A model generated the notes under the pieces. The model did not search any database. It saw only the letters and a program-made list of their open reading frames with translations, and was not told the DNA's origin. Positions 1-64,000 of a stretch of 64,000 nucleotides of DNA are shown piece after piece. The stretch spans positions 37,221,956 to 37,285,955 of the forward strand of contig CM049318.1 of NCBI GenBank assembly GCA_026874595.1, in the 5' to 3' direction. A program made the position numbers and the translations under genes. Origin of the DNA: Sipunculus nudus. Taxonomy: Eukaryota > Annelida > Sipuncula > Golfingiida > Sipunculidae. Each line of letters begins with the position of its first letter. Position 1 is the first letter of the stretch.

Positions 1-1360
1 ATTTTTTACAATTTTTTCCTCTATTTTTGAGACCTTTGAGGATGCTGTCATCTGTTAGCGTGGCACAAATCATAACGACTGGACCTAGAATCTTCATTTT
101 TGACACACTGAGAGACCAATGAAAAGTCTCCATGGAAACCAGAAATTAGGTCTCTGTTACCCATATCCTTCAAGCTATGGGGCCCAAAATTACCCCCCAG
201 AATAGTCAAAAATTTCATACAAAAACTTCAATATCTCATTAACTACATCACTGATGGTCATGATTTTCAACATACATATTGATCATGAGATGTTTCATCA
301 GTTTGTGCAGACTGGTGGCGCCACCTGTATTTTTCAATGTTCACGAATTGTTTTCTCCATTTTTGAGACCTTTAAGGATGTAGTTATCTGTCAACAGGGT
401 ACAAATCGTAACGACTGGACCTAGAATCTTTGTTCTTGACACACAGGGAGACCCATGATAAGTCTCCATGGAAACCTGAAATTTGGTCTCTGTTACCCAT
501 ATCCTTTGAGCTATGGCACTCCAAAGTACAGCTCAGAATAATGGAAAATTTGATACAAAAGCTAAAGTATCTGAACAACTAATGCAAAGATAACCATAAT
601 TGTTTGCATGGATATTGATCATGGAGTGTTTCATAAGTTTCTGCAGACTGGTGGCACCACCTGTATTTGTTCGGTTTTTTTTCGAAAATTTTTCTGTATT
701 TTTGAGACCTTTAAAGATATGAACATCTGTTAACAGGGCACAAATCATAAAAACTGGACCAAGAATCTTCATTCTTGACACACAGGGAGACCCATGAAAA
801 GTCTCCATGGAAACTTGAAATTAGGTCTCTGTTACCCATATTCTTTAAGTTGTATGGGTCCAAAATACCCCCCCCCCCCAGAATAATGGAAAATTTGATA
901 CAAAAACTGCAGTATTTCAATAACTACAACACTGATGGTCATGATTTTCGGCATACATATTGATCATGAGCTGTTCCATCAGTTTCTGCAGACTGGGTGT
1001 GCCACTTCTATTTTTTTTTCAAATTTTTACGAATTTTTTTCTTTTTTTTGAGACCTTTAAAGATGTGGTTATCTGTCAACAGGGTACAAATCGCAACAAC
1101 TGGACCTAGAATCTTCATTCTTGTCATGCAAGGAGGCCCATGAAAGGTGCCTGTGGAAACTTGAAATTAGGTCTCTGTTACCCATATCCTTCAAGCTATA
1201 GGACTCCGAAGTATCCCTCAGAATAATGGACAAATTGATACAAAAACTGAAGTATCTGAACAACTAATGCAGAGATCACCATGATTTTTTGCATGGATAT
1301 TGACCATTAAGTGTTTTTATTAGTTTCTGCAGACTGGTGGAGCCACCTGTATTTTTGTAT
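1..1360. repeat. Four ~340-bp tandem copies, higher-order ABAB
   Basis: The phrase ACAAATC followed by AACKACTGG-like sequence recurs at about 65, 401, 740 and 1086, a spacing of 336-346 bp. Copies 1 and 3 share one variant middle (CTGATGGTCATGATTTTC). Copies 2 and 4 share another (GAACAACTAATGCA), so the array is an ABAB dimer repeat of about 680 bp. Short minus-strand reading frames that resemble each other here are by-products of the repetition, not genes. It most likely lies in the RIF1 intron upstream of the large exon. Confidence 0.85.
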
Positions 1361-2669
1361 CTGCCAAAACGAAGTTTTGCGGATACTATGTTTTTGACCA
1401 AGTTCCTCCGCCGCGGCGGCGTTCGTTTCCAGAGAGCTCCTCGGAGACTAATGGACCGATTTTTCCCAAACTTACACCTATTATCGGGTCACATGTGAAC
1501 TGGTGCCTAACCAATTTGCATTGACCTCTGACCTTTCCTCTCTATCCAGTGTCCATTTGTGGGTCTGTTTCCACTCATAAACCCTCATATCTCGGGAACC
1601 GTTTGACCGATCAGGAAATAAAATTGATACAAATGTAGCCCTTGGATTGCTTTATAACATACACAAAAAATGGTGGCGCCACCTGTAACCATGTTTGCAC
1701 AGTGTCCATCTGTTCAACTGCTTTGGGTTAAAATCACTCATATCTCTGCAGTGAATTGACTAATTCACCTGAAATTTGTCATGTGTATACATCCAGGATA
1801 GCTTTCTTGATTTTATGACAGGTGGCGCCACCTACGTTCACGTTCACACTGATGACATCCAAGCTTATATCTCAGGAACCGTTTGACTGATCAGGAAATA
1901 AAATTTATACAAATGTAGCCCTTTGATAGCTCTGTAACATACACAAAAAATGGTGGCGCCACCTGTAACAATGTTTGCACAGCGTCTGTCTGTTAGTCTG
2001 CTGTGGCCTAAAATTACTCATTTCTCTGTAGTGGTTCGACATAACTGCCTAAAATTTTGCAGGTTTATACATCGTGGACAGCTTTCTTGATTTTATGACA
2101 GGTGGCGCCACCTACATTCTAGTTAACGCTGGACACATCCAAGCTCATATCTCAGGAACCATTTGACCGATTGGGCCAAAATTGTGCATGTGTTTAGATC
2201 TCACATAGGTCTTTATTATACACAAAACTGGAGGGGTTACCTGCAAAGATTTTTGCACAGTGTTTGTCTGTTTGTCTGCCATGGGCAAAAATCGCTCATA
2301 TACATGTAGTGGTTTGACTTTTCTGCCTAAAATTTTGCAGGTGTATACAACTTGGACAGCTTTCTGGATTTGTGGTAGGTGGCACAACCTACATACTTAT
2401 TTAGGCTGCAGACATCCATGCTAATATGCAACATACCTCACTCTATTTCCCCTTGCCACTCAATCCATGCCTCACTATCTGATTTTGGCAGATACATGTA
2501 GTCACTTGTCGGTTACCCGTATTCTAGTTTTAAAAGTTAACACATTTTTCTCTATTTTTGAGATATATAAATACAGACTAAATCTTGGCCTGTTGGTTAA
2601 TCTGTTTGATGCTTCAGTTGAATGGGTATATACTACCATTCTGATGATAAAATTTCCTTTTGCGAATCT
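1361..2669. repeat. ~280-bp tandem unit with 12-bp palindromes
   Basis: CATATCTCRGGAACC recurs at about 1585, 1866 and 2146, a period of about 280 bp. The perfect palindrome GGTGGCGCCACC occurs at 1672, 1821, 1952 and 2101, with alternating spacing 149/131/149, so each unit carries it twice. A fifth perfect copy lies at 314 in the neighbouring array, and degenerate copies lie near 640 and 1333. This is probably a second tandem core of the same mobile element. Confidence 0.75.
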
Positions 2670-2712
2670 CTTCCCAGTCAGCTGAGCGTCATGACCCATG
2701 GGTCACTTGTTT
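2670..2712 (+). mobile_element. 3' terminus of tandem-core (Helentron-like) element
   Basis: CAGTCAGCTGAGCGTC is followed by the 12-bp palindrome GACCCATGGGTC (2693-2704) and ACTTGTTT. The same arrangement ends the 37.5-39.8 kb element. The element that begins upstream of base 1 therefore appears to end here. A palindromic hairpin before a short T-rich terminus, plus tandem cores, is the architecture described for non-autonomous Helentrons and pearl elements. The class assignment is an inference. Confidence 0.55.
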
Positions 2713-2819
2713 AATAATTTGCATTGGCATACCAGTAAGTAATTCCCATAAGTTACAAAAACACAGTACTGAAAAAGGTATTTAAGATGAAGTTCTAAGA
2801 AGACTATGATTCATTCCAG

Positions 2820-5800
2820 GAGACTATCAGTTTGCTGAGTGAGAGTAATGACACTGATGAAGAGAAGAAAAAGAAAACTAGCAGCCTGAAGACTAATGGG
2901 TCCAGATCCCTCAGGTCCAAGAAACCCTCAGTGCAGTTTGCTGACCAAGTGCAAGATGACAAACCAGTTGTTATATCCTCTGAGAGCCCAGAGGCTGAAG
3001 ATGGGAAGACAAAAATCACAGAAAATAACATGGAAAGGAATAATATTGAAAGTAAGAGAAGGAATCGTAAACAAGTTAATGATTCTTCCAAAGAATCTAA
3101 CACTAATGTGAACAATTCAAAATCAAAAGATGAAGAAGATTCGTCAAAAGTCACAAACTCCCAGGAACCCCAGCCATCCTCATCCCCTGCCAAACAAAAG
3201 GGGGCCTCCATGAAAAGGTCAGGGTCATTTACAAGGTCAAGGTCACCCAGAAAGGGCCGGAGTGAAGCCAAAGATGGAAGCATTGTTAAATTTTTGATAA
3301 CTTCACAAAAGGAGGTTTCTGGTTCTGGATCAAGTGAGGAAGCATTGGAGAGCTCTGCAAAAACCATTGAGGAGACTCAACCCTTCACCCCTCCTGATAA
3401 TAAAAACAAAATTGACGCATCAGTGATTGTGGAGGACACAGAACTATTTTCCCCTTCACAGAGAGAAAAAATGGAACCTGGCAATGAAAGTATAGAAGAA
3501 ACACCAGAAAGAAAACCAGAGGAAACAGAGGTGCAAAGAAATGTCACTGAAACATGCTCTGAACTTTCAAAAGAACTGTTTCGATCAAAAGCCAAGGAAA
3601 GTGATGTAAAAGAAACAGAAGTAACAGAAGCCCAAGAAAAAATCCCAAAGATCACCAAATCTGATGAAATATTATCAGCCTCTCTCGAAAATGTGGATCG
3701 CAAAACTGATGGGGCTTTGCCAGTGGCAGAAATGTCAACACCAACTAAAGAGAGAATAGAACAACCAAGGCCATTTGGTACACCTGTGCTGAAGCTGCAT
3801 AAGTTGACGAAAGAAGAAATTGCACACTATAGTCCTTCAAAAGGAACATCATCAAAGCAGGAAGCATCTGATATAATTAGCCAATCAGATAATTGTAATA
3901 TGTCGACAGCAACTGTGGAAGATAAAACACCCAAAGGCCGGCGTCTAAGACGTAGGCCAAGTTTAATCAAACTGAAGGAATCCAGTAAAACGCAGCAGCC
4001 AATCAGCATGGGACTAGATGTTGATGACCAGGATGACGGAATCATCCCAAGCTCACAAGGATCATCGTTGAGTTGTCCATCTCCCTCGCATCTCTTGCAG
4101 CAGCTTGATGATGGTGGACCAGCAGCAAGCAGTAAATCACAGGAAACTGAGCCTGAAGAGATGGAGGTGGACAACCTTGATTCCAGCAGTAGCTTAATCA
4201 AAAGAGACCATGCAGTGGATGATGTTGATGCGATGCTTATGCAGTCCCCCACCATAAAACCTTTGTCTCAAACATCAGTCTCTCCAAGTTCTCCTGCTGT
4301 CTGCTTGAACACAAATACGCTTGAATTTTCAGATACTCCCAGAAGACGCAGCATACGCAAAAAACAGAGGAAGAGATGTGATTGTAAACTAGGAGACCCA
4401 GATCATAATTGTTTAGATGTGAATTTCAGTAGTGACAAGACTGATTCCCAAAACACTGAAACTGAGGAAGATGAAACCAACACACAATCTCAGAATACTA
4501 TTGAAAGTTATAAACCTGCTGGGTCAACATTGGAGAGTAATTCTGAAACCCAAGCAGTTGTTACTAAAACAAGACCAAGGAGATCACTTTCCAGACAGCA
4601 GCAACAAGATAGGCCAGAAACATCTAAGAGTTCGCTCAAAGAGAACAAGAGGGGGAGGAAGTCTGTGCCTGAGGATGGTGAGCTGGAAAAAGAGAGTCAG
4701 GACCAGGATGTGATCATTGGAGCAATGGAGAACAAGACTGATGCCCCAGAGTGTGTGATTATTGATAGTGATAATGATGAACCTCTGGCTGCAATTGCTG
4801 ATGATAAAACAGAAACAAGGTTAACTGAAAGAGAGAAGGAGACAAACAAAAGTAGGACAATACAAAAGACTGGAAGGAAGGGAAAATCTGATAGTCAGAT
4901 TGATTCCAAAACCATTCCTACTCCAGCTTCAGATCAGTCTGGCATTACCTCACAAAAAGAGGGTACCCAGACTGCCAAAAAAGAAAAATCTAAAGGAAAG
5001 GATATATCTGAAGAAGATAAAGTAACCCAATCAAGTGGATCTAGAAAATTAAGAAACAAAGTAGAAACTACATCAATTAGCAAGAAAAACACCAATACTG
5101 GCAAAGACACAAATTCTGGAGATGTACGCAATAAACTGGAAAATGCTTCTGCCAAATCCTCTTCCAGTCAAATCACAGATGAAAATAGAAAGAGTTTGAA
5201 AAAAGTAGATTATAAAAATAAAGGTACAGTAGAAGTTAAATCCCTTCAGGAAAAGGAATCTGAAAATAAGCAAACAAATACAGAAGTTGGTATGTCTTGT
5301 GATCAGTCTTCAAGTGAGAAAAATAATAAAGTTGAATCTGCTTCTGTATCAGAGAATAAGAAAGATAAGAGTCCAGAACAGCCTAAGCGCAAACGTGGGA
5401 GACCCAAAAAACATTCAACTGATAATAAGCAATTGACAAAGAAAGAAAAGGAGACGGAGGACTCAGAAGTCCAGAAGAAAGATGGGTCTTCTTTGGAAAG
5501 CCAACAATATGAAGTGACACTAGGTTTGCCACATTCCAGTTTGTCTGTTCAAGAAGAGAGGCAGATGGAATCTGAAGTTTCTAAAACAGGAGAAGCTAAA
5601 TATTCAAGTCAGAATAATAATCAAGTTGAATCCTCTTCTGTACCAGAGAATAAAAAAATAGGGGCGCAAGCACAGCCCAAGAGCAAACGTGGGAGACCCA
5701 AAAAACAAGCATCTGAAAGCAAACAAGTAACAAAGAGAGAAAAAGAGTCCGAGGACACAGAAGTCCAGAAGAAAGACATTTCTTCTTTGGAAAACTATGA

Positions 5801-7190
5801 TTCTGACTTGACACCAAGTCTGCCACATTCCAGCCCATCTGTCAAAGAAGAAGGGCAGGTGGATGCTGAAATTTCTAAAACAGAAGTAGCAGAAAGTCAA
5901 GAGAATGAAGAAGACAGTAAATCAAAACATGGCAGGCCAAAAAAGACAAAAGTTGAAAATAAACAGGAGAACAAAAAAGGTTATGAAGAAGAAGGTAGGA
6001 AGCAAGAAGATGCACAAGAAGAGGAAAAACAAAAGGAGGAAGAAGAGAAGGATGAGAAAGGAGAAGAAGATGATCAGGAGTTAGATAGTTCTGCATTTGA
6101 ACGTAGTGTTGAAGACAGTGACTCAGAGGATGATGTTCCTCTGTTGTTGTTACACAGACCTGAAATTGAAGAAGAAGCATTGAAGGACAAAAACCCCTCA
6201 AACTCATCTGAAGAAGTTGTTAAAAAGGAAGCTGAAGAAGTGAAACCATCGGAGAACAATGTTAATGCAGAAATGGATATGGATTCTTGTGCAGACATGT
6301 TTGACTCAATGAAAACTTCAACGCCTCTAAAGCCTATGCCTTCTGTTGCAGCCAAGCCAAAAGATCAAGTAACGCAGCTACCCAAAGGTAGGAAGATCAT
6401 CCTTGCCAGACGGAGGAACAGTTCAGGTTCTCCCATGAGTGGGAGGCTTAGGTCTGGTAGGATGCAGCTACGGACAAAGGCTGTGAACAAGTCTTTTGAT
6501 TCTACATTGTCACTGAAATCTGTACGTAATAAAGAATGTGAGAATAAGATCAACCAAGTGGTAGTAGAAAAAGACGGCAAAGCTGAGCTTGAGGAACAGG
6601 CTAAAATGGAGGTAGATAGTCAAGATATTGATGCAGAGAAAGAAGTTGAAAAATGCCTAGATGAACACCCTGTAGAAGAACAAGCAAAACTTAACAGTGA
6701 AATTAATACTGGAAAGACTGTGACAGACTCTGAAACTGAAAAACCTGCACCCATCGCACAAGAAAGCGAGAACACAAATGAAAGTAGTAGGAGTCCGGAA
6801 ACTCCAAAATCAGCCAAAAAATACCTGTCAAGAGCAGCAGCCATACTGCAGCAAGCAAAAACGTACCGTGCTGTAAAGCCAGCAGCAGTGTCAGCCCAAA
6901 CCACTGCCAGCCAGTATAAAGCAATGGCCAAAAAACTTGCAAAGTACCACCTTGTATCGCCTCACACTTCTCGAGCCAGAGCCATTTTGGAAAAATCTCT
7001 GAAAATTGGTAACAAATCACCAGAGAAATCATCAGGTCCGTTGGTGTTTGCTAAACCAGTCAGCCCTAAGTTCCGTCCCGTGCACATTCCCCGAGTCTAC
7101 TCCCCATCAGCTTCACCGAGTGCAGGGATCCTGAAGAGGAGGCGGCTCAGTGGTCTCATGGAAACCAGCTCCCCATCACCACCCAATAAG
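2820..7190 (+). CDS. RIF1: RIF1 large exon (disordered region, AT-hooks, GILK motif)
   Basis: This 4,371-nt exon (1,457 codons, phase 0 at both ends) follows an acceptor ending ATTCATTCCAG. The frame is closed upstream by TAA at 2796, which leaves this as the best acceptor, although its pyrimidine tract is weak. The donor is AAG|GTAGGT at 7191. The middle holds a 98-residue tandem duplication (period 294 nt), each copy carrying an AT-hook-like KRGRPKK (codons from 5391 and 5685). A shorter third copy has KHGRPKK (from 5925). An acidic Glu-rich stretch follows at about 5980-6080. Near the end is GILKR (7125-7139), the SILK-type PP1-docking motif. AT-hooks are not a standard RIF1 feature, so DNA contact here is inferred. 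Confidence 0.93.
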
Positions 7191-10100
7191 GTAGGTCAGG
7201 CATCACAGTATGTGCCTGTCGTAAGATACTTAAAAATCATCTGATTTGCAAAATCAGAGTCCTTAAGAAACATGAGATTTCAGGTTTTCAAAAAAAAATA
7301 TGTTGGAAGAAATATTCATCATACAGATATACAGTGAAACCTGTGTTATAAGACCACCCAAAGACAGGTCGGTTATAACTAATGTGAATGCTTTCAGTTC
7401 ACTCAAGGGTGATCTTAGACAGGTGGTTTTTCAGACAGGTTCCACTGTACATAAAAGAGATAGGTCTGAGAAGGGGGGGGGGGATGCCAAGGTTTGGGAA
7501 AATGTGTCATTTCTGATGCCAGAATTTCTAGTTATAACACGGCAAGTTGCTCCCTTTATCATGGAAAATGCATTTCCTAGCACGTACTATCATAAAATTG
7601 CAATGCAGGGTGACTTGGTGTTTTATTGGTTGAATTATAAGTTTGCTGACTTGTTCAGTCATTTTATGTCAGTTCATTCTAATATTTCCAGCAAAGAAGA
7701 GTATCATTTGCAGAAGCCATTCAAGTTTGTGAAGCCACAACCTCGAGGCCTGTTAGTCGTTGTCTGCACCTGCCACGGACGGTCACGCCCTCTCCTCTGA
7801 CTGTCAGCAGTGACGACCAGGTTTCTGAGGTAAGAGGAGAAATAGATGATGAACATTTAGAAGCTGTTAATAGTGTACAGTCTAGCGGCCCTTGCAAATG
7901 GAAGTCTTTAGATTTGTGGACAACTGGAAATCTGCATTGTAAAAAAATGCAACCCTCTGCCATTTTGGGGGGGGGGGGGGGGAGGGGCCTATAGTTGGAT
8001 GCTTCCAACCCATGTTCACTTATACAGCCCATTTTCCTGTGTTTTTTGGTGCATAAGTGACTGTACATTTGTGAATATTCCTTGATGTTCCTGAATCCGG
8101 ATCATGCCCAGATCAATTAAAATTTTATTGTTTCTTCATATGCCCATTCCCAAAATGCCCTGAAAATTATGAGATTCCATTCATGGTTGCACGAGTTATT
8201 TTGTGAACAAACACACATAAACAGGGACAAATGCGTACACTCATGGCAGAGGCTAAAAGTCAGGTGACTAAATGAAATCAACCATTGAAACCTCAGTAAG
8301 TGGTCAGCAGATTTTGACCAGTGAAAATGTGTCAATGCACATATTTGTATAATGTTAGATCTTTTATCAGACTTTTAACTGAAGTTTATGTAAGTAGATC
8401 ATCTGTCATAAAAAAAGTTATATGATTATATCCTGTTCATTAACTAGTTAATAAAGAAATAGTATTCTAATTTGCAATTTCATAATAATGTGGCCTTGTT
8501 TTATCCAAACCAAGTTTTTTGATTTGGAAAATCAAAATTTTTTAAAAAGAAAAAAACCTTTCTGTTTTGCAATATAGAAGGAGAATGAGAAGACCAATGT
8601 GCCAACTGAGGAAGCAGTAACAGATGACATGGAAATGGTAAGAATGGTCCCATTGACGTATCCCATTTGTTCAAAGCATGGACTAAAAGTAGTGTATAAA
8701 ATTTATACAAGGTGCTCATAAACTGTTACATATCTGAGATAAAAATTTCCAGTTGATGACTGAAACAAAGTCGTCAGTACATCCAGCTCAACAATCTGAG
8801 TATCATATAAAATAAGATTTAAAATGTCTCCCACCAAAGTAGTACATACATGAGCCTGCTTATAAATATACCACAAAGGCTACACCACAAAAATACAGTC
8901 GAAATAATGAAAAGTAACAAAAATCAAATTGCATTATGGTGTTCCGAACAAAGTGATGGTCACACTGGATGACACCATTAACTTGTCCATAAAATCATTG
9001 CATTCATACTATACATTGTAGTGCAAATTTAAACAGCTGCTGATTCCTTTGTCCCTTTCCTGAGGAATCGGCTATTTTATATCAGACACTTATTTGTCCA
9101 ATAGCAACCGGCAGAAGTGTACTTTTGCTGGAATGTAAGATGTAAAACAGAATCTTACTTTTGAAAATGTTAGATTATCAATATCGTGTATCCTAAGAAC
9201 CTGCTTACTTCAAGTGTACATGCAACATATAGATACATTCCAATGGATATTTTAATTTTTTTAAAAAAATAACCCAGGATATAAAGAGACATCTTCTGCG
9301 AATACTTTTTATATGCCTGTCTATAATCCAATATATGACTTTATATCGGGGTCTGGACAGCGGAAAGGTAAAACGCCCAGCCCTCTTCGCTGACGACCCG
9401 GGTTCAATCCCAGGTGTTGTGATGAGAATGGGTTGTTGTGGGCTGTCCAAGGTCAGTGGTTCTCTCCAGGTTCTCCAGCTTCCTCCACATTTCTTACTAC
9501 ACTGGCATATTTGTATCTACTGTGAACTCGCCTTTAAGTCTTCTGGTTGAGGGAGCCAGTGTGGACATAGCTAAGAATATGTGCTGTGACCTTCTCAAGC
9601 ACCAACTTCACTTCAATAATAATAAAAAAATTGACTTTATATCATGATGTAGGTTGACCAGTGTATTAATACATAATTTTGTCATGACCTTGTTTTAATT
9701 GTACCCAGGTTGAGAAGGAGACAGAGTTGGAGCCGAGTCTGACACCAAGCCTGCTGTCACTAGGAACCTACAGCCAGACACCAGAATCTCAGCTGGACTG
9801 TCAGGAACCTATTTGTCCTGAACTCATAGAATGTGACTGGTCCGTCACGGAGATCCTGCCCCAACTCACCACATCCACTTGGTAAATACTGCTTTATTTA
9901 TTAGGTTGCCTTTCTACCTTAAGATATAATCCAGGGTGTTCAGATGGGAGTTAAATGTTTAACAATGAGTTCCTAATTTTTATCTCCTTTCCAATATAAA
10001 GGACCCACATGGGTCTGCATGCTATAATTAACACTCAGTTGGTATTGTATATATGTGGGTTTGGTGGAAGCTGTTGGGTTCATACAGATCCTTAAAACCA

Positions 10101-13100
10101 ATGAAAGTCAAAGAATTCAAAACTACAGAATTTAGGTACATAAATATCCTGAAATTTCTAGGAAAATGACAAGTATTCAGTGAAAACCCTAAAATTTGTG
10201 CAGTTCTGTTGTTCTATTTTACTACAGAATTTTTCAATACCTCCTACTGGCTCTCAAGTTATTTGTTCTCCCAGCTCTGAAAGTCTTGTCATGTGATGGC
10301 CTGCAGTGATTTAAATTTGTCAGTCTGGCCAGCAAGGCCTCAAGCATCAGTCATATGCATGAACATATTTTTATTGGTAATCGTAGCCAAGCAATTTTAT
10401 GTTTATCTCAGAGATTCCTTAAAGATATCTGATGGATAAGCCCTTGGAAGTCCTAAAAAGGTCCTTTAATTTGTACAAGATTTTTTAAAGTGGAAACCTT
10501 GCTATAGCATTTTTCTCATGTGTGACTTGTGTGTGTGACAAGGAGGACCTTCATTTGGAAAAATCCTGTTTATTTTTAAGAAGAATGGTGGGTGCTACAT
10601 GATTATAAATCTGCATATATGGAAAGGCAGCCATAATCTGTACTGTTGGATAACTGAATTTTTGATCATGCATCAGAATGCTATAGTACATAAAATAAGT
10701 GGTTAGTTGTAATGAACAATTTGATTAACAGAACCAAAAAAATTGCATGGAAATTTCTTATTCACATTGAAGAATGCAGATCACCGATTGCTTTGGAGGG
10801 AGTGTAATGTTAAAGTTTGTTTATTTACTTTTTATATGTTACTGTATGATCAGAAGGCTTACATCTGTATCTTTATTGTTTTTCAGGATGCAGGGTTTGG
10901 AGAAACTTCTGGAGTCAAAAGATATAAAAACCATAGGCCAGCTGGTCAGCTTAAGTGTGTATGAAATCAACCTGTTTCCAATACATGTGCCTAAAGAGGC
11001 GACAGTCAAGAAAGCTCTCCAGACAGTGAGGGAGAAATGGTTCAATCAGCCACAGGAGAAAACAGGTCAGTGTGACAGACATGGTTGTTGGTTTTATACG
11101 CCCGTCTTCGACAGAATGTATTATGGTATACCCACGGTCCATTTGTCTGTCCTTCAGTCCATCCTTTGATCCATCCGTCAACTTTAAGTATTGCCACCAA
11201 TATTTTACGAGGGATTTGCTGAATTTTCACCAAACTCACCAAAACTACTTACCAAACAGATTATCTCACCCAGGTTTTGATTGTTGGCAAAATCCATGCA
11301 TATTTAATCAGGTCAGAGGTCACTAGGTTTATTTGTGTGTCTCTGGGATAACTGACCCAGAATATGATGGATTCTGCTGAATCTCAACAGAAATATTAAC
11401 CAATATAATATTTCACCTAAGTTTGATTCCAAGCAAAATCCATGCATATTTTATTAGGTCAGAGGTCACCAGACTTTGGTGGGGTTGTCATGATTAACTA
11501 AAAATCTGATTGATTTCCATGAACTCATCATGAATATTTACCAATAGGTTTCTCACCTGAATTCAATTCTCAGCAAAATTCATGCATGTTTCATACGGCC
11601 CGAGGTCACAAGATAAACAACGGTCAGATTATGCACCATTTGTGGTGCTCTTGTTCAGGTTTATATGTTGGGTTTGTTTTCAGGAATTATTATAATATCC
11701 ATTAATGATCTGGTTTAATGATCAGTTGTTAATAATTTATATTACCCAATTTTCCTTTGGGACAGGTCTGCACAACTTCAGGGGGGCATTGTTATCCAAG
11801 GGGCCAAATTGCACCTACTGCAACTACAGTTGGTATAGTTTTCAATAGATGGCACTGTGATACACCCTTTGTGATATAATATCAGTTTCCTCAGGGTTTA
11901 TGGGAAAATATGAAAAATGATCCCCCTTAGAACACTTGACATCGTTCCTAACTGTTCAAGACCAAAAAGGGATTTTCCAATGATTTGGTGACACCCATGT
12001 TAGATATATTATATATTAGGGGTAATACTCAAGAGAAATGTTAAAATTGCTTATCTGCAGGGGAAAATCAATCAAATAACAATCCCTTTATTGCAAGAAA
12101 ATCTGTAACATTTTTTCAGAAACTGCATATAATTTGTTTGCTAGGGTGCTGGTTTAATTAATATTTAATACCCTGCAGCTCAACTGAATGTGGTTTCTGT
12201 TATCAAATATAAGGAAACTGATCAGGATGTATCATGTTTTTTATTTTTTCCCCCAACAGAGCCAGAGTTAGTACTTCAGAATGAGCCATTACCATCAGTT
12301 GAAGAGGAACTTGCAAAACTCTCCCCTCAAAAAGGTATTTCTGTCATTAAATTTATATGTCAAATCATGTTTTAACAATGGGTTCAGTGATAGCCTTAAG
12401 ATATAAGGTAGAATACCCAATTTAAATATGTGGTAACTTGAGCTGGAATACATCTTGTTTTCAATTTTTTTTCCCACTGTCCCTTTAATGAAGAACTCAC
12501 AGTAATTTTGATTTATTTAACATTCATAAAAGGTCTATGTCAGATTCACACACACATATAGTGAAATCTCTCATGATGAGAACCCTGTTTTCACAACCAC
12601 ACCTGCTGAGATGACATCTATTTTGACCCCTGACTAATGTAATTATCATTAACCTTGCTTGGCTTGTACTCACTGTCACAAAGTATAGTTTGAGCAAAAC
12701 CATACTAATTTACAATTACAGTGAAACCTCGTTGTGTCGAACTCGCTTAAGTCAAATACCCCGCTTATGTCGAAGTTACAGACATGATATTCCAGACAAC
12801 TCTAGTTAAATTATAACCAAATAAAACCTGCTTGTGTCGCACCTCTGATGTATCAAAGTTTTCCGAGGGTCCCTTCAACTTCCACACAACAAGGTTTCAC
12901 TGTATTTCATGAAAAGCAAATGTTTATAAACTTTACTTTGCGTGTATATTTGAACTGCACTAATGATTTCAAATGAAAAAATGCAAAATACCACCACTTC
13001 CACAGTAACCTGATATTTAATATATTACCAGTAAATAGGCTGCTGTGACATTATTTTACATAGTCCTTACTTTTTACTTGACAGATATGCCAGGTGCCTG

Positions 13101-13905
13101 TGTGGATGACTCTTTTGATGCTGGCACCAATCTAGTTTTGGAAGAAAGTGTAAGTGAAGCAACCTGCCAGGATGCCGCAGATGAGAAGGAAGATGCCACT
13201 GAGATTCTGGATGCTTCATTAAAAGAAAATATTCCCCCCTCAGAGGAAAGTATATTTACCTGTGACAAAGAGAATATCCCGGTCTTCTCTGCAGACTTAA
13301 CTCCAGCACCATGTGAAAACACAAGCGAATCATCGCAGACAGCTGTCCCACCAAAGGATGATATTAATGTTGTTGATGATAATGAATGTGATGAAAAAAG
13401 TGAAGATGGCAAAGCAACTGATAGTAATGACATGTCAGAAAATGTGCCTACTTCTGACTCAGTGATTGAAACCAAGGATGATTCTAAATCATCTGCTGAT
13501 AGAGAAGATGTCATAACTGCAGCAGAAAGGGAAACAACTTGTGGTGATGACGAACAAAATGCAATGGAATGCCAAGAAGCCACAGAACCCAGTGATAATA
13601 ATAATACTATTGAAGACAAATGCATGTTCAGTTCAGGTGCAATTATGGAAAATTCACCACTGGTTATAAAAGATCCCATGTTGCCCACCCCTGCCCTTGA
13701 TTCTCTGGTTCCCGGGCAACAAGAGGTCAAGGACATATCAGATCGGTTGCATTCATTGGCCGATGAGATGTCACAAGACACTTTGCTCAGTATGAACAGC
13801 AGTCAGCTCGTTGACATTCATATGACCTTGAACAGCATGATGAACAAGGTCGTCATGGCACTCAAGTCAAAATGTTCATCCCCCTCACAAAGTGGACTCA
13901 GATGA
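2820..13905 (+). CDS. RIF1: RIF1 C-terminal part, seven coding exons (5' end outside window)
   Basis: RIF1 (Rap1-interacting factor 1) is a nuclear scaffold that brings protein phosphatase 1 to chromatin, delays late replication origins and restrains end resection at breaks. Exons: 2820-7190, 7692-7829, 8578-8637, 9709-9881, 10887-11065, 12260-12334, 13085-13905, all with GT/AG borders and matching phases; 1,938 residues lie in the window. Most of it is low-complexity, Ser/Lys/Glu-rich and probably disordered. Key landmarks (window numbering): three AT-hook-like KRGRPKK motifs near 858, 956 and 1036; a Cys/His cluster at C520, C522, H529, C531; GILK at 1436-1439; RVSF at 1460-1463; the conserved C-terminal DNA-binding region at about 1572-1635; and a helical conserved tail near 1890-1930. 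The order SILK-type then RVSF matches vertebrate RIF1. The N-terminal HEAT repeats are not present, so the gene starts upstream. Identity is secure; the exact start of the first exon is less so. Confidence 0.95.
7191..7691. other. RIF1 intron with pogo-like MITE
   Basis: This intron runs from GTAGGT to TTTCCAG. It holds the MITE at 7332-7447 and an 11-base poly-G run at 7473-7483. The reading frame that continues past the donor into this intron is accidental. Confidence 0.85.
7332..7447. mobile_element. Pogo/Tigger-like MITE with TA target site
   Basis: CAGTGAAACCTGT at the left is mirrored by ACAGGTTCCACTG at the right, and TA lies on both sides (7330-7331 and 7448-7449). CAGTGAAACC-type ends and a TA duplication are typical of pogo/Tigger-derived MITEs. 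The element is 116 bp and non-coding. Confidence 0.75.
7692..7829 (+). CDS. RIF1: RIF1 exon with RVSF PP1-docking motif
   Basis: The 46-codon exon is in phase 0 at both ends. The acceptor is AATATTTCCAG and the donor GAG|GTAAGA. It opens with QRRVSFAEAI, where RVSF (7698-7709) is the canonical PP1-binding motif, about 20 residues after GILK in the previous exon. The central Ser could switch PP1 binding when phosphorylated, as reported for Rif1 in other species. The following residues are Ser/Thr/Pro-rich. A stop-interrupted alternative frame through the same bases is spurious. Confidence 0.95.
7986..8255 (+). repeat. Interspersed repeat family R1, copy 1
   Basis: It shares CATTTGTGAATATTCCTTGA and flanking sequence with copies at 52,384-52,557 (inverted) and 63,066-63,415. 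It lies in a RIF1 intron. The 16-base poly-G run at 7967-7982 stands where the other two copies have only GGGGG, so the run looks like an expansion. No coding capacity was seen. Confidence 0.75.
8256..8577. other. RIF1 intron, nothing recognised
   Basis: AT-rich intron sequence with no repeat or RNA gene that I can support. Confidence 0.6.
8578..8637 (+). CDS. RIF1: RIF1 20-codon microexon with NAGNAG acceptor
   Basis: The 60-nt exon is in phase 0 at both ends. The acceptor is AATATAG|AAG and the donor ATG|GTAAGA. It encodes KENEKTNVPTEEAVTDDMEM. TAGAAG at 8575-8580 is a NAGNAG tandem acceptor, so either AG could be used and the first Lys gained or lost without a frame change. The whole exon could also be skipped in frame. 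Exon status rests on the splice sites, the open frame and phase compatibility. Confidence 0.75.
8638..9335. other. RIF1 intron, nothing recognised
   Basis: AT-rich sequence between the microexon and the SINE target site. I see no gene or clear repeat. Confidence 0.6.
9336..9643 (+). mobile_element. tRNA-derived SINE with perfect 12-bp TSD
   Basis: The direct repeat TGACTTTATATC flanks the element (9336-9347 and 9632-9643). The 284-bp body has a tRNA-like head with the B box GGTTCAATCC at 9401, a body around GGTTCTCCAGCTTCCTCC and an AATAATAATAAA-type tail. A homologous copy lies inverted at 17,925-18,218. The intact target duplication means insertion into this intron is fairly recent. The body resembles conserved SINE cores known across animals; the family name is not assigned. 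Confidence 0.88.
9709..9881 (+). CDS. RIF1: RIF1 exon leading into C-terminal DNA-binding region
   Basis: Acceptor GTACCCAG|GTT; donor ACTTG|GTAAAT with phase 2, so the last Trp codon is completed by the next exon. It encodes 57 codons ending in EILPQLTTSTW, which corresponds to the segment just before the conserved C-terminal region in vertebrate RIF1 (ILPQITS-type sequence). Confidence 0.92.
9882..10886. other. RIF1 intron, nothing recognised
   Basis: A 1,005-bp AT-rich intron. No repeat, RNA gene or extra exon could be supported. Confidence 0.6.
10887..11065 (+). CDS. RIF1: RIF1 exon, conserved C-terminal DNA-binding core
   Basis: Acceptor TTTTTCAG|G; donor ACAG|GTCAGT, phase 1. The encoded stretch GLEKLLESKDIKTIGQL followed by LSVYEIN and VKKALQTVREKW aligns residue by residue with the vertebrate RIF1 region whose fold resembles the bacterial RNA polymerase alpha C-terminal domain and binds branched DNA. 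This is the most conserved exon in the window and the best evidence for the gene's identity. Confidence 0.96.
11091..11656 (+). mobile_element. Tandem-core element in RIF1 intron (Helentron/pearl-like)
   Basis: The head is TTTTATACGCCCGTC. The core is three copies, about 143 bp apart, of GCAAAATYCATGCAT (11,287; 11,433; 11,573). The end is the hairpin GCACCA-TTTG-TGGTGC (11,633-11,648) followed by TCTTGTT. The layout of head, tandem core, hairpin and CTTGTT is the same as at 2712 and 39,814, although the sequences differ. The class is inferred. Confidence 0.65.
11657..12259. other. RIF1 intron, nothing recognised
   Basis: Ordinary AT-rich intron sequence ending in a strong pyrimidine tract (TTTTTTCCCCCAACAG). 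Confidence 0.6.
12260..12334 (+). CDS. RIF1: RIF1 small linker exon
   Basis: A 75-nt exon, phase 1 to phase 1, after an excellent polypyrimidine acceptor. Donor AAAAG|GTATTT. It encodes EPELVLQNEPLPSVEEELAK then LSPQK, an acidic linker between the DNA-binding core and the C-terminal tail. It is short and poorly conserved, so the call depends on phase and splice sites. Confidence 0.85.
12719..12902. mobile_element. Pogo/Tigger-like MITE with TA target site
   Basis: CAGTGAAACCTCGTTGTGT is mirrored by ACACAACAAGGTTTCACTG, with TA at both borders (12,717-12,718 and 12,903-12,904). It is 184 bp and non-coding. It has the same terminal CAGTGAAACC as the MITE at 7332 but a different interior. Confidence 0.82.
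13085..13905 (+). CDS. RIF1: RIF1 terminal coding exon
   Basis: Acceptor TTTTTACTTGACAG; stop TGA at 13,903-13,905. It encodes 272 residues plus one completed split codon. The first two thirds are acidic and Ser/Thr-rich. The last 70 residues (PTPALDSLVPGQQ, then DISDRLHSLADEM, then MNKVVMALKSK) match the conserved helical C-terminus of vertebrate RIF1, including the Ser-rich end SPSQSGLR. An open minus-strand frame across the same bases is a shadow. Confidence 0.95.
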
Positions 13906-14915
13906 TTAAATGTTACCCTAAATATGGAAGGGCTGAAGGTCACATTACTTTTTGAGTCATTGAAGATCAAGGTCAATCACATCTCTGGATCATTTTAGCA
14001 GACATGGTGGCATTCATTAATATTTGACTGGTAGGTCACATGAGGATATGTGAGGGTAAGAATACAAAAAAAAATACCTGATAAGCTTGAGAAGCACTAA
14101 GATTCTTGGAGGACTGATAGTTGGGTGTTGGTGAATTTCAGTTACTGCTGAAGAACTGCAAGTTGCAGAGGTTTGAGTTATATCTTGTAGGCCATCAGTG
14201 TGATTACACATATATCATTTATTCTTGAAATAATCAATTTGTTAAATTATCAAGAGGCAATATTCTTATAATGACAAATTTGTGTTTACTTCCATCACAG
14301 GGGTCGAGTTGGAGCATGTATTCAGATATTTGCACTGAATCATATATGAACTTTTTATTTGGTTAACAATTGGTACTGTGATATTAAGTTTATTTTATAT
14401 TACTTCATGACATAATTCTGGTAATAATATCACAAATGTAGGGCTCAGAATCAATGTTTTGGAAAATGTAAGTTGGTAACTTTTGTATGGTGGGATCCCA
14501 GGTTGTACAAATATTGTACCTTGCAGTTGGGATTCTCCAATACAAATTCTGTGGGTGTGATCCCCCACAAGAAAAACTTTCATGGGTTTGTTTAAGGGTA
14601 GTCCATTTGATTTGATTTAAACATCGTACATGGATTCTTTATTTTCAAAGTCTGTCTGATTCTAAATTATTGAAGAAAAAACCTGTTTAAAGCCAGCTAT
14701 TCACTTTACTTTTCTATATAATTGCATTTTTCTGGTCTGATTTGGTAAAGAGGTTCAAAGGGATTATCTTTAGTTGATAGGAGTCAGATATCAGACTAGG
14801 CCCCTTTAGATGCTTACTGTGTCCCGTTGTGTGTGTTAAGGATTAATTTATCTGGGTATGAGCTGAACCACCACTTTGTATGTTTGATAATAAACTTATA
14901 ATATATACTTTTGTG
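13906..14915 (+). other. RIF1: RIF1 3' untranslated region
   Basis: About 1 kb of non-coding sequence from the stop to just past the first canonical AATAAA. No earlier AATAAA was found. The extent is predicted, not observed. Confidence 0.7.
14889..14894 (+). terminator. Polyadenylation signal AATAAA for RIF1
   Basis: AATAAA in GATAATAAACTT, followed within 20 bases by the U/GU-rich ACTTTTGTGTTTTT. This is the expected arrangement for cleavage near 14,910-14,930. Confidence 0.75.
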
Positions 14916-14964
14916 TTTTTATCACTCGTTTACCGTACAGATACATGTATTGATTATAACCATC

Positions 14965-15105
14965 TGTCAGTGATCGGGACTCTACTCTGGACTTGTACTG
15001 GAGACTTAGGAACTCTAGACTTGGGCTCGAGGGGCATGGACTCTGACGTTCTCAAACTTGATGAATCAAGCCGAGTCCATCTCAAGTCCAGCAGGGAAAA
15101 ACACA
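14965..15105. repeat. GGACTC-type hexamer minisatellite
   Basis: Variants of GGACTC/GAGTCC and ACTTGGA recur through this stretch, for example GGACTTGTACTGGAGAC. Related stretches lie at 15,735-15,865, 22,615-22,720 and, weaker, near 27,376 and 28,020. Confidence 0.6.
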
Positions 15106-15261
15106 TAAAAAAAAACTACCGTGCCAACAAATTTGGCCAACGAAAAGACTATTTACATAGCTTTAGACCTGCATTAGGGTTAAATTGTATCAGCATAGCC
15201 TTTCATGGAGTAATATTGCTGATGGGGGGGGGGGGGGGCGGGTTGCTCTTTATACGCACAG

Positions 15262-15645
15262 ATTAGTTATGTTTCTTGTGTGCTTGAAGCCTGTTCTTGA
15301 ATGCGTCCATTTTTATACAGGTGGTAATTTCTTCTGGCAAGATGTTCCACTGTTTAATTTTCCTTGTGTTCAGCTGTCAGCTTGGTTATTGTGCCTTTGA
15401 TTGGGTTGGCCACCAGGTCGTGTAGTCTTTGAAATAATTGTACAAGTCTGAGGTCTTGGCGTCTAGACTCCAGTGTGTTCCATTTGAGAGCCTGCAATAT
15501 TGATGTAACTCTGCTGTATTTGGAATAGTCGTTGGGATATGAACCGTGTTACGTAGCGTTGTATCCTTTCTAATTTTTCTTTTGGTTTTACCAGGTTAGG
15601 ATCCCATACTTGGGCAGCATATTCTAACTGAATGTAATTAAACAT
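15262..15645 (-). pseudogene. Non-LTR retrotransposon reverse-transcriptase tail, frameshifted
   Basis: Read on the minus strand, LEYAAQVWDPNLVKPKEKLE then RIQRYVTRFI is the typical C-terminal part of CR1/Jockey-type reverse transcriptases. A frameshift follows, then LQALKWNTLESRRQDLRL, then another shift to KQWNILPEEITTCIKMDAFK, the usual end of such proteins. At least two frameshifts make it dead. The body of the enzyme is missing (5' truncation, normal for LINEs). Confidence 0.88.
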
Positions 15646-15734
15646 TCAAGTAAGAAGTAAGTGTAATCTAGTGTAAAAGTATACCTGAAAATCTCTGAAT
15701 TATATTTAAAATTTCTATTAAAAAGGATATTCGT

Positions 15735-15865
15735 TACTATCAGACTCTGACTCTGGTTCCAGTGGCTTGGACTTGGACCTAAACTCAAACCTAGAGGAGT
15801 TGGACTCCGACTCTGGTGGCCTTTACCCGGACCTTCACTTGGACTCTGTTGTGGACTCGACTGTA
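15735..15865. repeat. GGACTC-type hexamer minisatellite, second block
   Basis: GACTCTGACTCTGG, GGACTTGGACC and GGACTCGACTG variants. Together with the block at 14,965 it brackets the reverse-transcriptase fragment. Confidence 0.6.
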
Positions 15866-15869
15866 TCAT

Positions 15870-16775
15870 TGGCATCTGTTGGTTGATACCTTTGGCCAAA
15901 GCCCAACTCCCGATACAAACCGTAAGACCATTTTATTTTAACGCATAGACGTCTGATACTTCTGGTGTAAAAGTAAAAAGCTAAAGTTCCTGAAAGTTTA
16001 GTTTTAATTATTACCACGAAAAGCCGACTTGTGTTAAAAATTAGCCGTCTTTTGGTCAGTCTGACGCAGAATTTTACTGTAACGGTTTTAAAGTTCCGTC
16101 TCCTTTGATTATTTTAAATAAGCATATTTGAGTTGCCCAGTATAAATTGTGACCTAGTGCTTACTGTTATGACTACGTCTTTAATTTGTCACCCAAACAG
16201 AGAACGTTAAGTCCTTTCAAAATTTCGTGTACATAAATTGTTTGTTTTTTTTATAATCATTATCTAAAGAATATTCTTGTCGAAATGAGCCGTTTGTTTC
16301 ATAGCTACAGGCCTGTAACGCAAACAATTCTGATGTAATTGTTATTTCTTGTTTAGCGCCGAATGTTCAGGCTATATGTTTCTTAGAGCGACATCTGTTG
16401 AGAGAGATGATCACTGTTAAAAAGACAACACTTTATCAGTTTCATAACACTTTTATTCATGTTCAACGTGCAGCCAGTGCTTACGATTTAATTATGAATT
16501 ATAATGTTGTGGAAGTTTCGTTATATTAAATCGTTTCTTGTTTTATGTTTATATATTATTCTATTATTTCGGACCTTCTACAAATGGTCATTCTTCTGAA
16601 ACTTTAGGATATTTTGTAAATTAATAAATTATTAAAAGCTTCTGTAGAGAGTATACATGAAAACTGCCTGTTCTCGCTCTCCATTGGTTTATATCAACAT
16701 ACGGGAGGAGTTCGTTGGTTGGTTTCCAGCTCTGTGTGACCACTTTCAACTTTCACTGTCACCAAAAAAAAATCA
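15870..16775. other. No gene seen
   Basis: AT-rich intergenic sequence with no exon, RNA or repeat that I can support. Confidence 0.55.
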
Positions 16776-16992
16776 TTAAAGGGGCCCAGTCACCTATCTG
16801 ACCTTTATAAACTAAAGGTAATCCCTTGGAACTTTTATAAAAAAAAAGGCCAAGAAACGTGGATATCACCGCACACAAACTGCTTGTTTTGTTTATATCA
16901 ACGTGTTTATAATATGCGGGGCCCGCCAAAATAAAATACGTATTTTTTTCTTCTTCTTCTTTTTCAAAAGGTAGGTGAATGGGCACCTTTAA
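16776..16992. mobile_element. TTAA-flanked MITE (deleted copy)
   Basis: TTAA-AGGGGCCCAGTCACCTA at the left is mirrored by TAGGTGAATGGGCACCT-TTAA at the right. It aligns with the 377-bp copy at 22,190 but lacks about 155 bp of its middle. TTAA duplication with A/T-GGG ends suggests a piggyBac-type origin (inference). Confidence 0.85.
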
Positions 16993-17125
16993 CAAATTTA
17001 AAAATTACTTATAAGAGCCCATAAAAAGTACATGTCAGTCTCCTTACGCCTCAAGTTGGTGCCCCCAGTGGAGAGAATAAATAAGAGAACCAAAAATAAA
17101 TGCACCATTTACGTTTTATATATAG

Positions 17126-17148
17126 CCCCCCCCCCCCCCCCCCCCCCC
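17126..17148. repeat. 23-base poly-C run
   Basis: An uninterrupted C run, the longest of more than 15 G/C homopolymers in the window. Confidence 0.9.
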
Positions 17149-17911
17149 ATCGATCGTTATTGGTTAAAGTTTCCAGGGTCTTCAATTAAGTTATCAGAAA
17201 ATGAAAGAGAAATTTTGTAAGTGGACGCAAAAGTTTGACGGTGAGGACTAAGCTTATGAGGAGAAAGGCACATGATTAAAAAATAAACTCGATGTTTTCA
17301 ATCGCCGAGCAATCTCGGGAAGTAATGTACAACAGAAATATTGTGTACACCACATTAGTAAGAAATGCTATATATTTTTTTAGAAGTTTTATTGTACGCC
17401 ATATAAGGAATTAAGTAAGCCACACGACGACTTACAAACACACACAATGTGTGTGTTTAAATGCACAGTTTTTTTAAAATTCTGTGTAATATATTTTGCC
17501 AGCTTTGATGTTTAATGTATCAGCACTTTGACATTGGCAGTGAAGTGTTAGAAAATAATACACGAATTTTTTGGTGCCGCATCATCTACAGTCATGCGGA
17601 ACGGATGAAGATATCCTAAAGCAATTTTTCATACCGAATTGCAAGGTAATCCATAAAGGCTATCCCCAGAAATTTTATATTTTATTTATTTTAATACAAA
17701 TGAAGCAATAAATGGTCAATTGACCCTGATACGCCTGTTAAATGAGGATATGTCGTTTGTGGCCGTAAAGAGACGACTCAGTGAGCATTTATATCGGGCT
17801 GATAAGCCTAACTTCCGCATCGAGTGTTAAAGTGCGTTTCAGTGGTCCAAAATGACACTAGGTCATTTGGCCCATGCATTTCTAAGCGAGAGAAGCACAC
17901 TGACTGTCTTG

Positions 17912-18231
17912 GGCCTTCCTCTCTCTTTCTTGAAGTGAAGTTGGTGCCCGAGCACATAGCCAAAGCTATGTTCGCACTGGCTCCCTCGACCAGAAGTTTG
18001 ACAGTTCGAGTCTGTGATGGAAGGTCCAAGGCGAGTTGACAGTAGATATAGTAACGCCAGTGTAGTGAGAGAGGTGATGAAGCCGGAGAACCCGGAGAGA
18101 ACCACCGACCTTGGACGAGCCACTACAACCCATTCTCATACCCACACCAGGGATCGAACCCGGGTCGCCAGCGAAGAAGGCCGAGCCTTCTTTTACCACT
18201 CAATTGTCTAGGCCCCCCGGCCTTCCTCTCT
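17912..18231 (-). mobile_element. tRNA-derived SINE with perfect 13-bp TSD
   Basis: GGCCTTCCTCTCT occurs at 17,912-17,924 and 18,219-18,231 and flanks a 294-bp body. On the minus strand the body has a tRNA-like head (B box GGTTCGATCCC near 18,150) and the same core as the copy at 9348 (GAGAATGGGTTGT, GGGTTCTCCGGCTTC). Reading frames here are by-products. Confidence 0.88.
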
Positions 18232-20421
18232 GCCGAAACGTTTTCTTTATCGGGATGGTTTATTTTAATACAAATTATTCACTTTCAACAGTGTTTTTAT
18301 CTGGATGATTAGCACATAAATAATTTTTTTTGGGGGGGGGGGGGATCCTTCAATCGTCTGCGCCGATATTCTATTAATTATGGGTTAGGAAGTCATTTCG
18401 ACAGAACGTGCTGGGACTTCAGTAATCCATTAATAACATGCAGATCATATTTAACTGTCTCTAATTTAGCGCGCTGGATAAAAAAATGTTCAGGACAATA
18501 AAGATTTCAGTGCACATTTGGTCTGGTGGCGTTCTTCATTTTCATGGGTTTTATTATAACGAAATCGAAATTTACTTTTTAACCTCGTGTTTCCTGAGCT
18601 GATATAATTGAATTAACTGATATTCAAAACATAACCTTAATTTTATGTTTACATGTTATGTTCCTGGTATCGGCTATTTATAAGCATTTTCAATTTAAAT
18701 ATTTCTCGGAAACTCGTGGATGTCGATTATCATATCTGAAACTTATAATAAAAAGGAATACCATGAATAATCATGTATTTAACCTGGGCAACGGTATGAA
18801 TAAAATATATTAGCTAACTCCTCACATGTAAAAATCAAAACAGTTTTCTTTATGCATCTACAGGATACCTCATTAAGGATGTTTTAAAGGATTTCCAGGA
18901 AATGCGTGTAGGCTGTCTTGAGAAGAGAGACTTGAGAGATGTTAAACAGTTGTCGGGCTGTTGTCGACATCATGTTTGTCCATCAAGCACTTGGCGCCGA
19001 ATCGTGCTACGCTAGCTCCGTGGGCATAGCGCAAGGCAGGCTATGAACCATGCCACGAATCGTACCCCCTTGTAAGTGTACGACTTTATTTAGGAATTAT
19101 GGGTAAAGAAATCACTTCCCCAGAATGCACTGGGGCATCTTAATACGCATATATATGACGTAGGTATACATGTGGTTTGAAGAGAGACATAGGCCGCTAA
19201 ATTACTAATATGTTGAATTAGAATAAGTACAAGGCGAATTGCATTCATATGAATGTTTTTGCAATAAGAAATTATTTATATAGGTAATATTTGGTGAGCA
19301 TGTAAGTGTGTGTGCAATGTTAACAGTAGGCTATTTCTTTAATTATGATAATTTTTTTTATTTTGAACTTTATCATTTGTGACAAGTAGCCCCCTGCCGT
19401 CTCACAATACTAACAGAAACAGTTTTGTTCACCGTTGCGCCAGAGCTCGTTTCTACTCAGAAGTTTTGCGGGTCCAGATTGTTTTAGAAAGAAACGACCT
19501 CTAGCGGAAAGGTGCAGCGGTAAACCCGGCAAAATTTGGTCCACCCCTACCGGACGTGTAACAAGCTGGACGTGGTATTATTTTTACCGTTAGGATGTAT
19601 TTTATTAATCAGTATTGTGGTTGCAGCAATTGTGCACAATGTATTGATTTCCTGTCAAAATGGGGGGAGGGGATAAAATATATTTGTTATTTCGTTATTT
19701 TATGAAAAGGTATGCTTAACTGGTATCAATGATAATTATCCTATATTAACTCTGTCTGATGGAAAAGGCACAAAGAAAGATATTTGATTACAATCTATGG
19801 TAGTATTGGTAGACATGGGTTTAAGGGCCAAGAATAAGCCCTCAATGGGACAGTATTCTGTATTTTTTTTATGAAATAACTTTTTTAATTTTTATTTCAT
19901 GTACGTTAAAAATGAAACAGAATATTCACTTTTACTTAATTCAGGTTGTCTTTGTCATGTAAACCTTCATTTGAACACAGTTAAGAGGTAAAGCCTGGTT
20001 TCTAAATACAAAAGTCCAAGTTTTAGATATCTATCAATTCCACAAAACTTGGAATTTCATACTTAGATGAAATCATATATTTCTATCTACGGTAATGGAA
20101 TTAAAATAGTTAAAATAAGATCAACCTAGTTGGGTAAGGATTTACTAACATACAAAGCTGTCACGAAACGCTTGAGATCTAAGAAATTAGCCCTTCGCCC
20201 AACCTCTTTGGGCCCCAGGTGCTCAACTGGCCAGATAATGCATTGGTGTGGCATGTCTGTGCGTCGGACGCAAGTAATCTGTTGTTTAAACATACAGCAG
20301 CACCTCGGGATCAGCCTCGTCATCGCTCATGCTGCGCTCGCTACCTCTGGGATTTATGGTAACTGATGTCAAGTAGTGCAAACGACTTGCTACCTTTCTG
20401 TACCAACAAAAGGCCCACTGA
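18232..20421. other. No gene seen; weak repeat pair
   Basis: Mostly AT-rich. Sequence at about 18,375-18,440 (ATGGGTTAGGAAGTCA, then GTGCTGGGACTTCAGTAAT) is repeated in diverged form at about 19,095-19,150 (ATGGGTAAAGAAATCA). A 13-base G run lies at 18,332-18,344. Confidence 0.5.
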
Positions 20422-20586
20422 CCGGGGGCCTGTTGCAATAACATTTTACTGGACTTAAGCCCAGTTGGGGGCCTTAATACCATGGTTACAATTGTGACGT
20501 CATAATGGTTACCATGGTGACACACAGATGCTCCTGGGCTTAAGTCACCTACATGACTTCAGTCACCTTATTGCAACACACCCCGG
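20422..20586. mobile_element. 165-bp palindromic MITE
   Basis: CCGGGGGCCTGTTGCAATAA is mirrored by TTATTGCAACACACCCCGG. Inside, GGACTTAAGCCCAG is mirrored by CTGGGCTTAAGTCAC. It is a short, non-coding, near-palindromic element. I could not define a clear target duplication, so the superfamily is open. Confidence 0.78.
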
Positions 20587-22100
20587 ATGTCTAGGTTGTC
20601 ATACTAACCAAACAGAAACTTAAACTATAAAATTTGTTTCATGTTACATTTATTCATTTTTTTTTTTTTTTCATTAAAACCTTTTATGTACACCAATAAA
20701 CTATCGGTGTCATTATCCCACAAAGCCGTGGATAAAGGTCGTGAAGGTCGCCAAGTGGGACAGATAGAATACTGGACCTGAGTCCATAAATGCTACCAGT
20801 TTATGAAAGATTGGTAACAATTCGAAAAACAAAGAAGGATAAGCTCATGATAAACAACCATATATAGGATTTGCTAAATGTATGAACAATTTTACTTTGT
20901 CATAAATAAGTGTAATCAGACTTTATATCACCGTGACAGGGTGATGAAAATATTCGGGTCCATTACATATGAAGGGTAATTTAGAGGCCTTGATAAAGAG
21001 GCTTTAAAAAATTAGGCCTTTGGCTAATATTGTTAGATTAAAATATTTGATAGGTATTTAAAAATCCTTGTTAATATATTATCTTATGCCTCATTCACAA
21101 CAATTAAGACATTAGTCAGCATGTTACGAAGGAATCTTATTGAATTCTTTGGAGGGCTTGGGTAAGACTAAGAAACAATTAATTAAATGTTGGATGTAGT
21201 TGCAATCACCATAATAGTTAATCTAATGAACCTTTCCACTGTGAGACAAGGAAATATCTTTACCCCGATGTTAACTGATATTAGGGCCGACTTTGTTCTA
21301 TAGCTGACCTTTGATCCAAACATGGAGCTTAATTTGTGAACCATGACACACATTATCTGTGTACTTAGAAAAGTTTGATAACGAACCTGGCGGCGGTTTG
21401 TGGTTTCTGACTACTTTCTAGTTCCATATATGCTTCACCAGTGCAAGCTCACATTCAGAGGCAGGCGTGGTAAGATACGTTTTTAAATAAATAAAATCCT
21501 CATCCCAAAACATCGTTTCCAGGAAGAACTCGTATCACATCATAATAAAATCAGCGAATATAAGCTCACACCGGATTTGTTTCCAGGAAGGGCGCAGATA
21601 TAAAGCCCAGTTTCATAAAGAACTCGCTTCCAGGAACTCTGTGGCTGTATATCAATATGCATATATTATTTATATGTCTTTTGATATAAAGGAAAGGATC
21701 CGATGACGCCCTTATAAAAAAACATGTGCCGCGTGTTACCTAAACCGGCATAATACGAACACTCGCATTTAGAGACCATCTTTCAGCGTTTGTGAATAAA
21801 ATTACGGAGCGCTTAACGACATTTTGAAACATAATCTGCCGACTGATGTAAAGAATATTTGTAAGCACTCTCCGATATGTTCTCCTTCATTTTACATAAC
21901 TTTCAACAAAGGAACATGTCTCCACGTATGAAATATTAAACCTTAAAAAGATTAAAAGAAAATATGTGCAGCACAGTGGAATGGTCCTTTAATATATTCA
22001 GATGAATGTGGCTGTACGAAAGAAACATTATCTGCTCATAACCAACACACGTTCCTAACCGGGGTATTCTACTGAATTTTAGACCTGCACAAAATTGTTA
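20587..22100. other. No gene seen
   Basis: AT-rich intergenic DNA. TTTCCAGGAAG-like words recur three times at 21,515-21,640. The significance is unknown. Confidence 0.5.
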
Positions 22101-22160
22101 TTAAAGGGGCCCATATCGATATCTGACGTCTATTGAATGAGGATGATCAATTTAATCTTT
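22101..22160 (+). mobile_element. Truncated head of TTAA MITE
   Basis: TTAAAGGGGCCCATATC followed by ATCTGACGTCTATTGAATG looks like the 5' end of the same MITE family, cut short 30 bp before the full copy at 22,190. Confidence 0.45.
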
Positions 22161-22189
22161 CATTTGAACACGGCAATTGAACGCAAAAA

Positions 22190-22566
22190 TTAAAGGGGCC
22201 CAATCACCTATCTGACCTTTGGAACCAAAGATAATCCTTTGGAGGTTTTTATAAAAAAAAAATAGGCCAGAAAACGTGGATATCACCGCACACAGGCTGC
22301 TTGTTTTGTTTATATCAACGTGTTTATAGTATGTGAGGGCCCGCCAAAATAATCAAAACAAATTCAACAAGGTCATTTTGCAAAAGGTGACCTTTCTACC
22401 TCAACATATATGTAACCTACCACCTTAGGTTACACGATTTTCCCGTCTGTCAAAGTTATAATAACTTTTTACAAAAAAATTGCCCTTCTTTCATTAATAT
22501 GTACAAAGAGGAAACCAGAAACCACATAAATTCTTTTTCAAAAGGTAGGTGAATGGGCACCTTTAA
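22190..22566. mobile_element. TTAA-flanked MITE, full copy (377 bp)
   Basis: TTAA-AGGGGCCCAATCACCTA to TAGGTGAATGGGCACCT-TTAA. It contains AACGTGGATATCACCGCACA and GTTTATATCAACGTG, shared with 16,776-16,992. No open reading frame of note. Confidence 0.87.
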
Positions 22567-22614
22567 TGGTATATGACAGAGCTCTACTTCTTGTTTACTC
22601 GAGATGAACTCGAA

Positions 22615-22720
22615 CTGATTTCTCGAGTCCTTTCCTAAGAGTCCGAGTCCAAGTCCAAGTGCAGGACGCTCCAGTCCTAGTCCGAGTGCCCCGAAAAAGT
22701 GTACTCGAATTCGTGTCCTC
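22615..22720. repeat. GAGTCC hexamer minisatellite
   Basis: GAGTCCGAGTCCAAGTCC and variants, the reverse of the blocks at 14,965 and 15,735. Confidence 0.6.
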
Positions 22721-25700
22721 CATCACTGCCTGAGTAACAAATGGTTTAACTTCCTATGGGCACAAACATCCCGAGACGAATTCCAACATGTGACCGCCGA
22801 GCCGGAGAAAACTTTAAAAACTTCAAGAAAATGTCATTACAAACCCTGCAAGCCAGTACCAGAAACCTGTCCTATAGGTCAAGTTTTTTTTTTTTTTTAT
22901 TATTATTAACAGTGTTGAGAGTTATTGTATGTAATACCGTTGCCATAACAACCATGCTTTTACCTTTTGGAGATCATGCTTGGCGGATAAATTGTATTTT
23001 GCTGTGCTTCCTTTCTTAATTCCAAGTTACCGTATAACAAATTATATCAGCTCGTATTTACACGACAGAAAAATTTGAAGAAAATAACAGTAAAAATATT
23101 TTGAGAAAGATAAAAATAAGACTACACAAATTTTGTGTAAACTTCTAAATAAACATGGTACCCTTATAAAACTTAAATGGCGTGATTATATTTCCTGTAT
23201 CTTCGTGTTTTCGTGTGAGATGAGACCACCCTGGCCAAAACATACACTTATACAATTAAATCAAATTAAAACACCAATACTTCTTCAACCTCCAATTATT
23301 TCCCAGACAGGTCAACAATTGACATTATTTCCCAAGAAACTGCTGCGAAGACCTTATATAGTTCACTGTTGACGCGACCACTGTTCTTTGCCCATCCTCC
23401 TATTCCCCCGGCCGTAAATTGGCCAATCAGGTCTGACAATCTCATTTGCTGCGTCGCCCATCTTCACGAGTAAACGAAATGTCACCATCAACGAGACGCA
23501 GCCCGTCCCGTCTCGTAAAGGTCAAAGGTCACTCTAAAAGGTGCGAACTGAAGTGCAACTGTGTACATTAGTGTCAGGATGTAAATTTTTAAGGCATGGA
23601 CTGATTTTCTTTAAAATCACACTTGAACTCATATGGCTTTCCTAAGAAACTGTGGATATTTGTAATCAATAAACACATATCCAAATACGTGGATAAATAT
23701 TTGTAACAAATTATATCGGTTGACCAATAGTTGGGAAAGGTAGGGTATAGAAGTTCCCAAAAGGCCAGTCTTCAGCGCACGAATGTACTAGTATATGAAT
23801 GTTGAATTAAATTAACAAAAGCAATGAAACATGTATGCTAAGTCTATTGTTATACTCTCTCTTAGTATAATCTGCCCATGATGAAAAAAAAATCAATTTG
23901 TCAGATGTTCCCTTATGTCATATTCAGTCTAAGATTCTTCCCAAATATTTCTTGATTAATGTAATTTAAAGTCGAGGTTATATATAGTAAGATCGTGAAA
24001 ACTGAGCCCTCGCAAAGCAATGGAAAAGTGTAAATAGCGTAAAAGTAGCCTCGGGAATATGAAGCGACCATCATATTTGATACATTGCTCCTCATTTTGA
24101 ATTACCTTTGCTCCACTGTTTGTTCGTATAAAAGATTTTACCAAATGTACAATTGGTTACTCTGAACAGTTGGTGCGTCGATGAAATTCTTGTTTGGGTC
24201 TGTGTAGAAATAGGGTGTATACCGTGCCGTATATTCATTATCCTAAGTATTTATATTCAGGCTGGGGATACGAAGTTGGTTTTCTCTCTGTCTATGTGTC
24301 TTCCCGTTTATCTGGGACTGGGTCTTTCAATGAATTAGAGCTAAACATTTTTGTGGAAATGAACGATCCTTTTACAAGATATGGGGTGAATAAACGACTC
24401 AGTTTCTTTTTATATTGGTTTGGTAAGCCTTACTTGAGTCGTGGTACAAGCTGTACGGGAGAATGTACTGCAAAAATCAAGTTTCATGTTATATTGATAT
24501 CGTGGTTAACAGCCGATAATCTTAACATTAGGCTAAGAATGATGAATTAACACAAAAGAATAAATAAGAACTGACTGGGGGTGGGGGTTCATGGGGATTT
24601 TTGTAGTAAGGACTTACCGGAATAAGTAATATTTGTAAGAATGCTCAAATAAAATGTAAACAGAATTTGTTTCCTTGAAATATAACGAATTTTGATTTTA
24701 AGGTTTGACCGTTGAGATAAGTAGTTCGTTCCGTCCACCTACCTTACCGCATGGAAGTGGTTCGTTTTGAGCAGAAACGACCTTTGGCGGAATTAAGGGT
24801 AATTTGCAGGCAGTTTGTTTGCATCAGAAGCAACCAAGATGTCGGCACATGCATCCATAGTGTCTATACAGGTAGTGAGCAAACATTATCTATACAGGTA
24901 ATATATTCGGTAACTATCGGCTTCGACCCAATACACTGTGTATATTCTTGAGCGTCCTTCAATGGATGCCAATGTTGTGATTAGGGTAAAATTCATACTA
25001 TAGGAAACCGAGGATGTTCCGTTTATCACTCACTGTTTTTCATAAATGTCACATTATATATATATTCAGTACCCATACGTCGAGGTATTTTTTGTTTAAG
25101 TAAGCCCTCTCCAGGGACCAAAGTGTATTTAATAGTAAAACACAGGTTTATCTTTGTGGAAACAAACGTTTTTTGTTTGTCCCGTGGGTAATGCCACCTG
25201 CTGCTGCACGATTCACCAGTCATTTACCAAACTGACACTAACAATTTAATAATATGACATATATCTTTACGATAACCGTCACAAACATATGGTTTACAAT
25301 ATGGATTTGTGTAATCGAGATCTGTATCCCCGCGTGTTACCAAGGCGACGTCGTGGGAAGCGCTGGCTTTAAAAGTGATATCTTGATATATAGAACAGTA
25401 AATGTTTCCTTTCTAAACCTGACCTGCTGACCTTTCATCAGGTTTTTTTTTTTTTTTTTGGGGGGGGGGGGTTAAACCACTTTTTTTCCAAGATCATGGA
25501 TCCGGTCCTGTGAAATCGTCAACAGTTCTTGTCTTGTGATGGTGTCCAATACATAAGGTGCTACGCTTGTTTATCGCATTTGCTGCAGGTTTATGTCAGA
25601 TGTTATAAACATTAAATGAAATTCAACTTTACAAGTGCAAGTTGCACCTAAATAACACAAAATACCAACTTAGCGATAGATTAATGCTTATATTTATATA

Positions 25701-27559
25701 ATGATATCACAAATGGTTAATTAATAGTATGTTTTATTATGGAAAAGGAAAGTTAATTTCTTTTTATTATTTATTATTTTTACAGCTTATACCGAGAGGT
25801 TTCACAAAATATAATTAAAATAGTAAAATAAATCATGCTAGATGGTTTCAGTGGATATAAATTTATATTTTATTTAATTTTACCGGATTGATTGTCATCT
25901 GTCGTTCTGTCAATCAAAATTTATGTTTCAAATACATTAATCATGAAAGCTCGCTCTCGCATGACCAGTTATTCAAGCTAAATGTAATACCTCTGTCTCG
26001 GACTCTCGCCCGCCTTTTCCCACTTCATTTACCAATCAATTCATCTTAATTACTAATATACTGGCCATCACCAAGTATTTAGGTCATTAGGCAATTAACA
26101 CGCGGGCACAAATCTAATGTTGAACAATAAATTTTAATTATGGAAATCTTAAACCCCTTCCCCATCAATAACATTTGTATTTTGACTTTTGAGTCTCTTA
26201 CAACTTTAAAAACATTAATTTTCGAATGTCTTTCATTTTACGTTTCAGGGAATGGAAAGCTACGAACACGGATAAATAAACAATTTCAGATCTGCCATTT
26301 TAATAATCATGTTTTAACAACCCTTACGCGTCTCACAATATTCTCAAAAACAGATAGCGACGGTTTATTGCTCGGTATTTTGACTGCTGTGAACATCACG
26401 AACAACCTTGGTAATCATCAATAGGGCATCTCATCAAACTACTGTGTTACTCTTAAACTAATGATATTTTATAGTTTTATGCTAGCCGTCTTCATAAAGT
26501 TCTGAAAATTTGGTTGAATAGTAGTTCTTTATATCTTACTGTAAGTGATCATCATGTTAATCCTACATTGAATTATATTGCCGTTGACATTGCCATTCGA
26601 ATTCATCAAACGTTGGAGACAAAAAGCTTTCAATCAAATAGAATATCTTTCCTCCAATTTTTAACATGCCATGAAGTCTAAATAGAGGAATTTAATTTTA
26701 ATGATATTTTTATTTTATGACGAAAAGAATGACGAAAACTTTCCAATCGTGGGATTTTTTTAATCACATTGTCAAATAGATCGCAATATTAAAATGGCTA
26801 CATTTATTCTTGTCAATCAAAGGAAGGTATCAAACCTTTTTATTACTAGAATAATCGTGCAGTAAACATGAGATATTAGAACCTCATTGCACTGATTAAC
26901 CTAAAATGATTTCTCTCAAAATTCCTTTGCCAAAACATCTGAAAACGCGGAGATGTCTTTAAACCGCATGTGGCACGGGGCACCGTAACACCAACAGCAA
27001 CCTCCCTCCCCCCCCCCCTATAAATTGCATGTCACTTGGGGAAAAAGTTAGAGGATCGAGAGATACATTTTATATTATATATAATATAAGAAAACTTAAT
27101 TAAAATTTTATCCCCACCCGAAAACCTGGAATAATGGTAAATGCAAAATTAACCTGTTTTCAATTAATTTCTTTCAACATATACAGGGACCCTTTAACAT
27201 GATACGACGAGGAAAAACTGGTTTGTTCCTGCCTATAATATATGGTCCGTTTAACTTAATTACCGCTTTCTAATGTACCAAGGGATAAAGTAATTGAGGT
27301 ATGAAAATAAATTTATCAAAAGCCTGTATTCTTTCTTTAGAACTAATTCCAATACCTCGCACCTGCATGATGCAGATGCAAACGAGTATTGGATTCAAGT
27401 ACTCGATCGATAGCTATTACCTTACTCGGATTCAATTATTCGCTTCCATGGTAAAACTCTTAAACATTTCAAACAGATGGCGGGATGGGATTTATGAGTT
27501 ATTTTTATCTCCGCTTGTATTTGTATTCTTAAGAATGCAGAATACTAGTTGTATATATA

Positions 27560-27563
<4 letters not shown>
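22721..27563. other. No gene seen; one repeat copy
   Basis: AT-rich. Bases 24,420-24,575 (GGTAAGCCTTACTTGAGTCG to GATGAATTAACACAAAAGAA) are repeated in diverged form at 47,638-47,790, and the last part again near 32,245-32,280. A 12-base G run lies at 25,460-25,471. Confidence 0.5.

Positions 27564-27624
<61 letters not shown>
27564..27624. repeat. (TA)n microsatellite
   Basis: About 60 bp of uninterrupted TA. Confidence 0.95.
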
Positions 27625-33689
<6,065 letters not shown>

Positions 33690-34076
33690 TGATTAAATAT
33701 TTTTAAAAACAGAAACGAATTAAAAGCATCCATACAACTTCAGAAACCACTTAAAAAACGCTTCCCTATAAAAGATGAGTATGAACAAATAACATTTGAC
33801 AAGAGCTTGTTCCAAATTTCTGGCGCAAGATTTGCAAACGCCTTGCCACCAAAAGTGGATAAATCAACTGCTGGCTGAACAAGTCAATGAACCATTTCGA
33901 AGATCTGTGAGCACGAGATGATTGATGAAACTAGTTCAGTGATATATATTTTTTTTTTTTTGGTTAAACATGCAATGCACAATATGTAATAAGACGGATT
34001 TTGTGCGCGATACGCTGATGTATTGGTAACCAGTGTAAATCAATAAATAGTAGTGTTATATGGTGAAACCTCTGTG
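33690..34076 (-). pseudogene. Non-LTR retrotransposon reverse-transcriptase tail
   Basis: On the minus strand, LHWLPIHQRIAHKIRLITY is the hallmark LHWLP region of CR1/L2-type elements. Further on comes VDLSTFGGKAFANLAPEIWN then KLLSN, the usual C-terminal motif. A poly-A/T slip and a stop lie between them, so it is inactive. It ends about 10 bp before the LTR at 34,085. Confidence 0.85.
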
Positions 34077-34084
34077 CACTATAT

Positions 34085-34733
34085 TGTTACAGGTATCTGT
34101 TTTATTGTGCGAAGGAGTGTTACATGTGTCTGTTGACATTCTGATACGTGTAGCGAAGGCATAGTTCGTTGCTATGGGGACCTCGCTTGTTGGGCGCTGG
34201 CTCGCGTGTGGGGTCTGAAGCGTAGAGACACAGCGTTCTCGTTTTTGTTCTAGATGTTTCGGGTCTGTTCATGTGCGTGTGTATTGTTCTTTGGAATTTT
34301 CCATTTCTAGAATTTTCGGGTGAGAAGCTATAAATTAGGGCTGTGTTTTACGGATTTTATATAGATTTAATAGGGATTGTCTACAGTTTGCCTTTGGATT
34401 ATTACTATTTACGTGGATTTTTGGTGTTAAAGGACTTTTGTTGAGCTGTGACGGTGGTGGTTTCCAGAAATCAAAGCCTGGGATCCGGACACCCTAGTAC
34501 TGTACATTGTATTGTTATACTGTGTAACCATATTGATTTAGTGTATTGTAATGTTAGGATTGTTCTAAGAATTAATTGTAATTATTTGTTGGCAAAAAGC
34601 CACTGACTTCTTTATTCATTCCCCTAGACATTTTACGCTGCCTAGTATTGCGGAATCTGATTTTTGTTAATCTCCGTAACAAACTTTGTGCTGATCACGA
34701 TTACGTGATCTGTTGTTATTACGTTCCGTAACA
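34085..34733 (+). mobile_element. Solo LTR (649 bp), family L
   Basis: It starts TGTTAC and ends GTAACA, with a 4-bp ATAT duplication on each side. A TATAAAT lies at 34,329. The 3' part (GTGTATTGTAATGTTAGGAT, then GACTTCTTTATTCATTCCCC) matches the reverse complement of 43,076-43,867. No primer site or coding body adjoins it, so it is a solo LTR. Confidence 0.85.
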
Positions 34734-35119
34734 ATATATAACACGGGCTGTGCTTTTTTGACTTTAATTTATCTAGCAAGTAAGATAGTATTCCCGTATA
34801 CTATTGATGCCATATATATTTCTTGATGAAATAAAACAAAACAAAATATCACGAGGTTATAAAAAAAGTCACATCGTTATTTCCTTGAATTTCTTATGAA
34901 AGCTAGAGCTAGATACATTGAAGATTCAGGACCAACTTATTCTGTTGATATTTTCATAATTATAATTCCATGTTTTAGATAAAGATTTCTGAAAGAGTGA
35001 GAGTATTACCATTATATTGACGAAGTAAGCTGAACTACATGTGCAATGGTGAGTTAATACAGTCTACTGAAATGTCACAGCCACATTTAATTGGAAATTA
35101 ATATATATATAAAGACATA
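34734..35119. other. No gene seen
   Basis: AT-rich spacer between the solo LTR and the next MITE. Confidence 0.5.
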
Positions 35120-35621
35120 TTAAAGGGGCCCAATCACCTATAAAACGTGTTGAATTGATAGGAAAAATAACTTCTTCCCTTTGAAAAAGTTTGTACCTAC
35201 CAAAATATTGCCCTGAAACCTTGCTTTCTCCTGCAAACGATTGTTAAAAACAGTGGACCGGGCGCGATCACAGGTGTCAACATAAGCACAGTGCGTGCAT
35301 CGTCTGGGCCACAACGTGTCGATCAAGAGATATCCTGACTGACTTGGCGCAAAAATGTATAACATGACTCTACTTGCTGAAACATCAAGTGTTGCGGCTC
35401 AGAATCGGACCTCCGGTCACGCCGGATGGTTAGATTAAACAGATACACGTGGACTGCGTTTGCCAACACGCAGACCCATAACAAGGTGCTAAACATCGGT
35501 ATGCGTGGTACTAAGACTGTGTGCTGGGACTGGTTTGCTGTTAACTTTTGTAAAAAAGCAAAAGTGAACTGATAGTATGAAAGAGTAGGCATAATATTGC
35601 TCCTGATTATGTCCCTTTAAA
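35120..35621. mobile_element. TTAA-flanked element, related ends (502 bp)
   Basis: TTAAAGGGGCCCAATCACCTA at the left and GATTATGTCCCTTTAA at the right. The left end is shared with the MITEs at 16,776 and 22,190 but the interior differs, so it is a sister subfamily. Confidence 0.7.
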
Positions 35622-35639
35622 TTTATAAATCAGCAGTTG

Positions 35640-35880
35640 CACTCTAAGAAAAAAGGGTTACATGTAGAACCCTTAAGGATTCTTTAGAGTGGAGCCAGTG
35701 GGGGACCCATAGAGGTTGTAGGTAGAACCCTCTAGTCAAGGCTCTTAAAGGAACCCTCTCCGTGAGTTCTTTGGGGAACCCTGAGGGTTCTATATGTAAC
35801 TCTGATAATTGGTGCTTCTAGGATCCCTACAAAAGGCCTGTCCTTGGAACCATTTGTTCATGAAAGGTTCTAGGGGGTCA
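35640..35880. repeat. GAACCCT/AGGGTTC short interspersed motif cluster
   Basis: AGAACCCTTAAGG, AGAACCCTCTAG, GGAACCCTCTCC, GGAACCCTGAGGGTTCT and related words recur on both strands within 240 bp. The cluster can fold on itself. Confidence 0.65.
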
Positions 35881-36376
35881 TAAATATATATATTTGTTAG
35901 AAGGTAGTGTAGGATGTCCATATTGAAGGGAAACAGTTTGAATGATAATATGAAAAGACAGTGGGCAGTTCCAAGGACCACAGCTAAAATCATATTTCTA
36001 ACCTAGTGATGTCCACAAAATATGATATGATATATGAGATAATACGGTCTCCTGAAAAGGACGTCAGATCCATGTCAGCCGGAAATAAAGATAGACATAT
36101 TAATGTTATAAAGGAGCAGTTGTGAGAAAATATGGTCTCCTCAAAAGTAGGCATATCAGAGCAATGTCCAATTGGAAATAATTAAAAACATACTGGTATT
36201 AATGTTATCAAAGATCAAGGTCGAACGAGATTGTTTACATGTATACATTTTTAAATAATATCAGAACTTGCCCACAAATACTTATATGGTTAGCACAGAG
36301 TCCTTTGAAATTGAACCTGTGATATACATGAAGAACATATTAACATGTGAACTTATTAATTTGTTAATGTGTTTTC

Positions 36377-36776
36377 TTTCTTACATTAAAACTTCCTTTT
36401 TTCATAGAATGTCATTCTTTCTTTCATTCTGTTCACTTGTCGTTCATCCTTCTAAAGATCCTTCCTTCTTTCTATACCTTACATTCTTTCATTCTGATTG
36501 TTTTCTTTCTTTCTCTCTTTCTTTTCTTTTTTTCTTTCTTTCTTTCTTTCTTATCGTTCATTTTTTCTGTCTATCTTCAGTCTTCTTCGTATCTTCTTCG
36601 GCTTCTAATTTCCTTTCTTTCCATTGAAATATCTCTAATCGTTTCTCTCCTTTTGTTTTTCTTTATTTCATGTTTTTTTTTTTTTTATCTTTTTCTCTAT
36701 CTTTCTATCTTCTATCGATGTATATGTCCTTTTGACAAACCGTTCGTTTCTCTTTCTTTTTATTTCTTTGGTAGTT
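36377..36776. repeat. TTCTTTC-rich tract
   Basis: Imperfect TTTC/TTCT repeats. Open frames rich in Phe, Leu and Ser here arise from the repeat and are not genes. Confidence 0.85.
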
Positions 36777-37140
36777 TTTTTCTGTATGTATGTCAAACAT
36801 TGATTTCTGTACGTCCTGTACCGATCTTAGTAAGTAATAAGATTCAGCGTCGTCATAACAACACATCCTGACTTGAAAGATGAGCAAACTGGATGTCATG
36901 AGCTGAGGTTTTGGACAACAGAGTATAGGAATCATCTGACAGGGCCCCCAGGAAAACCCCGTATGACATCGGCTTTCTAAAAAATTATTTCCTCCAAAGT
37001 TTAGTATCAAAGTCTACGGTTTTGAATGCAGCCAAACCTTTGCATTGCAGACACAGGCCTACTGTTTATTATAAACTGCACCATACTATGTTTTCTGTTG
37101 ATAAAATGCTAAAAAAGCGAACGTGAATTTCTAAAAATCG
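36777..37140. repeat. ~370-bp tandem-array unit, copy 1
   Basis: It contains AGTAAGTAATAAGATTCAGC, CAACACATCCTGACTTGAAA and ACCATACTATGTTTTCTGTT. Copies 2 and 3 follow at 39,820-40,190 and 40,350-40,705. CT-rich spacers separate them. Confidence 0.85.
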
Positions 37141-37164
37141 TATATTGAAGCAATCTTCTTTCCT

Positions 37165-37197
<33 letters not shown>

Positions 37198-37476
37198 TTA
37201 CATTAGCATTTTCCTTTTTCATACTTCCTTTCATTCTTTCTTTCATTCTCTCATCCTTTCTTTCATCCTTCTTAGGTATCTCTTTTGTTTTTTCCCGTCT
37301 GTCTATCGGTTTGCCGTTACATCAATTCTTTTTAAGTTTCTAATGTCCTTTTTTTCGATATTTCTCTCATGGTTTCTTGCCTTTCATTTTCTTTGTTGTA
37401 TGTGTTCTGTCTTTCTCTTTTTTTTTTCATTTGACAGTTCGTTCGTTCTGTCTATCCTTCTTATTTCATGTTCGTT
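37141..37476. repeat. TTCT-rich spacer of the array
   Basis: (TTCT)n at 37,155-37,200, followed by ATTCTTTTTAAGTTTCTAAT, also seen at 40,177 after copy 2. Confidence 0.8.
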
Positions 37477-39031
37477 TTTTAGCTCAGCTGACTACAAATC
37501 ATCTGAGCTATAGTCGTGGCCCATTCTCCGTCGTCCGTCCGTCTGTACGTTCGTAGATGTGGCACGTTTTGAAACCGTTAGACCTAGGAATCCAAAATTC
37601 GGCATAATGTTAGATGTCCCCAAGATCTCCTACCAAGCCGAAAGCTTGGTCTTTGCGACTTCGTTCCTTTGAGAAATTAAGGAAAAACCTCAATGTTTTA
37701 TTAAAAACCTATTTTCAAACTTCAGGACTGCCTAATATCAAAACCACTCATCTGTTTTTCCTCATATTAATCATAAATATTCCTCTAAATAGTTCCTATG
37801 TACATGCCAGAAATTAGGTCTGTATTATACAATTTGAAAAAGTTATGGGCTCAAACATAATGCATTTTGTAAAAAATCAGGAAAGATATTTGATCACTTA
37901 ACACAAAACATGTTAAAGCTAAGGACTTTTTTTCTAGTAATATAACTTTAATTAATCAAAATTAAATTGTATAACCATAATTAGATCAAAATCTTTTAAA
38001 TTTTTAAAAATATTTGCAAAAATAAGCAATTGTTACCGTCTATTTTTCACAACTTTGTCCGTGGCAGTTTTTTTCTTGTAAGTACATTTGATTTAATTTT
38101 CACAGCCAGTTTACATATGGATTTAATCTGAAGAATTGTCAAATTTGTAAGTATTAGCTTTAAAATTAGTCTAGCTATTTAAGTTTTTTAGAGGCTTTAA
38201 TGTATTTGTACTCTCTGGCATCATGACCCAACTTTTGTTTACTACAACTTTGCCTGGTAATCCAAAAATTGGCATAATGTTAGATGTCCATAAGATCTCC
38301 TTCCAAGCCAATAATGGGTCTCTGCGACCTTTTTCCTTTGGGAAATTAAAATTAAGGAAAATTAAGGGAATTAAGGAAAACCTCAATTTTTTATTAAAAT
38401 CATTTTTACACTTCAGGAATGCCTAATATCAAAACCATTTATCTGAATTTGATCATAGTAAATATGCATATTCTTCCATACATTTCCTATGTACATTCCA
38501 AAAATTAGGTCAGTATTGCACAATTTTTGAAGTTATGGGCCCTAACATAATTCAACTTGAAAAAAAATAAGGAAATATATTTACTCATAATAATTGTTGA
38601 AGCTAGAGACTTTTTTCAGGGATATAACTTCATTTAATCAAGATTCAATTACACCGAAAATTAGATCTGTATTTTGCAATTTTTTCAAGTTATTAACATA
38701 ATTATAAAAACTTTGGCCACGGCACGTTTATTCCTGTACGTACTGTGGATTTAATTTTCACAGCATGTACACACAAGGATGTAATCTGTTAAAATCTTAA
38801 ATTTGAAAATAAAAGCTAAAAATTGGGCTATTTATTGAATATTTGTGGATGCTCTTGTTGTATTCCCTGACATTGTCAAGCAGCCCACTTAGGGGTCACT
38901 GTAGGTCATTCAGTGCAGCTCTCTATGCCCAGGCTGTTCTTATGTAATCCCATCAATCCTGCAAGCCCTCTCTCTTTGTTGTGCTTGATCAGGCTGACTG
39001 CAGTTAATACCACAGGGAGCTTTTCTCTTTC

Positions 39032-39065
<34 letters not shown>

Positions 39066-39814
39066 CCCACAGACACACACACACACACACACACACATCC
39101 AATACTGTTGACAGATGTGTAATATAAACAAGACGAATCTTATAATTTCACATTTTTTAGCATATAGCAGTAGCAACAGAGACTCCTCCCTCACCCACCC
39201 CTTCAATACACAGACTCATAAATAAGATGAATCTTATAATTTTAATGTTAAATTCATTCCTTTTGTTGAGACTTGGACAATTTTAATTTTTTCAAAAGAT
39301 AAAAATGTTCAGGAATTGAATTCTAACATTCAAATGTGATAAAATATTAGGATCTAATGTAAGTGCTAATTGACAAATTTAAGTAGATATAAATACTTTG
39401 TAGCATTTCAATCATATCTCTTAAATTTGACTGGGCCTATGTGTGAATAACACTATTCAACTTAGTTTTAAATTCAGAAATATTGGCCAAACTTTGTGGG
39501 AATAATTTTTAAATCATATGGCCATATATTTAACTATTGAAAACTTAATTTCTTCACACATTCTTTGTTTATGAAATGTAACTTTCATATAACACTTACC
39601 GTATGGTTTCAGGCCACAAGTTTATTACACAGTGCATAAGTTTTAGCTTATGTCCATTATTCTATCATCTAAAGAGTTTAATTTTAGCAGGGCCATTTCT
39701 CTTAGCTTTTGAAATGCTAATATACATGAAAAACCTAGGAAATAAGAATATTTTGCAAAATATATAATATTTTCCAAAATTCAGCTGAGCGACGTGACCC
39801 ATGGGTCCCTTGTT
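37477..39814 (+). mobile_element. 2.3-kb Helentron/pearl-like element splitting the array
   Basis: It starts TTTTAGCTCAGCTGA and ends TTCAGCTGAGC, the palindrome GACCCATGGGTC (39,796-39,807), then CCTTGTTT. The core is two units about 665 bp apart (GGCATAATGTTAGATGTCC at 37,600 and 38,271). A (CT)n(CA)n microsatellite lies at 39,023-39,096. The flanking CT-rich sequence joins up as in the unbroken array copy at 40,300-40,380, which defines the insertion. Subterminal inverted repeats, tandem core, microsatellite and 3' hairpin match non-autonomous Helentrons (inference). It has no protein-coding capacity. Confidence 0.78.
39023..39096. repeat. (CT)n then (CA)n microsatellite
   Basis: CTCTCT repeats followed by ACACAC repeats, inside the 37.5-39.8 kb element. 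Confidence 0.93.
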
Positions 39815-39819
39815 TCTTT

Positions 39820-40190
39820 TGTAGGTAAGTCAGCCTTTGATTTATGTACATCCTGTACCAATGCTAGTAAGTAATAAGATTCAGCGTCGTCATAACAACA
39901 CATCCTGACTTGAAAGATGAGCAAATCTGGATGTCCTGAGCTGAGGTTCGGGAATCTTGTGACAATTAACAGAGAATAGGAATCATTTGGCAGGGCCCCA
40001 GGAAAACCCCGTCAGTCATCCTTTTTCTACAAAATTTACTCCCTCCAAAGTTTAATATTAGAGTGTACGGCTAAGAATGCAGACAAACCCTTACATTGCA
40101 GACACAGGTCTACTGTCTGCTATAAACTGTACCATACTATGTTTTCTGTTGATGAAATGCAAAAAAAGGAACGCAAATTCTTTTTAAGTT
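39820..40190. repeat. Tandem-array unit, copy 2
   Basis: It aligns along its length with 36,777-37,140, for example AGTAAGTAATAAGATTCAGC and TCTACTGTCTGCTATAAACT. Confidence 0.85.
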
Positions 40191-40349
40191 TCTAATGTCC
40201 TTTCTTTCAGTTTTTCTCTCGTTACGGCCCTATAATTTTTCTTTGTTTTGTGTGTTCTGTGTTCTTCTTTTTCTTTCATTGATTGTTAGTTCATTTGACA
40301 GTTCGTTCGTCCTCTCTTTCCTTCTTTTTCTTTTGGAAGTATTTTTTCC

Positions 40350-40705
40350 CGTATGTAAGTCAGACATTGATTTCTGTACATCTTGTACCGATGCTAGAAA
40401 GTAATAAGATCTAGCGTCGCCATAACAACGCATCCTGACTAAAAAGATGAGCAGACCTGGATGTCATGAGCTGAGGTTGGGGAAATCTCGTGACAACAGA
40501 GTATAGGAATCATCTGACAGGGCCGCCAGGAAAACCCCGTGGGACATGAGCTTTCCACAAAATTTACTACCTTCAAAGTTTAGTATCGGAGTCTACAAGA
40601 AAGAACAAAAAGTCGTATTGCAAACCTGATGCCAGGTTGTTATCCAAATGAAAGAGTACCAAACTGTTTTGTTTTAATGAAATGCAAAAAAGCGAACAGC
40701 AAAAT
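40350..40705. repeat. Tandem-array unit, copy 3
   Basis: It contains AAGTAATAAGATCTAGCGTC and CATGAGCTGAGGTTGGG, aligned with copies 1 and 2. The spacer before it is uninterrupted and shows the pre-insertion form of the array. Confidence 0.85.
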
Positions 40706-41389
40706 CTAGGAATCGTCTAATCTGGTAATTTAGAATAAGAACTCCCGTCACCTGAAAGAGCTAGTAATTCCGTGTAAGCGTCTGGTCTTTATGAATGGTT
40801 TCTATGTATAAAGGCATTTGACACAGAAGAAGAGACCAAAATCCTAACCTTACAAATTTCACAACGAGAAACCTTTAATATATATTATTAGTTGAATATA
40901 ATACATAAAAAATATATGTTAAAAATGCATAGACATAAAATCATAAATCGACTTCGAATTACAGGTTTGCTGAGATCATATTTAGGGTTTATATATTATT
41001 TTTGAAGTGGGATTAATTATGTTGGATTATTTTAAAATGATAGGTCTATCATGCACCTGTGGGTGGATATTAGCAGAAATGAAAGGATATAGCTCACCCA
41101 TGGGTATAATAAAGTAAAAATTTTCTCGCTGAAAAATTAATTTTCAATCTTTTATTGACTCAAATTTAGAGTTTAACATTAGTCCGCTTAAAAAGTGGCT
41201 TACTTTTACTGGAGGTATATAATTAATTTCAAACAACTTTTGAATTGGTATTAGATATAAGGTTTTATGCAAGTTATGTCACCTTTAGGTAAAGTATATA
41301 GTTAGCATTAGGAATTGCAAAAAACTATCATTAGGGCATAGGCGCAAACATCCGAGGTCATGTTGAGAATACACAATATATATATATAT
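40706..41389. other. No gene seen
   Basis: AT-rich sequence ending in a TA repeat that serves as the target of the next element. Confidence 0.5.
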
Positions 41390-41826
41390 AGTTACTGAGA
41401 CAAATTGCTCAAGGGAAAAGGCTGGGCCGATCCGGGATTCGAACCCATAACGGTGGCGCACAAGTCCGGCGTACAAACCGCTTCGCCAGCAAAGCTAGCT
41501 TCACTAGCGAGGCCTGGGCAACTAAGATTTACCGTCATCCCGTAACACACCCCCTCTAAAGAGCGTTCTGCTATTAGAACAAGACTAATTATCCAAGGAG
41601 TCACACTTTGGTGAGCTTATTCCCTGGGCCACAAAGTTAACCGTCACGTTAGACGAGCCCCCATTTTGTGACGAAGAGAAATTGTTGAGGGGAAAATCCT
41701 GGGCCGATCCCGGAGTCGAACCATGCAGGTCGGTGGCGTACAAGTCCGGCGTACCAACCGCTTCGCTAGCAAAGCAAGCTTCACTAGCGAGACAGTTCGG
41801 TTCGCTGTTATGTGCACCCCGTAACA
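41390..41826 (-). mobile_element. TRIM retrotransposon with tRNA-like module in LTRs (copy M)
   Basis: Read on the minus strand: 5' LTR 41,826-41,667 (starts TGTTACGGGGTG, ends CGTCACA), three bases, primer site TGGGGGCTCGTC (41,663-41,652), about 110-bp internal part, polypurine AGAGGGGG, then 3' LTR 41,547-41,390 (starts TGTTACGGGATG). The primer site is complementary to the 3' end of tRNA-Pro. Each LTR holds an A box (TAGCGAAGCGG; TGGCGAAGCGG) and a perfect B box (GGTTCGACTCC; GGTTCGAATCC) about 42 bp apart. ATATA flanks it on both sides within a TA repeat. It is non-coding, so it depends on proteins from another element. Confidence 0.88.
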
Positions 41827-43075
41827 ATATATATATTGCCTCAATCTACACGCTTTAGCTCATAAATCCAATGATTGGTATGTTTTGCGCCTTGTGCCCT
41901 TGCAAGTATGAGCAGGAGAAGAAAAACTGTTTAATAAAAAAAAACTGAATAAAGTACTGACAGTTCGCATCAAAACAGGACTGCAAACTACAATATGAAA
42001 GGGCAAGCTAAAGTACTTCTGAATCAATTACTGCACCAGTCTTCAAATAAAAGAACCACTTTCTGTTAATGTCACAGATGACGTGCATTAGGTTTAAAGG
42101 TCTTAAGGTAGTGCTGAGAATTTGTCTGTAATATAGTTTATCGATGATCTCTGCGAGCAAAATTCAGCATTCTGGGAACTCATTGATCTGATCGGTCTGA
42201 CCCGACGATTCCAATGTCATTTTTACCTTTAGGCGTGACGTCTCTCTTTCTATAGGGCTAACTGTTTGCTATATGTTTGGTTTTCCCTGGGAGAATCAAG
42301 TTCATTGATATCATATAGGTGAATCATTAGACGGGAAGTAGGTTAATTTGTCTGCAAGGGAGAAAATCTAAAAAAATATAAACAACTCCGATAAAGAATA
42401 CATCCTCGTCAAACATTTTAAAAGATTTATAAATGCAGCGTTACCGTAAGATTATCAAAAGGTAACTTGCATCTACAACGTATTACACCCACAGCTGAAG
42501 ACGCCTTAAGCCGAGTTTACGCTGCTCCTGCGATGCGTCTGCGATCACATCTACAGTTATGATATGTTCTAACTTTAACGCTACGCTCCTCGCACAGCGG
42601 TTAAACCAACGAGAGCGGGTGTCGCATGTTTTTCATTTGGGCTGGATGCACAATGCAATACAACGCTGTCAGTGGTTTGATTACAATTCTGTGCTCTGTG
42701 CGCACCCTGGTGTTCCTGCCCAGAGAATCGCGGTTATACGAATTTAAAGGATATCTGGGACCACTGCAGTGTATAACCGCTGGGGGGGGGGGGAGCGTAA
42801 CTTTATTGTCTGGTTTACGACACATGGCATTTCAGAATAATATCGTATACACAAAACGCTATAAGCAGGTGTAACATATGTGCTTTCCTCATATAGGGGT
42901 GCGGACGTAACGGTTGGAGCGGTCCTGTCCACAATTTTAGGCTGCGCCTGACCAGACCGCTAACTCAAAATAACGGACCGCTTATCCCCGACCTAATGTT
43001 TAAAGGTTTAAGCTAAACAGATGACTATATGGATTTGGTTTAAACCTACAAATCTTGTTATGAGCAAGGTGTAAT
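41827..43075. other. No gene seen
   Basis: Bases 42,480-42,780 are richer in GC than the surroundings, with a 12-base G run at 42,782-42,793. No coding match is recognised. Confidence 0.45.
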
Positions 43076-43867
43076 TGTTACGGAACCTAATATGAACAGA
43101 TCACGTATGCGTGATGAACACAAATTTTGAAATGGAGACAAAAAAATCAGATTCTGTAACACCAGAGAGCGTGAAATGTCTAGGGGCATAAATAAAGAAG
43201 TCAGAGGTTTTTTGTTAGCAAATAACCATAATTTATTCTTAAAACAATCCTAACATTACAATACACTAAATCAATACAATTATACAGTAAATCAGTGGTA
43301 TAACAACAAATCAATACACAAAGTGCACAGTACCTGGATACCACCACCGTCACAAGTTCTTAAAATGTATACTCTCGGAGAATGACAGTCCAGTGTAAAG
43401 CTCTTGTAACAATCCTGAAAGTAAACTGAAGTCAAAATGCACAAAATCCAGGAGAAAGTCTGAAGAAAATCTATAATTGCCCCACTCGCCGGATAAGGTC
43501 CCAGAAACTGACACACGCTTCTGCGTCCGCTGGAAATCTTCTCTACTGCTCTCCCGGCTCTAAAACACAGCCCCTTTATATACTCTTCACCCCAAGCCGA
43601 GAATTTTCCACTTCTCGAACAGTCTAAAAGATCTTACACAACACAGTAAACACGCGTTACAGGAATCATCTAGATGAACATCGCTGTGTGTATCTCAACA
43701 TACCACGGTCATCACGTGACTCACGACCAGGCGAGAAAGCCCAAGGTTAGCTTGACAACGAGAGTTCAACCAGTATGGATTAAACTGCGAATGTAACAAA
43801 CGGCCCGGCGAGGGTGTCACAACACGAGTTACGCCCGTGTCACACAATAAAAAGAGCACCTGTAACA
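43076..43867 (-). mobile_element. Solo LTR (792 bp), family L, inverted
   Basis: It begins TGTTACGG and ends CTGTAACA, flanked by a 4-bp TAAT duplication. On the minus strand it has TATATAAA (43,582-43,575) and AATAAA (43,237-43,232), so promoter and polyadenylation signal survive in the right order. It is related to the LTR at 34,085 but diverged, chiefly in the 5' part. No internal region is present. Confidence 0.87.
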
Positions 43868-44849
43868 TAATCAACCTCTTAATGAAAGACTCTTTGAAAC
43901 GTAGCTAAAGTAATTGCAGCTGTAATAGTTTAATTATACACGTGAATCATTTTATATTTTTGTTCTCTGCATGGGTAACAGTATAGGGTCTTTTCTTGTT
44001 ATTAACTTATGATTAAAGTGATATGTTCAACATTAGAACTTTGTTTCAAAATACTTATGCTTGTCCTCAGTATCACTGTGTATTAAAGTATAATAAGAAA
44101 ATTTCAATATAATAAATACATTTAACACTTAAGCCCATATATACTCTATATAACAAATTATTAATTTTTTTCTGTTTTCAAATCACACTTAAACCACTAA
44201 ATCACTTATCAGCTAATGTCAACCCACATCCATCACCGCCCAGCGAAATCGTTGAATCATTCGCCACACCCTTCACAATTTGGTTTATATCATAAACACC
44301 ATGCCCCGCAAAGTAACACACAAAAAGCCACTGTTCTAAAATTATTATATATGATTATTATATATTATATATTATTAATATGATATTATATTTGTTATCA
44401 AAAATTCAAACTCAGATCTTGCGATCACGTATAGATTATAACATATTGCATTACCTTTATCGCGAGCACGGTTTGCTGTGTATGTGATATTCGGTTTTGT
44501 TAAATATTTAAAAATATATAAATGAGAGAATTATGTAGAATAAAGGCTGAATAAAATATTACCTATTTTTATTCATTTTTAATGCTATTGTTTAATAAAT
44601 GGGCCTGACCGCTTGAACCGTTCCACCTACTGCACCGGACCGCCTGCAGCTGGAACGGACCAGGACGACCACCACTATCTCAAACGGACGTATCGCAGAC
44701 GCAGCTTTAAACGCCTCTTCGGCTTTACATTATTATGTACGTTTTCCCGTCCACCCGTGATGCCCTTCGCCGCACTATCTCAAGAAATGTTTGAGATATT
44801 GCCCTTGAAACTTTCTCTGGAAATAACGGACATGCGGTCGGACCAATGG
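43868..44849. other. No gene supported
   Basis: AT-rich up to 44,600, then GC-richer to 44,850. The open frame at 44,613-45,074 runs into the following MITE and matches nothing I know. Confidence 0.45.
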
Positions 44850-45073
44850 CAGTGGCTGATCCATGGGGGGGGGGGGGAAGGGGGGTGTTCCAGGGGGTCC
44901 GGACTCCCTCCTTTTGAACCGCAACAGCCTTTTTTCAGGGTTTCAACCCAATTTTTTCTGGGATGGACCCCTCCCTTCCTGGATCAGGGGACCTTTTTTA
45001 AGATGCGTGCACATGTTCTTATTAGTCTCCTTGGGTTGGACCCTCCCCTTCCAAAATCCTGGATCCGCCCCTG
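44850..45073 (-). mobile_element. Poly-G MITE, GGATCC family (224 bp)
   Basis: CAGTGGCTGATCCA at one end and GGATCCGCCCCTG at the other, with G-rich and C-rich blocks inside (13-base G run). Related copies lie at 50,234-50,360 and 55,225-55,463. Confidence 0.75.
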
Positions 45074-45224
45074 AATAGGCAGTCGGACCGATGCACTGTC
45101 GGACTATGGCTCCTATATAGATGGAAGATATTAAGCATTGCAACTTTAATGTCAAGGTGATATAATCCGTTAATACCAATTAAGGATGTTAAGAAAACAA
45201 TTGTGATATACCCCATAACCCCGT

Positions 45225-45657
45225 TGTTACTGGGTGACATAAAAGCGGACCAAACTGTCTCGCTAGTGAAGCTTGCTTTGCTAGCGAAGCGGTTGGTACT
45301 CCGGACTTGCTCCCACCGTTATGGGTTCGAATCCCGGATCGGCCCAATGTTTTCCCCTGAGCGATTTGTCTTCCTAACAAAATGGGGGCTCTTCCAACGT
45401 GTCGGTAAATCTTGTGGCCCAGGGAATAAGCTCACCAAAGTGTGGCTCCTGGATTAATTAGTCTTGTTCTGATAGCAGAACGCTCTTAAGAGGGGTTGTC
45501 TTACGGGGTGACATAAAAGCGGACCGAACTGTCTCTCTCGCTAGTGAAGCTTGCTTTGCTAGTGAAGCGGTTGGTACTGCGGACTTGTGAGCCACCGTTA
45601 TGGGTTCGAATTCCGGATCGGCCCATGCTTTCCCCTGAGCAATTTTACTTCGTAACA
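45225..45657 (+). mobile_element. TRIM retrotransposon with tRNA-like module in LTRs (copy P)
   Basis: A perfect 5-bp duplication CCCGT (45,220-45,224 and 45,658-45,662) flanks the element. 5' LTR 45,225-45,379 (TGTTAC to TAACA), spacer AAA, primer site TGGGGGCTCTTC (45,383-45,394; one mismatch to the tRNA-Pro form), polypurine AAGAGGGG (45,488-45,495), 3' LTR 45,497-45,657 (to CGTAACA). A boxes: TAGCGAAGCGG (45,282) and TAGTGAAGCGG (45,560). B boxes: GGTTCGAATCC (45,324) and GGTTCGAATTC (45,603). The A-B spacing of 42-43 equals that of a tRNA gene. The element has no coding capacity. It is closely related to copy M but in the opposite orientation. Confidence 0.9.
45383..45394 (+). promoter_or_regulatory. 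tRNA-Pro-type primer-binding site
   Basis: TGGGGGCTCTTC lies three bases after the 5' LTR. In copy M it is TGGGGGCTCGTC, the exact complement of the last 12 bases of tRNA-Pro as known from tRNA-Pro-primed retroelements. Confidence 0.85.
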
Positions 45658-45662
45658 CCCGT

Positions 45663-47637
45663 CCACACGTATAATGTATAGCATCAGAGAGAAAGTGAAT
45701 TATACGTCCAAGGCTGAGTAGGCGAACAAGTTAGAGCCTGTCATTTCGATTTTCTTATTGAAGATATTCATTAGATCTGTCTGCAGCGATCTGCGTCGGG
45801 CAGTGTGTTTATAGTAATGTACGTAGTTGCACTGGATGACCTTACGTGAATAGTATACATCCGCGTTGTGCGTGCCAGTCCACGACGTTGTCCAATTGAG
45901 CTTTTCTGTAGCCAAACCGTCTACTGTACCCCCGTTCGTTTGTTTCCAATTTTTCTAAAATTTGATAAATCATTGATATAATAATAATATTTGATAAATT
46001 TATTAAACGATACATATGCAAGCCGATGTTAATGGTGTAAGCACACTAAAAGCAACGATGAAAACTAAAAACCCTTATTTTTAAATATTCAATATTATAT
46101 TTAACTGTATATTTCTAATATGTATACAATAGTTATTTTTTAAAATAAATTTCAAAATGTATATTTATGATAAAATATATATTTGAAATAGATAAATATA
46201 TTTTATATTTTTTTACATGAAATGTATAGTTTTTCACAGAAGAGTATGTGATTTTTTTTTCAAGTCAGTCTCCTAATAAGATAGTGTGCTGTACGTCAAA
46301 AAGACAGAGTTAAAAAAAAGAGCCGCAATAGGGAAAAAAAGTAAAAATAAAAAATACAGAATTGCAAACGGAAACTTAAACATATCCCAGGAAGATATAT
46401 CCTTTCCTTGGATGCTTGATCACAAGTTGAACTACATATATGATCTTCCCTCTCGCAGTAGTTTCAGGTGGATCAGAGAAATAAAAAAAAAGTTTCCAAA
46501 ATGTCACCACGGCCGCGGAGTCGGTTCATATAAATTTACAAGCTGCTCTTTATATGAACATATGATCCGCAATATGAAATTCCAGATGGAAGAACCCGGA
46601 CATGAAGCTGACCTAAATCTAGATATGACCTTGTCTTTAAGAGCAGAAATAGGTCTCGTTAGCTTATTGATTTCTGTTGTAAGTTTGAAATCAGACTGAT
46701 ATTATAGATGTACTTTAGCGACTTAATGCATTAAATTCTGCAACCATGAAGAAAAGCACTGGCATACAGAAAGTGCAGCATGGTTTGTCCAGTATTATCC
46801 TTTGTTTAACCTTATAGCAGAATATAGAGTATCTTCGTCATTTAGTGCTGAACTTAAAAAGACCATACACTCTCGTGTCGCATCCAACCTCTCTGCTCTG
46901 ACAAGAAGCGGGAAAACGTGCGTTGCAGGGTTATACAGACAGACATTGATATGAAAAACAAACCGGCTGAGTTTATAGTGTCAGACATCTATATAGTTAC
47001 AACCGCCATTTACAATGACTTCCCGTCTGCACGAGTCTCTGTTAATAAAATCTCAATAGGTAATAGGAGGCTTTCTATAATGAGAAAGACGCAGGAAAAC
47101 CTTGTCGTCTGCTCAAAGATCTTTATTAATTAATCATGGGACAAAATGTCCCGGAGCCAAGCTCAGAAGTGGCGGGGGGGGGGGGGTGCTTCATTGTAAG
47201 GTTTACCCAGATTTAATACGTGTCATAACCAAAAGACAAACATCTGCCGCAGTTCCTTAAGCTTTGTTCATGCATATCTTTAGCAAGCTCTTATATTTCA
47301 TGATGTCATTTTTTCATACAAGGTTTTATTAATGGTCAAATATAAAGAAAGGGACAAGTACTTAGAATGAATTATTTACATTGTCTCAATCCAAGAAATC
47401 GTTGATTACTGAATTATTAGCTGAATATCCGTTCTTTGATTTCTCATAACCCTCGATACAACCCACAGAGAAAAAATACCGAGATAACAAGAACATATAA
47501 ATTGATGACATTGATGGTGGCATTGAACTTTCAAACACTGCATGAAAAAGGTTGCGGGGATTGTTTTTATGTTATGCGGTTATCATAAGAGAATAAGAAG
47601 TGAATACACCAGTCAGTAGTCCTTTATGTTGGACGGG
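45663..47637. other. No gene supported
   Basis: AT-rich. An open stretch at 46,286-46,699 (137 codons, no ATG start, no recognised domain) and a 13-base G run at 47,174-47,186 are the only notable items. Confidence 0.45.
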
Positions 47638-47790
47638 TAAGCCTACTTCAGTCGTGACACAAGTCATGCGAGGAAATGCACTGCAACGGCTACCCATACT
47701 AATGAATGGTATTGTGGTAAACAGCTAGTAATCTTAACATTAGGCTTCGAGTGATGAATTAACAAATAAGTATACAGGTGAACCCAAAAA
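47638..47790. repeat. Interspersed repeat, partner of 24,420-24,575
   Basis: GGTAAGCCTACTTCAGTCGTG to AATCTTAACATTAGGC and GATGAATTAACA are shared with the distant copy. Confidence 0.65.
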
Positions 47791-47859
47791 CTAACGTGTA
47801 AATCTATATCGCTGTAATTTCCAGTGTCGCGTACAAGTTGGCTATCGTAGAGTAATCCG

Positions 47860-48060
47860 TAGGTCTGCAGGTCGAATTCCAATTGGGATTGGAGCTGACG
47901 TCAGATTTTTCGTAGATAAAGCAATCATCCTGTCCGCAGGTCGAATCCACTTGCAGTTGAAGCTGAAGCAAGATTTTCTCCCAAAAAAAAATGATATCGT
48001 TCTGTATGCAAGTTGAATCCACATGGGATTATAACTGAGGTCAGATTGTCTTTTAACGAA
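47860..48060. repeat. ~67-bp minisatellite, three diverged copies
   Basis: GCAGGTCGAATTCC, GCAGGTCGAATCC and GCAAGTTGAATCC at about 47,868, 47,936 and 48,007, each followed by a GAGCTGA/GAAGCTGA-type word and CAGATT or AAGATT. Confidence 0.7.
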
Positions 48061-49059
48061 ACATAATCGGAGCGGGAGGAAATCTCCATATCTGAGGCTT
48101 GAGCAGGATTTCGAATTCCTCTGCCCTTGGGCTACGTAAAAAAAACACTGACAGACACATGCACACAATATAACGCACAGATTAACACACTGACGCGAAA
48201 ACATAGAAGTCGCGTTTATCAAAAGCTGAAAAGCGGGCAGGGTGTGTAGTCTATAATAACTTATGAATTCAGTCTCATCCGACTTTATACTTTGTCTTCC
48301 TTGTCTCTGGGACCTTTTCTTTCTTTTGCATTAATTCCTAAGGCCCTTGGGAAGATACAACCAAAGTAGTCATCGTAGACATAAGAAGAATATTCGTTCT
48401 TCATTGACCTGCCGCCTTGGACCAGTACCGATTCACACCTGCATGGAGGGAGATGGAACGCGCTTGTGGGAAGACTTCGGAAAGGAGTCTTAGCACAGCT
48501 CTTAGCATGGTTCAAAGGAGAGATAAATATTCAACTTTGCGGTCACAAATAAAGCGCCTCAACTATTACGCCACAACGGTTCGATGGTGTTCGCCTTGCC
48601 CTGTATATACTGTATATATAAAGATAGCGGAGAATTTTCATGCAGATTGGAAGTCTTTTTTTTTTCGCACCAGCATTTATTAACTCGGCTAATACCTAAT
48701 TGCGTCGGGCAACTAGCCTCGGGGGTCGGAGTTAAAGGTAAATTTCCGGTGGCCCAAATCTTATTGATCCAATGAGCTAATTCATTGCACGGTTAATGAG
48801 TTAAAATTAGCGTCTGCTCTTCAGTAAATACACCACGTATGCTTAAGGATAGCAATACTAGTGTATGAATATGGAGAGGGGGCTCTCCTACAGCTAGATA
48901 GGAGCCATGCAGGGTGGGGTATTCAGATAAATCGAAACATAATTACTCCGTGCGCTGACCTTCCAGTGATTAATTGGCTGCAAACCAATTGGTTTGAAAA
49001 AAATAATGATTGCAGATAAGATGAACAAGCGAACGTATACGTCTGTTTTTTATGTTTTT
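48061..49059. other. No gene supported
   Basis: Includes a balanced-composition stretch at 48,290-48,600 with overlapping open frames on both strands (76 and 88 codons). Neither resembles a known protein. An unrecognised exon is possible but unproven. Confidence 0.4.
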
Positions 49060-49430
49060 TTTTTTAGTTCTGTCGTTGTCCAAAGACCGTCCGGTCGTCC
49101 GGCCGTCCGGTTGCCCGTTATCAGGGCACAAATCTATACCGTTACACCTGGAAAGTTCACACTTGCTATCGGGAGGGGGTCCTGGTAAAGTCTCCTCGGA
49201 AATGAAATTAAGTCACGGTGGCCTGTATTCTTCTGCGACATATACACGTTTTTCTATGTTTTTCTCTGCATTTGGAACTTAGACTTGTGTTAGTGCATAT
49301 AGGGTTGCTAGATTTTGCATTCAGCCTTAAAAAAAGAAAGTTGTGCAACATTCCTTCATATGTCGTAGTCACCGTGCAAAATTTGAAGAAAATTGACCTA
49401 GTCACAATTGTAGAATTTTAACATTAAAGA
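49060..49430 (+). repeat. Single unit related to the 1-1360 array
   Basis: After a T-run and GTCCGGTCGTCCGGCCGTCC, the text CAGGGCACAAATC, then ACACCTGG, then AAAGTCTCC and GAAATTAAGTCA, follows the same order as in the ~340-bp units at the start of the window. It is probably a stand-alone or truncated member of that family. Confidence 0.55.
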
Positions 49431-50233
49431 ATGAAAAATTGAAGCCTGTTTTAATAAAACGTAAAACACGATGTTCACTTGACACTTGTATTGTGTCTTT
49501 GAGGGGACCTATTCACACAGAAGGTATGTTAAATATATATACAATAATAGTGTGTTCTCCTTAAAATATTATGGTATCAGTCAATATTTCATTCTAAAAA
49601 CTTGTAAACGAGTAGAAATAACCTTGCGTCCGGCGCGATCGGAGTCGCTTTGGTCTTGCAGTATTGTCATGGTAAACACACACGTATACTTTATTTTCTC
49701 AAACACAAGCAGAAATGTATAACAACGCGTAAAAATGTGAACTGGAAATAGTTGATCTGTTAGGTACCGTTAAGCACGCATGTATACACCCAGGAGAATA
49801 AAACTTATTAGCAGAACGGTGATAATTAATGAAACGACGTAAAAGTAATCAGAATTCAGTTTCGCTAGAGTGTCATCGCTGGGCCTGCTTGGCAAACTGT
49901 GAATTCTGGACGGGTTACCTCCACTATAGACTCCGGCCTCACATGGCACCCGCGGGACCCTCATGTTGCTGTAGTTATACAAAGGAATTACGTGACACCA
50001 ATGTTCCAGGCAGTTCTCTGCTTTTTATGGTTATCTCTCCATTTCGCAGCGAGCTCTAGTTTGAATCCATCATCGTTATTTAATTTTTATATATTGTTTT
50101 CTATATAATGCATGCATGGCCCATGAAGTCGACCTCGAGCGTATTTGCAGATATGAACGTATACGTATTTGCTCTGACCCAAATGTTACGTATACTTCAG
50201 GAGGACTAATGACTAATCCTAAAACAAGGTGAC

Positions 50234-50360
50234 CAGGTCCGGAAAGGGGGGGGGGGGGGGGCGGGCCGCAAAAAATTGGTCTTAAGACCTTTATAAAAGG
50301 TTGCGGCGGCTAAAAATGAGGCATCCGGGCTCTCTGGCCCCTCCCCTGGAACCGCTTCTG
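50234..50360 (-). mobile_element. Poly-G MITE, GGATCC family (short copy)
   Basis: CAGGTCCGGA at the left, GGAACCGCTTCTG at the right, with a 16-base G run and CCCCTCCCC inside. It is degenerate relative to the other two copies. Confidence 0.6.
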
Positions 50361-50391
50361 GACTATATGTGATAAGCAAAACCGGTCACGC

Positions 50392-50412
50392 GGGGGGGGG
50401 GGGGGGGGGGGG
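50392..50412. repeat. 21-base poly-G run
   Basis: Uninterrupted G after TCACGC. Confidence 0.9.
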
Positions 50413-50413
50413 A

Positions 50414-51217
50414 GGCGTTTAGTATCGATGTGTTTAAACCAGGGTTGGCAGGCCCAGTGTAATACTTGTAATATATTGTATATTGTGATTGGCTTTTGGT
50501 TGGCGAAGGTTTCAAATTCGATATACTCACGAAGGGGAAATTATCGCGACAATAAAATCTTCGTGAATAAGACGCCACATCTTAAGAGGGGAACAGTAAT
50601 TTATTCAATGTTATAGCAAACTTTTTATGTTACTCGCTAGTCAAAGATCTTTTATATATCTGCCACTATTGCATGAAGAATTTCCACCTCTTCTATGTTC
50701 CCTTAGCCATTGTTTAGATTTTGCGTGCATATTATAAGTATAACGATATAACAATAGTTATGTACATTGTGTAATTGCTGTATGATAAATCCCGCCGATG
50801 AAACCTTCGCGAAACACTGAAGATGTGAAATTGGCGAATATTTAACCTCGCCATTATGACGCCAACTACAGTATATATATATATATATATACTAAATGGC
50901 ACACAAAGGAACCCCAACGAAGGACATCTAGCAGGACAGTTGCGCCGCAAGTTGTTTTTTTTTTTTATACCATGAAACTGAAAAATATTTTTTTAATACA
51001 CACTTACTTTTATATATTGTATACATGGTTTCATTATCCGGGGTTTAATTGTCACTACTCTCTCGTGATAAGAGACCAAAACATGGTACTAAATTAAATG
51101 AAGCCAGCACTTAAAAACATCATTCAACCTCCATTCATATGTAAAATATATTGAACAAAAATATTCTTTCAACGGAAATAGATTGTTGATATAAACCAGC
51201 GATTTCTATACCAATGG

Positions 51218-51220
<3 letters not shown>
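50414..51220. other. No gene seen
   Basis: AT-rich, with a short TA repeat at 50,871-50,891. Confidence 0.5.
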
Positions 51221-51286
<66 letters not shown>

Positions 51287-51302
51287 ATACATATATATAT
51301 AT
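51221..51302. repeat. (TA)n microsatellite
   Basis: About 80 bp of TA with one TTTA and one CATA interruption. Confidence 0.95.
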
Positions 51303-51822
51303 GCATATTGCATGCATGATGTATATGTATACACCATGTGTCGTTTTTACTCGATTTGGAGGCCACACAGGAAGGCTATATACCTTGTTTATATACACAT
51401 CTAAACATTTGACCAGCATGCATGCAATGACTATTTGCAATTACAACTTGACAAGTTCCTTTATTTGGTGGATTTCATGCTACTGTGCAGTATGTAAAAT
51501 GTTGTGTTCATAGGAAGGCCAATTATTGGATGCACATGTGTCTATCACGTTACGAGGAAGTTCATTTATATTTACATAATCATGTTGTTCAAATATTAAT
51601 ACACCCGAATTTAGAATTCTCTTGTACATACATTTGCCAACAAGTTGTATTTGTTTATTCCAGACGTACTGAAGACGCTAAATATACGCTTGGTAAACTA
51701 AAGTAAGGTCTTAGGTGACGGTTGTATACAGCCTTATAAAGTCCAGTTTCTTATTTCATTGAAATAATACCTGCTCGCAGTTTTCGGATAACATCGAAGT
51801 GTAAGCATTCATTTTCGGTACT
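51303..51822. other. No gene seen
   Basis: AT-rich spacer between two microsatellites; no supported exon, RNA or repeat. Confidence 0.5.
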
Positions 51823-52383
<561 letters not shown>

Positions 52384-52557
52384 CATCAAGGAATATTCAC
52401 AAAATAATGTACAGTCACTTATACATTATGCCCGAATGAACCTGTGAATATAGGCTGACCAAGTGAATGCAAACACAGTTTTGAGCATCCAACAATAGGG
52501 ACCCCCACATGGCGGAGGCTTGCATTCTTTAAAATGCAGATTTCTAGTAAATCTGAA
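52384..52557 (-). repeat. Interspersed repeat family R1, copy 2 (inverted)
   Basis: The reverse complement contains AGAAATCTGCATT, ATGTGGGGGTCC and GTGAATATTCCTTGATGA, matching 63,066-63,415 and 7986-8255. Confidence 0.75.
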
Positions 52558-52898
52558 TGAACAAATGTCTGCATAAAAGCCATGCGCATAATCGTTTTGA
52601 CACCTTTATAAATGAAATCGCCATGCCTGTGATCAGATATAAGGCTGTAAATAAATGTATAAATACATAATTCATGAATTATCCACGAGTTATATATAAA
52701 CACGCAATTGCACGCGATTATCAATTTCTGACAAGGTAAAGTGGCATGAGGGCGAGGGTATTATAACGAATTAGTCACGAGTTAATAGCAAGCGCAGAGG
52801 TAGGCGTGATTTACATGCAGTTACTATAGTAATTGTCCTCGTGGGCATGTATGCACGTGGCAGTGCATGGCAGTGCGTAGGAGAACGGAATCCATTCA

Positions 52899-52904
<6 letters not shown>

Positions 52905-52965
<61 letters not shown>
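52905..52965. repeat. (GA)n microsatellite
   Basis: About 60 bp of GA followed by (ACAG)n. Confidence 0.95.
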
Positions 52966-52968
<3 letters not shown>

Positions 52969-53578
52969 GACAGACAGACAGACAGAGAAACAGCGAAACA
53001 CAGAGAGAGCGTAGATGGATTTTTTACTATATAACTTTATACTGGAATGATTCCATATATTGTTAAAAAACTAGTAACAGAGATTTTGCAGATAAAATAA
53101 CCAAGGAGACCACAGCAGACAAACATGCACGAAATGCAGTGGGGAAGAACATATCATTTTATGTATTTAAAGGGAAGAAACTAACAACAAATTTACTGTA
53201 TATGCAAACAAACTACTATACTATGTGTTCCTATAAGCTCGTGTTCTAGATAAATAAATTACGTCTACATTGGTGACTCTATTAAGAGTCTCTCTCAAAG
53301 CAACTCAAACAAACACAAAGACAATTTTTTTCTTCAGGAAAATGAGTGTACCCCTTTCACTTTCAGTTTCACCAGAGGTTTTCAAAAGGAAATTTTTCTT
53401 AATTACAATTATTATAATTCTACATGCATGGTTGAAAGTTTAAAATCCCATTTTTATGTATAAAAATATTTGTTCTTAATGTATTTCAACGTATATAGTA
53501 TATTAATCATTGCTTTTTTATATTTTAGATATACATATACATTCCTTTAACTATAAAAATGCATGCATATATAATATA

Positions 53579-53579
<1 letters not shown>
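52966..53579. other. No gene seen
   Basis: AT-rich sequence before the TA tract; no supported feature. Confidence 0.5.

Positions 53580-53630
<51 letters not shown>
53580..53630. repeat. (TA)n, left flank of the inverted-end element
   Basis: TA repeat directly abutting the element at 53,631. It continues on the far side at 54,576-54,620. Confidence 0.93.
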
Positions 53631-53634
<4 letters not shown>

Positions 53635-54571
53635 GAGGGAAGAATGAGAATCTGGGAAGATCCGGAATCCTCCCGGGAAAAATCAGAATTCTGATTTTTT
53701 CCCGGGAATAATGGGAATTCCCATTCTTCCCGGGAAAAATGAGAATCATTTCATACTATGATTTGATTCTCATTTTTCCCGGGAAGAATGAGAATTCAGT
53801 ACCAATTTGTTAAATGATATCCTTTTGGTAGTTAATGTGGGTTAGGTTTGCATATTTTACTACGGTATTTTAACCAAACTTTCATGTAATTAACTGACCA
53901 TTGCTGACACATTTTTGTTATAATCAGTTTTATTCACACACGATAGTACTTAACCCATCACATACATGTAAGCTGAAAACAAGCACACCTGATATTTACA
54001 TTTACATTTCATTATAAAGATTTGTAGATGTGAATATTTTTAATCTACAATTCAGTGAAGATAAACATCTATGTTAGATTGAGTAACACATCTGACAAGT
54101 TGTCAGTGAGCTTCTGAGATCTATACATGTTAAGTTCAGCCATGAAAAACATATACCGGTTATTTTATTTGCTAAACAATAGAGTGTAACTGGGGTAAAA
54201 TACTTATTGTATATTTTAATCTCTAACACTGATGAAAAGGATGCATGAAAAAATTTAATATGGCACAATAATAAATGAATTAATGAACCAGATATTTTCA
54301 TGTTAGTTCCAGGCACGAGAATTCTCATTTTTCCCAGGTTTGAATGTCAAAACTGAATTCCCATCTCTGCCGGGAAAAAATAGAATTCTCAATTTTCCCG
54401 GGAGAGACTGGAATTCTCATTTGTCCCAGGAAGAATGAGATTTCTCATTCTTCCCGGGAAGAATGGGAATCCCTTCATACCATCTCTGGATTCTCAATTT
54501 TCCCGGGAAAAATCAGAATTTCATTTTTCCCGGGAGGATTCCGGATCTTCCCAGATTCTCATTCTTCCCTC

Positions 54572-54575
<4 letters not shown>
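53631..54575. mobile_element. 945-bp element with perfect 53-bp TIRs and CCCGGG arrays
   Basis: Bases 53,631-53,683 are the exact reverse complement of 54,523-54,575, starting TGTCGAGGGAAGAATGAGAA. Beyond the perfect part both arms carry further TTCCCGGGAA-like palindromes, four intact CCCGGG per arm, each next to GAATGAGAAT/ATTCTCATTC words. The middle (about 53,820-54,300) is plain AT-rich DNA with no open frame. TA repeats on both sides fit TA-target insertion into a TA microsatellite. The superfamily is not recognised. Confidence 0.85.
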
Positions 54576-54620
<45 letters not shown>

Positions 54621-54623
<3 letters not shown>

Positions 54624-55224
54624 CAGGGGCATGCATGCAGACACCTTCATACAAAGAATCGGATAAAGAAAAATATGGATCCCATATGTGCACATAATTA
54701 ATAATCCAAGAAATGTGCAACGCACCGTACGATGGCATATGTGATAATATGATGCTAACTTTAGTTAATGAAGTGGTATAGCCGATTAATGTCGAGCTTG
54801 GTTAAATGAATTAGTCACGAGTTAGCGAGCATGGTGTTAAGTGTATTAACGGGTTCCCCATGCACGGTAATTGCATGGTTATAGCAATAATTATGAATGA
54901 TCACTTACCTGGTTACACAGTGCATTTCAAGCTGCCATTTAATAAAAAGACTATTTTTAGATGAAATATAAGTGAATTATAATGTCCACGTATGTGTAGG
55001 CCATGTACTAAAAGCAGAGGCGGGTTTAGGGCACGCATGCAGTCCCTTTTCGAGCCCCCAAAATTCTCGAAAATAAAAAAAAAACGCTTAATACTGAAAA
55101 GAGCACAGAACTTTACTTAAATTTTTCTATAGACCATATCCTGTGGACACCTAACCCCCCCCCCCCGGGCATGCCCGCTTCGCAGCCTCGCTTTAAGCGT
55201 GCTCTTATTCTAAAACCTCTTCCC
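54621..55224. other. No gene seen
   Basis: AT-rich spacer. A 12-base C run lies at 55,155-55,166. Confidence 0.5.
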
Positions 55225-55463
55225 CAGGGGCGGATCCAGGATTTAGGAAAAGGGGGGGGGTCCAATCCAGGAGGACAAATGAAAACCCTAAAAAAAAGTC
55301 CTCAGGTCTGAAAGAGGGGGGGGGGGGGGTCCAGGTGGCAAAAATTTGTCTGAAGCCCTTAAAAAAAACGTTGTTTCTGATGAAAAGGAGGGGGGGGGGG
55401 TCCGGACCCCCTGGACCCCCCCCCCCCGCCCCCCCCCCCCCCCCCCCCCCGGATCCGGTTCTG
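55225..55463 (+). mobile_element. Poly-G MITE, GGATCC family (239 bp)
   Basis: CAGGGGCGGATCC at the left is mirrored by GGATCCGGTTCTG at the right. It contains three G runs and a long near-continuous C run just before the right end. Confidence 0.8.
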
Positions 55464-56559
55464 TTCCCTGCAAATGTTGTGGCAAACCTCAATATATTTT
55501 ATAGATGAAAGAATGCAGAAAATATAGTAGGACAGAATCGCAGAAAGTGTAATGCATGCATGGAGACGGAAAAAAATGTGTAACTGACCGTGTCAGCAAA
55601 TTAAAATATATATATCATATTTTTTTCCGCGTCCTTAATGAAAACAATTCTAATGCTTTAAATTATATGAAAAGGGGCTTTTTTTCATGAGGCTTAATTA
55701 CGAGTTATATGTTATCTACAGGACGCACAGCCTTTTTTTCACTCAATGTCATTTCAAATACATGTATGTATAATAGTTAATAGAAAAGTCTCAAACGTAA
55801 CCGTATCGCTTGGACTAGCTGTTAAATTATTCATAATCCCGTTTACATTATTGTCATATAAACATAAATATTTCCATTAATATAGTGAAAATATCTAGTT
55901 TCAAATTGCACCATTTTCATCGTTGAGTTATTTTAAGAAGAACAGTTTGATAATTCAATTGAATTAATTATTTACAACAATGGCCATATATATATAGGTC
56001 TATATAGTGAAAGTGAAAATATACTTTAGTTTCAAATTACATTATTTTTATCGTTGAATTCTTTTGAGAAGAACAGTTTGATAATTCGACTTAATTAAGT
56101 AAAACAACATTTTCATATTTTTTATGCTTTTTTATTTTTGTTTGGGGGTGGAGTGGGGGGGGGGGGGATTTTTTAAAGATTTCTTACACATATAGGCCTA
56201 CGCAATAGCTTTTCAGACAATTAAGTTTCCCGGAAGAGCTGACTTTAATTTACATCTATAAGCGCCAATCTTATTTGCCTGTTTACGGTATAGTAATCAA
56301 CTGATTAGTAAACGTTCAACGTGCGACATGGACCCACAGAGTGTACGAAATAAATGTAAACAAATTAGGTCTGTATATATACGTTAATTTCAAGCTAATC
56401 TGGACTGGCCAGTCTCCGAAATTCTAGGAAAGTTCAACGGTAACGGTATAACTACGGCAATGAGCCATCGCAAGAGATCACAGTTTGCGCAATAACAATT
56501 TGTTCCAGGTAGCGCTGGCATATTTCCTGAGATATAAATTCAGAAATAAACATATTTCG
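55464..56559. other. No gene seen
   Basis: AT-rich upstream sequence. Two ~80-bp near-repeats (CTAGTTTCAAATTGCA..GAAGAACAGTTTGATAATTC at 55,895 and 56,025) and a 13-base G run at 56,155-56,167 are visible. Confidence 0.55.
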
Positions 56560-56925
56560 TCCGCCCAAACTGGCGACAGAGTTAACCCGAGGAGATTCAA
56601 TGGTGACCGACCCCTTGCTCCTTGAAGATCTGATTTAGTGTAAGAATCGAAGCACCTTTTCTGGCCGTTCTAAGCAGGCTCGCACTAGCCACAAAGCCTC
56701 GCCAGGCTTCAGTTTAGTTAGGCCATAGCCAATTTTCACCCAAGCTCCCTGCGTAATAGATCGATAGCGGGTGAACTGCCAAGCTTATTGGCTGGAGGGG
56801 AGGTGGCCGGAACAGCCATATTGAAGGCCTTCGTCAGACCAGCAGCGCAGTGAAAGTGATGTGGGCAAAACACACCAAACACATGGGCGTCTGTGCTATG
56901 TAACCTTACGGATTATACCTCAAAG
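56560..56925 (+). promoter_or_regulatory. Probable promoter/5' UTR of the ERG channel gene
   Basis: GC content rises relative to the flanks directly upstream of the start codon. An inverted CCAAT (ATTGG, 56,787) and GCCATATTG (56,815) are present, with no obvious TATA box. The transcription start cannot be placed from sequence. Confidence 0.45.
56859..56903 (+). other. Upstream ORF of 14 codons
   Basis: ATG at 56,859 opens [14 protein letters not shown] and stops at TAA 56,901-56,903, 22 bases before the channel start codon. If transcribed, it could lower channel translation. There is no direct proof that it lies in the mRNA. Confidence 0.4.
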
Positions 56926-57001
56926 ATGCCTGTGAGACGGGGACATGTTGCCCCGCCAAACACATTCATTGACACTATTATCAGAAAATTCGACGGACAA
57001 A
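56926..57001 (+). CDS. KCNH2: ERG-type voltage-gated K+ channel, first coding exon
   Basis: This is the first exon of an ERG (Kv11, KCNH2/6/7-type; fly seizure, worm UNC-103) potassium channel, a plasma-membrane tetramer that sets repolarisation in nerve and muscle. The 76 nt encode [10 protein letters not shown] then [15 protein letters not shown] plus one base of the next Ser codon. This is the PAS-cap that precedes the eag domain and slows channel closing. It differs from human KCNH2 at only three of 25 residues (Q11P, L15I, E23D). The donor A|GTAAGT falls at the same codon and phase as human exon 1. The start context is AAAG-ATG, with A at -3. Exon 2 was looked for and not found before 64,000, so the gene continues downstream. 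It could equally be named for KCNH6 or KCNH7, since invertebrates usually have one ERG gene. Confidence 0.93.
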
Positions 57002-58045
57002 GTAAGTAGCTTTTTATTTTGCAGGTTTCCTTCAATCAAGGTCCGTGTGTGCGTGTTTCTGTTTGTGGCAGCGAGCGCCTCACATTGGCAGCGCCAGTGT
57101 GCTAGAGTAGAGAAAGTGAGAGTGTGTAGGCCCTATCACTGTAGTGTAGACATCCCGTTACGCTCAATATCTAAGCCCTCTGGCAGTCGAAACTTCTATA
57201 TTCTGGCTGAATGCATGGATACTTTAAAATGATGACAATTGGCACGGTTTTGCAGTTAGATTTATCCCGCTGTTGTCAGGCGCTAGGCTGATAAAAGAAC
57301 CCCGAGCCATGACGGCGTAACTGGCCGTTTTAATAAGCAGGGCATGTTTTGATAACAGTATCGTGTGAAATGTAAATAGGTGAACGATAATTATGCTGTG
57401 GTAATTAGTGTCTGATGGTAAACCCTCGTCCAGACCTCTACCCCCCCCCCCCCCCAGGCCAAGCTGAGTGGCTGTATTATCGTTATGACAAGTCAAGCCC
57501 AAGGACTGCCACTGCCAGAAGTGATCATGTAGCCAGTATCTAGCAGTACTTAGTGTGTAGACTAGTCTACCTGGAGACAGGCTGACAGATATAATTATGT
57601 ACTGATATACATGATCTTCAGCACAGGTAGACCTAATGGTTAAATTATGGATTCTACATTTGAGGAATATTATTTATATTTTACTGGTTTCTGATATACG
57701 TTATTGGTATATTTGTATACAAATATATTTGTATACAAAATATCTTAGTATTTATGAGAAAAAGTGCAACAAAATATAAATAAGAAACAAGAAATTATAC
57801 ATTTGACAGATTCTATACCAAGAAGCTGGTAAGTATAAATGGTCCTATTATGATAACAATATTGACTTTGCCAAAGTAAAATACGGCAGAACCATAGAAA
57901 CCGGGCTTCAGCCTACCGCCGGTAAAACGGGTGTCGCATAATAAATTGTTTCCTGGAAAAGGCCGATACATATAATTTTCCTCAGAATTCCCATATTTAA
58001 TTTTGCTCATAGCTGGAGTTTATTATATTAGAGGAGGAGGGGTCG
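57002..58045. other. ERG intron 1, first part
   Basis: It begins GTAAGTAG. A 15-base C run lies at 57,441-57,455. No exon 2 sequence is seen. Confidence 0.7.
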
Positions 58046-58096
58046 GGGGAACCTGGGTTCCCCGTCTGAACGGGGGTGTGGGGGCGGAGCCCCCAC
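58046..58096. repeat. Two adjacent perfect 8-bp hairpins
   Basis: GGGGAACC-TG-GGTTCCCC (58,046-58,063) is followed 14 bp later by GTGGGGGC-GGA-GCCCCCAC (58,078-58,096). They stand out sharply from the AT-rich intron and may be the end of a mobile element. Confidence 0.7.
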
Positions 58097-58189
58097 CTAA
58101 AGCTTAATTTTCCTGTTAAAATAGTAAATGGTTTCCCATTTTCGCGATAGATGCCTCTTCAATCGCAGATATAAATGCTGGTATCTCGT

Positions 58190-58262
58190 CTTCACGGCTC
58201 ACTTAGTAGCGTGTAAGGCTCCTAGTCCAGAGATTGTAGGTTCGATTCCCGATTCAGGCGAC
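58190..58262 (+). pseudogene. tRNA-like fragment (SINE head or tRNA pseudogene)
   Basis: A perfect B box GGTTCGATTCC (58,239-58,249) lies downstream of a degenerate A box (TTAGTAGCGTGTAAGG). The T-stem does not pair well, so this is not a working tRNA gene. Confidence 0.5.
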
Positions 58263-58447
58263 TTCTGATGCTTAGTAGTTGTTTATGTTAGAAGAGTTGA
58301 GTGTAGGGACTTCTTCAGGTAAAAGTAGGAGTTAAAATAAGGAATGAGAGGTGACAATTTTATTTGTAAGTTCCTCAATACAAGCGAAGCCCGCGTTCTA
58401 TGATGGCTCCTAAAATACTGTATAGAAAAGATTCCCCTCCCCCCAAC

Positions 58448-58482
<35 letters not shown>
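58448..58482. repeat. (CA)n microsatellite
   Basis: About 34 bp of CA. Confidence 0.93.
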
Positions 58483-58487
<5 letters not shown>

Positions 58488-60789
58488 ATATATAAATGAT
58501 TATAAAATTAATAATTATTACCAACAGACTGATCTCCAGGACAAGATTAAAAGATACAAACATCTATGAAAGAGTGGCAGTCAGTTTTTAGGCTACTTTG
58601 TTAAGATAATAAGATGTAGCCACTGTTGTTTCAGTTGTACAGATGTTATGGATTTTATTGCATCTGCACTGGATGCCTTTGTATATATTGCGTACCCTGT
58701 ACTGTTGTTATCAGCATGTATCTGCTCTAAGTGTAATTCTCTATCAGACACCCTACAGTGTTTTTATAACTTCCAGGATCTGGTCTAGATGGTCTTTCAA
58801 AATGCATTCTGCAAATGCTTTTACTCTCAGAGAATCCACTTGAAGTATTGTTACATGTACATAGTGGGAAATTAAACCTTAATGTTATAGATGGTATCAG
58901 GACCTGGTACTTTGACAGTAAACAGAGAGGTATTTTTTAACAGGGGTTACAATCTTTTGATGTTCATGACTGCATGTTATGTAAGTGTCCCTAAGATAGG
59001 GGTGCCTTTAACAGAGAGGTGTCCATAGGCAGGGATTTCTTAGTAAATTGTATATGTTCAATACCGTTACACCCTATTTTGTTGCAATACTCCTGTTCAG
59101 ATGTAAACTTGTTCATGATAAATCTTTCAACATTCTTTTCTCTGCATCTTAAAGGAGCCTATCCCATATAACATTGATTAATTAAATATTATGGCTTGAA
59201 CCATTTTTGAAAATACTTTTAAATATGCTAGAAAAGGCTGATTCCACAGCTCACAGACTGTTAGCTAAAGTTGTTTAAATCCATGTGTTTATAACACATT
59301 GGGATCCGGCCAAAATAATAAAAAATACATTTGACATTGATGATGATAACTTAGGGCATCTGAATGCAAGTCAAAGGAAAGAGAGTTTTCCAAATGCTGT
59401 TTTACAACTAGTTGCCTGTCAACTTCTGCACATATGCAATGGTCCACCTTAGGATAAGTGTTTGTCAACATTGCCACAATGAGCTATGTTTCCTTACATC
59501 TTGTAGATAAACAAGCTCAACATCTGCACATGGTACTGTGAGAATTTTTGTTAATAGGAATCACCTATAGTTGAGTATAATGTCTGCAGATAAAGCCAGA
59601 AAACACATAATTACTACAGAAGAGGTAGCTGAATAGCTGGCTTTTAAGTCAGCAAGCAATGCAGGTAGTGGTACAGAAGCCAAACAAACACACTCCAGTC
59701 ATCTCCATTGAAAACACAAATGGCAATGATAAACAGAGGGCAAACTGTATTTTTCCTTTATTTGCTATATAAAACAAACTAACATCCTTTTTAGAAAATG
59801 TTTGTTTTTATTTGAAAGAAAGTCTGAAATTAACACTAAATTAGGTAATAATAAAAGAATCGAAGATAAATAACCATTTAATTGAATCAATTTATTCAAA
59901 TTTCAAAATCAAAGTTCACAGGTCTATTGGATAGTCATCTCCTTAATGATATCCTACACATGCTAATGTTAATTACTGCCAGTGATGCAGGCAATGATGC
60001 AGGCAGTGATGCATCAAGTGTCAATCACTCCTGACTCCTTAATTAATGCATGTGTGTGTATCTTTCTGTTTGAACTTCCAATTCAGATATACATATATAT
60101 TTCCAGTCATCTATTTCTTTTGAAACACCAAATTGAAAAGGGATCATGTATTGATAGCTTTTATATGAAAGTATGAACATTGATTCAGTTTCTAGAAACC
60201 AGTGACTATTTGGTTTCTTAACCATCAGTGTCCAGTGTGAGACAGTACAACCCCACTGAGATTTGTTCTCATGCTACAAATGTGCTCAGCTGGAATTATT
60301 TTAATCATTGTTAAGATGATGAAAAAAAGCGACTAATATGGGAAGCAAACCTTTCATAGAATATCGTGCTTATAGAAATTATCTCAAGATGGTACCCTGG
60401 AATGTTGGATGTGTGTTAATATTGTTCCTGGGAGAACAGTGATCGTGCTGATTGTTCACTTTTTGGCACCTTTCTAGGAATATGTTGCATAACATGACAT
60501 CATTGTTCCCTGTGACATCACAATTCATGCTATATATGGATGAAAGCATGGTCACGTCAGAAGTTCTAGTGGTAAATAATGCTGCAAAAACCCATGAAAT
60601 GCTCATTCTTTGAATTATTTATGGGGGGATTTTCACCAAAATTTAATCACTTTTAGATTTTCACAGTCCTGCTCTTTATGTCAGATTTAAGTTAAATCCA
60701 TCATACCGTTCTTGAGATATCTTTTGGACACAAACACACAAAAAAAATTCAAAACATTAACCTTCGGTGTCATCCCAAATGAACAGGTT
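58483..60789. other. ERG intron 1, no exon seen
   Basis: AT-rich. A possible remnant of a reverse-transcriptase tail (LLHLHWMPLYILRTLYCCYQ) at 58,640-58,850 is the only hint of coding ancestry, and it is weak. Confidence 0.5.
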
Positions 60790-61105
60790 TCAGATAGACG
60801 GGACTGATTTTTTCGATCCTATCTGGACGGGTCCCAGTCCGCTGGGTCCCAGTTGGACTGGTCCCAGTCAGACACTCAATCAATAACGTATGGGTTTAAT
60901 ACATGAAGGTTATAATATATGCATTTTTATATTATATATAGTAATATGAATGAATATATGAAAATATCAAGCAGTTTGAAACGTCCTGAAGGATGAACGG
61001 CTCATTCGCACAGACCACCTGGCTATATGGCGACGGGTTACATTGTCTCTTTTATTATCACTTACCTTGCAATATCTAGGGTATTTTGCTGTCTTGTTGT
61101 CTTAT

Positions 61106-61148
<43 letters not shown>

Positions 61149-62992
61149 TTTTAATTGTATATATGAAAATATAGAACCATTTGCAACACCATGAAGGATG
61201 AACGGCCTATTTATATAGACCACATAGATTTATTAACTCCTTAAACAAATTTATGTATAAATCCTACACTGCCTATTATTTTAGTATTAAAGTCAGTGAT
61301 TCTTTACGGACTTGTATCGTACAATGCCTTTCATTTTATTTGATAGATAGAGCGATATATAAATAGTTAGATAGACAAACAGATAGATAGATTTCACATA
61401 GATTTATTAACTCCTTAAACAAATTTATGTATAAATCCTACACTGCCTATTATTTTAGTACTAAATTCAGTGTTTTTTTACGGACTTGTATCGTAAAATG
61501 CCTTTCATTTTAGTTGATAGATAGAGCGATATATAAATAGATAGATAGACAAACAGATAGATAGATTTCACATAGATTTATTAACTCCTTAAATAAATTT
61601 ATGTATAAATGACTGTCTTCAAAGACCTTAACAGGAATGAGAAAACTGTACATCCCATATAACCACGTTTCAAAGGGAAACCACATAAGTGCATCTTCTG
61701 GTTAAGTAACCAGTTACTGTGATTAGGTTTCATTCCGCACCGGTTGTCTAAGCCATGTTGTAACTGTTATAATAACAGCACGGTGGTCTTTGATAAATAT
61801 TCTGTTAATTAACATTAACCATCAAACATTAAAGTTCCCTGTGAAATAAAACGAATGTGTATTATATGAAAATAATTTCATTTTTCAAACCATTTGTTTT
61901 TTTTTTATGAAAATAACATCTTTCTTTCTATCATATCTCTCTCAGGCATTATCTCTATCTCTCTCTCTCTGTTCATGAATTTACCAAGTACATATATTAC
62001 CTGTGTATTTAGCGGATAGCAATAAGTGTCAGGATATAAACTTTATCCAAAATACATACAACAACACAGACAAACACAAATGTGTATATTTAATTGCACA
62101 AAGCCTTTCCTCTGCTTATTTTGATAAATAATAGAAGGGACCACGAGAGGTAACTGATGTTCTGTTTACCTTATTTGTAGGATTGTGTCTTATTGATTAA
62201 TAAAACACATATCAAAGGTCAATCAGCTGTTTTTACTAAACTTATAAAATGCCGTACCATTATATTCATTGTGAAACGCAACTTAATTAGTCTCGTTATT
62301 CACACAATAAGTTAATTATAAAGCGACCTCCCTTCCCTTTGAAGTGCGGTGACCGTGTCAGAGGTGCAGGTTTCCCTGTCATATATCCCTGATGTGGTAA
62401 GGGGTTTCCAAACTGACTTTCTACTCTTGTTTCATGGAAATATGCATAATTTTGAACTGATAATATGGCAGCACATAGATTTTGTGATATATCGGAATAA
62501 AATATGAGAATTCTCTGAAAACCTAGCTAATAATTTGCTTATTTACATTAATTGGCAGAGCATGTCGACCGCACGTCGGTTATTATAGTAGATATCGCTA
62601 ATTTATTTGACATTTGATTGCATGTTGATTCGTTATTGTAACTCTGACGAAACAGATAATATTAGAATATAATGATTTCAGTTTTCACGAAAGCAACGTC
62701 AGGGAAGAAAACAATATAACGGTTAAAATCTATAGCTCTTTGAACAATAATTCATGTACACAGGTATAAGGGCTTGCATAAAATTTCATAGCTATATTGT
62801 GTTTGATTACATATATAAACTTTTATTATTTTAGTTATGCTTTCCAATAAAGCTTCAATCCCCGGCTACTTACGTATGTAATTAAGTCACATAAATATAA
62901 CATAGTGTCTAAATGGGACCCGTCTAACTGGAACCCGTCCAACTGGGACTATCTAAATGGGACCCGTCCAACTGGCGCCTGTCCAACTGACA
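60790..62992. mobile_element. Fold-back-like element with inverted GGACGGGTCCCA arrays
   Basis: The left array (60,790-60,880) has TGGACGGGTCCCAGT, CTGGGTCCCAGTTGGACT and GGTCCCAGTCAGACACT. The right array (62,905-62,992) is the same motif inverted: AGTGTCTAAATGGGACCCGT, CCGTCCAACTGGGAC. Short repeated arrays at both ends in opposite orientation are the mark of fold-back elements. The interior holds the 174-bp repeats. The whole-element reading is inferred. Confidence 0.55.
61221..61609. repeat. 174-bp tandem repeat, 2.2 copies
   Basis: CACATAGATTTATTAACTCC starts at 61,221, 61,395 and 61,569, exactly 174 bp apart. Units 1 and 2 are nearly identical, so the duplication is recent. Each ends in a GATA microsatellite (ATAGATAGA). 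Confidence 0.93.
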
Positions 62993-63065
62993 CGTAATCC
63001 TTACTTCACACAGGGTAATCAGACTGGTGTATATGTATGCAAAAATTGTGCAATCTGCTGTTGCA

Positions 63066-63415
63066 TTGAGAATATACTAGAAATCTGCATTCTAAGGAAT
63101 GCAGGCATCCATCATATGGGGGTCCATATAGTCAGGTACTCCCATGTTTGCATTCACTTATTAGGCCCATATTTGCAGGTTCATTCTGTACATAAGTGAC
63201 TCAATGACCATACATTTGTGAATATTCCTTGATGAAGTTCTTGAATTCAGATCATGTACTGGATCCACGCCAAAATCTAACCAATTCTTCATTGGCCCAT
63301 TCCAGAAATGCCCTTGTTATTTCATGAGGTTCCATCTATGATTGAATGAGTTATGCTGTGAACAATCACACAAGAATGAAGATGAATGCATGCACCCACT
63401 CCTGGAGGAGGCAGT
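63066..63415 (+). repeat. Interspersed repeat family R1, copy 3
   Basis: AGAAATCTGCATTCTAAGGA to CATTTGTGAATATTCCTTGA and TGCCCTTGTTATTTCATGAG. This is the longest copy of the family. Confidence 0.75.
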
Positions 63416-64000
63416 AATTTACTATCATGTAAAGAGGGGTCTGTTTAGTATTCCTTCTGTTCTCTACATTAACCAGTCTGTTATTGGAGACCAAAAGTTA
63501 GAGTTATGGAAGGACAGCTGCGTAGCGTCAGTTTCGCGTTTCCTGGCATGACACATCTGGCAGGTTTTACAGCTGGTCTAGTATGAGAATCCGCTGTGTC
63601 CTCCATCCAGGGTTACCCTACTACTGTTCTTATTCATAGATTCAGCTGCAGACCACAAAATGAATGCAGCTGCTTCTGTTCATAGGTCCATCTATTAACT
63701 TACAGCCCTGATTTAAAAAGGATTTATGAAATAGGTCCTGGAAATGAAAAAAAATAGCAAAGTAGTGAAGGGTACATTACTGTATTGTACATAATGGGTT
63801 TAAATTTCAACTGAATATGCCACAGGATAATTTGAGGAAAAATGGCTCAGAAAAATAAAGATGCAACATGAAATTTATGGGGAAATAGCACACATTAAAA
63901 ATGATCAACTTTATTTGATATTCTTATGAAAATGAGTATTTCATACACAGATAATACACCTGTGTTGTATTTGCTGTAGATGCAAACACACAGCAATTTG
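63416..64000. other. ERG intron 1, nothing recognised
   Basis: AT-rich sequence to the window end; no exon or repeat supported. Confidence 0.55.

Follow-up and report, generated by a model that had tools for sequence, protein, structure and literature searches.

Two copies of one non-coding TRIM lie in the 64-kb window (i.e., the whole stretch of DNA analyzed here), and their LTRs carry boxes like those of tRNA genes. The question raised by this locus is whether such an LTR holds a promoter for RNA polymerase III (Pol III), and whether this promoter would be used instead of Pol II or in addition to it. A preliminary description of the locus regarded a tRNA-like promoter in an animal TRIM as a new solution to transcription, which had been anticipated by the account of Helenus, i.e., TRIMs whose LTRs include sequence derived from a tRNA (Kojima, 2024, PMC10886601). 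What is new here is a coding element in which an LTR of this kind lies co-linear with a PBS, a leader, and the start of gag. The TRIM alone is one more Helenus-type family, and the shared LTR matters more.

Structure of the two elements

The first copy, T1 (positions 45225-45657, plus strand), is 433 bp long, and the second, T2 (41391-41826, minus strand), is 436 bp long. Both have the order LTR, internal domain, LTR, with a PBS and a PPT. In T1, a 5′ LTR of 155 bp (45225-45379; TGTTAC...TAACA) and a 3′ LTR of 161 bp (45497-45657), each with a TG start and a TAACA end, enclose a non-coding internal domain of 117 bp (45380-45496). The 5′ LTR is followed by AAA and the PBS TGGGGGCTC (45383-45391), and the 3′ LTR is preceded by the PPT AAGAGGGG (45488-45495). 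A stretch of 17 nt at the PBS, TGGGGGCTCGTCCGGGA, is kept in other copies; we take it to be of the tRNA-Pro type. The entire unit is flanked by the repeat CCCGT on the left (45220-45224) and on the right (45658-45662).

Within the T1 5′ LTR, all features lie on the plus strand. A TATA-like CATAAAA is located in U3 (45238-45244), and an inverted repeat (45260-45287) that folds as a hairpin of 12-13 bp overlaps the A box (TAGCGAAGCGG, 45282-45292). The B box (GGTTCGAATCC) is found at 45324-45334, and the tRNA-like unit is directly followed on its 3′ side by TTTT (45350-45353), a possible Pol III stop. In the 3′ LTR, the A box (TAGTGAAGCGG) and the B box occupy 45560-45570 and 45603-45613, respectively.

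T2 is surrounded by a (TA)n tract. On the minus strand, its 5′ LTR (41667-41826) has the A box at 41768-41758 and the B box at 41722-41712, its internal domain spans 41548-41666, and its 3′ LTR (41391-41547) has the A box at 41488-41478 and the B box at 41445-41435. The two LTRs differ by 9.1% in T1 and by 21.9% in T2, the latter value being inflated by a 25-nt patch of internal domain that replaces the normal U3 of the T2 3′ LTR (score of 33, with no shuffle out of 500 scoring above 20; patch region 41391-41550, minus strand). This patch probably arose from a template switch during reverse transcription.

Two more B-box matches, one of them with one mismatch, were found elsewhere in the window at 18150-18160 (minus strand) and 58239-58249 (plus strand); both are surrounded by sequence that we take to resemble tRNA-derived SINEs. 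The window also has an open frame of 1481 aa (2799-7244, plus strand) with no Pfam match at E ≤ 0.01, and a Pfam search with two ORFs of the window gave no match.

tRNA-like boxes in the LTRs

The boxes that had been described for the four LTRs were confirmed. The A box TRGYNNARNNG is present in every LTR of T1 and T2 (4/4), and the exact B box GGTTCGANTCC is present in three of them, with one change in the T1 3′ LTR (GGTTCGAATTC). Two further points on tRNA-like geometry held in part. The spacing between the boxes, given previously as 42-43, was measured start to start as 42, 43, 46, and 43; it applies to three of the four LTRs and fails in the T2 5′ LTR because of a 3-bp insertion there. The D-arm pairing GCG/CGC, said to survive, is complete in both T2 LTRs and incomplete in both T1 LTRs, where the partner positions read CTC (5′ LTR) and CTG (3′ LTR). 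The G that T1 lacks at this partner is the state seen across the family (89 of 93 LTRs).

For the tRNA likeness of the LTRs beyond the boxes, we compared 69 five-prime LTRs with 345 shuffled sequences using relaxed settings of ARAGORN. At the 80% setting, tRNA-like structures were found in 25/69 LTRs vs. 13/345 shuffles; the corresponding numbers were 53/69 vs. 68/345 at 70% and 3/69 vs. 0/345 at 90%. At full stringency, ARAGORN found a tRNA in 0/69 of these LTRs, and with default settings it found none in the whole window and 39 copies. A low-threshold Rfam scan of T1 and T2 (E ≤ 10) returned no tRNA, nor did a scan at E ≤ 1 that covered 20 of these copies and gave one 12-bit match to tmRNA far below the gathering score. 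RNA folds were predicted for a single LTR from either element; both are a hairpin plus a long stem, with no cloverleaf. A functional or foldable tRNA gene is ruled out by ARAGORN (default and full stringency) and Rfam, and a 5S/Cassandra identity is ruled out since the Rfam scans had no 5S match. The tRNA-derived character of the LTR rests on the boxes and the relaxed tRNA scan, not on the Rfam tRNA model. The tRNA likeness of these LTRs is real, though partial, and a tRNA-like A/B-box promoter in the LTRs of an animal TRIM is real as well.

Distribution of the family in the host genome

We searched the 153 contigs of the host assembly, 1.43 Gb in total, with sequence patterns, using the reversed pattern as the control. 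The exact B box followed after 25-55 nt by AACANNNTGG was found at 853 places vs. 0 in the control, and 99 of the 100 matches listed for this pattern of B box, LTR end, and PBS resemble the T1/T2 family. The LTR end plus PBS occurs at 734 places and the full 17-nt PBS at 614 places, each vs. 0 in the control. Scans of a viral contig collection and a genome contig collection gave 0 matches.

TSDs were examined at 41 loci, namely, T1, T2, and 39 others retrieved for their similarity to T1. The flanking repeat has exactly 4 bp at 23 loci, 5 bp at one (T1), 6 bp at one, and at least 8 bp at four, all of which are TA repeats; none was found at the other 12. ATAT/TATA tracts hold 11 of the 29 insertions that have a flanking repeat.

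Tandem arrays of LTR-internal units, with a period of ~274 bp and 3-5 LTRs, are present in eight of 39 regions (L040-L047), which were fetched as apparent arrays. In four of these eight (L042, L044, L045, and L046), the array as a whole is bounded by a 4-bp repeat and LTR-type ends. Variants are common at LTR positions 56, 95, and 125, and every combination of them was seen across the copies, which suggests recombination among subfamilies.

Conservation of the boxes

The preliminary description asked whether the A and B boxes are better conserved than other parts of the LTR, and held that equal decay of boxes and flanks in young copies would speak against a Pol III role. Since dead copies are expected to decay equally after insertion, equal decay cannot separate the hypotheses. 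Our test contrasts differences within a copy (the LTR pair, i.e., decay) with differences between copies. A first version used 93 T1-like LTRs, with one truncated LTR of L043 omitted; this set no longer served as the main test, since similarity to T1 had guided the choice of its copies. The main test used a box-blind set picked only by LTR end and PBS, with 90 distinct junctions from contigs C1 and C2 out of the 734 places. After omission of 21 junctions that have a partial LTR match or none, this set has 69 full 5′ LTRs, 53 of which belong to copies with both LTRs, for 122 LTRs in total. The A box and GGTTC are kept together in 35/69 of these 5′ LTRs, and the exact B box is found in 34/69.

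The between/within ratios in the box-blind set were 1.07 for U3, 1.15 for the hairpin, 1.02 for the A box, 1.22 for the A-B spacer, 1.59 for the B box, 1.25 for the region after it, 1.45 for LTR positions 130-146, 1.76 for the three bases before TTTT, and 1.08 for TTTT. The B-box ratio comes largely from its free N position (excess of 0.315). An excess above 0.1 was found at 17 LTR sites, one of which (108) is a constrained position of the A box, B box, or TTTT. In permutations, p for a lower between-minus-within excess was 0.14 for the A box, 0.55 for the B box, 0.31 for TTTT, and 0.19 for all three; for a lower raw divergence of the three together, it was 0.07. The stronger conservation of the boxes is therefore a trend that does not reach significance. 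The A box and TTTT deviate in the direction that fits constraint; the B box, taken by itself, gives no such sign.

Signals for the two polymerases

Signals for transcription were counted after a length filter that left 92 LTRs and 51 internal domains. Of the signals expected for Pol II, CATAAA is present in 78/92 LTRs, AATAAA or ATTAAA in only 1/92 LTRs and 1/51 internal domains, and AATAAG, which may act as a weak poly(A) signal, in 43/51 internal domains. On the side of Pol III, TTTT follows the B box on its 3′ side in 67 of the 76 T1-like LTRs that have a B core and in 35 of the 46 LTRs with GGTTC in the box-blind set. Such a T-run in the 5′ LTR would end many Pol III transcripts early, and a full transcript needs read-through. 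A second TTTT directly 5′ of the A box, present in ~44/92 LTRs (LTR position 56 is T in 45/93), is awkward for Pol III. The internal domains have TTTT in 7/51 copies, a mild depletion compared with shuffles (mean of 15.7 and minimum of 7).

A coding element with the same kind of LTR

Through the 17-nt PBS, we found that Helenus-type LTRs also precede another internal region, which has the PBS, a leader of ~170 nt, and a gag-like start. The pattern of this coding junction occurs at 13 places in the genome vs. 0 in the control. Four of the 13 were fetched (L170, L171, L172, and L173), and a Helenus-type LTR, complete or in part, was found in all four, with 75-84% identity to the T1 LTR among the three full ones. 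The A box, B box, and T-run are present in L170, L171, and L173; the LTR of L172 is truncated on its 5′ side, and its A box is therefore not scorable. A partly deleted LTR before the coding leader in another copy (L110) gave no match in a search for paired A and B boxes. Elsewhere in the genome, the best matches to the L170 LTR are 92% identical (among 48 matches listed), and two of the closest, C2:72136609 and C2:40063046, are LTR end plus PBS places.

A query of 452 bases with the LTR, PBS, leader, and gag start was co-linear at 40/40 scored places (40 of 3883 first-look candidates), a proportion biased toward coding copies having this LTR because the query contained it. Co-linearity extends from base 15 or earlier to base 393 or later, and all 452 bases are covered at 29 of the 40 places. 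One of these places is the query itself; the other 39 have 84-90% identity.

In the next 2 kb of one coding copy (L174), a 294-aa piece has a SCAN domain (Pfam, E = 1.3e-11; 44.6 bits, cutoff 27) and, by eye, a zinc-knuckle-like end. A tRNA-like LTR is not known to be a feature of the Gmr1-like Gypsy group, which is compared with this gag below. A piece with a protease-like DTG lies further 3′; its likeness to a protease was not borne out by searches of Pfam and PDB. The 2 kb past the L174 gag start contain no pol call, LTR, TRIM LTR, or TRIM internal domain, and with the LTR of another coding copy as the query, no partner downstream of it was found among the 48 matches listed. L169 continues the coding element for ~294 bases and has no pol recognized by eye after that.

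The two internal regions are also found in other contexts. L168 (C1:5907850-5909350) has the coding leader and gag behind a different upstream context of 60 nt. Its gag is 82-87% identical over two main stretches, and Pfam and PDB searches gave no accepted match (zf-CCHC at E = 0.002, under the cutoff). Likewise, at L007:1324-1403, the TRIM internal domain lies behind a different 60-nt upstream context. These different contexts make LTR exchange between families possible. In L007, a coding unit that is truncated lies next to units of the TRIM. A chimeric copy, L101 (C1:32510966), has a Helenus-type LTR and the coding leader, followed by the TRIM internal domain and LTR; the junction between leader and internal domain, TTAACRTGRC, is matched exactly at a single place genome-wide. 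We infer that the coding copies with this LTR are the autonomous partner of the TRIM.

Possible mechanism and alternative explanations

The reading that we favor, which in our judgment stands about evenly between right and wrong, is that T1 and T2 represent a Helenus-type TRIM family whose LTR acts as a dual promoter, and that the TRIM is mobilized by the proteins of the coding element. Because the same kind of LTR precedes the coding element, one LTR may serve Pol II and possibly, in the TRIM, Pol III; use of Pol III in addition to Pol II, as envisaged in the preliminary description, gains indirect support from the same observation. Both modes of transcription are predictions and would work as follows. 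Pol II, perhaps from CATAAAA at LTR positions 14-20, would produce the mRNA of the coding element. The A and B boxes would recruit Pol III, with a start ~10-20 nt 5′ of the A box; the enzyme would read past TTTT in the 5′ LTR, a weak stop, and terminate at TTTT of the 3′ LTR. The tRNA-like unit would thereby become the repeated R region of a short TRIM. The proteins of the coding element would then package this RNA, reverse-transcribe it with a tRNA-Pro primer, and integrate it. Read-through at the first T-run and mobilization in trans are presumed steps of this model. Besides the awkward T-runs, points that weigh against it are the lack of significantly stronger conservation of the boxes, AATAAG in the internal domains, the fold without a cloverleaf, the L110 LTR with no A-B match, and the coding gag behind another upstream context in L168.

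The main rival is an LTR used by Pol II only. In this view, a SINE or tRNA once inserted into the LTR of the coding element and left the tRNA-like stretch as a passenger, and both elements are transcribed by Pol II. We regard this as possible but rather doubtful. It would explain an LTR of this kind in front of a coding region of several kb, where Pol III is not expected according to the argument in Kojima (2024, PMC10886601). It is also in line with the TATA-like CATAAA in most LTRs (78/92), with AATAAG in most internal domains (43/51), and with boxes that are not significantly more conserved than the remainder of the LTR. However, AATAAA or ATTAAA is found in just one of the 92 LTRs, and the A box has no subfamily variation beyond decay (ratio of 1.02), with one of the 17 excess sites in the A box, B box, or TTTT, which is a trend in the opposite direction. 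Moreover, the A box, B box, and T-run are kept in the three junction-fetched coding copies with a full-length LTR.

In an improbable alternative, TFIIIC binds the boxes but no productive transcription follows, and their role is that of an insulator or of integration/chromatin signals. The partial tRNA likeness with no foldable tRNA agrees with such a role, but the T-run right behind the tRNA-like unit argues for a transcription unit. Two tRNA-derived SINEs around a spacer, or chance matches to the boxes, are scarcely credible explanations, even though the further B-box matches of the window (18150 and 58239) lie in SINE-like sequence. The pair of SINEs is rejected because the LTR-type ends, PBS, and PPT are accompanied by TSDs outside the LTR pair, where the flanking repeat bounds the whole LTR-internal-LTR unit. 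Chance is ruled out by the three exact A-B pairs in the window vs. 0 in each of 100 dinucleotide shuffles, and by the 853 genome places vs. 0 in the reversed control.

Extending the dual-promoter reading to the partner, we tentatively propose, with somewhat less than even confidence, that the coding Ty3/Gypsy-type element has the tRNA-like Pol III unit in its own LTRs, common to its TRIM derivatives, such that one LTR would drive the helper through Pol II and the parasite through Pol III. If this is true, Helenus would arise by internal deletion of a coding element, not by SINE insertion into a TRIM. The shared LTR also points to the partner of an animal Helenus by physical linkage, and it turns the question of whether two polymerases can read one LTR into a testable one.

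Comparison with known systems

Among the titles listed in searches of the literature, only Kojima (2024) bore on Helenus or on coding elements with tRNA-like LTRs, next to two general surveys. Among other TRIMs, Cassandra of plants is similar to the family described here in having a Pol III promoter in the LTRs, terminators, and tandem arrays, but its promoter is derived from 5S rRNA rather than tRNA (PMC7215508; PMC10886601). According to Kojima (2024, PMC10886601), the coding partner of Cassandra is not known. The biv-TRIM of bivalves also has tandem forms (Satovic, 2019, PMC6934838). As characterized in that report, however, it has TDRs of 202-218 bp, an internal region of 77-80 bp, and no clear PBS, whereas T1 has LTRs of 155-161 bp, an internal domain of ~117 bp, and a PBS. 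On the coding side, the SCAN-type gag of the partner is a likeness to Gmr1-like Gypsy elements, in which SCAN has been tied to the capsid (PMC3406341).

Helenus remains the closest known system, and by its defining features, T1 and T2 are of this known kind. Helenus has been reported from six animal phyla (including bivalves, fish, and wasps), fungi, and one plant, with 51 families in pteriomorph bivalves alone (Kojima, 2024, PMC10886601). The family described here shares with Helenus as defined there a length below 1000 bp, two LTRs with A and B boxes, the lack of coding capacity, a PBS to a tRNA 3′ end, and a PPT. In that account, Helenus elements are 311-1263 bp long, most families are predicted to be unable to encode a tRNA, the primers in bivalves include tRNA-Pro, and the TSD in animals is 4 bp (PMC10886601). 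The length of our elements, their PBS type, and the absence of a foldable tRNA agree with bivalve Helenus, and a 4-bp TSD as in animal Helenus was found at 23/41 loci, unlike the 5-bp flanking repeat of T1 itself.

The difference of most interest concerns the helper. Kojima (2024, PMC10886601) linked Helenus to partners by PBS similarity, and section 4.2 of that paper judged a long LTR stretch common to Helenus and its autonomous partner to be unlikely, with processivity as the argument against Pol III on a long coding element. The shared LTR runs against this expectation of a helper with a different LTR (PMC10886601). Here, in a departure from what was expected of Helenus rather than from its definition (PMC10886601), an LTR of the same kind as in the TRIM is also joined to a coding element at 40/40 scored places, a count obtained with a query that included the LTR.
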